From Chitinophagaceae bacterium (GTDB lineage Bacteria; Bacteroidota; Bacteroidia; Chitinophagales; Chitinophagaceae): DNA of 64,000 nucleotides. The stretch lies in NCBI GenBank assembly GCA_019638615.1, contig JAHBTL010000004.1, positions 62,001 to 126,000 of the forward strand, in the 5' to 3' direction. A program made the position numbers and the translations under genes. Each line of letters starts with the position of its first letter. Position 1 is the first letter of the stretch. The notes beneath the pieces are model-generated. The model was not told where the DNA came from. It saw only the letters and a program-made list of their open reading frames with translations, and searched no databases. Of this stretch, positions 1 through 64,000 are shown piece after piece.

Positions 1-1083
1 CCCGCATTGTTGCCGGGTAAAGGAGAGAAGGTACGGATAGGGTGGGAAGCATTTGACAACCGGTTGAAAAAATATTTTACAGGTGAGGCTTTTACCGAAA
101 AATACGGGTATGGATATGGCCCCGGGTACGGAGAGCCGTTGGAAATATTTATGTTGCCATTTGATGTATATGGAAAGCACAATAGTTCCGGATGGCCGGA
201 TATAGGAAAGCCTGATGAAGAACGGAATGAAAAAAACAGTGGTATTTATATTGACGCTATTCAGCAGGTGAGATCGCATCTGCAACCCATGATCAATCCC
301 GCCAAAACCGATATTACGGTATACCTGAACGGGTTGGATGAATCATACTTTAAAGAAGCCCTTGACAGGATGGTTTATTACGGGAGTATGTTTAAGCGCT
401 ATTACCCGGAAACAAATTTTCGTATTGACGGAGGATACGATGATTCCGCAATGGAATATGTAAATAAGTCCATTACTGCATGGGCCTCTCATACTATTAA
501 TTATGATATAGAGCGGATAAAGCAATACCAGGATATGGGTATCAAAGACTGGTTATACGGCCCATTGCTGTATGAAGGAAAAGTGAACAGTTGGGTGGGG
601 AGTTGTACGTTTACCGATCTTCCTTTACTCAACGACAGGGCCATCAGCTGGGCGGTATGGAAGTATCATACCTATTCGTGGATAAGCTGGGGCATTGGCG
701 TTGGCGGAAAAAGCGGCTGGTATGATCCTGAAACCTGGAAAGACGCATATAAAAACGGAGCTGATTCTGACCCCGAATTCACCTATAAAAAAATCAACGG
801 GAGCGCTTTGCTGGTATATGAGCCTGGCATAATATCGAATGTGAACCGCTATTGCCCGAGCATACGATTGAAAGCCATGCGTAATGGCGTGCAGGAATAT
901 GAGTACATGCGACTGCTTTCGGAATTGGATAAAAACAAAACCCGTGTGGATACAATCGTAAACAGAATTATAAAGCGGCCTTTTGGAGAAAAATCGATTG
1001 GTAATTTAGATGTATGGAGCTATGATGCTGAGCAGTGGGATAACAGCAGGATAAGCATGGGAAAGATGATTGACAACCATTAG
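1..1083 (+). CDS. DUF4091 domain glycoside-hydrolase-like protein, 5' truncated
   Basis: The frame is open from the first base, so the true start lies upstream and only the last ~360 residues are seen. The C-terminal part has aromatic-rich segments (WAVWKYHTYSWISWG) and the ending pattern SIRLKAMRNGVQEYEYMRLL, which I know from DUF4091 proteins, a family that follows TIM-barrel-like glycosidase domains. The next gene starts 30 bp downstream on the same strand, and a haem lipoprotein follows, so it probably belongs to an exported carbohydrate-degrading operon. Substrate cannot be told. The family call is by recognition; a search of the full protein would settle it. Confidence 0.7.
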   Translation, partial: PALLPGKGEKVRIGWEAFDNRLKKYFTGEAFTEKYGYGYGPGYGEPLEIFMLPFDVYGKHNSSGWPDIGKPDEERNEKNSGIYIDAIQQVRSHLQPMINPAKTDITVYLNGLDESYFKEALDRMVYYGSMFKRYYPETNFRIDGGYDDSAMEYVNKSITAWASHTINYDIERIKQYQDMGIKDWLYGPLLYEGKVNSWVGSCTFTDLPLLNDRAISWAVWKYHTYSWISWGIGVGGKSGWYDPETWKDAYKNGADSDPEFTYKKINGSALLVYEPGIISNVNRYCPSIRLKAMRNGVQEYEYMRLLSELDKNKTRVDTIVNRIIKRPFGEKSIGNLDVWSYDAEQWDNSRISMGKMIDNH

Positions 1084-1113
1084 CACATTGATTTTTTTAT
1101 TAAATTACTGTAT

Positions 1114-2394
1114 ATGAGCAAAAGACGACAGTTTTTAAAATTAGCTGCTTTAACAGGATTGGGTTCCGGCAGCATGGTAAATGCATTCCCTTTTTCTCGG
1201 CGCCCTGCTGCGAATGCTTTACTTCCCGAAAACAAACCTGCTATGTTGCCGGATGATGACTCGCTTAGTGTGATCGGTTTATATGGCCCATGGGCAGCCG
1301 GGCTGATAGAAAAGCAGTTGCCCCTGGCTTCTTACCGGCGCAATGAGTGGAATGATTTAGCTAAGTGGAAAACAACGGCAAGACAAAAAGTGTTAGAGTG
1401 CTTATCTGTTCCCGATATTAAAACACCCGTTTGTAAAACGCTTAACACGTATGAATATGACGGGTTGAAAATAGAGGAGCTGCAATGGCAGTTGCCTTAT
1501 GGAAGGGCCACGGATGCTTTGCTGTTAAAGCCTGCAAACGCAAAAGGTAAATTGCCGGGCATACTTGCTTTTCATGATCATGCCGGCAATAAATACTTCG
1601 GCACGAGGAAAATTACAAAAACATCCAACACACAGCATCCGCTCATGGTGGCGCATCAGGAACATTATTATGAAGGCGCCGCATGGGCTAATGACATTGC
1701 AAAGCGGGGCTACGCAGTACTGGTACCCGATGCGTTTTCATTTGCAAGCAGGAGGGTCATGTTGCAGGATGTGCCGGAGCGGAACCGTGGAGGATTAAAC
1801 GACAATGATCCTGAAAACCCCGCCAGCATTCAAGCATATAACAAATGGGCAGGAGAACATGCGCACATCATGGCAAAATCTTTATTCTGCGCCGGTACCA
1901 CATGGCCTGCCGTTTTTTGGGCGGAGGACAGGGTAGCGCTTGATGTATTATGCGCCCGTAATGATGTGGATGCGCAAAGGATCGGCTGTGCGGGATTATC
2001 GGGAGGAGGCCTGCGGACTGTATTTTCGGGCGGCCTTGATGAGCGGATAAAATGCGCCATTTGTGTTGGTTTTATGACCACCTGGAAGGATTTCCTGCTG
2101 CATAAATCTTTTACACATACCTGGATGGCTTATGTGCCCCTATTGCCCGGGGAACTGGATTTTCCTGAAATATTGGGGTTGCGCGTACCACTGCCCACGC
2201 TGGTTTTAAACGACAGCCAGGATCAATTATATACGTTGCCCGAGATGAAACGCGCGGATGAGATATTACAACAGGTGTATAAAAAGGCAGGCGCCATTGA
2301 TAAATATCGTTGTTCCTATTATGATGGTTTGCATAAATTCGACCGCCCGATGCAGAAAGAAGCTTTTGACTGGTTTGATAAATGGTTAAAATAA
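1114..2394 (+). CDS. Exported alpha/beta hydrolase (dienelactone hydrolase/acetyl-xylan-esterase-like)
   Basis: The N-terminus MSKRRQFLKLAALTGLGSGS is a twin-arginine-type signal (RRQFLK), so the 426-residue protein is probably periplasmic. An alpha/beta hydrolase fold is shown by the nucleophile elbow GLSGGG (Ser296), the acid-loop segment LVLNDSQDQ and a late His (GLHKF, His407). This layout fits the acetyl-xylan-esterase-like or dienelactone-hydrolase-like exported hydrolases of Bacteroidota, which often cleave ester groups from plant glycans or glucuronoyl esters. It lies between the DUF4091 protein and a haem lipoprotein, with gaps of 30 and 21 bp, and is likely co-transcribed with both. 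The exact ester substrate is unknown. Confidence 0.75.
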   Translation: MSKRRQFLKLAALTGLGSGSMVNAFPFSRRPAANALLPENKPAMLPDDDSLSVIGLYGPWAAGLIEKQLPLASYRRNEWNDLAKWKTTARQKVLECLSVPDIKTPVCKTLNTYEYDGLKIEELQWQLPYGRATDALLLKPANAKGKLPGILAFHDHAGNKYFGTRKITKTSNTQHPLMVAHQEHYYEGAAWANDIAKRGYAVLVPDAFSFASRRVMLQDVPERNRGGLNDNDPENPASIQAYNKWAGEHAHIMAKSLFCAGTTWPAVFWAEDRVALDVLCARNDVDAQRIGCAGLSGGGLRTVFSGGLDERIKCAICVGFMTTWKDFLLHKSFTHTWMAYVPLLPGELDFPEILGLRVPLPTLVLNDSQDQLYTLPEMKRADEILQQVYKKAGAIDKYRCSYYDGLHKFDRPMQKEAFDWFDKWLK

Positions 2395-2415
2395 AAATCT
2401 TGTTTGCTGGTTGTT

Positions 2416-4680
2416 ATGGAAAGCAGGAGACTGGCTTTATTATTTTTTTGCACAACGCTGTTGGTAGCTGCTTGCATGACTGGTGCCGATAAAGGCCCTG
2501 CTGTTTCTTTTGATCAGTATACAATTGCCGATGGTTTTGAGATACAACTGGCTGTATCGGAGCCTCTGATCGAAGCGCCTGTTGCCATGGATTTTGACAA
2601 CAGTGGCAGAATGTGGGTAGTGGAGATGCGTGGTTTTATGCCCAATATCGCCGGAACGGGGGAAGATGTCCCGAATGGCAGGATCAGCATTGTAGACGGG
2701 TTCGACAGGCAGGGAAGGGCGCGGAATGCGAGGGTATTCCTGGACAGCCTGGTGCTTCCCCGTGCCATAGCGCTTGTGTACGGGGGTGTATTGTACGCTG
2801 CGCCTCCCAATCTCTGGTTTGTGGAAATAAACAATGACAAGCCCGGTAAAAAGGTGCTTGTGGATTCGCTGTATGCAGATGAATATTCCAATCCGGAAAA
2901 CCAGGCCAACGGGCTGCTGATGAATATTGATAACTGGATATACAGCGCCTACTCTACTACCCGCTACCAGCTTAAAGACGGCAAATGGATACATGAACCT
3001 GCCTTGTTCCGTGGGCAATTCGGTATTACAAAGGATAATGTCGGGCGGCTCTATTATAATTATAATGAGGTGCAGTTGGCCGGCGATTATGTATTGCCCA
3101 ATGCGGTGATCGCCAATCCCTATATGAAGCCCAAAGAGGCCGTCAATAAAGCGCTCACAGAAAACCAGCATATTTATCCTTTGCATCCCACAACGGTGAA
3201 CCGGGGTTATGTAGCGGGCATACTTAATAAAGACAGTGTTCTGATAAGATTCACTGCGGCCTGTGGCCCGCTGATCTATCGTGGAGATCAGTTTCCTGCG
3301 GAGTATAAACAGAACGCTTTTGTTTGTGAGCCCGAAGCCAACCTCATCAAACGCAATGTGCTTACTTTTGAAAGCCTTAAAACAACGGCGGCCCAGGCCT
3401 GGAATGACAGGGAATTCATTGCTTCCACAGATGAAGGTTTCCGGCCGGTAAATGTACTGAATGGTCCGGATGGGGCGATGTATGTGGTAGATATGCATCG
3501 CGGTGTTATGCAGCACAGGGTGTCTGCAACACCTTATTACCGCGATGGCATTACCCGTAAAAGGCTGGATACCCTTTTACATGCCGGGCGCATATTGCGG
3601 ATAAAATACAAGCATAAAAAGCCGGGAACCGTTCCCGAATTTGACAAAGCGGCTGGTGCGGAACTGGTTTCATTGCTGAAAAGCGAAAACGGCTGGATAA
3701 GAGACCGGGCGCAGCAATTATTGATCTCTGCACAGCAGCGGTTTGTTATTCCTGAATTGGAAAAGTTAGCGCAAAGCCATACAGATACAATAGCGGCAAT
3801 ACATGCATTGCATACGTTGGAAGGGCTGGATGCTTTGTCTTTTGACCTGCTTCAAAAAGTTGCCGGTTCCGGAGCGTCTATGTTGTCCGCGCACGCCCTG
3901 CTGCTTTTGAAGCGATACAATACCCCTGCTCATGTTGAGGCTATGGAAAAATTAGCTGCTGATTTAAAAGCGAGGAATGATACGGTCATTGATCTTTATC
4001 TGGCCCTTTCCCTTGGACCCTGGGCCGCTGTATCGCCCGATACATTTTTACCCCTGCTTGTAAAACTATCCCGCACCTACCCCGAAAGCGCTGTCTTCCA
4101 GGAGGCCGTGGTAAGCAGTTTAAACGGGCTGGAAGAGCGTTTCGGAACGTATGTCCTTCAACGGGGTGAAGACAGGCATGCCGGTGAAATGATCAATGCG
4201 CTGCTGGATCAGACAATTAAAAATAAGCTGGAGGATAAGAAGCATTCAATTTTCGTACAGAGAAAAATACCGGTACCCGGGTTGCAGAAAGGACTGGTGA
4301 TCTATCTCAGCACCTGTGCCGGCTGCCATGGCCCCGATGGGGAGGGCATTGAGCACATGGGGCCCCCGCTGAGCAGGTCTGAATATGTGAGCGGGTCAAA
4401 CGCCCGGTTGGGAATGATCATTTTAAATGGACTGGAAGGTCCCATCCATATAAATAGCAGGCTTTACAGTTTTAATGGAGCAATGCCTAAATTCAGGGAT
4501 ATATTCTCAGACGAAGAAATTGCGGGTATCATGGACTATTTGCATAATTCATTTGCTCCGGCTGATCCAAAGCTTTCTTATGGACGGCCACCGGTCAGTC
4601 CGGAAGAAATTAAGGCGCTCAGAAATAAGAAACCAGCTACAACACTTACGGAACAGCAGTTGTTGGAAACAGGTGATTAA
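2416..4680 (+). CDS. PVC-type membrane-bound dehydrogenase lipoprotein with HEAT repeats and C-terminal cytochrome c
   Basis: I place the start at the ATG at 2416 rather than the in-frame TTG at 2404, because it gives a compact lipoprotein signal ending LVAAC (Cys20). An N-terminal beta-propeller-like dehydrogenase region (motifs EAPVAMDFDNSGRMWVVEM, NGPDGAMYVVDMHRG) is followed by a helical HEAT-like region and a cytochrome c domain with CAGCH (residues 634-638) and a likely Met ligand in AMPKF (Met690). Such proteins are thought to oxidise sugars or alcohols in the periplasm and pass electrons to the haem. It closes the operon beginning at the window edge. A full paralogue lies at 55167-57461, and a stand-alone relative of its haem domain at 16763-17200. 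Substrate unknown. Confidence 0.82.
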   Translation: MESRRLALLFFCTTLLVAACMTGADKGPAVSFDQYTIADGFEIQLAVSEPLIEAPVAMDFDNSGRMWVVEMRGFMPNIAGTGEDVPNGRISIVDGFDRQGRARNARVFLDSLVLPRAIALVYGGVLYAAPPNLWFVEINNDKPGKKVLVDSLYADEYSNPENQANGLLMNIDNWIYSAYSTTRYQLKDGKWIHEPALFRGQFGITKDNVGRLYYNYNEVQLAGDYVLPNAVIANPYMKPKEAVNKALTENQHIYPLHPTTVNRGYVAGILNKDSVLIRFTAACGPLIYRGDQFPAEYKQNAFVCEPEANLIKRNVLTFESLKTTAAQAWNDREFIASTDEGFRPVNVLNGPDGAMYVVDMHRGVMQHRVSATPYYRDGITRKRLDTLLHAGRILRIKYKHKKPGTVPEFDKAAGAELVSLLKSENGWIRDRAQQLLISAQQRFVIPELEKLAQSHTDTIAAIHALHTLEGLDALSFDLLQKVAGSGASMLSAHALLLLKRYNTPAHVEAMEKLAADLKARNDTVIDLYLALSLGPWAAVSPDTFLPLLVKLSRTYPESAVFQEAVVSSLNGLEERFGTYVLQRGEDRHAGEMINALLDQTIKNKLEDKKHSIFVQRKIPVPGLQKGLVIYLSTCAGCHGPDGEGIEHMGPPLSRSEYVSGSNARLGMIILNGLEGPIHINSRLYSFNGAMPKFRDIFSDEEIAGIMDYLHNSFAPADPKLSYGRPPVSPEEIKALRNKKPATTLTEQQLLETGD

Positions 4681-4846
4681 CAAGAAACCGAAATTTACCA
4701 AATCAGCAGGGCAGAAAATAGAGCTCAACCGAAAGCTCATCAGCAAAACCGAAAAGCCGCCCGGCATCAAAGGCTATTATATCACCTGGAAGAAAGTGGG
4801 GCAGACAGGTCGGGAGCTGATTGGTCAGATGAGATGAGCATCCTGC

Positions 4847-5989
4847 TTATCCTCCGTTTTCTTTCGATTCCGTACCCGGTTCTTCCGCTTTGCGCACATG
4901 CTTATTTCTCAGGCGTACTGCCGGGTTGGTCATAGGGCTTAAGCCTGGTCTTTCATCCCCCAACAAAAATCCCCAATGCCGGAATTCGGTAGTATGATCG
5001 AAAATGATCTTAAAAATGGCTATCAAAGGCAATGAAAGGAACATGCCTGAAATACCGGCTATCGAGCCGCCTACTATTACACCTATTATACTTACCAGGG
5101 CATTGATCTTTACTTTTGACCCTACGATGCGCGGCATCAATATATTGTTATCGAGGAACTGTACCACGGCTATCGAGATCAATACGGTAAATACCGGCGA
5201 CAATTCGTTGGAGGAGGTGAGTGTGAGCAATACGCCAATGATATTGCCTATAAGCGCGCCCACATAGGGAATAAGGTTCAGTACTGCAAAAATAATGGCA
5301 ATAAGGAGGGCGTGCTTAATACCAAGGATCATCAGTAACCCGCCCAGTAATACGGTCATATAGGTAACCTGTATCATCAAACCTATCAGGTAACTTTTAA
5401 TAATTACTTCCGTGCCACGCAAGGCCGATTCAACCTGGGGATGATCTTCTTTTTTGAACCATAAGAAAACAAACCGCAACAAAAGATTTTTATAGAAAAG
5501 AATAAGGAATACATAAATAGGTACCAACCCTACAAAAATAAAAACGCCTGTAAGCGATACCGCGGCGCCGCTCAAATAACTGCCCGCGTTGCTCAGTAAT
5601 TTATTGCCCTGCTCCTGCAGCATTTGTATTTGCTGGTCTGCCGACATGTTAAGGTTCCTGTTGATCCAACTGCTCAATGTTTTCCAATGTTGGTTAATAT
5701 TTTTCTCTAATTCGGGAAAATCCTGCACAAGGCGGGCGACCTGGAATGAAAAAAAGGTAAGTATTCCCAATATAACCAGCGATGCCGCCAATATAGATAA
5801 TACGATGGCAATTATCTCCGGGATTTTAATTCTCCTGAAAAAGCGGTACATCGGTAATAATACCAGGCTCACAAAAAAGGCCATCAGCAAAGGCATAATT
5901 ACTTCGCTGGCTATAGTAAACAGGCCTATCAATAAGCAAAGTCCCAGTAATTCAATGGAGCGTCTTACGGTTAAGGGAAATTGATTCAT
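4847..5989 (-). CDS. AI-2E family transporter (PerM-like permease)
   Basis: A 380-residue integral membrane protein that starts MNQFPLTVRRSIELLG and has paired N-terminal hydrophobic helices, a long amphipathic middle region (LVQDFPELEKNINQHWKTL) and four to five C-terminal helices, including the conserved LIPYVGALIG and LDNNILMPRIVG segments. This is the layout of the AI-2E exporter/PerM family. Members in Bacteroidota have varied or unknown substrates, so autoinducer export should not be assumed. The gene is monocistronic: its right neighbour on the same strand ends more than 150 bp upstream behind a terminator. The tail is polar and charged (RKAEEPGTESKENGG). Confidence 0.85.
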   Translation of the reverse strand: MNQFPLTVRRSIELLGLCLLIGLFTIASEVIMPLLMAFFVSLVLLPMYRFFRRIKIPEIIAIVLSILAASLVILGILTFFSFQVARLVQDFPELEKNINQHWKTLSSWINRNLNMSADQQIQMLQEQGNKLLSNAGSYLSGAAVSLTGVFIFVGLVPIYVFLILFYKNLLLRFVFLWFKKEDHPQVESALRGTEVIIKSYLIGLMIQVTYMTVLLGGLLMILGIKHALLIAIIFAVLNLIPYVGALIGNIIGVLLTLTSSNELSPVFTVLISIAVVQFLDNNILMPRIVGSKVKINALVSIIGVIVGGSIAGISGMFLSLPLIAIFKIIFDHTTEFRHWGFLLGDERPGLSPMTNPAVRLRNKHVRKAEEPGTESKENGG

Positions 5990-6098
5990 ATATGTAATTA
6001 TTCATGGCAGATAATGTAAAAACTATACCAGATATGCACAGGAAGTTAGCAAAAGAAGTTGATACTACATTTGTCATTTACAACCGGGTATCAATAAA

Positions 6099-6122
6099 AA
6101 ATCCGGCAGGATGGCCGGATTT
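6099..6122 (-). terminator. Rho-independent terminator of the 6143-7075 gene
   Basis: A perfect 9-bp stem, AAATCCGGC / GCCGGATTT with a 6-nt loop, lies 21 bp beyond the stop codon of the minus-strand gene. Read on the minus strand, the hairpin runs into a T-rich stretch (complement of the A-run just left of 6099). It separates this gene from the AI-2E gene. Confidence 0.85.
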
Positions 6123-6142
6123 CGAAAAAAGGTTGCATTATT

Positions 6143-7075
6143 TTACAGGGATTTGCGCACCTTTTCTAAAAGCGCTTTCGTTTTTTTAATGCCTTCTTCT
6201 TCACCGAGATCGCTGCCTTCATATTCTATACCTACATAACCTGTAAAGCCCGAGTCTTTTACGATTTTCATCATTTTCAGATAATCTGTTTCTATGCAAT
6301 TGCCCTGTGCATCAAAATCATAGGTTTTGGCGCTGGCGCCTTTGGCAAAGGGCATCAGCTCCGCTACTCCCTTATACCGGTCATATTCTTCTTCACATTT
6401 TCCGTTAGCTCTTTTAATGCAGAAATTTCCAAAATCGGGTAAAGCGCCTACATTTTTCATATTAACTCCTTTCATCACTCCTGCAAGCCACATTCCGTTA
6501 GAGGAGTAACCTCCATGATTTTCAACAATGATATTGATGCCTGCTTTTTCTCCGTATTCCCCTAATTTCCCCAGTCCGTCTATAGCCGCTTTCTGCACAT
6601 TTTCGGCACTGCCTTCGCCATAACTATTCACCCGTATGGTAGAGCAGCCCAAGTATTTTGCGGCATCTACCCATTTATAATGATTTTCTACCGTTTTCAT
6701 TCTTTTGGCATCATCCAGGTCCGCCAGTCCGCCTTCGCCGTCAACCATGATCAAATGATTTTTTACACCATTGTCCTTGCAGCGTTTCAACAATTCATTC
6801 AGGTAACCGGTATCGTTCGCTTTATCTTTAAAAAACTGGTTTACGTATTCAACAACATTTATTCCGAATTCTTTTTTGGCAATGCCGGGAAAATCCAGGT
6901 TGGTTATTTTTTTAGCGAACAATGCCTTGTGCAGCGACCATTCGGCCAGCGATATCTCAAAAAATTGTTTTTTTGCGGGAAAGGCGCCGGCTCCGAAAGG
7001 CAATGAAGAAAGAGCGCCTGTGGTAGCAGCAAGGGCACTTATTTGCTTTATAAAGTTTCTGCGGGTAACTGACAT
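6143..7075 (-). CDS. Exported TIM-barrel sugar-phosphate isomerase/epimerase family protein
   Basis: The N-terminus MSVTRRNFIKQISALAATTG is a Tat signal, so the 310-residue enzyme is expected in the periplasm, where a sugar rather than a sugar phosphate is the likely substrate. The rest is an AP-endonuclease-2-type TIM barrel: metal-binding segments include IIVENHGGYSSNG, LPDFGNFC and GYVGIEYEGSDLGEEEG, with the usual Glu, Asp/His and Glu ligands. Members of this family act as epimerases, isomerases or 3-keto-sugar lyases. It is divergently arranged with the ceramidase-like gene (60-bp gap) and ends at a strong terminator. Three TIM-barrel enzymes of this kind occur in the window (also 37604 and 52630). 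Confidence 0.8.
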   Translation of the reverse strand: MSVTRRNFIKQISALAATTGALSSLPFGAGAFPAKKQFFEISLAEWSLHKALFAKKITNLDFPGIAKKEFGINVVEYVNQFFKDKANDTGYLNELLKRCKDNGVKNHLIMVDGEGGLADLDDAKRMKTVENHYKWVDAAKYLGCSTIRVNSYGEGSAENVQKAAIDGLGKLGEYGEKAGINIIVENHGGYSSNGMWLAGVMKGVNMKNVGALPDFGNFCIKRANGKCEEEYDRYKGVAELMPFAKGASAKTYDFDAQGNCIETDYLKMMKIVKDSGFTGYVGIEYEGSDLGEEEGIKKTKALLEKVRKSL

Positions 7076-7088
7076 GCAATTTGTAATT

Positions 7089-7118
7089 TTTGATACGAAA
7101 GCAAATTACTTATTTTTA
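7089..7118 (+). promoter_or_regulatory. Candidate Bacteroidota-type promoter of the ceramidase-like gene
   Basis: TTTG at 7089-7092 is followed after 18 bp by TATTTTTA at 7111-7118, one base from the TAnnTTTG -7 box. The ATG at 7135 lies 17 bp further. The spacing is close to the usual ~19 bp. Confidence 0.45.
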
Positions 7119-7134
7119 GATAAAGAAAGTGAAT

Positions 7135-8397
7135 ATGAAAAAATTCGTACGCCCGCATACAATGTTATTGATCGTTTGTTTTTCATGGATTGTAAATCAG
7201 GCGGGAGCCCAGAAACTGGAAGCAGGCGCTGCAGAAATAAAAATCAATCCGCCGCTGGGCAGCTATCTTGCCGGTTACCAGCAAAACCGGAAAAGTACCG
7301 GTGTGCATGATGATCTTTTTGTGAAAGCCGTTGTAATAGCAAATGCCGGAAACTCGGTTGCAATCGTTGCTATTGACTGTATTGGTTTGCCATACCCCCT
7401 GGTGCAGAGAATAAGAGATGAAGTGGAAGAAGTAATTCCACGTCAAGATTTTAATGCAGATCACATCGTTGTTTCATCTACCCATACGCACTCCGGGCCC
7501 GATGTAATAGGGATATGGGGTGAAGACCTGATGCATTCGGGAACAGACAGCGCGTATATCACGCAATTGGTAAAGGGCGCGGCAGGCGCTATAGTAAAAG
7601 CATGGAAAAGCAGGCAGCGTGTGAATGCCCGGTATGCGGTAACTTCATTCGGGCTTGGCTGGGTTGAAAATATTTCGGATAGCACGGAGGTGGACAGGGA
7701 TGTGACCATGATGCAGTTCATCAACAGTAAGGGAAAGAGTATTGCAACGCTTACCAATTTTGCCTGTCATCCTACTTTTTTAGATAAAGAAAATACGCTG
7801 ATAAGCGCCGATTTTCCTTCAGGCGTGTACAGGCAGTTAAACGCGAAATTAGGAGGTGTCAATCTTTTTTTACAGGGCGCCATCGGCGGATGGGTACAGC
7901 CCGAGCATGTATCGCGTAGTTTTGAAGATGCACAGCAAAAAGGAAAAGAGCTGGCAGACGAAGTTGTGCTGTCGCTGAAAAAAGCAAAACCCTTGCAAGG
8001 CAACGATATTTATTACACATCAAGACAGTTCGAATTGCCAGTGGCAAACAAACAGTTCAAAAGCCTGGCTGCCGCATCGGTCATAAAAAGAGATATAGGA
8101 GATGGGACGCCAACGGAAATTGCATGGTTTTCGATAGGAGAGGCTATGTTCGCCACCCATCCGGGTGAGACATCTCCTTTGTATTCGCATCGTACCAAGC
8201 AGTTGATGAGTACGGAAGGTCCCAAATTTGTGCTGGGACTGGGTATGGATGAAGTTGGCTATATCATAAAGCCTGATTTCTTTGCTCCGGATACGAGGCT
8301 GCATGCTGCAGCGTATTTAACCGGTATGTCGCCGGGCAAAGAGGCAGGAAATGCAATCATGCAGGTGCTGGAGGAACTGGCTGAAGACAGTAAATAA
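7135..8397 (+). CDS. Secreted neutral/alkaline ceramidase-family protein
   Basis: I prefer the ATG at 7135 over the in-frame GTG at 7129: it begins MKKFVRPHTMLLIVCF and gives a clean signal peptide cut near QAGAQ. The mature protein opens with AGAAEIKINPPLGSYLAGYQ, the typical start of neutral/alkaline non-lysosomal ceramidase N-terminal domains. It has the zinc-site motif STHTHSGPD and a second His motif NFACHPTFLD. At 420 residues it lacks the C-terminal immunoglobulin-like domain of classical ceramidases, as is common for bacterial ceramidase-like proteins, so an amidase on another lipid or glycan is possible. A methyltransferase gene starts 7 bp after its stop. Confidence 0.8.
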   Translation: MKKFVRPHTMLLIVCFSWIVNQAGAQKLEAGAAEIKINPPLGSYLAGYQQNRKSTGVHDDLFVKAVVIANAGNSVAIVAIDCIGLPYPLVQRIRDEVEEVIPRQDFNADHIVVSSTHTHSGPDVIGIWGEDLMHSGTDSAYITQLVKGAAGAIVKAWKSRQRVNARYAVTSFGLGWVENISDSTEVDRDVTMMQFINSKGKSIATLTNFACHPTFLDKENTLISADFPSGVYRQLNAKLGGVNLFLQGAIGGWVQPEHVSRSFEDAQQKGKELADEVVLSLKKAKPLQGNDIYYTSRQFELPVANKQFKSLAAASVIKRDIGDGTPTEIAWFSIGEAMFATHPGETSPLYSHRTKQLMSTEGPKFVLGLGMDEVGYIIKPDFFAPDTRLHAAAYLTGMSPGKEAGNAIMQVLEELAEDSK

Positions 8398-8404
8398 CCG
8401 GCTG

Positions 8405-9145
8405 ATGAAAGACAATTTTTCAACACAGTCGGACAAATACGCAAAATACAGGCCGGTCTATCCGCCAGCGCTATTTGAATATCTAAACTCAATCGTTCAA
8501 AGCAAACAAAATGCCTGGGACTGCGGAACAGGGAACGGGCAGGTTGCTTACGAATTAGCGAAAACTTTTGACAGGGTTTTTGCGACCGATATCAGCCCGT
8601 CGCAAATAGACAATGCGTTAAAAGCAGGCAACATTGTATATTCTGTGCAGCCGGCCGAAAAAACTGATTTTGAAAACCACCTGTTTGACCTGGTGGTTGT
8701 TGCCCAGGCTATTCATTGGTTTAACTTCGGGCAGTTTTATGCAGAAGTAAGACGAACAGCGAAAGAGAACGCTTTGCTTTGTGTGGTGGGCTATGGCAGG
8801 CTGGAAGTGTCCGAACAAATTGATAAAGTGATTGCGGATTTTTATGAAAATGTCATCGGTAAGTATTGGGACAAAGAACGAAAGTATATTGATGAGCATT
8901 ATAAAACCATTCCCTTCCCATTCAATGAAATGAAGGCGCCCCATTTTGTAAACACCCGGCATTGGACAGTGGAACACCTGATTGGATATTTGAATACCTG
9001 GTCAGCCGTAAAGCACTTTATCAAACAAAACGGCTTTAATCCAATCGACAAATTACAACCGGCAATCGAACAATATTGGAACAACGGGGAGTCAAAACAA
9101 GTCAGTTTTCCTTTGCTTTTACGAGTAGGGAGAATAGCAAAATGA
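8405..9145 (+). CDS. Class I SAM-dependent methyltransferase
   Basis: The start is set at the ATG at 8405, where MKDNFSTQSDKYAKYRPVYP matches the usual N-terminus of this family. The longer in-frame start would overlap the upstream gene by 47 bp. The SAM-binding motif I is WDCGTGNGQVAYELA, motif II FATDISPSQI, and the region LVVVAQAIHWFNFGQFYAEVRR fits the Methyltransf_11 group related to yeast Crg1/trans-aconitate-type enzymes. The protein is 246 residues, near the usual length. The substrate is unknown and the link to the ceramidase-like gene may be only positional. A second, unrelated methyltransferase lies downstream on the other strand. Confidence 0.82.
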   Translation: MKDNFSTQSDKYAKYRPVYPPALFEYLNSIVQSKQNAWDCGTGNGQVAYELAKTFDRVFATDISPSQIDNALKAGNIVYSVQPAEKTDFENHLFDLVVVAQAIHWFNFGQFYAEVRRTAKENALLCVVGYGRLEVSEQIDKVIADFYENVIGKYWDKERKYIDEHYKTIPFPFNEMKAPHFVNTRHWTVEHLIGYLNTWSAVKHFIKQNGFNPIDKLQPAIEQYWNNGESKQVSFPLLLRVGRIAK

Positions 9146-9221
9146 AACAAATAATATATTACGCATGACCAGGATCTTAATTGAAAAATGCAGGGATAAG
9201 CATTTTGAATGCTGTTGTGCA

Positions 9222-9911
9222 TTAGTATAATAGTTGTGCGTCTGAGTGACCAAAATGCTTGGTAGCGCTTACGATGATAAACCTGCGGGTTAAAGTTTCT
9301 CCTGCATTGCTTTTTACGATTTCCTCTTCTTCAACGGTTTGTTCCATTATCATCCCTGCGTCCTTTAGTAAATTTTCAGCAGTTCCTGCATCCAATAACC
9401 GGAAACCGTATTGTACAAAAGGCAGTTTTTCTATAGAGTCTTTGCTTGCAAAAGCTATGCAGCATCTGCCGCCGGGTTTTAATACCCTGCATATTTCTGT
9501 AGTATATTCTTGCAGCGATTTCCAAAAATAAATAGTATTGACGGTGAATATCTTGTTGAAAGTATTGTCGGCAAAGGGAATGGTATTGCCATTGGATAAA
9601 ATAAAAAAGGCTTTGCGTTGTGAAACCGCTGCTGTATTCGCTGCCAATGCTTCCTGCAGCATTGTTTCTGAAATATCAATACCTGTATAATGAACGCTGA
9701 ATGCTTTTGCCAGCAGGTAGGATACGTGCGAACCATTGCCAAACCCAATTTCCAGCACTTTTTCATTGTCGGAAATCGCAAGCAGGTCAATAGTGCGCTG
9801 AATCATATTCGCATTGGTCTGCTCCATCCGTTTCCCCGTTTCAATTCCGGGTTGCCCCTGCGGGTGGCGAAGTTGTCCTGCAACTTCCTTCCAATTGATT
9901 TCCTCCTGCAT
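9222..9911 (-). CDS. Class I SAM-dependent methyltransferase
   Basis: A 229-residue protein with SAM-binding motif I EKVLEIGFGNGSHVSYLLAK, motif II YTGIDISETM, and the post-motif pattern FTVNTIYFWKSLQEYTTEICRVLKPGG that marks the UbiE/Methyltransf_11 type. The N-terminal segment RHPQGQPGIETGKRMEQTNANMIQRTID recurs in Bacteroidota methyltransferases of this subgroup. It is monocistronic on the minus strand, with a ~100-bp gap to the HxlR gene. No substrate can be read from the sequence. Confidence 0.82.
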   Translation of the reverse strand: MQEEINWKEVAGQLRHPQGQPGIETGKRMEQTNANMIQRTIDLLAISDNEKVLEIGFGNGSHVSYLLAKAFSVHYTGIDISETMLQEALAANTAAVSQRKAFFILSNGNTIPFADNTFNKIFTVNTIYFWKSLQEYTTEICRVLKPGGRCCIAFASKDSIEKLPFVQYGFRLLDAGTAENLLKDAGMIMEQTVEEEEIVKSNAGETLTRRFIIVSATKHFGHSDAQLLY

Positions 9912-10012
9912 ACGATTGTTTTTTGGTGTTAAAGGTCGTTAAATTTCCGGGCTTCCCGCAAAGCGCCTGGGGATGTAAATGCATTCAATAACAACCGGCC
10001 ACCGCACGGCAT

Positions 10013-10387
10013 TTATTCCGTGAGCGATAATTCTGTTGTTTTCCGGATAATACGCTTACGATGATTTTCACCCCATTTTGTCATAGCCATAATTATATCC
10101 TGCAATGTTTTGCCGTAATCGGTCAGCTCGTATTCAACAGTAACAGGCTTGGTATTGTAAACTGTACGGTTTACCAGCTCATTAATTTCAAGATCTCTTA
10201 ATTCCTTTGAAAGCATTTTCGCCCCGATCCCTTCTACCTCTCGTTGCAGTTCCATAAATCTCTTTTTGCCAAAGCTCAGGCAGCCGATAATGGATATTTT
10301 CCATTTGCCTCCTAAAATATCAAGTGTGTCCTGTACCGACCGGATTTTAGCCTTGCACTCGCTGTGATTAGAATGTTGATTTACCAT
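10013..10387 (-). CDS. HxlR-family winged-helix transcriptional regulator
   Basis: A 124-residue protein with the HxlR hallmark segments DTLDILGGKWKISIIGCLSFGKKRFMELQR (helix-turn-helix start) and IGAKMLSKELRDLEINELVNR, then the wing VEYELTDYGKTL. Family members such as YodB and HypR sense quinones, diamide or hypochlorite through an N-terminal cysteine; here Cys11 (NHSECKAKI) sits in the matching place. It is divergent from a DoxX-like gene, and an inverted repeat lies between them, so it probably represses both itself and the DoxX/DsbA pair under normal conditions. Confidence 0.88.
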   Translation of the reverse strand: MVNQHSNHSECKAKIRSVQDTLDILGGKWKISIIGCLSFGKKRFMELQREVEGIGAKMLSKELRDLEINELVNRTVYNTKPVTVEYELTDYGKTLQDIIMAMTKWGENHRKRIIRKTTELSLTE

Positions 10388-10410
10388 TTCTTTTCTGTTT
10401 ATTAAATGAT

Positions 10411-10446
10411 GGTTTCCTTTTGTAAATCACTTTATTTTTGGAAACC
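10411..10446. promoter_or_regulatory. Inverted repeat between HxlR and DoxX genes, candidate operator; overlaps -7-like box
   Basis: GGTTTCC (10411-10417) is mirrored by GGAAACC (10440-10446) with a 22-bp spacer, inside the divergent intergenic region. TATTTTTG at 10433-10440, which fits the Bacteroidota -7 box for the rightward gene, touches the right arm, so a bound regulator would block transcription. No matching TTTG lies at the usual ~19-bp distance, so the promoter itself is uncertain. Confidence 0.5.
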
Positions 10447-10498
10447 ACTTTCAAAAGTAAAGTATAGTGCTGAAATTTGCAAGTCTAAAACACAATAT

Positions 10499-10852
10499 AT
10501 GTCGCCTAAAACAAAAAGAATACTTTCCACAGTGATCATGGTTTTGCCCGCGCTCATGTTGGCGATCAGTGGTTTTGCAAAGCTTTCAGGAAGCGAAGCG
10601 GTGGTGAACGGGCTTACAAAAATGGGATTTGGTCCTTACATAAAAATTTTTGGAATAGCTGAGATCATTTTTGCTGCCTTATTTCTTATTCCGGCAACTT
10701 ATAAGACCGGTTTCTTCCTTATTCTGTCTTATCTTGGAGGTGCAGCAGCCGTTGAGATCGCTACCGGACAGCCTCCGGTGGGTCTGGTGTTAATTACGTT
10801 GGCATGGATTGGCGTATTTCTCAGGGACAAAAAAAATTTCCTGCCTGCATAA
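10499..10852 (+). CDS. DoxX-like membrane protein
   Basis: The ATG at 10499 (MSPKTKRILSTVIMVLPALM) is chosen over an upstream in-frame start, because that extension would cover the divergent regulatory region. The 117-residue product has four hydrophobic helices, with the typical FAKLSGSEAVVNGLTKMGFG loop and the ending RDKKNFLPA of Bacteroidota DoxX-like proteins. DoxX proteins are linked to quinone or thiosulfate redox and to thiol-stress defence. The gene sits between the HxlR regulator and a DsbA-family oxidoreductase (43-bp gap), which supports a redox-stress operon. Confidence 0.8.
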   Translation: MSPKTKRILSTVIMVLPALMLAISGFAKLSGSEAVVNGLTKMGFGPYIKIFGIAEIIFAALFLIPATYKTGFFLILSYLGGAAAVEIATGQPPVGLVLITLAWIGVFLRDKKNFLPA

Positions 10853-10895
10853 ATGGATAAGCCTTTTTTTGATGAAAGAATAAAATGGATAATGT

Positions 10896-11606
10896 ATGAA
10901 AGTTGAAATATGGTCGGATATCATGTGTCCGTTTTGTTACATAGGTAAACGAAATTTTGAAGAGGCATTACGGGATTTCCCGGATGCACAGCAAATAGAA
11001 GTAGAATGGAAAAGCTTCCAGCTTGATCCGTCCATCGTTTCGGGAACCGGTAAGAACGTATATGCATACCTTGCAGACCGGAAAGGGATCTCTTACGACC
11101 ATTCGGTACAGATGCACCAGCAGGTAGTACAGGTAGCTGCAGCAGCCGGGTTGGCTTACAATTTCGATAAAGCCGTTGTGGCTAATTCGTACAACGCGCA
11201 CCGGTTGATTCAACTGGCTAAAAGAAACTCATTGGGTGATGCTGCTGAAGAAAGATTGTTCAAAGCTTATTTTACGGAAGGGCGTGATCTGGGTGATACT
11301 AATACTTTGATCGAACTTGCAAAAGAAACAGGATTAAAGGAAGAAATTGTAAAGGAAGTATTGCAGGGTGAAAGCTACGCGGATGCTGTAAATGATGATA
11401 TCAGGGAAGCTGAACAGGCAGGGATAAGAGGAGTACCTTTCTTTGTTTTCAATCGTAAATATGCTGTTTCAGGAGCGCAACCTCCGGATGTTTTCCGGGA
11501 AGCGCTCCGGCAATCATTTAAAGAATGGCAGCTATCTTCGCCGCAACCCAAAACGGTTATAGCAAATGAGGCTTCCTGTTCCATCCAGGGAGATTGTACG
11601 GTGTAA
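10896..11606 (+). CDS. DsbA-family (FrnE-like) thiol oxidoreductase
   Basis: The 236-residue protein has no signal peptide and opens MKVEIWSDIMCPFCYIGK, with the CPFC active site at residues 11-14. The cis-proline loop is AGIRGVPFFVFN. The helical insert with AHRLIQLAK and the C-terminal cysteine pair (SCSIQGDC) are typical of cytosolic FrnE proteins, whose second pair relays oxidation. It follows the DoxX-like gene and probably shares its promoter, so the HxlR regulator likely controls both. FrnE proteins protect against disulfide and oxidative stress. Confidence 0.87.
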   Translation: MKVEIWSDIMCPFCYIGKRNFEEALRDFPDAQQIEVEWKSFQLDPSIVSGTGKNVYAYLADRKGISYDHSVQMHQQVVQVAAAAGLAYNFDKAVVANSYNAHRLIQLAKRNSLGDAAEERLFKAYFTEGRDLGDTNTLIELAKETGLKEEIVKEVLQGESYADAVNDDIREAEQAGIRGVPFFVFNRKYAVSGAQPPDVFREALRQSFKEWQLSSPQPKTVIANEASCSIQGDCTV

Positions 11607-11631
11607 TATTACCGGGAAACTGCCTGGATTG

Positions 11632-12105
11632 CTACCAAACGATCAGCCTGGTGATCTGCTCCAGGTAAAACTGATCGGTAGTATCAAATGTTGCTAATTG
11701 GTTGCTGTCTGCATCCAGTACGGCCAACACTTCGGAGCCTTTCATTAAAGGCACAACAATTTCCGATTTTGATGAACTGCTGCAGGCGATATGGCCCGGA
11801 AATGCTTCCACATCGGGAACGATAAGTGTTGCGGCCCGGGCCCAGCTTGTGCCACAAACGCCACGTTCTTTACGAATGCGTGTACAGGCTACAGGGCCCT
11901 GAAACGGGCCCAGCACCAGTTCATCTCCTTTTACGATATAAAATCCAACCCACAGCCAATTGAATTGTTCTTTCAAAGCTGCGGCAATATTAGCCAGGTT
12001 AGCCACCAGATCCTTTTCTCCTTCAATGAGTCCTTTAATCTGTGGTATCAGGGCCTCATATTGTTCTGCTTTGGTGCCTGTTGCAATGTGTAAGTCTTCC
12101 GCCAT
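11632..12105 (-). CDS. msrC: Free methionine-(R)-sulfoxide reductase (GAF-domain fRMsr)
   Basis: A 157-residue single GAF domain. The fRMsr signature is present: GPFQGPVACTRI (Cys74), GVCGTSW (Cys84) and FPGHIACSSSSKSEIVVP (Cys108). The spacing of the three cysteines (10 and 24 residues) is the same as in E. coli MsrC, whose last cysteine is catalytic. The enzyme reduces free methionine-(R)-sulfoxide in the cytoplasm. It lies convergent with the DsbA/DoxX group and 53 bp from the DUF1080 gene. The two minus-strand genes may be co-transcribed, but no functional tie is evident. Confidence 0.93.
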   Translation of the reverse strand: MAEDLHIATGTKAEQYEALIPQIKGLIEGEKDLVANLANIAAALKEQFNWLWVGFYIVKGDELVLGPFQGPVACTRIRKERGVCGTSWARAATLIVPDVEAFPGHIACSSSSKSEIVVPLMKGSEVLAVLDADSNQLATFDTTDQFYLEQITRLIVW

Positions 12106-12158
12106 GCCACAAAATTAAAAATTACAGCTCCATAAACATTGAAAAGCCGGCTCCGATT

Positions 12159-12920
12159 TTATAAAGGCCTGATCCAGATATTCCTGAAGGCAACAGGGTT
12201 ACCATGATCCTGTAGTGCCAGGGGCTCCAGGGCGCCATGTGGTTCATAGTTGGGAGTACCAATGTATTGTGTGGCTCCCCATATGGTAGTATTGTTTTGT
12301 ACCAGCACGCCATTATGGAATACCGTAATGCGGGCAGGAGATTTTAAGCTTCCATCGGCATAAAATTGTGGGGCAGTGAACAGTATGTCATATGTCTGCC
12401 ATTCGCCCGGCTTGCGCGAAGCGTTTACCAGTGGCGGTGTTTGCTTATAGATGCTCGCCGCCTGTCCGTTTGAATAGGTACGGTTGTTATAATTATCCAG
12501 CACCTGTAATTCATATTTACCCATCAGGAAGATGCCGCTGTTACCGCGTCCCTGGCTTTCTCCTTCCACTTTAGCGGGTGTGCGCCATTCAATGTGCAAC
12601 TGGCAGTCTCCAAAGCCTTCCCTGGTTTGTATGCCTCCTGTACCCCTTGCTACTACCAGGGCTCCATCCTCTATTTTCCACCTTACTTCGCCACCATCTT
12701 TTTGCGACTTCCATTTTGAAGCGTCTTTGCCGTCAAATAATACAATAGCGTCCGAAGGCGCATCTGAAGCCGTTTTGCCGGGTGTTATGATCCGTACCTG
12801 GGGATCCCAGTATTCGGTAAGTTTAGCGTCTCCCGTCCGGGGAGCCGTTTGGGCAAACAAACCGATTGAAAATATACTTAAACAAGAGACAAGTGCAATC
12901 CTGGGCAAATGATAATTCAT
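12159..12920 (-). CDS. Secreted DUF1080 (3-keto-disaccharide hydrolase family) protein
   Basis: The N-terminus MNYHLPRIALVSCLSIFSIGLFAQ is a Sec signal peptide. The 253-residue protein shows the DUF1080 concanavalin-like fold motifs: IVLFDGKDASKWKSQKDGG, the GDCQLHIEWRTP strand, GNSGIFLMGKYELQVLDNY, and HGNPVAFRNIWIRPL at the end. The Pfam family is named for 3-keto-disaccharide hydrolases, which cut glycosides after their sugar has been oxidised at C3. Exported Gfo/Idh/MocA and TIM-barrel enzymes elsewhere in the window could supply such substrates. It is transcribed away from the his operon. Confidence 0.88.
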   Translation of the reverse strand: MNYHLPRIALVSCLSIFSIGLFAQTAPRTGDAKLTEYWDPQVRIITPGKTASDAPSDAIVLFDGKDASKWKSQKDGGEVRWKIEDGALVVARGTGGIQTREGFGDCQLHIEWRTPAKVEGESQGRGNSGIFLMGKYELQVLDNYNNRTYSNGQAASIYKQTPPLVNASRKPGEWQTYDILFTAPQFYADGSLKSPARITVFHNGVLVQNNTTIWGATQYIGTPNYEPHGALEPLALQDHGNPVAFRNIWIRPL

Positions 12921-12987
12921 AATTTGTAATTATTGCGTTTTTAAAGAAGGGTACAATTTATAAAAAAATGGTGCTACTTGTTCTGTT

Positions 12988-13119
12988 GGACGTATTTAAA
13001 ATTGTCGCTGCATATTTAGTTGCCCTCACCTCTGCCGACAGACGGGCCTCTTATTCTCTCTCCGCGTCCTGCATGAGCGGGAGCGAGGGAAAAGCGATGC
13101 GACAATTTTAAATGTACCC
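12988..13119. mobile_element. 132-bp MITE-like element with terminal inverted repeats and 8-bp near-duplication
   Basis: The left arm, GGACGTATTTAAAATTGTCG from 12988, is mirrored by the right end (reverse complement GGGTACATTTAAAATTGTCG, from 13119); TTTAAAATTGTCGC is perfect on both sides (12995-13008, 13099-13112). The flanks GTTCTGTT (12980-12987) and GTTCTGCT (13120-13127) agree at 7 of 8 bases, as expected of a target duplication. It has no coding capacity. It lies between the DUF1080 gene and the his promoter, which starts 34 bp further right. Confidence 0.65.
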
Positions 13120-13152
13120 GTTCTGCTATGTATGAAAGAATTTTCATAAAAT

Positions 13153-13183
13153 TTTGCCGGATAAAAAGGAAGCCTTATTTTTG
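13153..13183 (+). promoter_or_regulatory. Promoter of the histidine operon
   Basis: TTTG (13153-13156), 19 bp, then TATTTTTG (13176-13183): an exact fit to the Bacteroidota sigma-ABfr consensus TTTG-N19-TAnnTTTG. It lies just upstream of the his leader peptide, so the transcript should start a few bases before the leader ATG at 13202. Confidence 0.85.
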
Positions 13184-13201
13184 CGCCGTCAAAAAAACAG
13201 C

Positions 13202-13249
13202 ATGATCATTACTACACATCATCACCATCATATCTTACCTAGCAGGTAA
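13202..13249 (+). CDS. hisL: Histidine operon leader peptide
   Basis: This 15-codon frame encodes MIITTHHHHHILPSR with five consecutive His codons (CAT CAT CAC CAT CAT, 13217-13231). It starts about 18 bp after the -7 box and its TAA stop overlaps segment 2 of the attenuator. Short leader peptides rich in the end-product amino acid measure charged tRNA-His through ribosome stalling. Position upstream of hisG and the paired hairpins make this an attenuation leader, although it is too short for ordinary gene finders. Confidence 0.92.
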   Translation: MIITTHHHHHILPSR

Positions 13250-13314
13250 GCCGGTGTTGTATGTGCTTATAAAATACATCATATAAAAGGCTTACCGTTC
13301 GGTAAGTCTTTTTT
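13234..13314 (+). promoter_or_regulatory. His attenuator: anti-antiterminator, antiterminator and terminator
   Basis: Four segments are seen: 1 CTTACC (13234-13239), 2 GGTAAG (13245-13250), 3 CTTACC (13291-13296), 4 GGTAAG (13301-13306). Segments 3:4 form a 9-bp hairpin (13288-13309, loop GTTC) running into TTTTTT, an intrinsic terminator. Segments 1:2 make a competing hairpin, and 2:3 can pair as antiterminator. A ribosome stalled on the His codons masks segment 1, frees 2 to hold 3, and lets RNA polymerase reach hisG. With enough charged tRNA-His, translation ends and 3:4 stops transcription. Confidence 0.88.
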
Positions 13315-13335
13315 ATTTAACACAAATTCATACAA

Positions 13336-14187
13336 ATGCTAAAGCTGGCAATTCAAAAATCCGGGCGCCTGCACGACGATTCAATGAGGTTGTTGAAAGA
13401 ATGCGGTATCAACATTTCAAACGGTGTCAACAAATTAAAAACCGAGGCGAGTAATTTTCCCCTGCAGGTATTTTTTTTACGCGACGATGATATTCCGCAA
13501 TACGTGGAGGATTCGGTGGCGGATATTGGCGTGGTAGGAGAAAACGTGGTATATGAAAAAAACAAATCGGTTGATATTGTTGAAACACTGGGTTTCGGCA
13601 GGTGTCGTTTAAGCATAGCGGTGGTGCGCGGTGAACAATATACAGGGGTGCAGTCTTTGCATGGCCGCAAAATAGCTACCAGCTATCCTTTTCTTACCCG
13701 CCGGTTCCTCTCTGAAAACAAAGTACAGGCAGATATTCATGAGATCAGCGGCTCCGTGGAAATTGCACCGGGAATAGGGTTGGCGGATGCGATTTGCGAT
13801 TTGGTGAGCAGTGGTTCAACCCTGCTTACCAACGGGCTCAAAGAAGTAGAAACGATCTTGCATTCGGAGGCGGTGCTCATCCGGAATAAAAATTTTAACG
13901 ATGCACAGGTTCGGTTACTGAATAAGCTGCTGTTTAGGATACACGCAGTTAAAAAAGCACGGAACAATAAGTATATACTGTTAAATGCGCCCAACGATAA
14001 GCTGGATGAAATCATAGGATTATTACCCGGAATGAAAAGTCCCACCGTATTGCCGTTGGCAGATAAGGGCTGGAGTTCTGTGCACAGTGTTTTAAATGAA
14101 GATGAGTTTTGGGAGAAGATAGAACAGTTGAAAACGGCGGGTGCCCAGGGTATATTGGTAGTGCCTATTGAAAAAATGATCGTTTAA
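13336..14187 (+). CDS. hisG: ATP phosphoribosyltransferase, long form
   Basis: This enzyme catalyses the first step of histidine synthesis, joining ATP and PRPP. The 283-residue protein has the catalytic-domain motifs LKLAIQKSGRLHDDSMRLLKECG and DIGVVGENVVYE, and the PRPP loop in GSTLLTNGLKEVETI. The extra ~75 residues at the C-terminus, ending GAQGILVVPIEKMIV, are the ACT-like regulatory domain of long-form HisG, so no HisZ partner is needed and histidine should inhibit it directly. It is the first structural gene behind the leader and terminator. hisD follows after 30 bp. Confidence 0.96.
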   Translation: MLKLAIQKSGRLHDDSMRLLKECGINISNGVNKLKTEASNFPLQVFFLRDDDIPQYVEDSVADIGVVGENVVYEKNKSVDIVETLGFGRCRLSIAVVRGEQYTGVQSLHGRKIATSYPFLTRRFLSENKVQADIHEISGSVEIAPGIGLADAICDLVSSGSTLLTNGLKEVETILHSEAVLIRNKNFNDAQVRLLNKLLFRIHAVKKARNNKYILLNAPNDKLDEIIGLLPGMKSPTVLPLADKGWSSVHSVLNEDEFWEKIEQLKTAGAQGILVVPIEKMIV

Positions 14188-14217
14188 CGACAGGGATTTC
14201 AAACTTCAAATCATCTT

Positions 14218-15495
14218 ATGAATATCATTCTGCATCCGCCCAGGCAACAATGGAACAGTCTTACAGAACGGCCGGTATTGGATTATTCGATGCTTGAACA
14301 ATCCGTGGGGCAAATATTAGCGGAAGTAAAGCAGAACGGCGACACTGCATTAAGAACATTGGCTAAAAAATTTGATGGTGTGGATCTGCATGCTATTAAA
14401 GTGGATGACAAAGAAATGGAGGAAGCGGGAATGCTGCTGGCTGATGAGCTGAAAGAAGCGATCCTCCGGGCGAAAGCAAACATTTATAATTTTCACATTA
14501 CGCAGTACAGGGAAGAAGAAAGAGTGGAGACGATGCCGGGAGTGGTATGCTGGCGCAGGATGACAGGTATTGATAAAGTAGGGCTGTATATCCCCGGTGG
14601 ATCGGCGCCTTTGTTTTCCACTGTGCTAATGTTGGGAATACCCGCAGTTATTGCCGGATGCCGGGAGATTGTCTTGTGTTCACCACCCGGTAAGGAAGGT
14701 AAGATACATCCTGCTATTTTATATGCAGCCAAAGTGGCCGGTATTACGCAGGTATTTAAAACCGGTGGTGCACAGGCCATAGCGGCTATGGCTTATGGTA
14801 CAGCTACCATTCCTGCCGTATACAAAATATTCGGGCCTGGTAATCAATATGTAACCTGCGCCAAGCAACTGGTACAACGGAGCGGGGTGGCTATTGATAT
14901 GCCGGCCGGCCCCAGTGAAGTATGTGTGCTGGCGGATGCAACCGCTGTGCCTGCATATGTGGCGGCTGATTTATTGTCGCAGGCGGAGCATGGTGCAGAC
15001 AGCCAGGTGCTTCTTGTAACTGCGGATAAAGCAATGGCAGAGAAAATAGTGGAAAAAGTAGGGGAACAACTGGAAATGCTGTCGAGAAAGGAGATCGCAA
15101 AAAAAGCCCTGACCAACAGCAGGGCGATAGTCGTGGGCGATTTAAACGAAGCAATAGAGCTTATTAATGCCTATGCGCCGGAGCATTTGATCGTCAGTTG
15201 TGAAGATGACGAAAAGATAGGCAACCGCATTACCAACGCGGGTTCTGTTTTTTTGGGAAATTATTCTCCTGAAAGTGTGGGCGATTATGCCAGCGGCACC
15301 AATCATACTTTACCTACTAACGGCTACGCACGCGCGTACAGCGGCGTGAGTGTAGACAGCTTTGTAAAAAAGATCACCTACCAGAAATTAACACAACAGG
15401 GGCTGCATCAAATAGCAGGTACAGTAATGAATATGGCGCACGCGGAAGGACTGGATGCCCATGCCCATGCAGTGAGAGTGAGAATGGGTTTATAG
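14218..15495 (+). CDS. hisD: Histidinol dehydrogenase
   Basis: HisD oxidises histidinol to histidine in two NAD-dependent steps. The 425-residue protein carries the family motifs GLYIPGGSAPLFSTVLMLGIPA, GGAQAIAAMAYGT, GPGNQYVTCAKQ and MPAGPSEVCVLAD, and the zinc/catalytic region AEHGADSQ, NAYAPEHLI and GDYASGTNHTLPT with its His and Glu residues. Length is as expected. It is the second gene of the operon, 30 bp after hisG and about 145 bp before hisC; that gap contains a short repeat mosaic. Confidence 0.97.
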   Translation: MNIILHPPRQQWNSLTERPVLDYSMLEQSVGQILAEVKQNGDTALRTLAKKFDGVDLHAIKVDDKEMEEAGMLLADELKEAILRAKANIYNFHITQYREEERVETMPGVVCWRRMTGIDKVGLYIPGGSAPLFSTVLMLGIPAVIAGCREIVLCSPPGKEGKIHPAILYAAKVAGITQVFKTGGAQAIAAMAYGTATIPAVYKIFGPGNQYVTCAKQLVQRSGVAIDMPAGPSEVCVLADATAVPAYVAADLLSQAEHGADSQVLLVTADKAMAEKIVEKVGEQLEMLSRKEIAKKALTNSRAIVVGDLNEAIELINAYAPEHLIVSCEDDEKIGNRITNAGSVFLGNYSPESVGDYASGTNHTLPTNGYARAYSGVSVDSFVKKITYQKLTQQGLHQIAGTVMNMAHAEGLDAHAHAVRVRMGL

Positions 15496-15640
15496 TTGGT
15501 GGTTTGTAGTTTATTGGATTTGAGATTTGAAATTTAAGATTTGAAATGAATTACCGATACCTGACAACTCATAGCTGATAGCCCATAGCTGATATCTGAC
15601 ACCTCAAATCAAAAACCTTTCTGCATTAATTTTTAAAATT
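15496..15640. repeat. AT-rich intergenic repeat mosaic between hisD and hisC
   Basis: The spacer holds GATTTGAGATTTGAAATTT (15517-15535), a partial inverted copy (CTCAAATC near 15603), and twice the phrase CATAGCTGATA. The first phrase recurs with one change at 46009-46027. No gene or terminator is seen, so the his transcript probably reads through. Confidence 0.55.
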
Positions 15641-16696
15641 ATGATAGCGTTTAATATCAATGACCTTGTAAGAGAAAATGTAAAAAAGCTTACTCCTTAC
15701 TCATCTGCAAGGGATGAGTTCAGCGGGGAGGCATCCATTTTTTTAGATGCCAATGAAAACAGCCTGGGATCTCCGTATACCCAATGGTACAATCGCTATC
15801 CCGATCCGCATCAGATAAAAATAAAAAACAAGATAGCTGCTATCAAAGGCGTGCCGGCTGAAAATATTTTTATAGGCAATGGCAGCGATGAATGTATTGA
15901 TTTATTATTCAGGGGATTTTGTAATCCCGGTAAAGACAATGTGATCATTTGTCCGCCAACCTATGGCATGTACCAGGTAAGCGCCGAAATAAATGATGTG
16001 GAAATAAAAAAGGTTCCTTTGCTGGATAATTTTCAGCTGGACCTGGTTCATCTCGAAAATGCAGTCAATGATTTTACCAAGATCATCTGGCTTTGCTCCC
16101 CCAATAATCCTACTGCCAATTCGCAGAACAGGGAGGATGTTGAAATGGTGTTGAATAATTTCCCCGGACTGGTAGTGATAGATGAGGCATATATCAATTT
16201 TTCCCGGCACCGTTCTTTCATACAGGAATTAGGTGAGTATCCCAATCTGGTGGTATTGCAAACGCTTTCCAAAGCCTGGGGACTGGCAGCGCTGCGGTTG
16301 GGTATGGCTTTTGCATCGGCAGATATCATAGAAGTATACAATAAAATAAAACCGCCGTACAATATCGGGCAGGCTACGCAGGATATTGTTTTAAAGGCAC
16401 TGGATCATGTAGAAAATGTAAATGAGATGATCAGGATCATTGTGCAGGAGCGGGAAGCATTGCGGGAAAAGCTTACTAAACTGGAGCAGGTGGAACAGGT
16501 GTATCCTTCTGATGCGAATTTTTTGCTGGTGAGGGTAAGCAACGCCCGGGCGGTCTATCACTTCCTGCTCACTAAAGGAATCGTGGTAAGAGACAGAAGC
16601 AACGTTCAGTTGTGCGAGGGATGTCTCAGGATCACTGTAGGATCGCCGGAAGAAAACAATGCCCTGATAAATGGTTTAAAAGAATTCAAAGCTTAG
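15641..16696 (+). CDS. hisC: Histidinol-phosphate aminotransferase
   Basis: HisC is a PLP-dependent class II aminotransferase that converts imidazole-acetol phosphate to histidinol phosphate. The 351-residue protein shows SLDANENSLGSP-type start (FLDANENSLGS), the NIFIGNGSDECIDLLFRGFCNPG cofactor region, LCSPNNPTAN, VVIDEAYINFS, and the PLP lysine in QTLSKAWGLAALRLG. C-terminal Arg residues (EGCLRITVGSPEENN) bind the substrate phosphate. It is the third his gene in order, as is usual in Bacteroidota, but the following gene is a cytochrome rather than hisB. Confidence 0.97.
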   Translation: MIAFNINDLVRENVKKLTPYSSARDEFSGEASIFLDANENSLGSPYTQWYNRYPDPHQIKIKNKIAAIKGVPAENIFIGNGSDECIDLLFRGFCNPGKDNVIICPPTYGMYQVSAEINDVEIKKVPLLDNFQLDLVHLENAVNDFTKIIWLCSPNNPTANSQNREDVEMVLNNFPGLVVIDEAYINFSRHRSFIQELGEYPNLVVLQTLSKAWGLAALRLGMAFASADIIEVYNKIKPPYNIGQATQDIVLKALDHVENVNEMIRIIVQEREALREKLTKLEQVEQVYPSDANFLLVRVSNARAVYHFLLTKGIVVRDRSNVQLCEGCLRITVGSPEENNALINGLKEFKA

Positions 16697-16762
16697 TTGT
16701 AATTTTAATGAAGGCAGAGTCCAACAGCATACAAGGCAATTGTATTTATTTTCAATAATAAT

Positions 16763-17200
16763 ATGCGCAGACGATTTATACCCATAAATGTGATCATTAT
16801 AGCAGGGTTGCTTGTGTTGCTCAGCCTGGGCCCCGATCAGTATAAGCCGCCTAAGGAAGTGATGGGAAGAGGAAAGACCCTGTTTGAAAGAGAATGCATG
16901 CTGTGCCATCAACCCGAAAGTCCCGATAAAGAAGCAGCACTGCACCCTACAGCCCAATGGGTATTTGGCACTAAAAAAAAGCTTATAAAAGCCGTATTGA
17001 ACGGGTTGCCTGATTCTGCGCAGATGAATGAAAATACACAGGGAAATCTTATGCCATCTTTTCAGCACTTAAACGATGAGCAGGTGTCTGACGTACTGAC
17101 TTATATTAGAAACAGCTTCGACAATAAAGCTGTGGCGATTACCCCTGCTGAAGTAAAAAAAGTGCGTGCATTGAATGCAAGAAAAGCTAAAAAGAAATAG
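16763..17200 (+). CDS. Membrane-anchored mono-haem cytochrome c inserted in the his operon
   Basis: A 145-residue protein with an uncleaved or slowly cleaved N-terminal hydrophobic segment (residues 5-22) and one haem site, CMLCH (45-49); Met97 (NLMPSF) is the likely sixth ligand. The C-terminus, DVLTYIRNSFDNKAVAITPAEVKKVRA, closely resembles the ends of the two large PVC-type haem lipoproteins in this window (YIRKSWNNNAGAITKEEVTGVR at 57.4 kb). It therefore looks like a stand-alone copy of their electron-acceptor domain, active in the periplasm. It lies 66 bp after hisC; no link with histidine synthesis is known. Confidence 0.82.
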   Translation: MRRRFIPINVIIIAGLLVLLSLGPDQYKPPKEVMGRGKTLFERECMLCHQPESPDKEAALHPTAQWVFGTKKKLIKAVLNGLPDSAQMNENTQGNLMPSFQHLNDEQVSDVLTYIRNSFDNKAVAITPAEVKKVRALNARKAKKK

Positions 17201-17549
17201 AATTTCCTTTTAACCCCCGGCAAACACATCCCCCTCCTTCGGCGGACGAGTCTTGTTAATAACTACAAGAGGAGGCATTTATCCCCTCGTAAAAAAACAT
17301 TTTTTGCAGGTGCCTGGCAGATGTTCCCTATGAACGGATGCACTTACGGGGCAAAAAGTAAGCTGTCAGTATGCCTCATAGAGGCTACCTGTTGGCAGAC
17401 ATAATAACAATAAGGGCTCATGCACCATAGGTGCAACCCTTTCCTTTCAAAAAAGGGATGTTGCCATGGTGTAAAAAGCATTGTATGAAGGGATTCGTTT
17501 TTGTTATCTTGCAGCTCTTTTAAAAGTTCATTTAACCTAATTATAACTC
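17201..17549. repeat. Intergenic cluster of short palindromes upstream of hisB
   Basis: No gene is seen. The stretch holds a row of small hairpins with a TA-containing loop: GTTC/GAAC around 17324-17336, GCCTC-ATA-GAGGC (17373-17385) and TGCACC-ATA-GGTGCA (17421-17435). Further left, CTTGT (17252-17256) and ACAAG (17265-17269) form another arm pair. A weak -7-like box (TATCTTGC, 17505-17512) sits about 40 bp before hisB, so hisB may have its own promoter. None of the hairpins has a convincing T-run. Confidence 0.5.
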
Positions 17550-18698
17550 ATGGCAAAACGTGTATTATTCATTGATCGCGATGGCACCTTGATCAATGAA
17601 GCTCCCCCTACTTATCAACTTGATTCATACGATAAGCTCACTTTTTACCCCCACATGTTTGAATACATGACAAAAATTGCGAGGGAACTTGATTATGAGC
17701 TGGTAATGGTAACCAACCAGGATGGGTTAGGCACAGAAAAATTTCCTGAAAATACATTTTGGCCATTACACAACATGGTAATGAAAAGCCTGGAGGGAGA
17801 AGACATCCATTTCAGCGCTGTTTTTATTGATAAAACATATCCTCATGAAAACGCGCCTACCCGTAAGCCGGGTACAGGAATGTTAACAGGATATCTCAAT
17901 AATCCCGATTATGATATGCCTAACTCTTTTGTGATTGGTGATCGCATTACAGATATTCAACTGGCGAAAAACCTTGGGTGCCGGGGTATATGGCTCAACA
18001 ACGATGTAGCATTGGGTGCTGATGAAATAGCAGATAAGGTAGCGGCGCTTCATGCAGACGGAACAATAGCGCTTGCCACTACCGAATGGCAGAAAGTGTA
18101 TGAATTCCTGAAATTAGGTTTACGTATTGTTAAGCATGAACGCAATACCAACGAAACCAGAATAGCCATTGAGCTTAACGTAGATGGTAATGGCAAAGCT
18201 GATATTTCTACCGGTATAGGTTTTTTTGATCATATGCTGGAACAGATAGCCCGTCACGGTAAAATGGATATGACCATCCATACCCGGGGCGATCTGCATA
18301 TAGATGAACATCATACTATTGAAGATACCGGGATAGCATTGGGGGAGGCCTTTGCAAAAGCATTGTCCGATAAAACAGGGATGGAACGCTATGGCTTTGC
18401 ATTGCCAATGGATGAAGCGGATGCAAAAGTGTTGATCGATTTCGGAGGTCGCAACTGGATTGTCTGGAATGCAGAATTTAAAAGAGAAAAAATAGGAGAG
18501 GCGCCGACGGAAATGTTTTTTCATTTCTTTAAATCCTTTTCCGATGCCGCAAAATGTAATTTAAATATTGAATGCCGGGGCGACAATGAGCATCATAAAA
18601 TTGAAGCTATCTTCAAAGCTTTTGCCAGGGCGATGCGCATGGCTGTAAAACGCGACCCGCTGAGCAACTACCTGCCGAGCACAAAGGGCGTATTATAA
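17550..18698 (+). CDS. hisB: Bifunctional histidinol-phosphatase / imidazoleglycerol-phosphate dehydratase
   Basis: A 382-residue fusion. Residues 1 to ~165 are a HAD-type histidinol phosphatase with the nucleophile motif DRDGT (9-13), VTNQDGLG and [14 protein letters not shown]. The rest is the dehydratase, with manganese-binding motifs [28 protein letters not shown] and [15 protein letters not shown]. Both reactions belong to the middle and late steps of histidine synthesis. The phosphatase half lacks the Cys-rich zinc loop of E. coli HisB (the region reads [14 protein letters not shown]). It is the last his gene here; hisH, hisA, hisF and hisIE are not in the window. Confidence 0.96.
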
Positions 18699-18730
18699 AG
18701 TTATCAGAGTCAGCTACTGTATGTTTTTAA

Positions 18731-19026
18731 GAGCGCGTTTACCTGCGGTCAGAACTATTTTCATTGCGGCAAAGCCAGAAATAAATATATATACTGCAAT
18801 AAAGTTCAATTTTTCGCAGGCATGTGGTATCTCATCGACCGGTAAATTTGCTTAGCGCGAAAATTATATATACCCCATATAGAAATTGCCACAGACCTGT
18901 CCGCCGTAGGCAGATGCGCAGATTTAATCTGTGCATCTGTGGCTAAAAAACACAGGGTATATCCTATGTTTTGCAGGCGCGACTGCTTGACTAAGCTGAA
19001 CGTTCTCACCGAAGGTAAATGCGCCC
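18731..19026. mobile_element. 296-bp MITE-like element with 25-bp terminal inverted repeats and palindromic core
   Basis: The left end starts GAGCGCGTTTACCTGCGGTC at 18731; the right end, read inward from 19026, starts GGGCGCATTTACCTTCGGTG. The 25-bp arms match at 21 positions. TGTTTTT occurs on both outer sides (18722-18728, 19027-19033), consistent with a slipped target duplication. Inside are a copy of the palindromic core (18888-18943, split by an inserted segment) and a stretch at 18830-18864 that also occurs near 37526. It lies between the 3' ends of hisB and a minus-strand gene and codes for nothing convincing. Confidence 0.6.
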
Positions 19027-19053
19027 TGTTTTTGCAGCGGCCTGGCATTCCTG

Positions 19054-19560
19054 TTAGTCGGGCTGGGTATATACTTTAAATGAGGACGAATATATTGTAT
19101 TAAAATCGCCATTCGCCATATCGGTTGTGATCAGCAGGCGCAGGCTCATTCCTTTTTGAACCCGCTTCCCGGTTATATTGAACTGTAGCTCCTGGGTTTC
19201 ACCGGCTTCAATATCGTAAGGTATTAAGTTGTATTTAGGCAGTATATATTGAATGTTCATTTTCTTCGATAGCCTTTTTGCATCCCGCCACTGCTTAAAG
19301 AAAAAAGAATCATCGTTGACAGCGGCTGAATATACTGTGCTCCAGTAATTATTCTCCTCATCCGCCACTATTGCTACGGTAAACCCCCGGTCGTTTTCAG
19401 AGATATTGCTGATGCGCAGGGTAAGTATATCGCCCCTGCTGCCGGTACTGGTATAAACGGTGTCAATGACCAATGCCTCCTGTGCATTGGTATTTTGGGC
19501 CTGCGCCGGGAAAAGTTGGCCGGAAAGTATCAGCAGGGTAATGCATATAGCCCGTTTCAT
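19054..19560 (-). CDS. Secreted protein of unknown function
   Basis: I do not recognise a family. The 168-residue product starts MKRAICITLLILSGQLFPAQAQ, a clear signal peptide. The mature part looks like an all-beta domain of the immunoglobulin or NEAT-like kind (alternating strands such as GDILTLRISNISENDRGFTVAIVAD and AGETQELQFNITGKRVQKG), with a single Trp pair (YWSTVYS, FFFKQWRD). It sits alone between a repeat element and the dehydrogenase gene at 19632; a 71-bp gap separates the two minus-strand genes. Confidence 0.7.
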   Translation of the reverse strand: MKRAICITLLILSGQLFPAQAQNTNAQEALVIDTVYTSTGSRGDILTLRISNISENDRGFTVAIVADEENNYWSTVYSAAVNDDSFFFKQWRDAKRLSKKMNIQYILPKYNLIPYDIEAGETQELQFNITGKRVQKGMSLRLLITTDMANGDFNTIYSSSFKVYTQPD

Positions 19561-19631
19561 AATTGTGCTGGTGCGTTTGTTGTTTTATCCACATATAACG
19601 TTGAAGAAACAGGTTTATTGAAAAACGATTG

Positions 19632-20642
19632 TTAACGAATGCTAACCGGGCTTCCTTCTTTCATGGATTGCCGGGCAGCATAAGCAATGATAGTCGCCAT
19701 AATAATATCTTCATGACTTACGGGCAAGCCGGTATTATTTCCAACGGCATCTACAAACAGCTCCATTTCTTTCAGGTACGACTGTATATAACGTTCAGTA
19801 AAAGAGTTGAGCGGAAGCGCCTGGTGAATTCCACTTGAATCAAATACAATATTGCGGTGATATAAATTATTTTCCACCTGTATCATACCGCCGTCCCCAA
19901 AAACCTCCAGTCTCTGATCATAGCCATACACCGCCTTGCGGCTGTTGTCTATAACAGCGTAAGTGCCGTCTTCGAAAGTAAGTGTGATCAAAGCTGTGTC
20001 AATATCACCTGCCTCTTCCACGGCTTTGTCCATAAATACCAGTCCCTTTGCATATACTTCCACCACTTTTTTATTCATGATGTATCGAGCCATGTCAATG
20101 TCATGAATGGAAAAGTCCATGAACATGCCGCCTGAGGTTTTAATGAATTCTATGGGCGGAATAGCAGGATCCCGGTTGGTGATTTTAATGATTTGTAAAT
20201 TTCCTATCCTGCCTGTGGCTGTGGATTGCCTGGCTTGCAGAAAGTCGGGATCGAACCGGCGGTTGAAACCGACCATGAGCTTTAAGCCGGCTTCTTCTGC
20301 TTTCCGTAACAATTTTTTAGTAACCTCCAGCGACAGATCCAGCGGCTTTTCACAAAAAACATGCTTCCCGGCTTCTATTGCTTCTTCTACCAGCGCAGCA
20401 TGCGAGCTGGTAGGCGTGCAAATAACAACCGCATCTACCTCCGGACGGGCAATTGCATCTGTGGGATGATTGGTAAATAAAAAATTCCCGAATTCATTCC
20501 TGAAATTGTCTTCAATGTAAAGCGTATCGGATACTGCTGCTACAGAGGCGCCCGGAATAGCATTAAGTAAGTGGCGGAGATGAATTTTGCCCATTCGTCC
20601 CAATCCTATGAGTGCGATGTGAACCGGCTTGTGGTATTGCAT
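19632..20642 (-). CDS. iolG: Inositol 2-dehydrogenase-like oxidoreductase (Gfo/Idh/MocA)
   Basis: The 336-residue cytoplasmic protein has an N-terminal Rossmann fold (IALIGLGRMGKIHLRHLL), the EKP motif (GKHVFCEKPLDLS, catalytic Lys) and the substrate-site signature GGMFMDFSIHDIDMARY, whose Asp and His are the catalytic pair of inositol dehydrogenases. The length also fits IolG. It has no signal peptide, unlike the exported relative at 53572. No other inositol genes are nearby, so the symbol rests on motif resemblance only; scyllo-inositol or another cyclitol or sugar could be the substrate. Confidence 0.75.
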   Translation of the reverse strand: MQYHKPVHIALIGLGRMGKIHLRHLLNAIPGASVAAVSDTLYIEDNFRNEFGNFLFTNHPTDAIARPEVDAVVICTPTSSHAALVEEAIEAGKHVFCEKPLDLSLEVTKKLLRKAEEAGLKLMVGFNRRFDPDFLQARQSTATGRIGNLQIIKITNRDPAIPPIEFIKTSGGMFMDFSIHDIDMARYIMNKKVVEVYAKGLVFMDKAVEEAGDIDTALITLTFEDGTYAVIDNSRKAVYGYDQRLEVFGDGGMIQVENNLYHRNIVFDSSGIHQALPLNSFTERYIQSYLKEMELFVDAVGNNTGLPVSHEDIIMATIIAYAARQSMKEGSPVSIR

Positions 20643-20719
20643 TCAGAAAAATATTATCGGTACCGGGTTTAATACACTAAATATATTAAAATATATGCAC
20701 CCAACCGGTATTTTAAAAT

Positions 20720-20845
20720 GTAGACCACAAACCAGTAATAGATAATGGACGGTTGACAGTGGATAGTTGACAGTGACCAACTATAAACCACAAATCCGAA
20801 ACCATAAACCTCAAACCTCCCTCGCTTAAAATCTTCAATAACTCT
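20720..20845. repeat. AT-rich repeat mosaic left of the Rpn pseudogene
   Basis: Short repeated phrases such as GTTGACAGTGGATAGTTGACAGTG and variations on CCATAAACCTCAAACC fill this spacer. GTAGACCACAAACC near 20720 resembles GTAGACCATAATCC near 21789 on the other side of the pseudogene. No gene is seen. Confidence 0.4.
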
Positions 20846-20876
20846 TAGCTTTGCAGAATATGCTAACAAAACACCT

Positions 20877-21718
20877 ATGACAGCAAATACAGCACCCCGT
20901 AAAAAACACGACATTCTTCTGAAGGCAGCTTTTGAAGAACTTTTTCCTTACCTGCTGCGCTTTTGTTTTGACGATGCAGACAACATATTTAATTTCCGTA
21001 AAAAGCCTGTGTTTCTTGATAAAGAACTGGCAGAACTGTTCCCGGAACCCGAAAAACGGGGTGGTAACAGGTTCGTTTGTTCCAGTACTGGTACCGTATA
21101 TACGACCGGTATGCAGTTGATGTGACAGCCCTCGTTGTTTTTACGGGTAATCAAAACCAAAAAGCCGCCAGTACGTTTCATAAAACCTTCATGGGAACGG
21201 AAATCATGTATCGTTATAATGTCTGCCATATCTTCGATCATACGGAAGAAGAGCTGCTGGCGATGAATAACCCTTTTGCCTTTATTGTTCTGGCAGCACA
21301 AAAAGCATTGTTGCAGGGTAAAGTGCCGGAGGAGGAGTTGGGAAAACACCGGCTCACTGTAGCAAAAGCGTTGATACAAAGCCAAAAATTCAGCCATAAA
21401 AAGATACAGGAGCTGATGCTTTTCCTTAAAAGCTTTCTTTACATTGGAAACAGGAAAATAAATAGTAAATTCGATGAGCAGATATACCAGTTAACCGGAA
21501 AAAAAATTACTATGGGCATTATAGAAACCATCAAGCAGATTGAGCGCGAGGAAGTTTTTGAAAAAGGCATTGAAGAAGGCATTGAAAAAGCTAAACAGGA
21601 TGTTATTGAAAACCTGATCATCAGGTTAGGTCTTTCAGATAAGCAGGCAGCCGATATTGCTGAAGTATCTGTCAGCTTTGTTAAAAAAGTCCGCGCCTCG
21701 CTGAAAAAGAAAAAATAA
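20877..21718 (+). pseudogene. Rpn family recombination-promoting nuclease (PD-(D/E)XK), frameshifted by internal deletion
   Basis: The N-terminal part (20877 to about 21080) reads MTANTAPRKKHDILLKAAFE...ELFPEPEKRGGNRFV and the C-terminal part continues in another frame from about 21077 with FQYWYRIYDRYAVDVTALVVFTG to the stop at 21718. Intact relatives have roughly 30-35 residues between these points, including the catalytic segment (E-x-Q, usually within VHIEVQ). Here that segment is missing and the reading frame changes, so the nuclease is broken both in frame and in active site. The tail has the usual low-complexity EEGIEKAKQDVIENLIIRLG region. AT-rich repeats flank it. Confidence 0.75.
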
Positions 21719-21720
21719 TT

Positions 21721-21870
21721 GTGTATGGCTGTGGGCTATCAGCTTTCAGCAATCAGCCAATAGTGTTTATAGTTTTTTGTTTGAAGTGGTAGACCATAAT
21801 CCTCAAACAATAAACCCGTAACCTGAAACCTGTAACTTGCTGTCAGCTTTGGGCTGTCAGTTTATGGTGG
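21721..21870. repeat. AT-rich repeat mosaic right of the Rpn pseudogene
   Basis: The spacer holds repeated short phrases (GGGCTATCAGCTTTCAGC, GCTTTGGGCTGTCAG, CCTGAAACCTGTAACT) like those left of the pseudogene. TTTG at 21875-21878 and TATTTTAG at 21895-21902 (16-bp gap) just to its right are a weak promoter candidate for the sigma factor gene. Confidence 0.4.
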
Positions 21871-21939
21871 GGATTTTGTTTTTTCAAAGAATATTATTTT
21901 AGTGTTAAATTTACCTGTCTTTAACTTGCCTTTTAAGAG

Positions 21940-22533
21940 ATGCCAACGACTGTATTGCTTAATGAGAAAGAGTTATTATTACAGGTGGCCAATGGCGACC
22001 AGGAAGCGTATAAAAAAATATTCATTTACTACTGGAGCCAGATATTCTCTACCGCATTACTCTTCACCAAATCGCGGGAATTAGCCCAGGATCTTACACA
22101 GGATATTTTCGCTCATATATGGATAAAGAGAGAAAGACTTGCCGAAGTGGAAAATTTTGAAGGATTTTTGTTTATCACTTCCCGCAACCTCATTGTAGAT
22201 AAACTGCGCAAAAAAGTTTTTACAACCCAAAATGAAGCCCACCTCTGTAAATATTTTGAAGAGGAAAATCAGCTTTCGCCATATTTCCAGATAGAGTTGA
22301 AAGAAATGACGGAAATCATTCATCAGGGTATCAGCGTGCTTCCCGAAAGGCAGCGGGTGGCGTTTTATCTCAGCCGTTTTAAAGGATTGAGGCATAAAGA
22401 GATCGCCGCAAAAATGGGTATTTCACAAGAGAGCGTAAAAAGCCATATTGTGAGAGCCATTGGTAATCTCCGTAAATACCTTGCCGATCATTCTAATGCG
22501 CTTCCTTTTTTTATTTGCTGGTTTTTTCTGTAA
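21940..22533 (+). CDS. ECF RNA polymerase sigma factor
   Basis: A 197-residue sigma-70 family protein of the ECF group. Region 2 is seen in LLLQVANGDQEAYKKIFIYYWSQIF and DLTQDIFAHIWIKRERL, with ENFEGFLFITSRNLIVDKLRKK following; region 4 is LPERQRVAFYLSRFKGLRHKEIAAKMGISQESVKSHIVRAIGNLRKYL. It is followed by a FecR anti-sigma gene and a SusC with an STN domain, the standard layout of Bacteroidota Fec-type regulation, in which substrate binding outside the cell frees the sigma factor to switch on the SusC/SusD operon. Confidence 0.93.
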   Translation: MPTTVLLNEKELLLQVANGDQEAYKKIFIYYWSQIFSTALLFTKSRELAQDLTQDIFAHIWIKRERLAEVENFEGFLFITSRNLIVDKLRKKVFTTQNEAHLCKYFEEENQLSPYFQIELKEMTEIIHQGISVLPERQRVAFYLSRFKGLRHKEIAAKMGISQESVKSHIVRAIGNLRKYLADHSNALPFFICWFFL

Positions 22534-22618
22534 AAAAATTTTTTCCCTGCTCCCTGTTGGTTTTTTCTCCCGTCTTTATAGCATGGGCTTGCCCGTTTTT
22601 TAACCAACAATTGCGATA

Positions 22619-23806
22619 ATGCCGGAATTTGATTTGCTACTTGACAAGTATCTGCGCAATGAGCTGAGTGACGCTGAACTGCAGGTTTTCCTGGAGGAAG
22701 TGCGCAAACCGGAGCATCTTGAAGCATTGCGGGGAAAGGTGATGCAGCGGTTGCAGGATAAGCCGGCTGCGGATTTTCCTGATAAAGACCATATCGAACA
22801 AATGTTTGAACAGATGTTGCAGAAGGCAACTCCATACCAGGATGAACCAGTAGCCGTCCGGGTCGTTCCCCTCTATTCCCGCCGCCGTTTTGCCATACGG
22901 GCAGCGGTAGCTTGTATACTGCTGTTGAGTGCCGGCATTTACTTTTGGGTCAGTCGCCCTCAAAAATCTTTACAGCTCACAAAAACAAAGTCTGCCGGGC
23001 AGCAGGATGTGCTTCCGGGCAGCAATAAAGCCATTCTTACCCTTTCAGACGGAACAACCATTGATCTTGACGATGCCGCCGCCGGTGAACTGGGGCGCCA
23101 GGGCAATGCATTGCTCGTAAAAAATGTAAATGGAGAATTATTGTACAGAGTAAATGGTAAGAAATTGCCTGAACTTTATTACAATACAATGACTACTCCG
23201 CGCGGAGGCCAATATAAAGTGGTGTTACCAGATGGAACACAGGTTTGGCTAAATGCATCTTCCTCTATCACCTATCCCACTTTTTTTAATGGAAAGGAAC
23301 GGAAAGTAACCATGGAAGGCGAGGTTTATTTTGAAGTAGCACATAAAAAAGATCAACCCTTTATTGTAAGCGCTAACGGAACAGAAGTGCATGTAACAGG
23401 AACGCATTTTAATGTAAATGCTTACACAGATGAATCGGCTGTTAAAACCACTTTGTTAGAAGGCGCCGTTACAGTTAAGAAGGGAGAAGCAACTGCAAAT
23501 TTGAAACCGGGCGAACAGGTGGAAGCCGGTGATAAAGGATTGAACGGAGTAAAAGCCACGGATGTGGAAGACGTAGTTGCCTGGAAAAACGGGCTGTTTT
23601 CTTTTAACGGGGATGATCTTCCTTCCATTATGAGACAACTTGCCAGGTGGTATAACCTGGAAGTTTATTATGACGGACCTGTGCCCAGGAGACTTTTTGC
23701 AGGAAAGGTTTTCCGCAATATGAACCTGTCTGAAACACTGAAGGTTTTAGAGTTAAGCAATATTCGTTTTCGTATAGACGGGAACAAGCTTACTGTAATA
23801 CCATAG
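22619..23806 (+). CDS. FecR-family anti-sigma factor
   Basis: The 395-residue protein has a cytoplasmic N-terminus that would hold the sigma factor, one membrane helix at about residues 91-111, a periplasmic FecR domain (TTPRGGQYKVVLPDGTQVWLNASSSITYP...EGEVYFEVAHKKDQPFIV) and a C-terminal DUF4974 domain (FSFNGDDLPSIMRQLARWYNLEVYY). DUF4974 is the part thought to contact the STN domain of the partner SusC. It lies 85 bp after the sigma factor and 154 bp before SusC. Confidence 0.95.
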   Translation: MPEFDLLLDKYLRNELSDAELQVFLEEVRKPEHLEALRGKVMQRLQDKPAADFPDKDHIEQMFEQMLQKATPYQDEPVAVRVVPLYSRRRFAIRAAVACILLLSAGIYFWVSRPQKSLQLTKTKSAGQQDVLPGSNKAILTLSDGTTIDLDDAAAGELGRQGNALLVKNVNGELLYRVNGKKLPELYYNTMTTPRGGQYKVVLPDGTQVWLNASSSITYPTFFNGKERKVTMEGEVYFEVAHKKDQPFIVSANGTEVHVTGTHFNVNAYTDESAVKTTLLEGAVTVKKGEATANLKPGEQVEAGDKGLNGVKATDVEDVVAWKNGLFSFNGDDLPSIMRQLARWYNLEVYYDGPVPRRLFAGKVFRNMNLSETLKVLELSNIRFRIDGNKLTVIP

Positions 23807-23859
23807 TATAGGGCAATTACACATTCAATTCGTTTTTAACGGGTTAATTCGAAAAAAAA

Positions 23860-23886
23860 CCGGAAAGTGTTGGAGCCACTTTCCGG
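23860..23886. promoter_or_regulatory. Perfect 10-bp stem-loop between fecR-like gene and susC
   Basis: CCGGAAAGTG (23860-23869) and CACTTTCCGG (23877-23886) enclose a 7-nt loop. An A-run precedes it, so it would be a terminator only on the minus strand, where no gene ends. On the plus strand it may separate or stabilise the sigma/anti-sigma and susC/susD transcripts. Confidence 0.6.
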
Positions 23887-23960
23887 CGAAAGTTTCGGTT
23901 AACTGTTAATATAACAATCTGGCAAGACTGGATATTCATTAACCCAAAACAATCAAAGTT

Positions 23961-26900
23961 ATGCTTTTTAAAGTTCTTTGTAAACCCCCTCTTATCACAA
24001 CAGGTTATCCCGACAATTACCTGATAACAAAACTAACGAGGATCATGAAGATAGCCTTCATTTTACTGTTTACCGCTTCTATGCAGGTATGTGCCACTGG
24101 GTTTGCCCAAAGAGTAACATTGTCTGAAAAAAATGTATCCCTCGAAAAGGTATTGCGTAAAATTCACGAGCAGAGCGGCTACCTGTTTTTTTATGAACTG
24201 GAACTGCTTAAAAAAGCCCGTCCCGTAAGTATACGGGTAAAAGATGCTGCACTGGAGGAGGTATTGAATATTTGCTTTAAAGATCAGCCTCTCCGGTATA
24301 TGATTACGAATAAAATTATTATAGTAAACCCGAAAGAGGAGGCCGGGCCTTCTGGGCTTCCCGATCTTTCTCCGCCGCCCATAGAGATAATGGGGAGTGT
24401 AAAGGATGAACAGGGCAATCCCCTGGCAGATGCCTCCATAAAACTCAAAGGATCCACACGGGGTACTACTGCCGATGCAAGGGGTAATTTTAAACTGCAG
24501 GTACCCGATGCCGGTAGTATGCTCATTATATCTTTTATTGGGTATGAAACCCGGGAAGTGGTGGTAAAAGACGCAGGTTTTTTAAACATAGTGCTGAAGC
24601 TGGATGATATCCGCACGGATGCGGCTATAGTGATTGGTTATGGCAGCCAGAAAAAAAGTGACTTAACCGGCTCGCTTTCCAGTGTATCCAGCAAAGATTT
24701 TGAACATCAGCCCGTAACGCGCCTCGACCAGGCTTTACAGGGAAGGGCAGCGGGCGTGCAGGTAACCAACGCCTCGGGGTCACCGGGCGGCGATGTACGG
24801 ATCAGGATACGTGGAGCTAATTCGCTTACGGGCGATAACAGTCCTTTGTATGTAATTGATGGATTTGTTGGCGCTGATTTCAATAACATCAATGCCGAGG
24901 ATATCGCAAATATTGTTGTGTTAAAAGATGCTTCCTCCACTGCTATTTATGGCAGCCGCGGCGCCAACGGGGTTATTCTCGTTACTACTAAAACCGGTCG
25001 CAAGGGTGGTATGCAGGTAGATTTTATGACCCGGCTTTCCTCCTCTTCGCTCATAGAAAAATTTAAAACAATGAATGCTGCCGATTTTGCCACTGTGGTA
25101 AATGAAAGAAAAGCAGCGCTCACCCCCGCCGGTACCCCTTATACGCCCCGGTTCACCGATGCTGAAATAGCTGAATTCAAAAGAACAGGTGGTACCGACT
25201 GGCAGGACGAAATATTCCGCACAGGGCTGGGCCAGGAGTATCAACTGGGTTTTTCGGGAGGAAATGAAAGAACCAGTTATCGTATCAATGGCAACTATCT
25301 TAACCAGCAGGGTATTGTACTCAATTCAGATTTTAAACGCTATTCAGTTCGTACCAACCTCACTTCACAGGTTTCCGAGAAATTTTCTGTACGGTTTAAC
25401 TTTGGCGGAACCCGCAGAGAAAACCATAATACCAGTGGTACCGGAGCAAGGGGAGGAGCGTTCGGGCAGGCGCTTGCATGGGCGCCCACTACCCCTGTGT
25501 ACGACGATCAGGGTAACTATATTACTCAGGATCCTACTTCTTCCATATTCCAGAACCCGGTGGCGTTGGCGCATGAAACAGATAACCGGGACGACAGAAC
25601 CAACATCAACGCATTGCTGGGAGCAAGATACCGGATTGTAAGGGATCTTACATTTGATGTGCAGGTAGGGATTGATTATACCAATTTGCAGAGTAAAGCG
25701 TTTTCCGGCCCGGCTATTACCAATAATTATCCCACCGCTTCCCGTAGTTCGTCGGAAAATGTATTGTTGCAGAATACCAATAATCTTACTTACAAAAAAC
25801 TTTTCAGCAATGTACACAGCCTGGAAGTGACGGGTGTACTGGAAACACAAAAATTTATAGGTACCGGCTTTAACGTGAGAGTGAATGGACTTATTTACCC
25901 CGATCAGTCGTATGATAATCTTGCCTTGTCTACTTCATCGCAGGTGGGCTCGGGGTATGGAGAGTGGAGCCTGATGTCGTTATTGGGAAGAGTGAACTAT
26001 GCATTTGCAGATAAATATCTTGTATCTGCTTCCCTGCGGCGTGACGGGTCGTCTAAATTCCAGGGTAAGAACAAATACAGCGTATTCCCGTCAGCAGCGA
26101 TCGGGTGGAAATTGTCTGAAGAACCTTTCATGCAGTCTCTTGCCGCTGTAAGCAATGCAAAGCTCAGGGCAAGCTGGGGATTAACGGGTAACCAGGGCAT
26201 TAATCCTTATGGTACCCTTTCCGCTTATGTTACCAATTTAGATGATGCCGGTGTGGTATTTAATGGTACCGGTTCAATTGTTTCAGGAATTATATTGGGG
26301 AATCCGGGCAATCCTAACCTGAAATGGGAAACTACTGAACAGATCAACGCCGGCGCAGACCTGGAGTTTGTAAATGGGTTGATCAGCTTTTCTGCGGATT
26401 ATTTTAATAAGAAAACCCGCAACCTGTTATTGAGTCAGCCTGTACCGGGCTACCTCGGCGGTTATTCTATTGTGTCGAATATAGGCAGCATGCAAAACAG
26501 TGGCGTGGAATTTAACCTGGGCATCAATGCGTTTAGGGGGAAGGCTTTTACATGGAACAGCTCAGTGGTAGTTTCATTCCTGAAAAATAAACTGCTAAGT
26601 CTTGGAGAAGGCAGAGCGGATATCAGGTACAATGAGTTTATTCTGAAGCCCGGAGAACCTATAGGCTCTTTCTTTGGATATAAATATTCAGGCACTTATA
26701 AGCCTAAAGATGAAGCTGAAGCAACCGCATACAATCTAAAGCCGGGCGATGCGAGATATGATGATTATAATAATGACGGGGTGATCAATACTACAGATTA
26801 CCAGATTATTGGTAATGCAATGCCCAAAACAACACTTGGCTGGAACAATACGCTTACCTATCGCTCATTTACGCTCAATATTTTCTTTTCAGGAATGTTT

Positions 26901-27350
26901 GGAATGGATAAGCTTAACTACTCTTATGCTTATGGCATGCTGGGAAGTACAGATGCCAAGGAAGTACTGTTTGAGGACATAAAAAACAGGTATATACCGG
27001 GCGTAAACGAAACTTCCGATATACCGGCATTCAGCTCAGTGCCCAGTAATTCTTATGCACAAACATCAAGATTTATTGAGAGGGCTGATTTCGTCCGTTT
27101 GAAAAATATCAGCCTTGCGTACGATATCAAGCGAAGCGCACTTCGTAACATAGCCGGCATATCCGTTTTTGCCGACGCTATGAACCTGCTTACGTTTACT
27201 TCTTATAAAGGGATTGATCCGGAGTCTAATTCAAATCAGGCTGAGGGGTTAAACTGGAGCGGGTTTATTTCTGATACACAGCAAGGCCTGGATCACGGCG
27301 CATATCCCAATGCCAAGGTATTTACGGTAGGGGTACGCGTAACCTTTTAA
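23961..27350 (+). CDS. SusC/RagA TonB-dependent transporter with N-terminal STN domain
   Basis: A 1129-residue outer-membrane transporter. A long signal region contains the hydrophobic stretch IAFILLFTASMQVCATGFAQ (about residues 31-50). Next come an STN domain (VSLEKVLRKIHEQSGYLFFYE), a carboxypeptidase-like beta-sandwich (IMGSVKDEQGNPLADASIKLKG), a plug (VIGYGSQKKSDLTGSLSSV, LYVIDGF, SSTAIYGSRGANGVILVTTK) and a 22-strand barrel. The STN domain signals to the FecR protein encoded just upstream. With the SusD gene that starts 47 bp later it imports an oligosaccharide or other large nutrient; no hydrolase is nearby to reveal which. Confidence 0.96.
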   Translation: MLFKVLCKPPLITTGYPDNYLITKLTRIMKIAFILLFTASMQVCATGFAQRVTLSEKNVSLEKVLRKIHEQSGYLFFYELELLKKARPVSIRVKDAALEEVLNICFKDQPLRYMITNKIIIVNPKEEAGPSGLPDLSPPPIEIMGSVKDEQGNPLADASIKLKGSTRGTTADARGNFKLQVPDAGSMLIISFIGYETREVVVKDAGFLNIVLKLDDIRTDAAIVIGYGSQKKSDLTGSLSSVSSKDFEHQPVTRLDQALQGRAAGVQVTNASGSPGGDVRIRIRGANSLTGDNSPLYVIDGFVGADFNNINAEDIANIVVLKDASSTAIYGSRGANGVILVTTKTGRKGGMQVDFMTRLSSSSLIEKFKTMNAADFATVVNERKAALTPAGTPYTPRFTDAEIAEFKRTGGTDWQDEIFRTGLGQEYQLGFSGGNERTSYRINGNYLNQQGIVLNSDFKRYSVRTNLTSQVSEKFSVRFNFGGTRRENHNTSGTGARGGAFGQALAWAPTTPVYDDQGNYITQDPTSSIFQNPVALAHETDNRDDRTNINALLGARYRIVRDLTFDVQVGIDYTNLQSKAFSGPAITNNYPTASRSSSENVLLQNTNNLTYKKLFSNVHSLEVTGVLETQKFIGTGFNVRVNGLIYPDQSYDNLALSTSSQVGSGYGEWSLMSLLGRVNYAFADKYLVSASLRRDGSSKFQGKNKYSVFPSAAIGWKLSEEPFMQSLAAVSNAKLRASWGLTGNQGINPYGTLSAYVTNLDDAGVVFNGTGSIVSGIILGNPGNPNLKWETTEQINAGADLEFVNGLISFSADYFNKKTRNLLLSQPVPGYLGGYSIVSNIGSMQNSGVEFNLGINAFRGKAFTWNSSVVVSFLKNKLLSLGEGRADIRYNEFILKPGEPIGSFFGYKYSGTYKPKDEAEATAYNLKPGDARYDDYNNDGVINTTDYQIIGNAMPKTTLGWNNTLTYRSFTLNIFFSGMFGMDKLNYSYAYGMLGSTDAKEVLFEDIKNRYIPGVNETSDIPAFSSVPSNSYAQTSRFIERADFVRLKNISLAYDIKRSALRNIAGISVFADAMNLLTFTSYKGIDPESNSNQAEGLNWSGFISDTQQGLDHGAYPNAKVFTVGVRVTF

Positions 27351-27397
27351 ACCCATATTCAAAACAATTCCGCTACGGGCGGCAAATAATAAATAGT

Positions 27398-28861
27398 ATG
27401 AAAAAGTATGTTTTTCTTTTTTTTATTGCTCCGGTACTATTGGGTGGATGTAAAAAGTTCCTGGAAGAAAACCCAAGAGGCCAGATTGTAGGCGATAACG
27501 CGATTACGGATGTAACAAGCCTTGATGCTGCATTGACGGGCGCCTATAAAGGGGTAACGCGTACCTGGACGCGTGGTTTTTTAAATTCCAGCACACAGGT
27601 TTTTTCGATGGGAGGCGATGATCTCACTACGATTGCCGGAGGCAATAAAGCAGCATTCCGCGAAGTCGACCAGTTCGCTGTAACCGCTTCTAACAGTCAT
27701 ATTGCCATGATATGGAATGGCTGTTATAAAATGATACAGGGCGCTAATAATGTTATTGGAAAAGCTCCCGGAATAAAAGGAGATCAGGCAAAAATAAGTG
27801 CCATAAAAGCAGAAGCACATTTTTTAAGGGCACTGGGCTATTATTGGCTGGTAAGAGGCTTTGGCGCTATACCGTTAATAACAGACGTTTCGGATGCGGT
27901 TACCCCGGAATTACTTACCATTCAAAAAACACAACCATCAGAAATTTATAAGGTGATAGAACAAGATCTGGTGATCGCAGAAACTGCATTGCCCGATAGT
28001 AAGCGCGATCCCGGCAGACCGAATAAAGGAACAGCCAAAGCATTACTGGCAGATGTATATCTTACCGAAGCGGGTTGGCCTCTTAAAGAGGAAAGTAAAT
28101 ATGCACTGGCAGCGTCGAAGGCAAAAGAAGTAATAGACAATAAGGCTTTATACAATTTCGGCCTGGCCGATCTTGAGGATCTGTGGGCGGGTAATGAGGC
28201 CGCTATCGGAACGAAAGAAGAAGTAATGGCATTTCACACTTCGGAGAACTATGGAGGTTCAACCAATTCAATGGCCGGTGCACCTGCCATACCTGCAGAA
28301 GAAGGTGGCTGGGAAGATTACCAGGCGGAGATCAATTTCTTTAATCAGTTCCCCGCAGGAAAAAGAAAAGACATTACTTTTCATACCGTATTTACCAAAA
28401 AAGATGGTACCCAGGTACCCTGGCAGAGCAGTATATCGGGCCATCCGTATTATGCTAAATTCCGTATTGAACACAATGACCGATGGTATTCCTCCATGCC
28501 TGTGCACATGATCAGGTATGCGCATGTATTGTTGATATATGCAGAAGCCCAGGCGCGCTCATCGGGCACACCCAATGCAGAAGCGTATGCAGCGCTCAAT
28601 GCAGTTCGTGCAAGAGCAGGGCTGGAAGCATTGTCAAATCTTACAACCCAGGTATTTATAGATGCCGTGGTGAACGAAAGAGCATGGGAATTTGCTGCAG
28701 AAGGAACTACCCGTTGGTTTGATCTGCAACGGCTGGAAAAAGTAGAAGAAGTCAATACCGGGAAAAATGCGGCCGATTTACAACCGATCGGTACAATTAC
28801 CAAAGAAGATTATTGGTTCCCCGTTCCATTGACCGATGCTAATATAAATCCTAATTTATAG
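27398..28861 (+). CDS. SusD/RagB nutrient-binding outer-membrane lipoprotein
   Basis: The 487-residue protein begins MKKYVFLFFIAPVLLGGCKKFLEENP, a lipoprotein signal with Cys18. TPR-rich SusD features include AIKAEAHFLRALGYYWLVRGFGAIPLIT, IRYAHVLLIYAEAQAR and the ending VVNERAWEFAAEGTTRWFDLQRL...DYWFPVPLTDANINPNL, which is the standard RagB/SusD C-terminus. It caps the SusC channel at 23961 and binds the substrate at the cell surface. A terminator lies about 180 bp downstream. Confidence 0.96.
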   Translation: MKKYVFLFFIAPVLLGGCKKFLEENPRGQIVGDNAITDVTSLDAALTGAYKGVTRTWTRGFLNSSTQVFSMGGDDLTTIAGGNKAAFREVDQFAVTASNSHIAMIWNGCYKMIQGANNVIGKAPGIKGDQAKISAIKAEAHFLRALGYYWLVRGFGAIPLITDVSDAVTPELLTIQKTQPSEIYKVIEQDLVIAETALPDSKRDPGRPNKGTAKALLADVYLTEAGWPLKEESKYALAASKAKEVIDNKALYNFGLADLEDLWAGNEAAIGTKEEVMAFHTSENYGGSTNSMAGAPAIPAEEGGWEDYQAEINFFNQFPAGKRKDITFHTVFTKKDGTQVPWQSSISGHPYYAKFRIEHNDRWYSSMPVHMIRYAHVLLIYAEAQARSSGTPNAEAYAALNAVRARAGLEALSNLTTQVFIDAVVNERAWEFAAEGTTRWFDLQRLEKVEEVNTGKNAADLQPIGTITKEDYWFPVPLTDANINPNL

Positions 28862-29043
28862 TCATTGTTGTGATAGTATATTGAGCGATATAGTATTGAT
28901 GTATATCATGTACATGCGGGAGAGCATTTTACATTCTCCTGTGCAGGATTGTTATTGAGCATTGTTAATACTAGCGGCGCAATGGTAAACGTTTTGGTAC
29001 GAATGCAGATGCGTCTGCGTTTCAAGTCAAGGTGTTAAAACAG

Positions 29044-29068
29044 AAACCCGGTTAAATCCCGGGTTTTT
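29044..29068 (+). terminator. Rho-independent terminator of the susC/susD operon
   Basis: AAACCCGG (29044-29051) pairs with CCGGGTTT (29059-29066), and the run of T continues to 29068, with TGTTTTAT after. It is the first terminator after susD. Confidence 0.85.
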
Positions 29069-29234
29069 GTTTTATTGCCTGTCAATATTCTGTTTAAGTA
29101 TTCCGCGTCTCTTGTTTATTGCAGTTATTTCATTTATCACGGGGTAAATCATTTTTTGTTCAGCAATTAAGGAATCCGGTTACCGTTATATTATCTCCAA
29201 ACAAAACGACTTTATTCTTCTCATTGGTTGGTCG

Positions 29235-29263
29235 CCCGGGTATACGGTTCCCGGGTTTTTTTT
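29235..29263 (+). terminator. Second rho-independent terminator, 150 bp upstream of the dehydratase gene
   Basis: CCCGGG (29235-29240) and CCCGGG (29250-29255) enclose a 9-nt loop and are followed by eight T residues. No gene ends between the two terminators, so this one may be a back-up, the end of a small RNA, or an attenuator in the leader of the next gene. Confidence 0.75.
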
Positions 29264-29411
29264 ATTGATATACTTTGCCTGGTTCTTTATATTTTTATAT
29301 CAGCCGGCGTCTTTGTAATTGCATTATATATCTTTAGGATCTGTAACTAAATAACAGTTGGGTGCAGCGTGTTGTTGCCGGTATTTTTTGATTTTTTAAA
29401 AACAGGAATAA

Positions 29412-31124
29412 ATGCAAAGGATTTTACGCAGTCAGCAATGGTTCGGAAGAAAGGGAAAAGATGGATTTATATACAGAGCCTGGATGAAAAACCAGGGAAT
29501 ACCTTCCTATGAATTTGAAGGGAAGCCTGTAATTGGTATTTGTAATACCTGGTCGGAGCTAACGCCCTGTAACGCGCATTTGCGTGAGCTGGCAGAGTCG
29601 GTAAAACGTGGCGTGTCGGAAGCCGGCGGCTTCCCGGTGGAGTTTCCTGTTATGTCGCTGGGGGAGACCCTGATAAAGCCTACCGCTATGCTGTATCGCA
29701 ACCAGGTAAGTATGGATGTTGAGGAATCCATCCGGGCGAACCCGGTAGACGGAGTGGTGCTGTTATGCGGATGCGATAAAACAACTCCTGCTTTGGTCAT
29801 GGGGGCCAGCAGTGTCAACCTGCCGTCTATTGTAGTATCGGGCGGACCTATGCTTACCGGGAAATACAAGGGTAAGGATATCGGTACCAGCGATCTCTGG
29901 CGTTTTACCGCCGATCACAAAGCCGGCATGATGACCGATGAAGAATTTGCTACAGCCGAAGCGGCTATGTGCCGCAGCAGGGGGCATTGCGCGGTAATGG
30001 GAACCGCTTCTTCCATGGCGTGCATGGTAGAGTCGCTGGGGCTTTCGCTTCCTCAAAATGCAGCCATACCTGCCGCAGATGCCAGGCGTAAAGTGCTGGC
30101 GCAGCTATCCGGCAAACGGATCGTGGAAATGGTAAAAGAAGATTTAAAACTATCGGACATCCTCACCCGAAAAGCATTCGAAAATGCCATTATGGTGAAT
30201 GCTGCCATCGGCGGTTCCACCAATTTTATCATACATCTTCTTGCTATTGCAGGCAGGATCGGAGTGCCATTGACCATCGAAGATTTTGATAAGGTATCAG
30301 CTCCTATACCGCTAATGGCTAATTTGCAGCCCGCAGGCGCTTTCTTTATGGAAGACCTCTTTTATGCGGGAGGACTGCCGGCAGTGCTGAAGGAGCTGGA
30401 TGGTTTTTTGCATGGCGATTGTGTTACAGCGAATGGGAGAACAATAAGGGATAATTACAAAGAAGCTGAGTGCTACAACAGGAACGTAATAGCTACCATC
30501 GCCCATCCATTCAATGATAATACGGCGCTGGCGGTGCTGAGGGGAAATATATGCGAGAACGGAGCAGTGATCAAGCCATCCGCGGCAAGTCCCCATCTTT
30601 TACAGCATTCGGGGAAAGCAGTGGTATTTGAGAATATTGAAGATTATAAAAAAAGAATTGATGATCCGGATCTGCCTGTTGACGAACACAGCGTGCTCGT
30701 GCTGAAAAGTGTAGGGCCGAAGGGATATCCCGGTATGCCTGAAGTAGGAAATATGACATTGCCCAGGAAGCTGCTGGAACAGGGGGTCAAAGATATTGTG
30801 CGGGTTTCCGATGGACGGATGAGCGGCACGGGGTTCGGCACAGTAGTGCTGCATGTATCTCCAGAAGCTGTATTGGGAGGAAACTTCAGCGTGATAGAAA
30901 CAGGGGACATTATAACGATAGACGTGCCTGCCCGGTCTTTAAACGTAGATCTCACCGATGAAGAATTGAATAGAAGAAAACAAAAACGGAAGTCCCGGCC
31001 TGCTGTGGCGGAACGGGGATATGTGAATCTGTATATCAACCATGTTGAGCAGGCTCATCTCGGCGCTGATCTTGATTTTTTAAAGGGAGGCTCAGGCAGC
31101 GAAGTGCTAAGAGATTCTCATTGA
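29412..31124 (+). CDS. IlvD/Edd family sugar-acid dehydratase (L-arabinonate-dehydratase-like)
   Basis: The 570-residue protein is of the iron-sulfur dehydratase family, but its start (LRSQQWFGRKGKDGFIYRAWMKNQGIP), its TWSELTPCNAHLRELAESVKRGV segment and its end (GADLDFLKGGSGSEVLRDSH) match pentonate dehydratases such as L-arabinonate dehydratase, not the branched-chain enzyme. Cluster cysteines are in TPCNAH, CGCDKTTPAL and the CRSRGHCAVMGTASSMA loop. It should convert an aldonic acid to a 2-keto-3-deoxy acid. No other genes for such a pathway flank it; a pseudouridine synthase gene follows after 16 bp. An ilvD label would be wrong. Confidence 0.88.
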   Translation: MQRILRSQQWFGRKGKDGFIYRAWMKNQGIPSYEFEGKPVIGICNTWSELTPCNAHLRELAESVKRGVSEAGGFPVEFPVMSLGETLIKPTAMLYRNQVSMDVEESIRANPVDGVVLLCGCDKTTPALVMGASSVNLPSIVVSGGPMLTGKYKGKDIGTSDLWRFTADHKAGMMTDEEFATAEAAMCRSRGHCAVMGTASSMACMVESLGLSLPQNAAIPAADARRKVLAQLSGKRIVEMVKEDLKLSDILTRKAFENAIMVNAAIGGSTNFIIHLLAIAGRIGVPLTIEDFDKVSAPIPLMANLQPAGAFFMEDLFYAGGLPAVLKELDGFLHGDCVTANGRTIRDNYKEAECYNRNVIATIAHPFNDNTALAVLRGNICENGAVIKPSAASPHLLQHSGKAVVFENIEDYKKRIDDPDLPVDEHSVLVLKSVGPKGYPGMPEVGNMTLPRKLLEQGVKDIVRVSDGRMSGTGFGTVVLHVSPEAVLGGNFSVIETGDIITIDVPARSLNVDLTDEELNRRKQKRKSRPAVAERGYVNLYINHVEQAHLGADLDFLKGGSGSEVLRDSH

Positions 31125-31140
31125 TCAAATAAAACTAAAC

Positions 31141-32208
31141 ATGAACAAGGAAGAGGAATGGGACAGCGAGCTGGATAACGGCGATGGGAGTGAGGAGCGG
31201 TATGAGCGCATGTCATTTGTGGTTGATAAAGGACAGGAACCTGTACGCATCGATAAATTTTTACTGACGCGCATGGAAGGTGGTACCCGCAACAAATTGC
31301 AGCAGGGGATCGAAAAAGGATTTGTGCTGGTGAACGACAAACCCATAAAATCGAATTATAAAATAAAGCCGGGCGATCATATACTCATGTATTCTGATAC
31401 TTCGCCCGAATCCACGGAAATTGTTCCCGAACCGCTGGATCTTGATATTGTGTATGAAGATGAGGATATCATCGTTATCAATAAACCGGCAGGACTGGTG
31501 GTGCACCCCGGTTGCGGAAACTATACCGGCACGGTGGTAAATGGTATTTCATGGCATCTGCTGCAGCAGGATCCGTCTTTGACCGAGTCCGATCTTCCAC
31601 GTTTCGGGCTGGTGCATCGTATCGACAAAAACACAAGCGGGTTGCTGGTGCTCGCCAAAAATTCAAAGGCATCCCTGCATCTTGCCAAACAATTTTCGGA
31701 ACATACTGTACAACGCAAATATGTGGCGTTGGTTTGGGGCGACCTGCAGGAAGAGACCGGTACCATTGTAGCGCATATTGGCAGGCACCAGCGGTTTCGG
31801 AAAATAATGGATGCATACCCTGAAGGAGATCATGGTAAAGACGCGGTTACGCATTACCGTGTTACGGAACGATTCGGTTATGTAACCCTTGTTGAGTGCA
31901 GGCTGGAAACGGGCCGTACCCACCAGATACGCGTACACATGAAATACATTGGTCATCCTTTGTTCAACGATGAAACTTATGGCGGCGACCGTATCGTAAA
32001 AGGAACCGTATTTACCAAGTACAGGCAGTTTGTTGACAACTGCTTTGCTATTTGCCCGAGGCACGCACTTCACGCGCAAACGCTGGGTTTTATTCATCCA
32101 ACGTCCCAAAAAGAAATGCTGTTCAGCAGCGGGCTGCCGGGCGATATGCAGCAGGTAATTGAGAAGTGGAGAAGATATGTGGGCGCTAAGGGGATGAATG
32201 CAGAATAA
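31141..32208 (+). CDS. rluD: RluA/RluD-family 23S rRNA pseudouridine synthase
   Basis: The 355-residue protein has an N-terminal S4 RNA-binding domain (VRIDKFLLTRMEGGTRNKLQQGIEKGFVLVNDKPIKSNYKIKPGD) and the RluA catalytic domain with HRIDKNTSGLLVLAKN (catalytic Asp162), KYVALVWG and LETGRTHQIRVHMKYIGHPLFND. RluD isomerises uridines of helix 69 in large-subunit rRNA; the exact target here is inferred from family. It starts 16 bp after the dehydratase gene, so the two may be co-transcribed. It converges with the giant outer-membrane gene, 3 bp apart. Confidence 0.93.
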   Translation: MNKEEEWDSELDNGDGSEERYERMSFVVDKGQEPVRIDKFLLTRMEGGTRNKLQQGIEKGFVLVNDKPIKSNYKIKPGDHILMYSDTSPESTEIVPEPLDLDIVYEDEDIIVINKPAGLVVHPGCGNYTGTVVNGISWHLLQQDPSLTESDLPRFGLVHRIDKNTSGLLVLAKNSKASLHLAKQFSEHTVQRKYVALVWGDLQEETGTIVAHIGRHQRFRKIMDAYPEGDHGKDAVTHYRVTERFGYVTLVECRLETGRTHQIRVHMKYIGHPLFNDETYGGDRIVKGTVFTKYRQFVDNCFAICPRHALHAQTLGFIHPTSQKEMLFSSGLPGDMQQVIEKWRRYVGAKGMNAE

Positions 32209-32211
32209 CAT

Positions 32212-35200
32212 TCAAAACAACGCCCGCAGCGAGGCTCTGCCTATATGTACCGTGTTGGAGCTTGCGGCTTTTCGCCCTTCGTATTGAAAATTCAGCTCGA
32301 GGTAAGAGGTAAGGCGTTTGGTAAAATCAAGCGTCCATAAAAAATTTTTGCCGGGCAATAATGCGTCCAGCATGATATAGGAAACACTTGTATTGGGCGT
32401 ATTGCTGTTCCCGCTGTCTGTATAGCGTATCTGGCTGTACGTAAATTTCCCTGTAACAGAACTGTTCGAAAGCACATTGTACTTAACTTCCGAATTGATG
32501 GAATGAATGGTTGCTTTTTGCGTGGAGTCGGTGTTTTCTTTATTGTCATATTTGTATCCCAGCATTATCCTGAAATTGGTTCCCTTAATGAATGAAATAC
32601 GGGGCTCAATGCCGGTGGATTCAATATGGTAATTCCGGTTGTCGAAATTAGGGGTGGTGAGGCGGTTTTTCCCTGTTTTACCCAGCAGTTCCAGCAAAAA
32701 AGAGCGGGTAATGTTCCATCGGCTTTTGATATTCCAGTCATTCACTTTGCGGCTTTCGTATCCGTAGGTAAGAAAAGCCTTATTGCCGGTACGGATATTG
32801 TTGAAATCAAATCCCCACACACTGCTGAAACGGTTAAACGAAAAGGAATTGCTGAATACCTGGTTTAACAGGATAAGCGAGGTGTCGGTCAGGGGAACGG
32901 CAAAAGGATTAAAGCTTAGACTTCCCGACAACTCTTTTTTATATATCTGCAACGAGCTTTGAAAATACAATCGCGCCAGCCATTTTTGAAAATGACTGGC
33001 TTTGGCAGCGTCAATAACAGCCCGCGGATTGATGACGGCGCTGTAGTTAAACTGCAGGTAATTGGCTTTCATAAATTCATTGGTAGGTGTGAAAATGCGG
33101 ATGTATTTTGCCTGGTCCCTGAACTGAGACAATTCAAACTCATTCAATTCCGGTATGCCATTGCCATTGTAATCTATCCAGGTATATTCTCCCTGTCCTG
33201 CGGGCACTTCTACATATGTAAAATTTCTTTTTTGTTCCTGCCCTGTTCCTACCTCATATAAAACATTGCCATTCAGCAATCCTTTCCATTCGTTAATAAA
33301 ATATTCGGCCCTTCCCAGTATGGTTTCTTCCGGTTTCTGGGTGGTTATTTTTGTATCATATACGTTTAGCTTCCTGTAAGTTACATTCACCTTTACCTGG
33401 TGCTTTTCATTTTTCATCAATTCAGTGTACGCGTTGATATTATTGCTCCTGTCTGAGCGTACAAGATCACCCAGGTAGGGATATTTATCGCTTCTTGTAT
33501 AATAAGTAACTCCCCATTTATTAGGTTTGCCTGCAGGCGATTTGAGATAAGCCTGCCATATTTCAAATGAATAGCTGCCGGCATTCAATGAATCAAATTG
33601 CTTATACTTTGTATAGTTATGATCGAGCGTATACCCGGCCCCGATACGATGGTTGCCCAGCTTCGGAAAATCGCGCGATACATCCAGGATGGGGCGCAGA
33701 TAATAACCTTTCTGAAGCAACTGGCTGAAATAGGTAATATTGATTTGATTGTTGAAATGCCAGTTGCCATAATCGGCTTTGTGCGCGATGCTGTTTCGAA
33801 CCCCGTTATAGTCATCGCTGCGCCGGTAGGTTTCAAAACGATACTGAAGCGAATTGCCGGGCGATGAGTTTAACTGTATGCCGGCTTTCAGCAGGTTTTC
33901 CGTAGCAACTGTTACGCTGATAGGTAATCCCCAGTCCCTGTAAAATTCAACAGTACGCAGCCGTTCTACCGGCTTAAACCTGTCCTGCACCCATTCATAG
34001 CTCAACTGGCTTTGCAATTCGGCATTCGCTTTATTGTTTTTCAATGGTCTCCGGTCGTTGATCATGATCCTTGCCGCATATCCTTTATCATCCGCTTTGT
34101 CTTTAGATGAAAGGCTGTTTACATTGTAATTGCTTAAGGCCATTTCGGTGCTTACCTGTGTATTTTTTGAGATAGCATATTCCGCGCCAATGCTTACCAG
34201 TTGCTGCTTCCGGGGTGCTACCAGCAAAATAACAGGCTCAAAATTTCCCTGCAAACGATTTTCAGCATCCGGCGATACCCATTTAAAGACTTTCCCATTG
34301 GCAGCGTTGGTTTGATCAGCCACGTAATTACCATGCCCTTGCCCAACTTCAGTAAAAGCCAGGCTGTACAATACATCGTCCGGCGATACCGAATACACAT
34401 ATATTGAATCGTGTACTCCATTGTTGAATACTGTATCGATTTTTTTATATAATATTTTGTTCACGGAAAAAGTGTCCAGCATCTGCGAAGGGTAAAAAGC
34501 GTTTTTAACACTGTCACCAATGTCAGACAGGAACTGCTTTTGCCGTGGATCAAGCGTTTGATTGATAGGTGAATTTTTGGCGTCGCTGTTGGAGTATACG
34601 GCCGCTTTTATCTTTAGCTTTTCGCCAATGCCGGCTTCATCTGCAATAAATAATTGCGAATTAAGATAGTTCCTGTCGGCGTAGCCGAATTCAACCTGTA
34701 TGCGGCTGTCTTTGGTGATCATTCGCCTGGGCGTAAACGTTACCTCCGCGGTATTGTAGTTGATCACATAATCCTGGTCTTCGCCCCGTTGCATCAGCTC
34801 ACCATCAAGATAAACCCTTTCTGTTCCGGCCAGCACAATAAAAAAAAGCTCGTTGTTGGGGCCCTGCAGACGGTAAGGTCCCTGGTTGCCTTCCGCGCCC
34901 TGGAATATATTCCGGGAATATTTACCCTTGGCGATGGCGCCGCTTAACATCAGGCGATTGCTGATGTTCTTGTTTACCTGCGATTGCTGTTCGAAAGCGG
35001 CGCCCTGTAAACGGGAATAATAATTTAGAAAATAAAACTGTTGCTGGCGTATGTCAATATCGCCGATATCAAAATGCCAGTCCTTTTTTTTAAACTGGAT
35101 GAATACGCGGTCGAACTCATTCAGGTTTTGCGTATTGCCGTCCGGCTGAATAGGGATATTGCTGTCGGTAATGGCTGCCGCCACCTGTATACTGTCGGCC

Positions 35201-35691
35201 AGGTAACCGGTAAGCTGCAGGTTGAGCGTTGAATTCAACACTACATCCTGCTGGTTGCCGAACGAGAGTCCCCTGCCAAAGCTGCCGTTGTAGCTGATAT
35301 TGCCAAAATCGAAAAGAGAACCGGCGCTACTATTGCCGCTTACTGTAACAGGTCCCGCCAGGAAGTGATTGCTGATGCTGTCGAAACGCAGGCGCTGGTA
35401 TACGGTATGGAACTTACCCGGGAAAACCCTGTAAAAAAGCAATACCGAATCTTGCGGGGGCCTGGTTTTCCAAACAAGCCGGGCATTAAAAACATCGAGT
35501 GCATAATCGTTCGTGGGGATGCCGGGCATAAAGAACGAACCGGGTACAATGCTGAGCGTGTCGAGCTGTAGCGTATCGGAAAGGATGGGCACGATTTTTT
35601 TCCGCAGGTTGGAGAGCGTAGGATTTTGCTGGGCAAGCCCCCCCGTAACTCCCAACAAACACAACCATAACAATAGCAGCCGGTTTTTCAA
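32212..35691 (-). CDS. Giant outer-membrane beta-barrel protein, SprA-like repeat motif
   Basis: A 1159-residue protein with a signal peptide (MKNRLLLLWLCLLGVTGGLAQ). The region GRGLSFGNQQDVVLNSTLNLQLTGYLADSIQVAAAITDSNIPIQPDGNTQNLNEFDRVFIQFKKKDW resembles the motif I know from SprA, the type IX secretion/gliding channel, but SprA is more than twice as long. The remainder is rich in alternating aromatic beta-strands, ending in a likely barrel closing strand (NTVHIGRASLRALF). It also has an EF-hand-like DYNGNGIPELNEFE segment. It is probably an outer-membrane barrel of a conserved but uncharacterised Bacteroidota family. No type IX gene is nearby. Confidence 0.75.
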   Translation of the reverse strand: MKNRLLLLWLCLLGVTGGLAQQNPTLSNLRKKIVPILSDTLQLDTLSIVPGSFFMPGIPTNDYALDVFNARLVWKTRPPQDSVLLFYRVFPGKFHTVYQRLRFDSISNHFLAGPVTVSGNSSAGSLFDFGNISYNGSFGRGLSFGNQQDVVLNSTLNLQLTGYLADSIQVAAAITDSNIPIQPDGNTQNLNEFDRVFIQFKKKDWHFDIGDIDIRQQQFYFLNYYSRLQGAAFEQQSQVNKNISNRLMLSGAIAKGKYSRNIFQGAEGNQGPYRLQGPNNELFFIVLAGTERVYLDGELMQRGEDQDYVINYNTAEVTFTPRRMITKDSRIQVEFGYADRNYLNSQLFIADEAGIGEKLKIKAAVYSNSDAKNSPINQTLDPRQKQFLSDIGDSVKNAFYPSQMLDTFSVNKILYKKIDTVFNNGVHDSIYVYSVSPDDVLYSLAFTEVGQGHGNYVADQTNAANGKVFKWVSPDAENRLQGNFEPVILLVAPRKQQLVSIGAEYAISKNTQVSTEMALSNYNVNSLSSKDKADDKGYAARIMINDRRPLKNNKANAELQSQLSYEWVQDRFKPVERLRTVEFYRDWGLPISVTVATENLLKAGIQLNSSPGNSLQYRFETYRRSDDYNGVRNSIAHKADYGNWHFNNQINITYFSQLLQKGYYLRPILDVSRDFPKLGNHRIGAGYTLDHNYTKYKQFDSLNAGSYSFEIWQAYLKSPAGKPNKWGVTYYTRSDKYPYLGDLVRSDRSNNINAYTELMKNEKHQVKVNVTYRKLNVYDTKITTQKPEETILGRAEYFINEWKGLLNGNVLYEVGTGQEQKRNFTYVEVPAGQGEYTWIDYNGNGIPELNEFELSQFRDQAKYIRIFTPTNEFMKANYLQFNYSAVINPRAVIDAAKASHFQKWLARLYFQSSLQIYKKELSGSLSFNPFAVPLTDTSLILLNQVFSNSFSFNRFSSVWGFDFNNIRTGNKAFLTYGYESRKVNDWNIKSRWNITRSFLLELLGKTGKNRLTTPNFDNRNYHIESTGIEPRISFIKGTNFRIMLGYKYDNKENTDSTQKATIHSINSEVKYNVLSNSSVTGKFTYSQIRYTDSGNSNTPNTSVSYIMLDALLPGKNFLWTLDFTKRLTSYLELNFQYEGRKAASSNTVHIGRASLRALF

Positions 35692-35766
35692 TCCATCCTT
35701 TTTTGTAACAATGCTTAAAATTAGAAAATATTGTATATCAATGTAAAAAAGAGGATTTCAGGGATA

Positions 35767-37071
35767 TTATACTGTTATTTTTGAATGTGTTTTGGTGTCT
35801 TTCATGGATGCATATACCAGCAGCGATATAAGTATACAGCCGGTTACATACCAGTAAAACCAGGGTTCATGCCCCAACTGCTTACAGTAAAGTGCGATCA
35901 CTTCAGCCGTTCCGCCAAAAACAGCCGTTGTTACTGCGTAAGGCAATCCTACACCCAGCGCTCTTATTTCGGCGGGGAACAGCTCGGCTTTTACCACTGC
36001 GTTGATGGAGGTATACCCGCTTACGATCAATAACCCGCACATGATCAGCAGAAAAGCAGAACCCATGCCGGTGGTTATGCTGATGCCGGTAAGCAACGGT
36101 ACCGTGCAAAGCGTGCCGGATATGCCAAAGCCTATTAAAAGCGGTTTGCGTCCGATTCTGTCAGACAGGAGACCAAATGCCGGCTGCAGGAGAGCGAAAA
36201 GCAGCAGGCTGAAAAAAGAAATGAGGGTGCTTTGGTCAATGGTAAGCTTCACCGTATTTACGAGGAATTTCTGCATGTATACCGAATAAGTATAAAAAGC
36301 GATCGTGCCGCCTAAAGTGAGCCCGATAACGGTGATGACAGCGCGGGGATGCTTTAACAACTCCCCGATCGTACCCCGGTTTTCCCTGGCTTGTTTGCTG
36401 TGCTCAAAAGAAGCTGTTTCTTCTAAATTGCTCCTGATGTAAAATGCTACCACTGCCAGCAAAGCACCTATTACAAAGGGAATGCGCCATCCCCAGGCAT
36501 GCAGCTGTTCGGGAGTAAGCAAAAACTTTTGCAGCAGCAACTGGATGCCCAATGCGATCAGTTGCCCGCCGATCAGCGTTACGTACTGAAAGCTGGAGTA
36601 AAACCCCCGCCTGTTGTGTGATGCCATTTCGCTGAGATAGGTAGCCGAGGTTCCATATTCGCCGCCAACGCTCAATCCCTGCAGCAAACGGGCCATGAAC
36701 AATAAAACGGGAGCGGCCACCCCAATACTTTTGTAACCCGGTGTACAGGCTATGAGCAGTGACCCGAACGACATCAGCAGTATGGAGAGCGTCATCGCCT
36801 TTTTTCTTCCTGCTTTATCCGCGATGCTTCCGAACAGCCAGCCGCCGATAGGGCGCATCAGGAAACCCACTGCAAATATCCCGGCAGCATTTAATAATTG
36901 TGCGGTGCGGTCGGCGCTGGGAAAAAATACAGGAGAAAAATACAGGGCGAAAGCGGAATAAGCATACCAGTCGTACCATTCAACGAGGTTGCCTACGGAA
37001 CCACCGATAATAGCTTTAACGCGTTTCTTTGTGTCTGGTATGTGTGTGGTCTGAATGGTTTCCCGGGGCAT
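35767..37071 (-). CDS. MFS transporter, metabolite:H+ symporter (MHS) type
   Basis: The ATG at 37071 (MPRETIQTTHIPDTKKRVKAII) is chosen; a longer in-frame start at 37125 adds a Cys-rich stretch unlike the family. The 434-residue protein has 12 hydrophobic helices, the MHS signature GSVGNLVEWYDWYAYSAFALYFSPVFFP, the loop motif GSIADKAGRKKAM and LSVGGEYGTSATYLSEMA. Relatives carry 2-oxoglutarate, citrate, proline or shikimate. The mobile element at 37156 lies just upstream and probably contains or displaces its promoter. Substrate unknown. Confidence 0.88.
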   Translation of the reverse strand: MPRETIQTTHIPDTKKRVKAIIGGSVGNLVEWYDWYAYSAFALYFSPVFFPSADRTAQLLNAAGIFAVGFLMRPIGGWLFGSIADKAGRKKAMTLSILLMSFGSLLIACTPGYKSIGVAAPVLLFMARLLQGLSVGGEYGTSATYLSEMASHNRRGFYSSFQYVTLIGGQLIALGIQLLLQKFLLTPEQLHAWGWRIPFVIGALLAVVAFYIRSNLEETASFEHSKQARENRGTIGELLKHPRAVITVIGLTLGGTIAFYTYSVYMQKFLVNTVKLTIDQSTLISFFSLLLFALLQPAFGLLSDRIGRKPLLIGFGISGTLCTVPLLTGISITTGMGSAFLLIMCGLLIVSGYTSINAVVKAELFPAEIRALGVGLPYAVTTAVFGGTAEVIALYCKQLGHEPWFYWYVTGCILISLLVYASMKDTKTHSKITV

Positions 37072-37155
37072 TGTTTCAAAAATAGAAATATCATGGCATA
37101 ACCCAAAACAAAAGCGGGAGCACATCGCTTCCGCTTTGTATGTTTTGGATCGTTT

Positions 37156-37568
37156 GGGTGCATTTCAGATTTTCGGGGAGTGACCAAAAAGGTTACTAAA
37201 TAAATAATTTATTCGGATAGGTGATGGAGACTAATAGTCGTTTATGCGATTCTCAACGCCTTCATTTACCTTTTTGGTCAGCCCCTAGGACTCACTACCG
37301 GTCGGTGTCTCACCATAGCCGTCAACTTAAGCCCGAAGGGCTTGAATTTGAATAGGCCCCAACAAAGTTGAGGGACAGCAATGCCGAAGTTTTGTTGAAC
37401 CCCGTAGGGGTTCAATGTAAAATTGTCGCAAATATACCACCGGTTACACCGATGGCTATTCAAATTAAACCCCATTCGGGGTATTTAAGCGCCAGATTTC
37501 CTAAGTTGACGGCTATAGTGTCTCACCGACCGGAAAATTTGCATAGTGCGAAAATTTGAAATGCGCCC
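37156..37568. mobile_element. 413-bp MITE-like element with terminal repeats and perfect 8-bp target duplication
   Basis: The left end is GGGTGCATTTCAGATTTTC (37156-37174); the right end, read inward from 37568, is GGGCGCATTTCAAATTTTC. They differ at two of 19 positions. The flanks are identical: GATCGTTT at 37148-37155 and 37569-37576. The inside is a set of nested inverted repeats: TGACCAAAAAGGT/ACCTTTTTGGTCA (37181-37193, 37268-37280), CCGGTCGGTG/CACCGACCGG (37298-37307, 37524-37533) and a 15-bp pair at 37315-37329 and 37502-37516. TTGAACCCC/GGGGTTCAA forms a small hairpin at 37395-37415. No gene is seen. Confidence 0.85.
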
Positions 37569-37603
37569 GATCGTTTCGTAAAAGACAAATTCCGAAGCCT
37601 TCC

Positions 37604-38494
37604 TTATTTCAGTTTGGCTACTTCTGCGTCGTAATATTCTTTTGTAAAGATCACGTCGGGTAAATTATGATACCAGTTTGATTCGTGCTCGATGGAGAGC
37701 ATGCCACTGAAATTCTGCCTTTTCAGCTCGGCGAAAACAGCGGGAAAATCAATTACACCTTTGCTTACCACCGTATCCGCTGCTTTGGGATCGTCAAACT
37801 TTACAATGTCTTTTAAGTGACCGCCATATACATGGCCTTCCAGTTGTTTCAGGCATTCAACGGGGTTCAAGCCGTTGCGTGCCCAGTGACCGATGTCGGC
37901 GCAGGCTCCGATATTTTTATGTCCCTTAATAGCAGCCAGCACAGAATCAGGGGTGGCATACGCATTGGGTTTGGGGTGATCGTGAATGGCAAGCTTAATG
38001 TTATAAACACCGCCCAGGCTGTCTATGAAATCCCAGTGTTCTTTGGCCGGTTCGCAGGTGATATAGCTGAGCCCGAAATCTTTGGCAAGATCAAATGCTT
38101 TGACCCAGTCTTCCTGGCTTTTTGGAGAAATGACACCCATTGCTACAATGTTAATTCCTTTGGATTGCAGCAGTTGCTTCAGTTTGGAGCGAGTATCGGC
38201 AGACATGCCTATACCAAATTCGCCCGGCAGGTCACCGCCTAATTTCTGACCCCAGAATGCTTCGATGTGTTTGATGCCTGCACTGTCCACCTTATTCAGC
38301 GCATCGGTAAGCGGGAACATCCTGAACGTCCACATTTGTACACCCAGCTTAAAGCCGGCAGTGCTGCCTGTGCTGGCCAGGCTGTCTGTTTGAGGGGCAG
38401 CGTCTGCCTCTGAAGTACTGTTTGTGCTGCTGTTATTGCAGGAAAGAATGGCAAGCGAGCATATAGCCGCGAAAAGCCCGTTTCTGAATTTCAT
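37604..38494 (-). CDS. TIM-barrel sugar isomerase/epimerase lipoprotein
   Basis: A 296-residue lipoprotein: MKFRNGLFAAICSLAILSCNNSS with Cys19, then a Ser/Thr-rich linker. The AP-endonuclease-2-type TIM barrel follows with GVQMWTFRMFPLTDALNKVDSAGIKHIEAF, metal-ligand segments IKLAIHDHPKP, GACADIGHWARNG, VYGGHLKDI and SGMLSIEHESNW. As an exported enzyme, it should act on free sugars or 3-keto-sugars in the periplasm. It is the nearest gene right of the mobile element, whose end lies 36 bp past its stop codon. No partner gene is adjacent. Confidence 0.82.
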   Translation of the reverse strand: MKFRNGLFAAICSLAILSCNNSSTNSTSEADAAPQTDSLASTGSTAGFKLGVQMWTFRMFPLTDALNKVDSAGIKHIEAFWGQKLGGDLPGEFGIGMSADTRSKLKQLLQSKGINIVAMGVISPKSQEDWVKAFDLAKDFGLSYITCEPAKEHWDFIDSLGGVYNIKLAIHDHPKPNAYATPDSVLAAIKGHKNIGACADIGHWARNGLNPVECLKQLEGHVYGGHLKDIVKFDDPKAADTVVSKGVIDFPAVFAELKRQNFSGMLSIEHESNWYHNLPDVIFTKEYYDAEVAKLK

Positions 38495-38662
38495 GCTTAA
38501 TTTTTAAAATGAAATATTATAAAATATAAGAGGTAAAAATATTAATTATTTGAAAATAAAGAATGAATTTACTTCCGGTGAAAAAAGTTCCGGTTTTTGC
38601 AGCTGCCTGGCAAAGGACTGCACCTACAGCACAGCAGTTGGAATTGTTCCAGGCCGCCCCGG

Positions 38663-38716
38663 AAAACCTATAAGGTTTGCCGGGCAGCAATGCGGCGTTG
38701 CAAACCTTATAGGGTT
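38663..38716. repeat. Inverted repeat with A/T-rich inner palindromes
   Basis: AAAACCTATAAGGTTTGC (38663-38680) is mirrored by GCAAACCTTATAGGGTT (38700-38716) across a 19-nt loop; each arm is itself close to palindromic. It lies upstream of the sulfatase-type gene. A -7-like box TAATTTTG sits at 38756-38763. Confidence 0.55.
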
Positions 38717-38788
38717 ATTTACTGTTATTTTTAACCATCATAACAGCCTTTGCGCTAATTTTGCAGGCAATTTTTAATAAACGATTTG

Positions 38789-40729
38789 ATGTTCTCATTT
38801 CAGCCAATACGCTTATCTTATTATGGGGTTTTCATATACCGTATTTTCATTGTACTGGTGTTGTACATGCTTTGCCGGTTTCTTTTCTATTTTTTAAATA
38901 CGAATCTCCTTCACAATATTACCCGTGATGAGTGGGTCCATATATTGAGAGGAGGGTTGGTGTTTGATATTGCGGCCATGTTCTACATGAACAGTCTCTT
39001 CATCGTCCTTACGTTGCTGCCCTTTCGTTTTATCCGGAACAGCGGATACCAGAAGGCGGTTAAATATGTTTTCTTCTTTTCCAATGGCATTGCGTTGTTA
39101 TTGAACTGCATCGATTTTATTTATTACAGGTTTACATTGCGCCGCACTACCTTAAGTGTGATCAGTGAATTTTCAAACGAAACCAATAAAACCAGGCTTG
39201 CAGGGCTTTTTTTCATAGATTACTGGTATGTAGTGCTCATATTTATAGCCCTGGTGCTGTTGATGGTGCGGATGTATAAAAGGGTATACATCCGGCCGGC
39301 AGCGGTTGGTGAAAAAAAGGGCTGGTTCTATATAAAAGCGGTGCTGATATTGGCGCTCGCTGTTTTTCTTGCCATTGGGGGTATCCGGGGCGATTACAAG
39401 CACAGCACCCGGCCCATCACTATCAGCAATGCCGGTGAATATGTAAACAGGCCCGAGCAGATGTACCTGGTGCTTAATACGCCCTTTTGCTTAATACGTA
39501 CCTGGGGCGTTCGCAAACTGCAGGAGCTGCATTATTTTTCTGACGAGGAAGCAGAAAGCATATATACGCCGGTGCACATACCGGTAGCAGACAGCCTGTC
39601 ATTTAAAAAAGAGAATGTTGTTATTATTTTGCTGGAAAGCTTCAGCAAAGAGGCGGTGGGGGCTTATAACAAAGACCTGGATGGGGGACGCTATACCGGG
39701 TATACTCCTTTTCTTGATTCTTTGATAGGGGTGAGTAAAATATACTGGAATTCTTTTGCCAATGGCCGTAAATCAATTGACGCGTTGCCTTCTGTATTGG
39801 CCGGTATTCCCGGCGGACAGGATCCGTTCATACTGACGCCTTACTCATCAGACAGCCTGCGCAGCCTGCCCCGGCTATTGAAAGAAGAAGGATATCATAC
39901 TTCTTTTTTTCATGGAGCGCCCAATGGATCGATGGGGTTTAAGGCACTTATTCGTATGTTGGGAATTGAAAACTATTATGGAAAAGACGAATACAACAAT
40001 GATGAGGATTTTGACGGCATATGGGGCATTTGGGATGAACCGTTCCTGCAATATTTTTCCAGCACGCTCAGCAGCTTTAAACAACCTTTTTTCAGCACTT
40101 TTTTTTCGGTTTCATCGCATCATCCTTTTAAAGTGCCGGAACAGTATACCGGGCAATTTAAAAAAGGCCCCATCCCGGTGCTGGAATGCATTGGTTATAC
40201 AGATATGGCCTTGCGTAAATTTTTTGAATCGGCCGCTAAAACCAACTGGTTCAGGAATACGCTTTTTGTGATCTCCGCCGATCATTCTACCGAAGCGTTC
40301 AATCGTGAATACCAGAATGCCCGGGGCGATGTGGCTATTCCCATTGTATTGTACCACCCGGGCGACAGCACCCTCAGGGGAGCAGATTCTTCCGGCGTCA
40401 TTCAGCAGATAGACCTTATGCCGGGCATCCTTTCCTACCTTCATTACCAGAAGCCTTATCTCGCCTTCGGGGAACCCTTTACAGGAAATAAAAGGCTTAA
40501 TTTCGCGGTTACGCCGGGTAATGATTACCGGTGGATTGAGAACGAGTATCTGTTGTTTTTTGATGGCAAGCAAAGTAAAGCGCTGTTCAATTACAGGACC
40601 GACCGTTTTTTAGAGCATAACCTGCTGGAGGAGAAAAAGGATACAGCTTTACAGATGGAAAGACACCTGAAAGCTTTTTTGCAGCAATACAATAACCGGT
40701 TGATAAAAAACAATCTTGTAGTAAAATAG
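38789..40729 (+). CDS. LTA-synthase-like membrane phosphoglycerol transferase/sulfatase-family protein
   Basis: I use the ATG at 38789 rather than the preceding in-frame TTG. The 646-residue protein has about five N-terminal membrane helices (for example IFIVLVLYMLCRFLFYFLN) and a large periplasmic alkaline-phosphatase-superfamily domain: NVVIILLESFSKEAVG (metal-binding Glu), NGRKSIDALPSVLAGIP (Ser or Thr nucleophile region), FHGAPNGSMGF, and FVISADHSTE (metal-binding Asp and His). Gram-positive LtaS makes lipoteichoic acid; in Gram-negative bacteria relatives such as OpgB or phosphoethanolamine transferases modify envelope glycans. The donor and acceptor here are unknown. Confidence 0.85.
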   Translation: MFSFQPIRLSYYGVFIYRIFIVLVLYMLCRFLFYFLNTNLLHNITRDEWVHILRGGLVFDIAAMFYMNSLFIVLTLLPFRFIRNSGYQKAVKYVFFFSNGIALLLNCIDFIYYRFTLRRTTLSVISEFSNETNKTRLAGLFFIDYWYVVLIFIALVLLMVRMYKRVYIRPAAVGEKKGWFYIKAVLILALAVFLAIGGIRGDYKHSTRPITISNAGEYVNRPEQMYLVLNTPFCLIRTWGVRKLQELHYFSDEEAESIYTPVHIPVADSLSFKKENVVIILLESFSKEAVGAYNKDLDGGRYTGYTPFLDSLIGVSKIYWNSFANGRKSIDALPSVLAGIPGGQDPFILTPYSSDSLRSLPRLLKEEGYHTSFFHGAPNGSMGFKALIRMLGIENYYGKDEYNNDEDFDGIWGIWDEPFLQYFSSTLSSFKQPFFSTFFSVSSHHPFKVPEQYTGQFKKGPIPVLECIGYTDMALRKFFESAAKTNWFRNTLFVISADHSTEAFNREYQNARGDVAIPIVLYHPGDSTLRGADSSGVIQQIDLMPGILSYLHYQKPYLAFGEPFTGNKRLNFAVTPGNDYRWIENEYLLFFDGKQSKALFNYRTDRFLEHNLLEEKKDTALQMERHLKAFLQQYNNRLIKNNLVVK

Positions 40730-40814
40730 CCTGTGGAACATCCTGCCTGATTTTCTACTTCCGTCAATGGTATAAAAGTCATGAACATCTGTTATCTTCG
40801 CTCAACTTTTCAAG

Positions 40815-42074
40815 ATGACAGTTCTCATTCGCAAAGCCTTTATCGTTCATCCGGGTTCTCCTTTCAACGGACAGGTAAAAGACATCCTGGTAAAAGACGG
40901 CGTGATCAGTAGTATTCATGACAGCATTACTGAAAAAGCAGATACGGTTATTGAACAGGAAGGACTATACGTGTCGGCAGGCTGGGTAGATGTATTTGCC
41001 CATTTTTGCGACCCCGGTTTTGAGTTTAAAGAAACATTACAAACCGGCGCGGCGGCCGCGGCGGCAGGTGGGTATACGCATGTGCTGGTACTTCCCAACA
41101 CCCAGCCGGTTGTGCACAGCAAAACCCAGGTCGAATACATCAGGGAAAAAAGCCGTTTGCTCCCGGTAAACATCCATCCTATAGGCGCTGCCACAAAGAA
41201 TGCCGAAGGGAAGGAGCTTGCCGAAATGTACGACATGTATACCAGCGGCGCTGTGGCTTTTGGGGATGGAAAAGCGCCGGTACAATCATCGGGTGTAATG
41301 TTAAAGGCGCTGCAATATGTAAAAGCGTTTGATGGCATTGTTATACAAATGCCCGACGATAAAAGCATCGGAACCTATGGTTTGATGAATGAAGGGATCG
41401 TTTCTACCCGGTTGGGACTGCCCGGCAAGCCGGCGATTGCAGAAGAAATGATGATAGTAAGAGACATCGAGTTAACCGGGTATGCCGGATCAAAGCTGCA
41501 TTTTACCGGCGTCAGTTCCGGGAAGTCTTTGCAGTACATTCAGGCTGCCAAACAAAAAGGACTCCAGGTAACCTGCTCTGTTACTCCTTATCATCTTTAT
41601 TTCAGTGATGAAGACCTGATGCAATATGATACCAACCTGAAAGTAAATCCTCCTATACGTACAACTGAAAACAGGCAGGACTTGCTGAAGGCCGTAGAGA
41701 ACGGGTGGGTAGATTGCATCGCTTCGCATCATTTTCCGCAGGAATGGGATAGCAAAACCTGCGAGTTTGAGCATGCAGGTTTTGGAATGACGGGGCTTGA
41801 AACCGCTTTTGGCGTGGCAGGAATAATAGGAATACCAACGGAAAAATGGGTGGAACTCGTCAGCGTCAACCCGCGAAGGATATTCAATTTGCCCGAGGTG
41901 CAGGTAGAAGAAGGCAAACCTGCTGACCTTACCCTTTTTAACCCGGCAATAACCTATCAATTCAATGAGCGGCATATTCAATCAAAATCCCGCAACACAC
42001 CGTTTCTAAACAGGGAATTAAAAGGTAAAGTAATTGGGATTATTAATGGAGAGAAGGTATTTTTGAATAAATAA
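40815..42074 (+). CDS. Degenerate dihydroorotase-like protein (pseudo-dihydroorotase)
   Basis: The 419-residue amidohydrolase-fold protein has the overall dihydroorotase pattern (LPNTQPVV, GLPGKPAIAEE, NPPIRTTENR), but the active site is lost. In DVFAHFCDPG the first zinc His is Phe61 and the substrate Arg is Cys65; the HxE ligand region reads IQMPDD; HxxH is HFTG (Gly231 for His); and the catalytic TDH is SHH (His304 for Asp). It resembles the non-catalytic PyrC-like proteins known to support aspartate transcarbamoylase in some bacteria. A true PyrC must be encoded elsewhere. It is followed by DUF4199 and glycosyltransferase genes. Confidence 0.82.
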   Translation: MTVLIRKAFIVHPGSPFNGQVKDILVKDGVISSIHDSITEKADTVIEQEGLYVSAGWVDVFAHFCDPGFEFKETLQTGAAAAAAGGYTHVLVLPNTQPVVHSKTQVEYIREKSRLLPVNIHPIGAATKNAEGKELAEMYDMYTSGAVAFGDGKAPVQSSGVMLKALQYVKAFDGIVIQMPDDKSIGTYGLMNEGIVSTRLGLPGKPAIAEEMMIVRDIELTGYAGSKLHFTGVSSGKSLQYIQAAKQKGLQVTCSVTPYHLYFSDEDLMQYDTNLKVNPPIRTTENRQDLLKAVENGWVDCIASHHFPQEWDSKTCEFEHAGFGMTGLETAFGVAGIIGIPTEKWVELVSVNPRRIFNLPEVQVEEGKPADLTLFNPAITYQFNERHIQSKSRNTPFLNRELKGKVIGIINGEKVFLNK

Positions 42075-42085
42075 CATGCAGCAAT

Positions 42086-42610
42086 ATGGAAAAAAAACCG
42101 CTGTCTCATATAACGATTGGAGGAATCATCGGAGGGATTATTATCGTTTACTCCATGATCCTGAATTTCATGGAGCTTACTGCCAATAAGCCCCTGGGTT
42201 ATTTAATGTATGCGATTATTCTTGCGGGAATAATAATAGCTGTTAATATGTATGGAAAATCTGTTGATCATACAGCAAGTTTTGGAAAGCTTTTTGTATT
42301 TGGTTTTAAAACTACTGCTGTAGTTACAATATTGGTCATTGCATTTCAGGTTGTTTTTTTCCTGATTTTCCCGGAGTATAAGGAAAAATTCTTTGAAATT
42401 GCCCACGAGCAAATGCTGAAGGAGGGCAAAGCGAATGAAGAACAAATAGAAATGGGTATTCAAATGGTGCGAAAGCTCTTTTGGGTATTTATTATTGGGG
42501 GAACTCTTTTTGGTTTTGTTATGTTTGGGGCCATATCGTCGATCATAGGTGCCGCTGTTACGAAAAAGATACCTCCTCAATCTCCTTTTCAACAACCACC
42601 TTTACAATAA
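42086..42610 (+). CDS. DUF4199 membrane protein
   Basis: A 174-residue protein with about four membrane helices (ITIGGIIGGIIIVYSMILNF, GYLMYAIILAGIIIAV, FGFKTTAVVTILVIAFQVVFFL, LFWVFIIGGTLFGFVMFGAISSIIG) and a charged periplasmic or cytoplasmic loop between helices three and four. The tail KKIPPQSPFQQPPLQ is proline-rich. The pattern is that of DUF4199, common in Bacteroidota and of unknown function. It starts 12 bp after the dihydroorotase-like gene and its stop touches the ATG of the following glycosyltransferase; this DUF4199-glycosyltransferase pair is a recurrent Bacteroidota arrangement, suggesting a shared role. Confidence 0.85.
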   Translation: MEKKPLSHITIGGIIGGIIIVYSMILNFMELTANKPLGYLMYAIILAGIIIAVNMYGKSVDHTASFGKLFVFGFKTTAVVTILVIAFQVVFFLIFPEYKEKFFEIAHEQMLKEGKANEEQIEMGIQMVRKLFWVFIIGGTLFGFVMFGAISSIIGAAVTKKIPPQSPFQQPPLQ

Positions 42611-43552
42611 ATGAATATCAGCATTGTAGTGCCTTTATTTAACGAAGAAGAGTCTTTGCCGGAGTTGTGCGCATGGATTAAAAAGGTGGCGGAGACCCAC
42701 GGGTTTTCGTATGAAATTATATTGGTAGACGATGGGAGTACAGACAGCTCATGGCAGGTAATTGAGGAGCTTCAAATGCAATATGGGTATGTAAGGGGAA
42801 TTAAATTTCAGCGCAACTATGGCAAAAGCGCGGCATTGAATGAAGGTTTTAAAGCAGCACAGGGTGAAGTGGTGATTACAATGGATGCCGATTTACAGGA
42901 TAGCCCTGACGAAATACCTGAGCTGTATAAAATGATTGTAACAGATGGCTATGACCTGGTAAGCGGCTGGAAGAAAAAAAGATACGATTCCACGCTTTCA
43001 AAAAATATTCCATCTAAATTTTTTAATGCCGTAACCCGCTCTATGTCCGGCATACAATTGCATGATTTTAACTGCGGGTTAAAATCGTATAAAAAGAAGG
43101 TAATTAAAAGTATAGAAATATACGGCGAAATGCACAGGTATATTCCTGTACTGGCCAAGTGGGCCGGGTTTAGAAAAATTGGCGAAAAGGTAGTAGAACA
43201 TCGTCCCCGTAAATATGGAGTGACCAAATTTGGATGGGAACGTTTTATCAATGGCTTCCTGGATCTTGCTTCCATCATGTTTGTGAGCAGGTTTGGAAAA
43301 AAACCCATGCATTTTTTCGGGCTTTGGGGAACCTTTGCTTTTATTATTGGCATTGCTGTAAGTATTTACCTGGTCATCAGCAAATTTGTAAACCCGGAAT
43401 ATGCGCTCACCAATCGTCCCGGTTTTTTTCTGGCGCTTACTATGATAACATTAGGTTCCCAATTTTTCCTCGCAGGTTTTGTGGGTGAATTAATTGCACG
43501 CAATTCCCCGGAAAGGAACAACTATCTTATTGAAAAAAAGATAGGTTTGTAG
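42611..43552 (+). CDS. Family 2 glycosyltransferase, DPM1/GtrB-like, with two C-terminal membrane helices
   Basis: The 313-residue protein opens with MNISIVVPLFNEEESLPELC, then has ILVDDGSTDSSWQVIEE, MDADLQDSPDEIPEL (the metal-binding DxD) and the catalytic region FNCGLKSYKKKVIKSI, all as in polyprenyl-phosphate sugar synthases. Two membrane helices near the C-terminus (FGLWGTFAFIIGIAVSIYL, FFLALTMITLGSQFFLAGF) anchor it. It probably makes undecaprenyl-phosphate-linked sugar at the inner membrane. Its ATG directly follows the stop of the DUF4199 gene. Confidence 0.92.
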   Translation: MNISIVVPLFNEEESLPELCAWIKKVAETHGFSYEIILVDDGSTDSSWQVIEELQMQYGYVRGIKFQRNYGKSAALNEGFKAAQGEVVITMDADLQDSPDEIPELYKMIVTDGYDLVSGWKKKRYDSTLSKNIPSKFFNAVTRSMSGIQLHDFNCGLKSYKKKVIKSIEIYGEMHRYIPVLAKWAGFRKIGEKVVEHRPRKYGVTKFGWERFINGFLDLASIMFVSRFGKKPMHFFGLWGTFAFIIGIAVSIYLVISKFVNPEYALTNRPGFFLALTMITLGSQFFLAGFVGELIARNSPERNNYLIEKKIGL

Positions 43553-43593
43553 TTTTACCATAATTTTTTTGTAAAACCTCTTACCCGTCAGCT

Positions 43594-44748
43594 TTGAATA
43601 ATACCGGCAATAAAAAAATTGTGATCATCGGTCCCGCGCATCCGCTGCGCGGGGGGCTTGCTTCGTATGACGAACGGCTGGCAAGGCAGTTCCAGCAGAT
43701 GGGGTGGGATACGCATATCTATACTTTTTCTCTTCAGTATCCTGGTTTTCTATTCCCGGGCACCACGCAATATTCTTCCGAGCCTGCTCCGGCCGACCTT
43801 ACTATTCATGTAAGGATCAATTCGGTGAACCCGCTCAACTGGCTGTCGATAGGCAACGAATTGAAAAGAATGCGACCGGCTGTTATTGTAGTGCGGTACT
43901 GGCTGCCCTTTATGGGCGCCTGCCTGGGTACTATATTAAGAAGAGCCAGGAAAAATAAAATAACACGGGTGGTATGCATTGCCGATAATATTTTTCCGCA
44001 CGAAAAACGACCGGGCGACAACCTGCTTACCCGGTATTTTTTAAAAAGTGTAGACGCGTTTATCACCATGAGCGAAAAGGTGCTGGCTGATTTGAAGACG
44101 ATAGAAAAGTCAAAGCCATCCAGGTTTGTACCACACCCTTTATATGATAGTTTTGGAGAAAAAGTTTCGCAGGAAACCGCGAGAGAAAAATTAGGGTTGG
44201 CTGAGTACGGCAGGATCGTTTTGTTTTTCGGATTTATACGTAAATACAAAGGGCTTGATATGTTGCTGGATGCCATGAAAATGGTAAAAGACCTGCAGCA
44301 ACAGAAGGGTACAGAACCTGTTTACCTGGTCGTGGCAGGAGAGTTTTATGAAGATGCCCGTCCTTACCTTGACCAGATCGCACAAAATAATATTTCGGAT
44401 ACAGTGATCCTTAAAACCGCGTTTGTGCCGGATAGTGAAGTGAAATATTATTTGTGCGCGGCAGATGTGGTAGTGCAGCCATACCGCAATGCTACTCAAA
44501 GCGGCGTTACGCCACTGGCATATCATTTTGAACGTCCAATGATTGTTACCAACGTAGGCGGACTTACCGCTATGGTACCGGATGGTATCGTGGGTTTGAT
44601 AGCCGAAGCGGATAGTCGCTCGCTCGCGGAAAAAATAATGCAGTTTTTTGAAACGGGTGCCGATCATTTTGTGCCCGGCTTACAGGAGGAGAAGAAAAAA
44701 TATACCTGGGATAAAATTGCCAATGCTATTATTGAATTAAGCAGTTGA
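43594..44748 (+). CDS. Family 4 glycosyltransferase with TTG start
   Basis: TTG at 43594 is the only start between an in-frame stop at 43561 and the conserved opening NKKIVIIGPAHPLRGGLASYDERLARQF, so it is taken as the start codon. The 384-residue GT-B fold has the nucleotide-sugar site GRIVLFFGFIRKYKGLDMLLDAM and the acidic motif YRNATQSGVTPLAYHFERPMIVTNVGG, where family 4 enzymes hold the EX7E pair. It lies in the surface-glycan gene group, 41 bp after the GT2 gene, and is followed by a mobile element and then the heptose genes. Confidence 0.9.
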   Translation: MNNTGNKKIVIIGPAHPLRGGLASYDERLARQFQQMGWDTHIYTFSLQYPGFLFPGTTQYSSEPAPADLTIHVRINSVNPLNWLSIGNELKRMRPAVIVVRYWLPFMGACLGTILRRARKNKITRVVCIADNIFPHEKRPGDNLLTRYFLKSVDAFITMSEKVLADLKTIEKSKPSRFVPHPLYDSFGEKVSQETAREKLGLAEYGRIVLFFGFIRKYKGLDMLLDAMKMVKDLQQQKGTEPVYLVVAGEFYEDARPYLDQIAQNNISDTVILKTAFVPDSEVKYYLCAADVVVQPYRNATQSGVTPLAYHFERPMIVTNVGGLTAMVPDGIVGLIAEADSRSLAEKIMQFFETGADHFVPGLQEEKKKYTWDKIANAIIELSS

Positions 44749-44768
44749 TGTGTTATGGATATGTATTC

Positions 44769-44903
44769 GGGTACATTCCAAATACTCCATATAGAAATTG
44801 CCGCAGATGCGCAGATTTAATCTGTGCATCTGCGGCTAAAAAATCCAGGGTATATCCCTTGTTTTGCGGGCTTGTGCCAGCGGGGCTAATTTGGAATGCA
44901 CCC
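44769..44903. mobile_element. 135-bp MITE-like element carrying the palindromic core
   Basis: The ends are GGGTACATTCCAAAT (44769-44783) and ATTTGGAATGCACCC (44889-44903), one mismatch in 15. Flanking octamers ATGTATTC (44761-44768) and ATGTCTTC (44904-44911) agree at 7 of 8 bases. The palindromic core (GCCGCAGATGC...GCATCTGCGGC) is at 44800-44836. Its right end recurs at 54976. It sits between the GT4 and heptose kinase genes. Confidence 0.75.
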
Positions 44904-44975
44904 ATGTCTTCAGGCAGGCTACAATACTCCCGAAATCCGCTTACCTTTGCGCATAATAAATTTTTCAACGAGCAG

Positions 44976-45998
44976 ATGATCTACAGGAGTAAGGCGCCAT
45001 TACGGATAGGCCTGGCAGGCGGGGGAACGGATGTAAGTCCCTATTGTGATTTGTATGGAGGCGCTATATTGAACGCTACAGTTTCATTGTATGCTTACGC
45101 GAATATTGAGCCCGTAAGCGACCCGGCAATAACATTGCATGCCGCTGACCGGAAAGAAACGCTTGCTTTTGAAAAAAGCAAAACCTTACCCCTGGATGGT
45201 AGGCTTGATCTGCTGAAGGGTGTATACAACAGGATACAGAAAGACTATGGGTTTCCGGATACTGGTTTTAAGCTGCATACTTTTGTAGACGCGCCGGCGG
45301 GATCCGGTTTGGGAACGTCTTCCACCCTGGTGGTTGCGGTTATCGGGGCTTTTGCCGAAATGTTAAAGCTTCCTTTGGGTGAATATGATATCGCGCAATA
45401 CGCGTACGAAATTGAACGGAAAGACATTCAACTGGCGGGAGGAAGGCAGGATCAGTATGCCGCTACTTTTGGGGGCGTGAATTATATGGAGTTTTATGAA
45501 GAAGACAAGGTGATCGTAAATCCCTTGCGCATTAAACCGGAATATTTAAGCGAGCTGGAAAACAACCTGGTTTTATTTTTCACGGCTACCAGCAGGGAAT
45601 CTGCCACGATCATTAAAGAACAACAAAAAAATGTGCATGAGAAAAAGGATAGTTCTATAGAAGCTATGCACCAGTTAAAAGAGCAAAGTCGCCGCATGAA
45701 AGAGGCGTTGTTGAAAGGCAGGTTGAATGAAATAGGTGAGATACTGGATTTCGGATTTCAGCAGAAGAGAAAAATGGCGGCGAATATTTCCAATAGTATA
45801 ATTGAAGAGATTTATGAAAGCGCCAAAAAAGCAGGGGCTTCGGGTGGGAAAATATCCGGTGCAGGCGGCGGAGGGTTTATGATTTTTTATTGCCCCGGCA
45901 ACAGCCGTTATAATGTAATAGAGGCTTTGCAAAAGCTGGGAGGGGAGGTAAAGCAATACAGCTTTACAAAATATGGATTGAGCACGTGGTCGGTGTAA
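44976..45998 (+). CDS. hddA: D-glycero-D-manno-heptose 7-phosphate kinase (GHMP kinase)
   Basis: The ATG at 44976 (MIYRSKAPLRIGLAGGGTDVSPYCDLYGG) gives the standard start of heptose kinases; earlier in-frame starts would run through the mobile element. The 340-residue GHMP kinase has the ATP loop PAGSGLGTSSTLVVAVIGAF and the late motif KISGAGGGGFMIFYC. It phosphorylates D-glycero-D-manno-heptose 7-phosphate at C1. The genes for the other three steps to GDP-heptose follow at once on the same strand, which supports HddA rather than a fucose or galactose kinase. Confidence 0.88.
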   Translation: MIYRSKAPLRIGLAGGGTDVSPYCDLYGGAILNATVSLYAYANIEPVSDPAITLHAADRKETLAFEKSKTLPLDGRLDLLKGVYNRIQKDYGFPDTGFKLHTFVDAPAGSGLGTSSTLVVAVIGAFAEMLKLPLGEYDIAQYAYEIERKDIQLAGGRQDQYAATFGGVNYMEFYEEDKVIVNPLRIKPEYLSELENNLVLFFTATSRESATIIKEQQKNVHEKKDSSIEAMHQLKEQSRRMKEALLKGRLNEIGEILDFGFQQKRKMAANISNSIIEEIYESAKKAGASGGKISGAGGGGFMIFYCPGNSRYNVIEALQKLGGEVKQYSFTKYGLSTWSV

Positions 45999-46002
45999 GA
46001 GG

Positions 46003-46122
46003 ATGCAGGATTCGAGATTTGAAATTTGAGATTAGGAAATTGAGGTTTCGAGTTTCAGGTTGCAGGTCACAAGTTCGGGTATGTGAATACATAAATCTTA
46101 AATTTCAAATCTCAAATAATTC
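46003..46122. repeat. AT-rich inverted repeat between hddA and gmhA
   Basis: GATTCGAGATTTGAAATTT (46009-46027) is mirrored at the right end by AAATTTCAAATCTCAAAT (near 46102-46119), making a long stem with a ~70-nt interior of related phrases (GAGGTTTCGAGTTTCAGGTTGCAGG). The left arm matches 15517-15535 in the his operon with one change. It has no T-run, so read-through is expected. Confidence 0.55.
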
Positions 46123-46707
46123 ATGTTAGCTAAAATAAAAGATATTGTCAGCGCTTCTATCGACGTAAAGCAACAGGTACTGGCAGATGAGGGCCTGTTG
46201 AAAACCATCGAAGCCGTTACACATATGATCACGCAGGCATTCAGGAATGGCAACAAAGTATTGTTTTGCGGAAATGGCGGCAGCGCTGCCGACGCTCAGC
46301 ACCTGGCGGCGGAATTCAGCGGCAGATTTTATATTGACCGCGATGCATTGCCTGCGGAAGCCTTGCATGTAAATACATCCTATCTTACGGCTGTTGCCAA
46401 TGATTATAGTTACGATGTGATCTATGCCCGTCTTATAAAAGGTACCGGCAACAAAGGCGATATACTGGTAGGATTGTCTACCTCGGGCAATTCAAAAAAC
46501 ATAGTGCTGGCATTTGAGCAGGCCAAAGCCAATGGAATGATTACAGTTGGTTTTACAGGCGCTACCGGCGGCAAAATGAAAGCTGTGAGCGATTACCTGG
46601 TAAACGTACCTTCTGCCGATACTCCCCGCATCCAGGAATCGCACATATTGCTTGGACATATCGTGTGCCAGTTGGTGGAAGAGCAGTATTTTACTTCCGG
46701 AAAATAG
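46123..46707 (+). CDS. gmhA: Sedoheptulose-7-phosphate isomerase
   Basis: The 194-residue SIS-domain protein has the GmhA signature LFCGNGGSAADAQHLAAEFSGRF (residues 47-69), the ligand loop VGLSTSGNSKNIVLAFEQAK and ADTPRIQESHILLGHIVCQLVEEQYF. GmhA converts sedoheptulose 7-phosphate to D-glycero-D-manno-heptose 7-phosphate, the first step to activated heptose. It lies between the heptose kinase and guanylyltransferase genes and its stop is 16 bp before the latter. Confidence 0.94.
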   Translation: MLAKIKDIVSASIDVKQQVLADEGLLKTIEAVTHMITQAFRNGNKVLFCGNGGSAADAQHLAAEFSGRFYIDRDALPAEALHVNTSYLTAVANDYSYDVIYARLIKGTGNKGDILVGLSTSGNSKNIVLAFEQAKANGMITVGFTGATGGKMKAVSDYLVNVPSADTPRIQESHILLGHIVCQLVEEQYFTSGK

Positions 46708-46723
46708 TATTTTCATTTTTAAC

Positions 46724-47428
46724 ATGCAGCAAAATATTACAGAAGCCATTATACTTGCAGGAGGGCTGGGAACACGCTTAAGAAGCGCGGTGCCGGATGT
46801 GCCCAAATGCATGGCGCCCGTCAATGGCCGGCCTTTTATTACATGGGTAATAGACCATTTGAAAGAGCAGGGCATTGAGCATTTTGTTTTTGCGCTGGGA
46901 TATAAAAACGAAGCTTTCCTGGAGTTGCTTGACCGGTATTTTCCTGCCGGCAACTATCGTATTTCGGTTGAAGAAGAGCCTTTGGGCACAGGGGGAGCTG
47001 TACAGTTGGCCTGCTCAAAAATAAAAGGCAGCCAGGTAGTGGTGGCCAATGGAGATACGTTGTTCAGGGTAAATATGAAAGAAGTAGCCGCTTTTCATTT
47101 TTACAAAAAAGCGGCGTGCACACTGACATTGAAACCTATGAAAGATTTTAGCCGTTACGGAGCTGTGGAAACAGGTCCGGATGCTGCCATCAGCCATTTC
47201 AGGGAAAAGCAATATTTCCCCGAAGGGTTGATCAATGGTGGTGTATATGTGCTGGATAAGCACTTATTCCTGTCAAAAAAATTACCCTCACAGTTCTCTT
47301 TTGAAAAAGATTTTCTTGAAAAATTTTACACAGAGGGTAATATATATGGTATAGTGCAGGACGTTTATTTTATCGATATAGGCATCCCGGAAGATTATGC
47401 AAGAGCCGGGGAGGAGCTGATTGGGTGA
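46724..47428 (+). CDS. hddC: D-glycero-D-manno-heptose 1-phosphate guanylyltransferase
   Basis: The ATG at 46724 (MQQNITEAIILAGGLGTRLRS) is chosen; a longer start would overlap gmhA. The 234-residue nucleotidyltransferase has the LAGGLGTRLR loop (11-19), PKCMAPVNGRPFITWVIDHL, EEEPLGTGGAVQLA and VVANGDTLF. In this cluster it should add GMP to heptose 1-phosphate to give GDP-heptose. The ADP-heptose route uses a fused HldE instead and nothing like it is present here. The stop overlaps the left end of a palindromic element. Confidence 0.87.
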   Translation: MQQNITEAIILAGGLGTRLRSAVPDVPKCMAPVNGRPFITWVIDHLKEQGIEHFVFALGYKNEAFLELLDRYFPAGNYRISVEEEPLGTGGAVQLACSKIKGSQVVVANGDTLFRVNMKEVAAFHFYKKAACTLTLKPMKDFSRYGAVETGPDAAISHFREKQYFPEGLINGGVYVLDKHLFLSKKLPSQFSFEKDFLEKFYTEGNIYGIVQDVYFIDIGIPEDYARAGEELIG

Positions 47429-47544
47429 GGGTATACTTAAAATTGTCAGGGCAGTGGCACCTGCAAAACATAGAAAATGCCCTGGTTTTTTTAGCCGCAG
47501 ATGCACAGATTAAATCTGCGCATCTGCGGCAATTTCCGGAAAAT
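47429..47544. repeat. Palindromic-core element between hddC and gmhB
   Basis: The left end GGGTATACTTAAAATTGTC (47429) resembles the arms of the element at 12988 (GGGTACATTTAAAATTGTCG). The core (GCCGCAGATGC...GCATCTGCGGC) is at 47494-47530 and is near perfect. A T7 run precedes it on this strand, so the hairpin is not a terminator in either direction. The right end is not resolved and no target duplication was seen. Confidence 0.6.
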
Positions 47545-47583
47545 CGTGGACGTAATCCTCAAAAAATATATCATTGTAATAAT

Positions 47584-48153
47584 ATGATTCCTTTCGAAAA
47601 AATTAACAAAAGCTGGACCTTGTTTTTAGACCGCGATGGTGTGGTGAATGTGGAGGTGGTTGGGGATTATATTACCCGTTGGGAAGACTTTCATTTTTAT
47701 GAAGGTGTGCCGGAGGCATTAAAAATATTCAGCGGTAGGTTTGGGAGAATAATTATGGTTACCAACCAGCGCGGAGTAAGTAAAGGATTAATGACTGAAC
47801 AGGATTTAAAAGATATTCACCTGAATATGCTGGGAAATATTGAGGCTCGTGGAGGCAGGATCGATAAGATTTATTATTGCATTGAAATGGAAGGCCCTAA
47901 CCGCAAACCCAACCCCGGCATGGGATGGATGGCAAAGAAGGATTTTCCCGGTATTGAATTCAGCAAATCGGTGATGATAGGAAATACAATGGGCGACATG
48001 GAGTTTGGAAAAAATATAGGCGCCTACACTATTTTTATTGCTACCAACAGGCTGCCCCCCGAGCTACCCGATCGGTTTACTGATGCCGTCTATCCGTCTT
48101 TAGTGAGTGTGGCGAGAGAAATGAAAAGAAAAAATGAAAGTTGGAACAGGTAG
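47584..48153 (+). CDS. gmhB: D-glycero-D-manno-heptose 1,7-bisphosphate 7-phosphatase (HAD)
   Basis: The ATG at 47584 is used; the longer frame runs back through the palindromic element. The 189-residue HAD phosphatase has LFLDRDGVVNVEVVGDYI (Asp16 and Asp18), MVTNQRGVSKGL and MIGNTMGDMEFGKNIGAY. GmhB removes the 7-phosphate before guanylylation. The zinc-binding Cys/His loop of the E. coli enzyme is not evident: the region reads CIEMEGPNRKPNPGM. It completes the GDP-heptose gene set. Confidence 0.87.
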   Translation: MIPFEKINKSWTLFLDRDGVVNVEVVGDYITRWEDFHFYEGVPEALKIFSGRFGRIIMVTNQRGVSKGLMTEQDLKDIHLNMLGNIEARGGRIDKIYYCIEMEGPNRKPNPGMGWMAKKDFPGIEFSKSVMIGNTMGDMEFGKNIGAYTIFIATNRLPPELPDRFTDAVYPSLVSVAREMKRKNESWNR

Positions 48154-48622
48154 ATCATGCACTTTTTTTACAGGGGCTTTTAGCACAAAAAACTGTGCTC
48201 AAAGCCAAAGCTCCGAGACACAGTTCATCGTGAAATTTCCACTGTTCCTGGTTTTTCACAGACTGTCTTCGCCCCTTTGAATAAGATTAAAACATTACCT
48301 TATTAGTTTGGTAAATGATCCGGGTGATAATAGTAAATGCGATGAGCTTTCGTATTACACGAACGTTGCATTAACATGTGAATAATCCTGTTAAAAACTG
48401 TTTTCCGATTTAAGTCGCACCTGGGTCTTCATGTAAAGCCGTTGCGGGCAGCTATGAGACCCTGGCGCTAGAGATTAGCCGGGGTCTCACCCATCACACA
48501 ATTGCCTTGCTGTGAAGACCCCCGGCGAGACTGTTACAAAAAAGCAAACATTTGTTTATTTTCGGGCATTCCATGTACTTTTATACCCGATACGGCGTCT
48601 TACAATTACAAAATATACCTGT
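48154..48622. other. Intergenic region with nested inverted repeats at 48423-48521
   Basis: No gene is seen. Two sets of arms are nested: GGGTCTTCA/TGAAGACCC (48423-48431, 48513-48521) outside and TGAGACCC/GGGTCTCA (48455-48462, 48482-48489) inside. A separate small hairpin, AGCACA/TGTGCT, lies at 48182-48199. The 99-bp nested structure could be a structured RNA or a recombination site; nothing in it matches an attC end. Confidence 0.5.
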
Positions 48623-49030
48623 TTGAAAAAAAATCTTCTTACGCCTGTAGTGCTATTGTTTTTGTATATCGCAGCTTTTTCCCAAAAGGCAGACAGCATC
48701 TACTTTAATTTATATACCGATAGCCTTAAAAAAGGCGCTTACAATTATATCAACGTGGAAGGCAGGATGGCGGATGGTAAGATCCGCCCGCTTGACAGCT
48801 CTCAGCTGATTTTCATTTCATCGTATGGAAAATTCTCAGGCAACAGCCTTTGGCTCCCCTTTGAAACGACCGAAGAGAAGATAAACATTACAGTTCGGCA
48901 CAGGCAAAATCCGGCGCAGGTGATTCATCGTACCATATACATCAAGAAGAAAACAGACGACGGTAACCTGAAAACCGCGGACCAGGCGATGGAAGCGCCG
49001 GAAAGAAAAAACAGGAATCGGCGACAATGA
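48623..49030 (+). CDS. Secreted protein of unknown function, TTG start
   Basis: I do not recognise a family. The TTG at 48623 is chosen because it places a signal peptide at the N-terminus (KKNLLTPVVLLFLYIAAFSQ). A longer in-frame ATG at 48512 would extend into the nested inverted repeat. The mature 110 or so residues look all-beta, with LIFISSYGKFSGNSLWLPFETTEEKINITVRHRQNP, and end with a strongly basic tail (ERKNRNRRQ). Its stop overlaps the ATG of the SelT/SelW-type gene by 4 bp, indicating translational coupling. Confidence 0.6.
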   Translation: MKKNLLTPVVLLFLYIAAFSQKADSIYFNLYTDSLKKGAYNYINVEGRMADGKIRPLDSSQLIFISSYGKFSGNSLWLPFETTEEKINITVRHRQNPAQVIHRTIYIKKKTDDGNLKTADQAMEAPERKNRNRRQ

Positions 49031-49308
49031 AAAAAACAATATACATTGAATATTGCCCTCAATGCGGCTGGATGCTCCGTGCGGCCTATATGGCCCAGGA
49101 GATACTTACCACTTTTGCCGCAGATGTAAAAGGAGTGCTGCTGCTGCCCTCTGAAACAACCGGCCGTTATACGATAAGCATAGAGGATGCAATCCTATTC
49201 GACAGGAAAACAGAAGGGCGTTTCCCCGAAATAAAAGAGTTAAAGCAATTGATACGGGACATCGTCTGTCCCGGAAAGGACCTGGGGCATTCAGATAAAA
49301 GAAAGTAG
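49027..49308 (+). CDS. SelT/SelW/SelH (Rdx) family thioredoxin-fold protein
   Basis: The 93-residue protein begins KTIYIEYCPQCGWMLRAAYMAQEILTTF, with the redox motif CPQC (10-13) typical of Rdx selenoprotein W-like proteins; both positions are Cys here. FDRKTEGRFPEIKELKQLIRDIVCPGKDLGH is the family's end. These small thioredoxin-like proteins are linked to oxidative-stress defence, but their partners are not well known. It overlaps the upstream secreted-protein gene by 4 bp and converges with the RNase H-like gene. Confidence 0.9.
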   Translation: MKKTIYIEYCPQCGWMLRAAYMAQEILTTFAADVKGVLLLPSETTGRYTISIEDAILFDRKTEGRFPEIKELKQLIRDIVCPGKDLGHSDKRK

Positions 49309-49322
49309 CTAAGCGTTCCGGA

Positions 49323-49796
49323 TCAGTTCACCACTTTATTAGCGCAACTGCTGCTTGCAAAGGCTTCGGGTTTGGCTTTAAATGCAAAGCCCATACCCAG
49401 TATGTAGCCCATCGCTTCCCTTAATGCTTCATTGCTCTTAAAGTGAGGGTTGGTGTTGATGTCGGCATGCACTTCCATGTCTACATCGTACTGGGTAAAC
49501 AGATCGCAAAGCTCATACGCAATTTCAATGCTTTTGGCTACTTCCACCAGCATTCTTTCTTTGATGGAATACTGCTTCCTTGTTTTTTCGTTGTGGATGA
49601 ACATAAATCCACCGTGACCTTCCCGAAGAAATACAATAACCGTGGCAAATTCTGTTTCCGGGCCTTTTACCTGCGAGTCGGTGCCAATGCAAACTTTCAG
49701 GTGAAAGCCTTTTTGGGTTTCGCGGATAATGGCTTGTTTTACTTCTTCCTTGATGGGTAATTGGATCCGTTCTCCGTTAAATTTTCTCCATAACAT
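49323..49796 (-). CDS. RNase H-like YkuK/DUF458 family protein
   Basis: The 157-residue cytoplasmic protein matches DUF458: HLKVCIGTDSQVKGPETEFATVIVFLREGHGGFMFIHNE, then IKERMLVEVAKSIEIAYEL and MEVHADINTNPHFKSNEALREAMGYILGMGFAFKAKPEAFASSSCANKVVN. The Asp, Glu and Asp residues in these segments fit a RNase H-like metal site. The biochemical role is unknown; the Bacillus member YkuK is linked to stress or competence conditions. It is the third minus-strand gene of a loosely spaced group of three. Confidence 0.88.
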   Translation of the reverse strand: MLWRKFNGERIQLPIKEEVKQAIIRETQKGFHLKVCIGTDSQVKGPETEFATVIVFLREGHGGFMFIHNEKTRKQYSIKERMLVEVAKSIEIAYELCDLFTQYDVDMEVHADINTNPHFKSNEALREAMGYILGMGFAFKAKPEAFASSSCANKVVN

Positions 49797-49873
49797 ATAA
49801 TAATGGGTTTTCCGAATTTACGGTTTTTTTGGAAAGTGCCCTATTCATCAAAATTATTTTATTGTCAGGAGGG

Positions 49874-50245
49874 TTAATATTGCCCCGTACTCAGCAGCAC
49901 CAGCGTACAGGCATGTACAGGCGATATGCCGTTTTGCCCGGCAAGCTTTTCCAATTCCGGGTTTTCGGCGCCGGGGTTAAATATAATACGCCGCGGATGC
50001 AGGGATAGGATATAATCGTAGTATGCTTCCTGGTTATGGCGGTTAAGGTATAGCGTTACGGTGTCTATATTGTCGAAATATTTTTTTTCTGTTTCGATAG
50101 CCACGTCTTTTACGCGTGCTTTTTTCTTTCCGATGGCTTCCACAGGATGCCCCTTCGCCCGCAATTGATTCAATGCGAGATAGCTGTAGCGCGACGGATC
50201 ATCGGAGGCACCCAGTATAAGCGTTTTCTTTTTAGCTGTATCCAT
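49874..50245 (-). CDS. CoA-binding domain protein
   Basis: A 123-residue Rossmann-fold protein with KKKTLILGASDDPSRYSYLALNQLRAKGHPVEAIGKKK, VKDVAIETEKKYFDNIDTVTLYLNRHNQEAYYDYIL and RIIFNPGAENPELEKLAGQNGISPVHACTLVLL, which is the pattern of stand-alone CoA_binding_2 proteins (YccU/YneT-like). They bind CoA or related nucleotides but have no assigned reaction. It lies between the DUF458 and DUF72 genes with gaps of about 75 bp and may be monocistronic. Confidence 0.88.
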   Translation of the reverse strand: MDTAKKKTLILGASDDPSRYSYLALNQLRAKGHPVEAIGKKKARVKDVAIETEKKYFDNIDTVTLYLNRHNQEAYYDYILSLHPRRIIFNPGAENPELEKLAGQNGISPVHACTLVLLSTGQY

Positions 50246-50318
50246 ATTGTAATGGGTTATAAAATTATGTCATCTCTTTCAAATGGCATTGTTAACCGGT
50301 CATTGGATGCGCTTACTG

Positions 50319-51089
50319 CTAAAAAACACTCGCAGCATTGCACAATTGCTGAAGCGTCAGGGCATTTTCGAAAGCGTTGCCGATGGTATTGTTGAAATAT
50401 GCATATACTTCTTTGCCCGACCTTTGCCAGTTTACAATTTGCCTGGCAGTTTGCCGCAGCTCCTGCAGAGAGTAGCTGCCCTTATAATCTCCGTTTTTTC
50501 CATGAAAGCGCAGGTAAACAAATGATGCGTTCTCGTTTAATTGCTGCATGGCTGATGCAGGCATATCGTGCAGCACAACAGCAGCATGATAATGGTCGAG
50601 CATCTGGTAAATAGCTTTGATATACCAGCTTTTATCCCTGAATTCTACTGCTATTTTCCACTCCTGTCCTTTGTTGTCCGGCCGGGTGATCCTTTTTAAA
50701 ATTTTTTCGACCTGTTTATGATAGGTTACTTTAATGCTTGCCGGAAATTGTATTAGCAAACAACCTTTCTTATTGCCAACTTCGTTTACCGCCCGCATAA
50801 AAAAATCGATGTCTGATGGTTGCCAGGCTGTAGCATGAGTAATACCACGCCAGAGCTTTATAGTAAATTCAAAATCATGTGGAACTTCTTCCGACCATTT
50901 TTGAAAGGTGACTGCCCGGGGTATTTTATAAAAAGGACTATTTAATTCAGCGGTATTAAAAAGAGAAGAAAAATAAGCAAGCCTGCTTGCAGTTTTGAAC
51001 TCTTCCGGAAAAGTGCTTTTGGGTCCCGGCAAAACAACGTTGCTGGTCCCTATTCTGATCTGAGGGTTCATATAAGCAATCGTTGTCAT
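50319..51089 (-). CDS. DUF72 family protein
   Basis: The 256-residue protein has the DUF72 TIM-barrel pattern: IRIGTSNVVLPGPKSTFPEEFKTASRLAYFSSLFNTAELNSPFYKIPRAVTFQKWSEEVP, GCLLIQFPASIKV, WKIAVEFRDKSWY and FVYLRFHGKNGDYKGSYS, ending with VYAYFNNTIGNAFENALTLQQL. DUF72 proteins bind a metal or phosphate and have no known reaction. It is 60 bp from the GNAT gene on the same strand. Confidence 0.93.
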   Translation of the reverse strand: MTTIAYMNPQIRIGTSNVVLPGPKSTFPEEFKTASRLAYFSSLFNTAELNSPFYKIPRAVTFQKWSEEVPHDFEFTIKLWRGITHATAWQPSDIDFFMRAVNEVGNKKGCLLIQFPASIKVTYHKQVEKILKRITRPDNKGQEWKIAVEFRDKSWYIKAIYQMLDHYHAAVVLHDMPASAMQQLNENASFVYLRFHGKNGDYKGSYSLQELRQTARQIVNWQRSGKEVYAYFNNTIGNAFENALTLQQLCNAASVF

Positions 51090-51149
51090 TGTAAATGTTC
51101 ATTTCCGGAAGCTTATAATGAACATGCAAATATGATGCCTCTGATTCCC

Positions 51150-51866
51150 TCATGAATGACCGGCTTTGTGTATTAGCCAAAACGAAATATACCTCCTGAG
51201 CCTGAAACCCATATATTCGTACAGACTGATAGCGCGTTGATTGCTTTTGGCCACATGCAAAAAAGGAACAATGCCAGCCGATTGATGGAGAAAGATCAGT
51301 TTTTGTATCAGTTGCTGCGCATATTGCCTGCCGGTAAAATCAGGATGTGTACAAATAGCACTCAATTCTGTAAAACCATTCAAACACATGCGTTCTCCTG
51401 CCATCGCTACCAGTTTTCCTGACTGCCTGATACCAAAATAATTTCCCATGCGCGGGGTGTCTGGCAGGTAATAACCTGGTTGTATGGCATGGATGAAGTT
51501 AAACATTTCAATTTTATCCCTTTCCGTTAACTGTTCTGCAATGTCTGTGGCAGGCGCAGCAGCAACCGGCTGCGGGCAAACCATCTGGGCGCAAACCAGC
51601 TCGCTTTTTAATTTCCAGCCTTCAATAAGCGGCGGCAGATCGCCGATGATAAAAAAACTTTCTCCCGCGCTTAACAGCGCATCCAGCATATTAGCCGAAC
51701 CGGCATCGGGAGATTTCAGCCCTGCAAAAGAAACCACACCTGGAATATATCGCTTAGCCATATCGTTTCCCAGGGAGAGCGTACTATGAACAGAAGCAAG
51801 GGCGTGCCATGCAGGATTGTCAAGTTGTTGAACAGGTTCGTCCACAGGACTGGTTGCTTTGAGCAT
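51150..51866 (-). CDS. GNAT-family N-acetyltransferase
   Basis: The ATG at 51866 (MLKATSPVDEPVQQLDNPAWHAL) is slightly preferred to one 18 bp upstream. The 238-residue protein has a C-terminal GNAT domain: YFGIRQSGKLVAMAGERMCLNGFTELSAICTHPDFTGRQYAQQLIQKLIFLHQSAGIVPFLHVAKSNQRAISLYEYMGF, which includes the Q/RxxGxG/A acetyl-CoA loop in the form TGRQYAQ. This is the FR47-like arrangement, with the N-terminal half probably a pseudo-GNAT domain. Substrate unknown. Confidence 0.87.
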   Translation of the reverse strand: MLKATSPVDEPVQQLDNPAWHALASVHSTLSLGNDMAKRYIPGVVSFAGLKSPDAGSANMLDALLSAGESFFIIGDLPPLIEGWKLKSELVCAQMVCPQPVAAAPATDIAEQLTERDKIEMFNFIHAIQPGYYLPDTPRMGNYFGIRQSGKLVAMAGERMCLNGFTELSAICTHPDFTGRQYAQQLIQKLIFLHQSAGIVPFLHVAKSNQRAISLYEYMGFRLRRYISFWLIHKAGHS

Positions 51867-52008
51867 AATGCAAATTACAGACATTATTGTTTGCCGGTAA
51901 CAACCATCATCAACATCAATAACATTTTTTTAACGTTGATGTAAGCATGATGGTAAAGTTTTAGATACGTTTATTAAGTCAACGCATTCCTCATATAAAA
52001 CCATTTTT

Positions 52009-52374
52009 ATGAAACTCATGAATGTAAGATCAATAGTATCTGCTGCATGTTTTGCTTTTTTAGTGATGTTTTCTGCAGCGGCAATAGCCCAGGATAAAAG
52101 CCCCGAAGAAAAAGCAAAAATGATATCCGATAAAATGAAAACTGAGCTTACGCTGTCTGATGAGCAATACCAGAAGATACAGGCAATTAATCTTGATTTT
52201 GTTACAAAAAAGTCGGAGATAAAAAAAGAAGGTGAAGATAAAGCCGCGTGGGAAGAAAAGATGAAACCTGTAAAAGAAGAATATGCCAGGGCGCTGAAAG
52301 ACGTACTTACTCCCGAACAGTTTACCAAATATGAATCGATGAAGAAAGATATGAAAACTAAAGAAAAACATTAG
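52009..52374 (+). CDS. Small secreted helical protein, DUF4890/Spy-like
   Basis: A 121-residue protein with signal peptide ending near AAAIAQ. The mature part is highly charged and helical (EEKAKMISDKMKTELTLSDEQYQKIQAINLDF, PVKEEYARALKDVLTPEQFTKYESMKKDMK) and carries the LTxEQ-x-KYE motif of Spy/CpxP-like and DUF4890 periplasmic proteins, which act as chaperones or bind metals. It is monocistronic, followed by a strong terminator. Confidence 0.75.
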   Translation: MKLMNVRSIVSAACFAFLVMFSAAAIAQDKSPEEKAKMISDKMKTELTLSDEQYQKIQAINLDFVTKKSEIKKEGEDKAAWEEKMKPVKEEYARALKDVLTPEQFTKYESMKKDMKTKEKH

Positions 52375-52391
52375 CAGGTATATATACATCT

Positions 52392-52428
52392 AAAAAACCC
52401 GTATTGCACTGTGCAGTACGGGTTTTTT
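52392..52428 (+). terminator. Rho-independent terminator after the Spy-like gene
   Basis: AAAAAACCCGTA (52392-52403) and TACGGGTTTTTT (52417-52428) form a 12-bp stem, with an inner TGCAC/GTGCA extension. The T6 run makes it effective rightward, and the A6 run makes it work leftward too. Confidence 0.92.
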
Positions 52429-52629
52429 AATGCCTGAAATTCCAGTTGGTGATGCGTATTTTGTTTACCGTATACTCCCTTAGAAAGTTTGAAGAGACCG
52501 ATGCAATACTTCTCCGTATCCCGAAATTTATTAGGTCATCCCATCAACTTTTGTAACTTTAGCCAATCGGCCTGTACAAACATGTTGGCATGATCAGAAC
52601 GTTTGCAGATTATTAAACATACATGCGAA

Positions 52630-53514
52630 ATGAATAGTATTACCCGGCGTAAATTCTTACAACAAGCTTCTGTTACCGGTTTGGGGCTCGCTTCCGTTGG
52701 AACATTCAGCGGCTTTAACAAAGTGGCTCCGGCAATGAAGTTCGGGCTGGTTACCTATCAATGGGGAAGGGACTGGGATTTGCCTGTATTGCTTGCCAAT
52801 TGTGAAAAAACGGGATTTACAGGCGTGGAATTGCGTACACAGCATGCGCATAAGGTTGAGATTGATCTTTCGGCTGCCCGGCGCGCCGAAGTAAAAAAGA
52901 TGTTTGCAGGCAGCGGGGTTACCTGTATCGGATACGGCTCTAACTTTGAATACCACAGCCCCGATCCCGCAGTGGTGAAAAAAAATATAGAGGATACAAA
53001 GTTGTATCTTCAGTTGTGTAAGGATATTGGCGCTACCGGTATCAAGGTTAAGCCCAATGATCTTCCTGCTGATGTGCCTAAGGAAAAAACGATCGCACAG
53101 ATTGCAGCTTCTTTTAACGAGGTAGGGAAATTTGCCGCGAACTTGGGACAGTTGGTGAGGGTTGAAGTACATGGCAGGCATACGCAGGAGCTGCCGAATA
53201 TGAAAGCCATATTTGACCAGGTAACAGAACCGAATGTAAAAATCTGCTGGAATTGCAATCCTGAAGATCTGCTGCCACCGGGACTGGAAAAGAATTTTGA
53301 TTCGGTAAAAAAATGGTTTGGAGATACCGTGCACGTGCGTGAACTGAATTCAACCGATTATCCCTATCAGCAACTGATGAATCTTTTTACAGCTATCAGT
53401 TACAAAGGCTGGATCTTACTGGAGGCCAGGACTGAACCTGCCGACAGGGTGGCTGCAATGAAGGAGCAGTTAACAATATTTAACCAGATGGTTTCGAATG
53501 CAAAAAGAAAATAA
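52630..53514 (+). CDS. Exported TIM-barrel sugar isomerase/epimerase family protein
   Basis: The ATG at 52630 gives the Tat signal MNSITRRKFLQQASVTGLGLAS; the longer frame adds nine residues before it. The 294-residue protein has the AP-endonuclease-2 TIM barrel with MKFGLVTYQWGRDWDLPVLLANCEKTGFTGVELR, CIGYGSNFEYHSPD, VRVEVHGRHTQELPNMKAIFDQV and HVRELNSTDYPYQQLM. It begins a group with an exported Gfo/Idh/MocA oxidoreductase 57 bp downstream and a haem lipoprotein after that. It probably acts on an oxidised sugar in the periplasm. Confidence 0.85.
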   Translation: MNSITRRKFLQQASVTGLGLASVGTFSGFNKVAPAMKFGLVTYQWGRDWDLPVLLANCEKTGFTGVELRTQHAHKVEIDLSAARRAEVKKMFAGSGVTCIGYGSNFEYHSPDPAVVKKNIEDTKLYLQLCKDIGATGIKVKPNDLPADVPKEKTIAQIAASFNEVGKFAANLGQLVRVEVHGRHTQELPNMKAIFDQVTEPNVKICWNCNPEDLLPPGLEKNFDSVKKWFGDTVHVRELNSTDYPYQQLMNLFTAISYKGWILLEARTEPADRVAAMKEQLTIFNQMVSNAKRK

Positions 53515-53571
53515 CATTTATTTGCCTGGAAAAGTAACAACGATTTGCTCATTTAAACATATACAAAAATC

Positions 53572-54966
53572 ATGGAGGAATTAAATAACCCTGGTAATTC
53601 GCGAAGGGATTTCATTAAAAAAACCGCTATGGCAGGAGCCGGACTAACCATTGGAGGAATGGGCTTTACTGCTAAATCGTATGCTTCTATTCCCGGCGCC
53701 AACGACCGGCTCACGATGGCCGTTATCGGTATTCACGGTCAGGGACAAACGCACATAGACAGTTGGTGCGGGCTTAAAAACAGTAAAAATGTACGGCTTA
53801 AAACACTCTGTGATGCAGATGAGCAATGGTTTGCATCTCGTGCAAAAACAGTAGCCGATAAAACCGGCGAGAAACCTGTTACGGAATGGGATATGCGCAA
53901 AGTGTTCGATGACAAGGAAATCGATGCTGTATCGTTTGCAACGCCTAACCACTGGCATGCGCTCGGTACCATTTGGGCCTGCCAGGCAGGAAAACATGTA
54001 TATGTAGAGAAACCCGCCTCACATGATGTATGGGAAGGGCGCAAAATGATAGAAGCGGCGCGCAAATACAATCGTCGTGTACAGGTTGGTTTTCAAAATC
54101 GCTCTTTTGCCAATGTAATAGAAGCCATTAAATTTTTGCACGACGGAGGAATCGGAGATGTATATATGGCGAGGGGACTTTGTATTAAGCCCCGCGACCC
54201 TTTTGGTATAGCCAAAGACAGCGCTCCTCCGGCCACCTTGCATTACGATCGCTGGCTGGGACCTGTAACCTACAGGCCCTACAATGAAAAGAAGGGGCAT
54301 TACAACTGGCACTGGTTCTGGGATACCGGCAACGGCGATACCGGCAACCAGGGCCCGCACCAGTTTGATATAGCCCGCTGGGGGTTGAACAAAAACGAAC
54401 ATCCTGTTTCTGTGTATTCTACCGGGGGAGTGTACGGTTTTAACCCCAAAGAATGTGCGCAGGAAACCCCCACGCTGCAGTCTTCTTTGTTTAAATACCA
54501 GGACGGTAAAATGCTGGAATTTGAAACAAGAGGAGGTTACTCCAATGCCGAATCTTCTCTTGATACCAGGATAGGAAATATTTTCTTTGGTACCGAAGGG
54601 TATCTTGAGCTGGATGGACAGACCTGGAAGGCTTTTCGTAAAAGAGAAAAAGAACCGTTTGCCGGCTCAAAGGCAGCGGCTCCCAAGCCTGTAGATCCGC
54701 GCACCCCTCCGGGAGGAACCGAGCATTACGCTAATTTTATAGATGCTGTACGCGCCGGCAGCGACGATGCATTGAATTGCGATATCAATACAGGATTTTA
54801 CTCTTCAACATTGCCATTGCTTGCCAATATTTCGTACAGGCTTAACCGCGAATTGAAATTCATGGGTGGCGACAGGGACAGGGAAAAATTCGTGAACGAT
54901 ACCGAAGCAGACGCTATGCTCACCCGTGAGTACCGTCCGCCCTATATTGTACCCGACCAGGTATAG
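53572..54966 (+). CDS. Tat-exported Gfo/Idh/MocA family oxidoreductase
   Basis: The 464-residue protein begins MEELNNPGNSRRDFIKKTAMAGAGLTIGG, a Tat signal, so its NAD(P) must be carried folded through the membrane and held tightly, as in glucose-fructose oxidoreductase. The Rossmann motif is AVIGIHGQGQTHIDSW and the EKP motif is KHVYVEKPASHDVWEG. GDTGNQGPHQFDIARWGL holds the catalytic Asp/His pair, and NADH-site residues precede NHWHALGTIWAC. It probably oxidises a glycoside or sugar in the periplasm. It lies in a group with TIM-barrel and haem-lipoprotein genes. Confidence 0.92.
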   Translation: MEELNNPGNSRRDFIKKTAMAGAGLTIGGMGFTAKSYASIPGANDRLTMAVIGIHGQGQTHIDSWCGLKNSKNVRLKTLCDADEQWFASRAKTVADKTGEKPVTEWDMRKVFDDKEIDAVSFATPNHWHALGTIWACQAGKHVYVEKPASHDVWEGRKMIEAARKYNRRVQVGFQNRSFANVIEAIKFLHDGGIGDVYMARGLCIKPRDPFGIAKDSAPPATLHYDRWLGPVTYRPYNEKKGHYNWHWFWDTGNGDTGNQGPHQFDIARWGLNKNEHPVSVYSTGGVYGFNPKECAQETPTLQSSLFKYQDGKMLEFETRGGYSNAESSLDTRIGNIFFGTEGYLELDGQTWKAFRKREKEPFAGSKAAAPKPVDPRTPPGGTEHYANFIDAVRAGSDDALNCDINTGFYSSTLPLLANISYRLNRELKFMGGDRDREKFVNDTEADAMLTREYRPPYIVPDQV

Positions 54967-54975
54967 GCAATAAGC

Positions 54976-55103
54976 GGGTGCATTCCAAATTGGTCTCGCT
55001 GGCGCGCCCGCAAAAACACAGAATATACCCTTTTTTGGCCGCAGATCCACAGATTTAATCTGCGCGTCTGCGGCATTTTCTATATAGGGGTATATATAAT
55101 TTG
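54976..55103. repeat. Palindromic-core element in the spacer before the second haem lipoprotein gene
   Basis: The left end GGGTGCATTCCAAAT (54976-54990) is the same as the right-end arm of the 44769 element, read inward. The core (GCCGCAGATCC...GCGTCTGCGGC) is at 55038-55074. The right part (CTATATAGGGGTATATATAA from 55080) matches, in reverse, a stretch at 18862-18882 in the 18731 element. No target duplication was found, so this copy may be truncated. Confidence 0.6.
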
Positions 55104-55166
55104 TTTAAAGGGAGATCAACCAGCATACATTGTATCTGTTTCAACCGGTAAAGGATCTGCGTTTTA

Positions 55167-57461
55167 ATGAACAACAAAATATTTAAGATCGGGCTTGCAG
55201 GAATCATCCTGGGTGCGATAGGTTTTATATCCTGTAAAGACAGAAATGTTGCGGAAAACGATTACAGCAGCGATGAAATAATAGCGCGGGCTCCCGTGCT
55301 GTCTCCCGAAACGTCTATAAAGCATATGCACGCAGAAGAAGGTTTTGAGGTTAAGCCTGTATGTGCTGAACCCCTGATCAGTTCGCCGGTAGCAATGACT
55401 TTTGATGAGAAAGGACGCATATGGGCCGTAGAAATGATCGGCTATATGCCCGATACGTTGGGTACGGGTGAAGAGGTTGCGAATGGAAAAATTGTAATTC
55501 TCGAGGATAAAGACAAAGATGGCGTTTACGACACCAGGAAGGTATTTATGGATTCGCTGGTGCTGCCACGCGCCATTTGTTTAATTGACGGTGGTGTGCT
55601 GGTGGCAGAGCCGCCTCGGCTTTTGTACGTGAAGATTGATCATGACAGCGCCGGGAAGAAAACAATAGTGGATACAGCTTATGCAGAGGGTGGCAATGTA
55701 GAGCATCAGCCAAATGGATTGTTGCGGGCGATGGACAACTGGATATACAATGCCAAATCCTCCAAACGCTACAGGAAAAAAGGAGATCAATGGCTGATAG
55801 AAAAAACACATTTCAGGGGGCAGTGGGGCATATCGCAGGATGACTTCGGAAGATTGTTCTACAACAACAATTCACAAAACCTGATCGGCGATTATTTTCT
55901 GCCGGGTTTTGGGAGTGCCAATAAGAACCAGAAAAAAGTATCGGGCTTTGATACAGATATTGTGAAAGACAACCGTGTGTATCCTGCCCGCCCAACGCCG
56001 GGTGTAAACAGGGGGTATATGAAAGACATCCTGGACGATAGACTGCGACTGGTGAATTTTACAGCCGCTTCCGGCCCGGTTATTTACAGGGGCGATTTAT
56101 TTAAGAAAGATTATTACCAGAATGCATTTGTGCCCGAACCGTCGGCTAATCTTATCAAAAGAAATATACTTACTCAGGATGGATATGCGATCACGGGCCG
56201 CCAGGCTTATAGCGGAAAAGAGTTCCTGACCAGCGTTGATGAACGGTTCCGCCCGGTAAGTTTATATAACGGGCCCGACGGCGCTTTATACATTGTAGAT
56301 ATGTACAGGGGCATCATTCAGCACAAAACCTATCTTACGCCTTATCTTAAAAATGAAATCAGCAAAAGGTCGCTTACCTCACCGCTGAACTGCGGCCGCA
56401 TTTATAAGGTGGCTCCCGCAGGCAGCAGTTCAGCGAATATAGCACTTCCAAACCACCCGGACTCGCTTGTAGCCCTGCTTTCATCGCCTAACGGCTGGGT
56501 GCGCGACAAGGCACAGCAGATGCTGGTAGACGGAAAGCCGGAGGCGGCTATTCCATTGCTGAAAAAAAATATTGAATCATCTGCATCACCTGTCCTGATC
56601 ATCCACTCATTGTGGACACTTGAAGGATTGAACGCATTGGATAAGGAAGAGGTAATGTCCTTACTCGGGCATCCGGATGGCGCTGTGCGGTCGCATGCCG
56701 TTGCTGTACTGTTGTCTGTAATGGATAAAAATAACTATAAAGAGTATGCGCCTGTATTAAAGCAGATGATACAACAAAAAGACAGCATAGTGGCGCCCTA
56801 TATAGGATTTCTTGCAAAAAAAGCGGGATCAATCGACCCGAAAGATGCCAGGGAGTGGCTGCTTGCGCTGGCGGTTACATTTCCCGGAAACGCATTTGTG
56901 GCCGATGCGATTATCAGTAACCTGGAGAATGAGGAAACTCTTTTTTACCGGAAAATTGTAAAAGCAATCCCCGATACCAACCTGGCTATCCACAAGCGTT
57001 TTCAAAAGGTGATCAGCGACATTAAAAATAACCAGTTGGCGGCCAACAGTAAACAATTAAAGGAACAATATCCAAAAGGAGTACAGTTGTTTCAAACGAT
57101 TTGTCAAACCTGTCATGGAGCAGATGGTAACGGCATCGCTTCGTTAGCGCCTCCTCTCAATAACTCTGACTGGGTTACAGGAAATAAAAACAAATTAATA
57201 GCCATTGCATTATACGGGCTTTCAGGACCTGTTAAAGTGCAGAACAAATTATATAAAGCGCCCGAGATCAACGGGGATATGCCCGGGATTGCTTCTAACA
57301 AAGAGATCGGTGATGAAGAGATTGCGCAGGTATTAAGCTATATCCGGAAAAGCTGGAACAACAATGCCGGAGCCATTACAAAAGAGGAAGTTACCGGTGT
57401 CCGGCAGAGGTTTAAAAGCCGCCAGAATGCATTCAGCATGGAAGAGCTGAATGACTGGTAA
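55167..57461 (+). CDS. PVC-type membrane-bound dehydrogenase lipoprotein with C-terminal cytochrome c
   Basis: The 764-residue protein has a lipoprotein signal (MNNKIFKIGLAGIILGAIGFISC, Cys23), an N-terminal dehydrogenase beta-propeller region (EGFEVKPVCAEPLISSPVAMTFDEKGRIWAVEMIGYMPDT, NGPDGALYIVDMYRGIIQHKTYL), HEAT-like repeats and a cytochrome c domain with CQTCH (646-650). It is a close paralogue of the 2416 gene in domain order and motifs. It may accept electrons from exported sugar-oxidising enzymes such as the Gfo/Idh/MocA gene 200 bp upstream, passing them to a membrane oxidase. Substrate unknown. Confidence 0.86.
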   Translation: MNNKIFKIGLAGIILGAIGFISCKDRNVAENDYSSDEIIARAPVLSPETSIKHMHAEEGFEVKPVCAEPLISSPVAMTFDEKGRIWAVEMIGYMPDTLGTGEEVANGKIVILEDKDKDGVYDTRKVFMDSLVLPRAICLIDGGVLVAEPPRLLYVKIDHDSAGKKTIVDTAYAEGGNVEHQPNGLLRAMDNWIYNAKSSKRYRKKGDQWLIEKTHFRGQWGISQDDFGRLFYNNNSQNLIGDYFLPGFGSANKNQKKVSGFDTDIVKDNRVYPARPTPGVNRGYMKDILDDRLRLVNFTAASGPVIYRGDLFKKDYYQNAFVPEPSANLIKRNILTQDGYAITGRQAYSGKEFLTSVDERFRPVSLYNGPDGALYIVDMYRGIIQHKTYLTPYLKNEISKRSLTSPLNCGRIYKVAPAGSSSANIALPNHPDSLVALLSSPNGWVRDKAQQMLVDGKPEAAIPLLKKNIESSASPVLIIHSLWTLEGLNALDKEEVMSLLGHPDGAVRSHAVAVLLSVMDKNNYKEYAPVLKQMIQQKDSIVAPYIGFLAKKAGSIDPKDAREWLLALAVTFPGNAFVADAIISNLENEETLFYRKIVKAIPDTNLAIHKRFQKVISDIKNNQLAANSKQLKEQYPKGVQLFQTICQTCHGADGNGIASLAPPLNNSDWVTGNKNKLIAIALYGLSGPVKVQNKLYKAPEINGDMPGIASNKEIGDEEIAQVLSYIRKSWNNNAGAITKEEVTGVRQRFKSRQNAFSMEELNDW

Positions 57462-57582
57462 GCGTGGTTCAATTGCGGAGAAAAAAATGCAGGCTGTTTT
57501 TCCTATATCACTTTAAACGCAACCGGTGGCGCCATTAATTTAGCTCCGTTTTTCAGTTTCACGATCACGAAGAAGGGTTCGG

Positions 57583-58347
57583 CTATCGTCTGTATCCAAG
57601 CTCAGCGCCGCCACTTACCGGCATTGTACATCCTGTAATAAAACGTGCCCTATCGGATAATAAGAACACACATGCGTCTGCTATTACATCGCCCTCAGGA
57701 CAATATCCAAGGGGATGAATGGAACTTATATAGGCTTCAGCTGATTGGCTGTCTTCCTGATCTTCAACCCAGGATTGAACGGCAGGGGTTTTTACCCATG
57801 CCGGGCAAACTGCGTTTACCCGTATCCGGTATTTTGCATAGTCCAGTGCCATGGATTTGGTAAGTGCGCTGATCCCTCCTTTTGTGGCAGTATATGCCGC
57901 GTGCATTTCCTGGCCGATATGTCCTACCAGGCTGCTCGTATTTAAAATGCTTCCCCCGGTTCTGCGGAGCGCTTCGAGTCCATATTTTGTTGTTAAATAA
58001 ATACTTTTAAGATTGACATCCATAAGCCTGTGCCATTCTTCGGTAGTGGTTTCATGCAGCATAGCCGAAGGAGTAACGATGCCTGCATTGTTATGGATGG
58101 CATCCAGCTTCCCGAAGCTGTCAAGTGTTTTTTGTATTGCATTTTGTGCATCTGTTTCTGAGGATACATCACAATACAGGGGAATATAGCGGCGGTTATC
58201 CAGTTCTTCCGCCAGCCTGTCCAGTTCTTTCTCGTTGTTGCTTGCTATGGCAAGTATTGCTCCTTCTTTTGTGTAAGCTTTTGCACATTCCAGTCCAATC
58301 CCACTTGACCCGCCTGTGAGAAATAATACTTTATCTTTAAGCAACAT
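57583..58347 (-). CDS. Short-chain dehydrogenase/reductase
   Basis: A 254-residue classical SDR: cofactor motif LTGGSSGIGLECAKAYTKEG, NNAG in IHNNAGIVTPS, catalytic Ser in SILNTSSLVGHIG and YxxxK in AAYTATKGGISAL. CPAWVKTPAVQSW and the ending RARFITGCTMPVSGGAELGYRR fit sugar- or alcohol-dehydrogenase-like SDRs. It is divergent from an AraC-type regulator with 90 bp between them, so that regulator may control it. A palindrome AAAGTACTTT (58368-58377) lies in this spacer. Confidence 0.9.
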   Translation of the reverse strand: MLLKDKVLFLTGGSSGIGLECAKAYTKEGAILAIASNNEKELDRLAEELDNRRYIPLYCDVSSETDAQNAIQKTLDSFGKLDAIHNNAGIVTPSAMLHETTTEEWHRLMDVNLKSIYLTTKYGLEALRRTGGSILNTSSLVGHIGQEMHAAYTATKGGISALTKSMALDYAKYRIRVNAVCPAWVKTPAVQSWVEDQEDSQSAEAYISSIHPLGYCPEGDVIADACVFLLSDRARFITGCTMPVSGGAELGYRR

Positions 58348-58437
58348 TATACATTTATTTATGAAACAAAGTACTTTTATTGACCGTCTGAAAACAATGG
58401 AGTATCAGTGTACTTTAATGGATAATCCTATTATTAT

Positions 58438-59355
58438 ATGATCGCTGAAAAAAGATACAAAGGACTAGCTATAAGAAAACGGGACGGCTTTACCGGGGAG
58501 AAGCAAATTATATTGCCTGAAAAATTATTGAGAGAGCGTATACAAAATGATCCTTTGCTTAGTAACCTTTACATCACCCTGATTGGCTATTTTCCCAAGG
58601 CTTCTTATCATTACAGAGAGCGTAGGTGGGGATGTAATGACAATATTCTCTTTTACTGCATTGATGGTAAAGGATGGTACGAGAACAAGTCGGGGTATTG
58701 CGAAATAAAAGCCAATGAATTTGTTATTTTGCCTGCTACGGATAAGTACTTGCGTTATGGGGCGCATGCCGATGATCCATGGTCCCTGTACTGGGTTCAT
58801 TTTTGTGGTACACAAATTCCACATTTCAACCGCATATATGAGTTGGAGCAGTTTTTAACCCCTACAGTTTTACGTCCCGATGAAAGGAGGATCAGCTTGT
58901 GGGAAGAGATGTACAATACCCTTGAAATGGGTTACAGCCTTGACAACCTGAGTTACGCTAATTTTTGCCTTTATCATTTCGTCGCTTCTTTTATATTTCG
59001 CAATCATAATTTTTCCAGCTTCCAGAAAAAAGATGATAATATCATTACGCAGGCGATATTGTATATGCGTGAAAACCTCGGGCAGCGATTATGGATAGAT
59101 GATATTGCAGGAAAGTTTTCTTATTCCGCCTCTCATTTTTCAAGCTTATTCAGGAAACAAACAGGCTTTGCTCCCCTGGATTACTTTATTCATTTAAAAA
59201 TGCAAAAGGCCTGTCAGTTACTCGACCTTACTGAAATGAAGGTAAAAGATATTGCTGTTTTTGTAGGGTATGAGGATCCTTATTTTTTTAACCGCATCTT
59301 TAATAAAATCATTGGAACTTCCCCATCTGAATACCGAAAGACGAACAAAGGCTAA
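58438..59355 (+). CDS. AraC-family transcriptional regulator
   Basis: The 305-residue protein has an N-terminal AraC-type cupin sensor (NILFYCIDGKGWYENKSGYCEIKANEFVILPATDKYLRYGAHADDPWSLYWVHFCG) and two C-terminal helix-turn-helix units (LWIDDIAGKFSYSASHFSSLFRKQTGFAPLDYFIHLKMQKACQLL; KVKDIAVFVGYEDPYFFNRIFNKIIGTSPSEYRK). Bacteroidota relatives sense sugars. It lies divergent from the SDR gene and 97 bp upstream of the LutC-like gene, and may act on either. The inducer is unknown. Confidence 0.93.
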   Translation: MIAEKRYKGLAIRKRDGFTGEKQIILPEKLLRERIQNDPLLSNLYITLIGYFPKASYHYRERRWGCNDNILFYCIDGKGWYENKSGYCEIKANEFVILPATDKYLRYGAHADDPWSLYWVHFCGTQIPHFNRIYELEQFLTPTVLRPDERRISLWEEMYNTLEMGYSLDNLSYANFCLYHFVASFIFRNHNFSSFQKKDDNIITQAILYMRENLGQRLWIDDIAGKFSYSASHFSSLFRKQTGFAPLDYFIHLKMQKACQLLDLTEMKVKDIAVFVGYEDPYFFNRIFNKIIGTSPSEYRKTNKG

Positions 59356-59452
59356 AGAACAAAATTAAAAATCGTACGATTATCCATTGCTGATGGGCAA
59401 TACTCCATTGTTTTACACCTGTTATTGGAGAACTTTGCAATAAAGTTTCTGT

Positions 59453-60082
59453 ATGAGCGATTCCCGTGGCCTGGTATTAGAATTAATAAAAGCCGCGCTC
59501 TCAAATAAAAATGACATAGAGCCGGAAATCAATTACACTGGTACTACCGGTGATTTCTTTATCCGGGAACCGGGCTCAAATGTCGAATTGTTCGAACGGT
59601 CTTTTACCCGGCTGCAGGGAGTTTTTTTTAGTTGTAGCCATATAAATGATATCGCAGGTCTTTTAACACAATTTCCGCCATCCTTACTGCACGGTCAATG
59701 GTGTTGCACAGTTCCGGAGCTTATCCCGGTCCTTCAGCAGGCAGGCATTTCGCTGGTAAACGATGTGTTGCAGGCTGAGGTAGCCTTAACCGATTGTGAA
59801 TGCCTGGTTGCAAGAACAGGCTCTGTTGTACTGAGTGCTGGGCAATCATCAGGCCGGGCGTTGCCTGTATACGCCCCGGTTCATATAGTGATAGCCAATG
59901 TTGGTCAATTGCTATACGATACCGGAAATGCTATTTCTTTTTTACAGGGAAAATATGAAGACAACCTGCCATCCTCATTACACTTCATCGCTGGCCCCAG
60001 CCGTACAGGCGATATAGAAAAAACTTTGGTAATGGGCGTACACGGACCTAAAGACGTGTTTGTATTGCTGATAAAAGAATGA
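59453..60082 (+). CDS. lutC: LUD domain (LutC/YkgG-like) protein
   Basis: A 209-residue protein of the LUD family: LLHGQWCCTVPELIPVLQQAGISLVNDVLQAEVALTDCECLVARTGSVVLSAGQSSGRALPVYAPVHIVIANVGQLLYDT and ending in HFIAGPSRTGDIEKTLVMGVHGPKDVFVLLIK. The GPSRTGDIE motif is the family's clearest mark. LutC works with LutA and LutB in iron-sulfur-dependent L-lactate oxidation; neither is in the window, so this copy is alone and could have another partner. Confidence 0.88.
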   Translation: MSDSRGLVLELIKAALSNKNDIEPEINYTGTTGDFFIREPGSNVELFERSFTRLQGVFFSCSHINDIAGLLTQFPPSLLHGQWCCTVPELIPVLQQAGISLVNDVLQAEVALTDCECLVARTGSVVLSAGQSSGRALPVYAPVHIVIANVGQLLYDTGNAISFLQGKYEDNLPSSLHFIAGPSRTGDIEKTLVMGVHGPKDVFVLLIKE

Positions 60083-60371
60083 ATGAATAAATGAGTAAAA
60101 AAATACGATAATAGAATAATCCAGTAAGATAAGCATATATTCTATTGGTTACCGGGTTTCAATTGTAGAATTTTACTTCATAGCCACGGCAGGAATATTT
60201 CTTTACATGTAATGAATTTTAAAGCGGTTGCCTTCAGGGAACTATAGCAACCGGATTTCATGCTACACCATCAATGAACTGAATTTACCGACTATTGATA
60301 GCCGTATTACGAAGTTCTGTGCCTTTACGAGGCATGGATGGAAAATTTTTTCACTAAAAATTTAACTGTAT

Positions 60372-63300
60372 ATGGAGAATTTATTTCTTAATCAAAAATT
60401 GACAGGTCCTTTTCCACATTCCTGTCTTCGGTTTGCCGACTGTTGTTTTACCCGTATACTGAGAGGGCTTGCTATATCATTTACTTTTATTGCTTTGCCT
60501 ACATTATTGTTATTACCAGCTTTTACAAATGGCAATGACGCTACAGGTAAATATATTTTACAACAAATGCAATCCAATCTTTCTATAACAGGCAAAGTAA
60601 CCAATGAAGGAGGCCTGCCTTTGGAAGGTGTTACGGTGCAGGTTAAGGGGCAAACTACTTATACTACTACAGATGCAACCGGGTCATTTAGTATAAATGT
60701 TCCCGGTAGCAGTGCGGTGCTGGTGTTTAGCTACATAGGGATGCAAACTTTGGAACGGCAGGTACCGGCTTCAGGCATTATGATTGTTGAGCTTAAACAG
60801 GAGCAGGGTACTTTGTCTGATGTGGTGGTGGTAGGTTATGGAACACAGAAAAAAATCAACCTTACAGGCTCAGTAGCTACGGTAGGAGGAAGTACACTCG
60901 TGGAACGGCCGGCTACCAACGCCGCGAATCTTTTACAGGGAAGGGTTACCGGATTGCAGGTGATTCAACCTACTGCTTCTCCGGGGCGCGACGACCCGCA
61001 ATTCCAGATAAGAGGATTGGGCTCGTTTGGCGCATCATCCAATCCGCTTGTGTTGGTAGATGGCTTGATAGGATCGATCACTAACCTGAATCCAAATGAT
61101 ATTGAAAGTGTGTCCGTATTAAAAGACGCCGCTTCGGCTGCCATCTATGGTTCCCGTGCTGCTAACGGAGTGATACTGGTGACCACCAAACGCGGCAGAC
61201 AAGGTGCTCCGCTGCTGGAATATCGTGTGGATATCGGTTCACATACTGCTACGAGGTTACCAGACTTTATATACAATTCTGTAGAATATATGACAATGTA
61301 CAATGCGGCGAAAGAAAGGGTGGGTTTACCGCCCCTGTACACGCAGGAGCAGATTGATGCATACAAAAATCCTTCTGATCCTGTTCAGTATCCTAATTTC
61401 AACTGGACAGATCACTATTTCAATCCTGCTACGGTTATTAATCACAACCTGCGGTTTTCAGGAGGTAACGAGCGCACCAACTACAGCATATCTCTCGGAT
61501 ATCTCGACCAGGACGGTGTATTGCCAGTATTTAACTATAAAAGATACAATGCCATTATCAACATAAATTCCCAGGTAAACAAAAGGGTGAAAGTGGGTAC
61601 TGTGATCAATATGGTGAAAAAAAGAATTGCAGAGCCCAGGAATGTGAACAGTGATGTTGTTCTGCTGGTATACCAGGGCTCACCTAATTTTATGCCTTTT
61701 CTTCCCGATGGCAGCGGACGTATAGCGCGTTATGCATATGCAAACGAAGGACATAACAGAAATCCCGAAACAGATTTACATCCTGGCAATTATCAGCACA
61801 CCAATTTGCATGGCATAAATGCACAGGGCTACATAGATGTACAACTGCTGAAGGGATTGGTTTGGCAGGTAAAAGGAGGATTTAACTATAATGGAGAAAC
61901 ATATAAGAGCCATCAGCAGGTAGTAAACCAATATGCTTATCTCAAGCCGGAGGGCGCTACGGATTATCCTTATATTGACGATGGCGGAAAAAGTGGTGGT
62001 GTAACCGACCGTTATTCTCAAAATGTACTTCCTTCTGTATTTTCCACGCTTAACTACGAAACTGTTTTAGGAAAATCCCACAACCTGAAAGTGCTGGCAG
62101 GTTACGAGCAGCAGTCATTCAAAACTCAATTTTTGCAGGGAGGACGGCTTACTTTCCCTACACCTTCTTTGGCAGAGATCAATGCGGGGTCTCCTACAGG
62201 CCAGAGTCTTTCCGGCACATCTACTGAGTGGGCATTGCGGTCTTATTTTGGAAGAATTAACTACGACTTCAATGGTAAATATTTACTGGAAGGCAATTTA
62301 CGCTACGATGGAAGTTCCCGGATTGCCGGTAATAACCGGTGGGGTGCATTCCCTTCGGTTTCAGCCGGATGGAGGATCTCAAGAGAATCATTTGTTCAGG
62401 ATAACGTGAAGTGGCTGGATGATCTGAAGATCCGTGCTTCCTGGGGTACACTCGGTAACCAGGAGATCGGGTTGTATCCTTACCAGGATATCCTCACGCT
62501 TTCCGAATATCCGTATGGCTCGGCTTTGCAGGCAGCAACTGTTGTAACACGCTTAACAGACAAGAATATTAAATGGGAATCTACAAGGGTGGTTAATATA
62601 GGAATGGACCTGGAAGTAGCAAGGGGCTTGTTTGGGCTCACCCTTGATTGGTTTAAGAAAAATACATTTGACATTCTTACTTCTCAGCCTGTTCCCGGAA
62701 GTCTTGGATTAAGTGGCCCGGTTACTAATGACGGGAAGCTGCAAAATATAGGTTGGGAAGTCCAGCTCCGGCACAACAACCAGGTCGGTGATTTCAATTA
62801 TGGCGCTTATGTTTTGTTCAGCACATTTAAAAATAAGCTGCTGAAAATAAGAGTACCCACTAAAGGAGTGAATGAAGTAGGGTTACCTTATGGATCTTAT
62901 TATATGTATGAGTGGATCGGAATTTTTCAAAACCAGGATGATATCGATAAGTCACCTGAGCAACCATTTTTCCCTCCCCGTCCCGGAGATTTGAAGATTA
63001 AAGATCAGAATGGCGATGGTGTGGTGAATGCTGACGATCGGAAGACCATCAAAGGAATTTTTCCTGACTTTACCTATTCTTTCGGTGTGAATGCCTCCTG
63101 GAAAGGCTTTGCGCTGAGTGCTTTTTTCCAGGGTACACAGGGAAATAAAATGCCACTGAACGGATGGGGAATCGATCCTTTTATCCAGGGTACTCCTCCC
63201 ACTACAAAGTTCAGGGATGCATGGAGCCCTACCAATCCCAGCAATACTGTTCCCGCAATATACGAGTCGTGGACCTACGGCGGCGTATCTGCCTATCCCT

Positions 63301-63566
63301 CTACTTACTACCTGCAGGATGCTTCCTACCTGCGTTTGAAAAATGTGAACCTGTCTTATACATTGCCTAAACGTGTAACGGATAGGATATGGTCAAAAGG
63401 CATCACTGTCTATGTTTCCGGAGACAACCTGCTCACTTTTACCAGGTTTGAAGGAGCAGATCCTGAAACATTGTCCAGAACAGGTAGCACGATCAGCGGG
63501 TGGGGCCGCTATGCACAATTTCCACAGGTACGCATTTTGAATTTTGGTATTGATGTTAAATTCTAA
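60372..63566 (+). CDS. SusC/RagA TonB-dependent transporter without STN domain
   Basis: The 1064-residue protein has a long N-terminal lead with a signal helix (GLAISFTFIALPTLLLLPAF), a carboxypeptidase-like beta-sandwich (ITGKVTNEGGLPLEGVTVQVKGQTTYTTTDATGSFSINVP), then the plug (VVVGYGTQKKINLTGSVATV, NPLVLVDG, SAAIYGSRAANGVILVTTKRG) and a barrel ending VRILNFGIDVKF. It has no STN domain and no sigma/FecR pair upstream, so it is regulated otherwise, perhaps by the AraC protein encoded 1 kb upstream. A SusD gene follows after 19 bp. Confidence 0.96.
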   Translation: MENLFLNQKLTGPFPHSCLRFADCCFTRILRGLAISFTFIALPTLLLLPAFTNGNDATGKYILQQMQSNLSITGKVTNEGGLPLEGVTVQVKGQTTYTTTDATGSFSINVPGSSAVLVFSYIGMQTLERQVPASGIMIVELKQEQGTLSDVVVVGYGTQKKINLTGSVATVGGSTLVERPATNAANLLQGRVTGLQVIQPTASPGRDDPQFQIRGLGSFGASSNPLVLVDGLIGSITNLNPNDIESVSVLKDAASAAIYGSRAANGVILVTTKRGRQGAPLLEYRVDIGSHTATRLPDFIYNSVEYMTMYNAAKERVGLPPLYTQEQIDAYKNPSDPVQYPNFNWTDHYFNPATVINHNLRFSGGNERTNYSISLGYLDQDGVLPVFNYKRYNAIININSQVNKRVKVGTVINMVKKRIAEPRNVNSDVVLLVYQGSPNFMPFLPDGSGRIARYAYANEGHNRNPETDLHPGNYQHTNLHGINAQGYIDVQLLKGLVWQVKGGFNYNGETYKSHQQVVNQYAYLKPEGATDYPYIDDGGKSGGVTDRYSQNVLPSVFSTLNYETVLGKSHNLKVLAGYEQQSFKTQFLQGGRLTFPTPSLAEINAGSPTGQSLSGTSTEWALRSYFGRINYDFNGKYLLEGNLRYDGSSRIAGNNRWGAFPSVSAGWRISRESFVQDNVKWLDDLKIRASWGTLGNQEIGLYPYQDILTLSEYPYGSALQAATVVTRLTDKNIKWESTRVVNIGMDLEVARGLFGLTLDWFKKNTFDILTSQPVPGSLGLSGPVTNDGKLQNIGWEVQLRHNNQVGDFNYGAYVLFSTFKNKLLKIRVPTKGVNEVGLPYGSYYMYEWIGIFQNQDDIDKSPEQPFFPPRPGDLKIKDQNGDGVVNADDRKTIKGIFPDFTYSFGVNASWKGFALSAFFQGTQGNKMPLNGWGIDPFIQGTPPTTKFRDAWSPTNPSNTVPAIYESWTYGGVSAYPSTYYLQDASYLRLKNVNLSYTLPKRVTDRIWSKGITVYVSGDNLLTFTRFEGADPETLSRTGSTISGWGRYAQFPQVRILNFGIDVKF

Positions 63567-63585
63567 ATCTTTTAAAAAGTAAAGT

Positions 63586-64000
63586 ATGAAACTTTTATAT
63601 AGGATGCGGATGGTAATAGCGATTGCATTGCTGGTCTCCTTTGCGACCGCCTGCAAAAAGAGCTTCCTGGATCGTAATCCGTTGGATCAGATATCCAGTG
63701 GTACTTTCTGGCAAACGGAAGACGATGTTAAAATGGCATTGGCCGGTTGTTACCGGCAATTACAGTCCGATTTTTTAAGCTACCGCCGGGTATGGCTGGA
63801 TTGTCTTTCTGATAACGCGTTTGCTGAATGGGGGTATTTTAATATGCCGGCTATGACGATTGGGGTGACCAGCCCCACTTCAGGAGGTGCCGTGAATATG
63901 GCTTATTATGCGCCATATAGAGGAATTGCCAATTGTAATTACTTCCTGGCAAATGTTGATAAGGTTCCGATAGAAGCAGATAAGACAGCGGTATACAAGG
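63586..64000 (+). CDS. SusD/RagB outer-membrane lipoprotein, 3' truncated by window end
   Basis: The ATG at 63586 starts MKLLYRMRMVIAIALLVSF, followed by a lipobox ending at Cys23 (SFATAC) and KKSFLDRNPLDQISSGTFWQ, the standard opening of SusD proteins. The frame stays open to the last base, so at least 138 residues are encoded here and the rest lies beyond the window. It pairs with the SusC gene just upstream and should bind the same glycan at the cell surface. Confidence 0.93.
   Translation, partial: MKLLYRMRMVIAIALLVSFATACKKSFLDRNPLDQISSGTFWQTEDDVKMALAGCYRQLQSDFLSYRRVWLDCLSDNAFAEWGYFNMPAMTIGVTSPTSGGAVNMAYYAPYRGIANCNYFLANVDKVPIEADKTAVYK

Follow-up and report, generated by a model that had tools for sequence, protein, structure and literature searches.

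A 413-bp MITE with ISKra4-type ends and probable later insertions between two genes of a Chitinophagaceae bacterium

Results and Discussion

The element and its insertion site

A palindrome-rich stretch of 413 bp separates two genes in the genome of a Chitinophagaceae bacterium, raising the question of what kind of element it is, which transposase could have moved it and whether it arrived in one piece. It lies in the window, by which we mean the whole 64,000-nucleotide stretch of DNA analysed here, and the genome of origin (G000) has 7.18 Mb in 87 contigs. An earlier note, made from the letters of the window, had described the stretch as a single non-autonomous transposon mobilised in trans by an unseen transposase, with the IS1595 and IS256 types named as examples of transposases that make 8-bp duplications. 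We consider another account highly probable, according to which an ISKra4-family MITE forms an outer shell that later received, in place, the insertions of an IS1182-type MITE and of a second element, named N.

The element occupies positions 37156-37568, with an MFS transporter gene downstream of the insertion (35767..37125, minus strand) and a xylose-isomerase-like TIM-barrel gene upstream of it (37604..38494, minus strand). Its 20-bp terminal inverted repeats match at 18 of 20 positions (left, GGGTGCATTTCAGATTTTCG, 37156..37175, plus strand; right, inverted, GGGCGCATTTCAAATTTTCG, 37549..37568, minus strand). Abutting both ends is a perfect 8-bp duplication, GATCGTTT, at 37148..37155 and 37569..37576, so that the boundaries and the duplication described earlier were both recovered. 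When up to three mismatches were allowed, the 19-base end matched the window only at 37156-37174 (plus strand) and 37550-37568 (minus strand), with 0.02 matches expected by chance. The nested palindromes were also confirmed, with arms of 32, 25 and 18 nt, and single-strand DNA folding of the element gave a z-score of -13.07 relative to 100 shuffles. Such a strong fold would suit a structured RNA or a cluster of regulatory hairpins kept for its function and not mobile. However, the sole Rfam match of the element was below threshold (19.5 bits for a cut-off of 82), the element is missing at the orthologous site of the closest relative, and about half of the paired elements of its family carry duplications, as described below. 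We regard a non-mobile functional structure as very improbable.

The orthologous site was found in G002, the closest relative, whose neighbour protein is 88% identical. The same gene pair is adjacent in this genome and the element is absent, the distance from the neighbour match to MFS residue 9 being 62 bp in G002 vs 505 bp in G000. Both genomes have a terminator-like hairpin between the two genes. The empty-site comparison proposed in the earlier note thus yielded an element-free gap, but an exact empty site with a single GATCGTTT was not seen in G002, because the insertion point lies in diverged sequence. Only this one of 11 relatives was informative, since no MFS gene turned up in the ten others, for which short loci surrounding the neighbour gene were inspected.

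A family of paired ends in the genome and the genus

Shell-type ends were abundant in G000, with 153 occurrences at up to three mismatches compared to 10 for a reversed-pattern control. With at most one mismatch, they were present in 14 of 38 genomes, which included all 12 genomes of the genus and two of 26 others. These two non-genus genomes had one match apiece, and the reversed control had one match, in G009. We then looked for pairs of ends in 153 sequences, consisting of the window and the loci collected, some of which overlap and many of which were picked for carrying ends. This yielded 44 distinct paired elements, of which relatives contributed eight and G000 or the window the other 36, a count that bears on paired ends alone and not on unpaired remnants. 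An adjacent duplication of 8 or 9 bp with at most one mismatch was observed for 23 of the 44 paired elements vs four of 1892 mispaired controls, which were left-right pairings between different elements. Perfect duplications were observed for 13 of the 44 and for none of the 1892 controls. In 14 of the 44 paired elements, no duplication was found even at up to three mismatches. These results agree with the view, already put forward in the earlier note, of a non-autonomous element belonging to a duplicating family.

The window itself contains other members. Three had been proposed, two of which showed paired ends and one-mismatch duplications, namely a second member of 132 bp (12988..13119, flanked by GTTCTGTT and GTTCTGCT) and a third of 135 bp (44769..44903, flanked by ATGTATTC and ATGTCTTC). 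The remaining site, at 18731, had no paired ends when searched with the 16-base end pattern at up to three mismatches. A 39-base stretch resembling the inner hairpin was found there together with other modules, and this site may represent a more decayed member of the family. A pair of ends 2344 bp apart (C9:49423 / C9:51766) was rejected as an element because an ordinary gene lies between them. Four stretches of viral contigs carried one end each, and none of these was paired. Another palindromic module was noticed both solo and within shells (window 18866-18960 and 54976-55030; L018 593-829); it is GCAGATGCGCAGATT-like and lies between ATATACCC-like ends.

Partner transposase

IS1595 transposases can make 8-bp duplications. 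The same holds for IS256, a family that PMC3942029 places in the Mutator-like superfamily with duplications of 8 or 9 bp, and the size of the duplication is therefore compatible with the transposase types first guessed. However, neither type was detected in the genome that harbors the element, as IS1595 (PF12762) and IS256 (PF00872) both had 0 matches in G000, with matches in two and four of the 12 genus genomes, respectively. Ten IS1595/IS256 transposase loci were available, and the five inspected (L086-L089 and L092) were without such ends. The attribution is also contradicted by ISKra4-like elements that bear the same ends, and we give an IS1595- or IS256-type transposase hardly any credence as the mover of the element. 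ISL3 (PF01610) was likewise rejected as a partner, having one partial match in G000 and one in G002, neither with these ends.

Transposase-size pairs were sought by eye among the ends listed, which for G000 were 100 of the 153, so that a G000 pair may have escaped notice. In the other genus genomes, one such pair enclosed transposase ORFs (G006:C34:28137-29411). This element of 1275 bp has perfect ends (GGGTGCATTTAAAATTGTCG) and a duplication (AGGCAGCA), and its ORFs are ISKra4-like. Scored separately as parts of a split gene, none of which reaches the NCBIfam cut-off of 205 bits for ISKra4, the C-terminal piece of the G006 copy had ISKra4 as its best family (1.8e-40, 139.3 bits), its N-terminal piece had ISLre2 (2.5e-06) slightly ahead of ISKra4 (6.4e-05, 22.2 bits), and ORF B of the G009 copy had ISKra4 (NF033572) as its top family with 189.5 bits over model positions 113-422 of 422. 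When the C-terminal piece of the G006 copy was used as a protein query, relatives were found in four of the 12 genus genomes. This C-terminal ORF detected no ISKra4-type transposase in G000, and none was detected in the G000 stretches examined. A G000 copy could be missing from the assembly, because the latter is divided into 87 contigs, some of which break at these repeats. The search for paired ends and for a transposase bounded by them, which had been suggested earlier, was thus successful for the pairs and, in relatives, for the transposase, but not for the transposase in G000.

A scan of species genomes for ISKra4-like transposases returned 14 loci, 12 of them labelled Bacteroidota, including Ferruginibacter and other Chitinophagaceae MAGs. 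Seven of the 13 loci examined (L157, L158, L159, L160, L161, L163 and L164) had GGGTGC(A)ATT-type ends located 1255-1337 bp apart and flanking the transposase. Among these seven, L159 is the G006 copy (also L111) and L157 is the G009 copy (also L132). Two other loci, from a cyanobacterium and an Anaerolineae MAG, had GGGTGCGTCCC-type ends, and no end pair was found in the remaining four, in three of which the match runs to the end of the stored sequence. Perfect 8-bp duplications bordered three of the seven GGGTGC(A)ATT-ended elements (L159, L163 and L164), the one at L163 (TCTTTTTT) being of low complexity. A 9-bp duplication was found at L168, and none was found at L157, L158, L160, L161 or L169. 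In all seven GGGTGC(A)ATT-ended elements, two ORFs overlap at an A9 run, with a -1 shift in three and a +1 shift in four, and slippage on this run could account for the mixed shifts. The G006 copy is in addition interrupted within its second ORF.

The ISKra4 family consists of prokaryotic Mutator-like DDE transposases. In PMC3942029, the repeats of the Mutator-like superfamily are given as 18-39 bp and its duplications as 8 or 9 bp. The shell ends are within the ISKra4 range, as they are 20 bp long and start with GGG, compared to 18-39 bp with a conserved terminal C/G. Because the ends and duplications match those of the ISKra4-like elements of relatives as well as these superfamily features, we concluded that the outer shell is an ISKra4-family MITE. 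With this family (p-MULT 4, comprising the ISAzba1, ISMich2 and ISKra4 groups), the shell shares ends of approximately 20 bp starting with G and duplications of 8 or 9 bp, and ISKra4-like transposases encoded by two ORFs with the A9 overlap lie between these same ends in relatives. The window element differs in that it has no transposase gene and contains other elements. PMC3942029 describes the ISMich2 group as having two ORFs joined by a -1 frameshift, whereas the elements of relatives show both shifts.

The inner layers M3 and N

The first inner layer, M3, is a 111-bp IS1182-type MITE (37175..37285, ends GGGGAGTGACCAAAAAGGT and ACCTTTTTGGTCAGCCCC) that spans positions 20-130 of the 413-bp element. 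Its first base doubles as the last base of the left terminal inverted repeat. M3 also recurs alone elsewhere in G000, and its ends are common to an IS1182 element on contig C56 (L103 1480-3298), which scored 383.5 bits against NF033551 (cut-off 270). We compared the borders of 15 M3-type end pairs (one right end is common to two of them); exact direct repeats there never exceeded 4 bp, and six of the 15 directly adjoin a shell end. In the window, M3 occupies the place of a 51-base hairpin of L047, a 140-bp shell, without a duplication. PMC4923244 reports that hairpins are the insertion targets of IS1272 and that they are partly deleted in the process, without any duplication; the window M3 fits this description, the hairpin being replaced and no duplication being present. 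M3 is similar to IS1272/TnSha1 (IS1182 family), with which it shares hairpin replacement without duplication, and its ends are those of an IS1182 element present in G000; it differs by having no transposase gene and by a target hairpin that lies within another MITE. Another IS1182-type MITE, at L034 1114-1248, was seen to contain an internal GTCATTGCGA...TCGCAATGAC repeat.

The second inner layer, N, consists of short hairpins arrayed over about 202 bp (37315..37516, from ATAGCCGTCAACTTAAG to CTAAGTTGACGGCTAT) in which no gene was seen. It lies inside the second shell hairpin, H, which it splits into a left part (CCGGTCGGTGTCTCACC, 37298..37314) and a right part (37517..37533). A duplication of approximately 11 bp flanks N, with its left copy, GGTGTCTCACC, at 37304-37314 within the left part of H and its right copy, AGTGTCTCACC, which has one mismatch, at 37517-37527 within the right part. 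As a raw count, 15 of the 26 N copies scored (27 listed) had 11-bp direct repeats on their flanks that differ at no more than two positions. The raw count for inverted flanking repeats was five of 26, one of which was also counted as direct. The sites of most N copies are GGTG-N3-CACC-like palindromes. When 49 paired elements were classed (the 44 above and five added later), 13 held N and 25 were only 77-141 bp long, without N. The small hairpins of the N copies (L001-L030) look interchangeable by eye, for example CCCCAAC..GTTGGGG in some copies and GTGAGT..ACTCAC in others.

We also searched for a source of N. The five G000 matches to DDE_Tnp_1 (PF01609), one of which is the IS1182 element, had no N ends within approximately 1.5 kb on either side. 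An N-type end shared by two contigs, C41 and C61, forms their first 75 bases or so (L108 and L109) and leads into an interior that is common to both but unassembled; elsewhere, this end had one weak place in G000 and 0 matches in the 11 other genus genomes. The GGTG-N3-CACC site of N is also where three contigs (C13, C55 and C72) break. The assembly gaps probably contain a longer repeated element bounded by N ends. IS231-like insertion sequences (IS4 family) choose palindromic targets. N resembles them by its palindromic sites with flanking repeats of about 11 bp but differs as a short-hairpin array, and our searches revealed no transposase bounded by N ends.

Assembly in place or transposition as a unit

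The shell is closely matched elsewhere, as 85 of the 86 bases compared between L047 and the shell parts of the window element are identical. The perfect GATCGTTT duplication could nevertheless also mean that the 413-bp composite transposed whole, an ISKra4-type transposase acting in trans and recognising the outer ends alone. Recognition of this kind needs the ends only, and perfect duplications were also found on composites of 294, 354, 385, 413 and 674 bp as well as on a 711-bp element in a relative. On the other hand, when the 413 bp were searched in G000, the window copy was the only full-length one among the 61 matches listed, with 40 of 171 first-look candidates scored. Moreover, the similarity of N is unrelated to that of the shell. 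In 11 hand-picked composites holding N, two of which (L002 and L003) have approximate ends, N identity and shell identity were uncorrelated (Mantel r = -0.19, p = 0.8, shell identities counting length differences). For seven of these 11 composites (21 pairs), N identity was 96-99% and shell identity 42-75%. Gene conversion among N copies would produce the same pattern. The lack of correlation favours a separate entry of N, and the 8-bp duplication is consequently best assigned to the shell of approximately 140 bp. Transposition of the whole composite seems unlikely to us. Rather than the single unit first described, the 413 bp are probably a layered composite of an ISKra4-type shell of about 140 bp, M3 and N.

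We propose the following scenario for this layered composite. A shell of about 140 bp, similar to L047, would have inserted between the MFS and xylose-isomerase-like genes, moved by an ISKra4-type transposase acting in trans, whose staggered cuts in the target would have been 8 bp apart. The shell would have brought two palindromic hairpins. Later, an IS1182-type MITE would have entered one hairpin and removed it without duplication, following the published habit of IS1272/TnSha1, and the separate element N would have entered the loop of the other hairpin, duplicating approximately 11 bp (GGTGTCTCACC). We infer the order of these events, the action in trans and the mobility of N itself from the arrangement of the layers. 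More broadly, the palindromic ISKra4-type MITEs of this genus might be landing platforms for at least two kinds of hairpin-seeking elements, including the uncharacterised N with its swappable short hairpins, hairpin-loop insertion and duplication of about 11 bp. The layering would keep the fold-back, creating a self-reinforcing 'Russian doll'. We put this generalisation forward tentatively, at slightly less than an even chance.

Relation to known systems

The window element is a real MITE of a known family, and its layering, together with the uncharacterised N, is the noteworthy part. Nesting itself is already known, since PMC3852290 mentions the separation of nested 'Russian doll' elements. 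Among the matches listed from the open-licence literature, at the level of titles and abstract openings, there was no description of this MITE family. Our analysis connects an orphan MITE family, found in a Chitinophagaceae-related genus, with a transposase family that was not among the first guesses and provides a worked example in which the hairpins of one MITE family are insertion sites for other MITEs. One layer is explained by a published mechanism, IS1182-type hairpin insertion, and N is a lead on hairpin-loop-directed transposition. The REP and GTAG repeats described in PMC3733652 are, like the window family, short palindromic repeats in many copies, but the window family differs from them by its terminal repeats, its target duplications and its DDE-type transposase partner.
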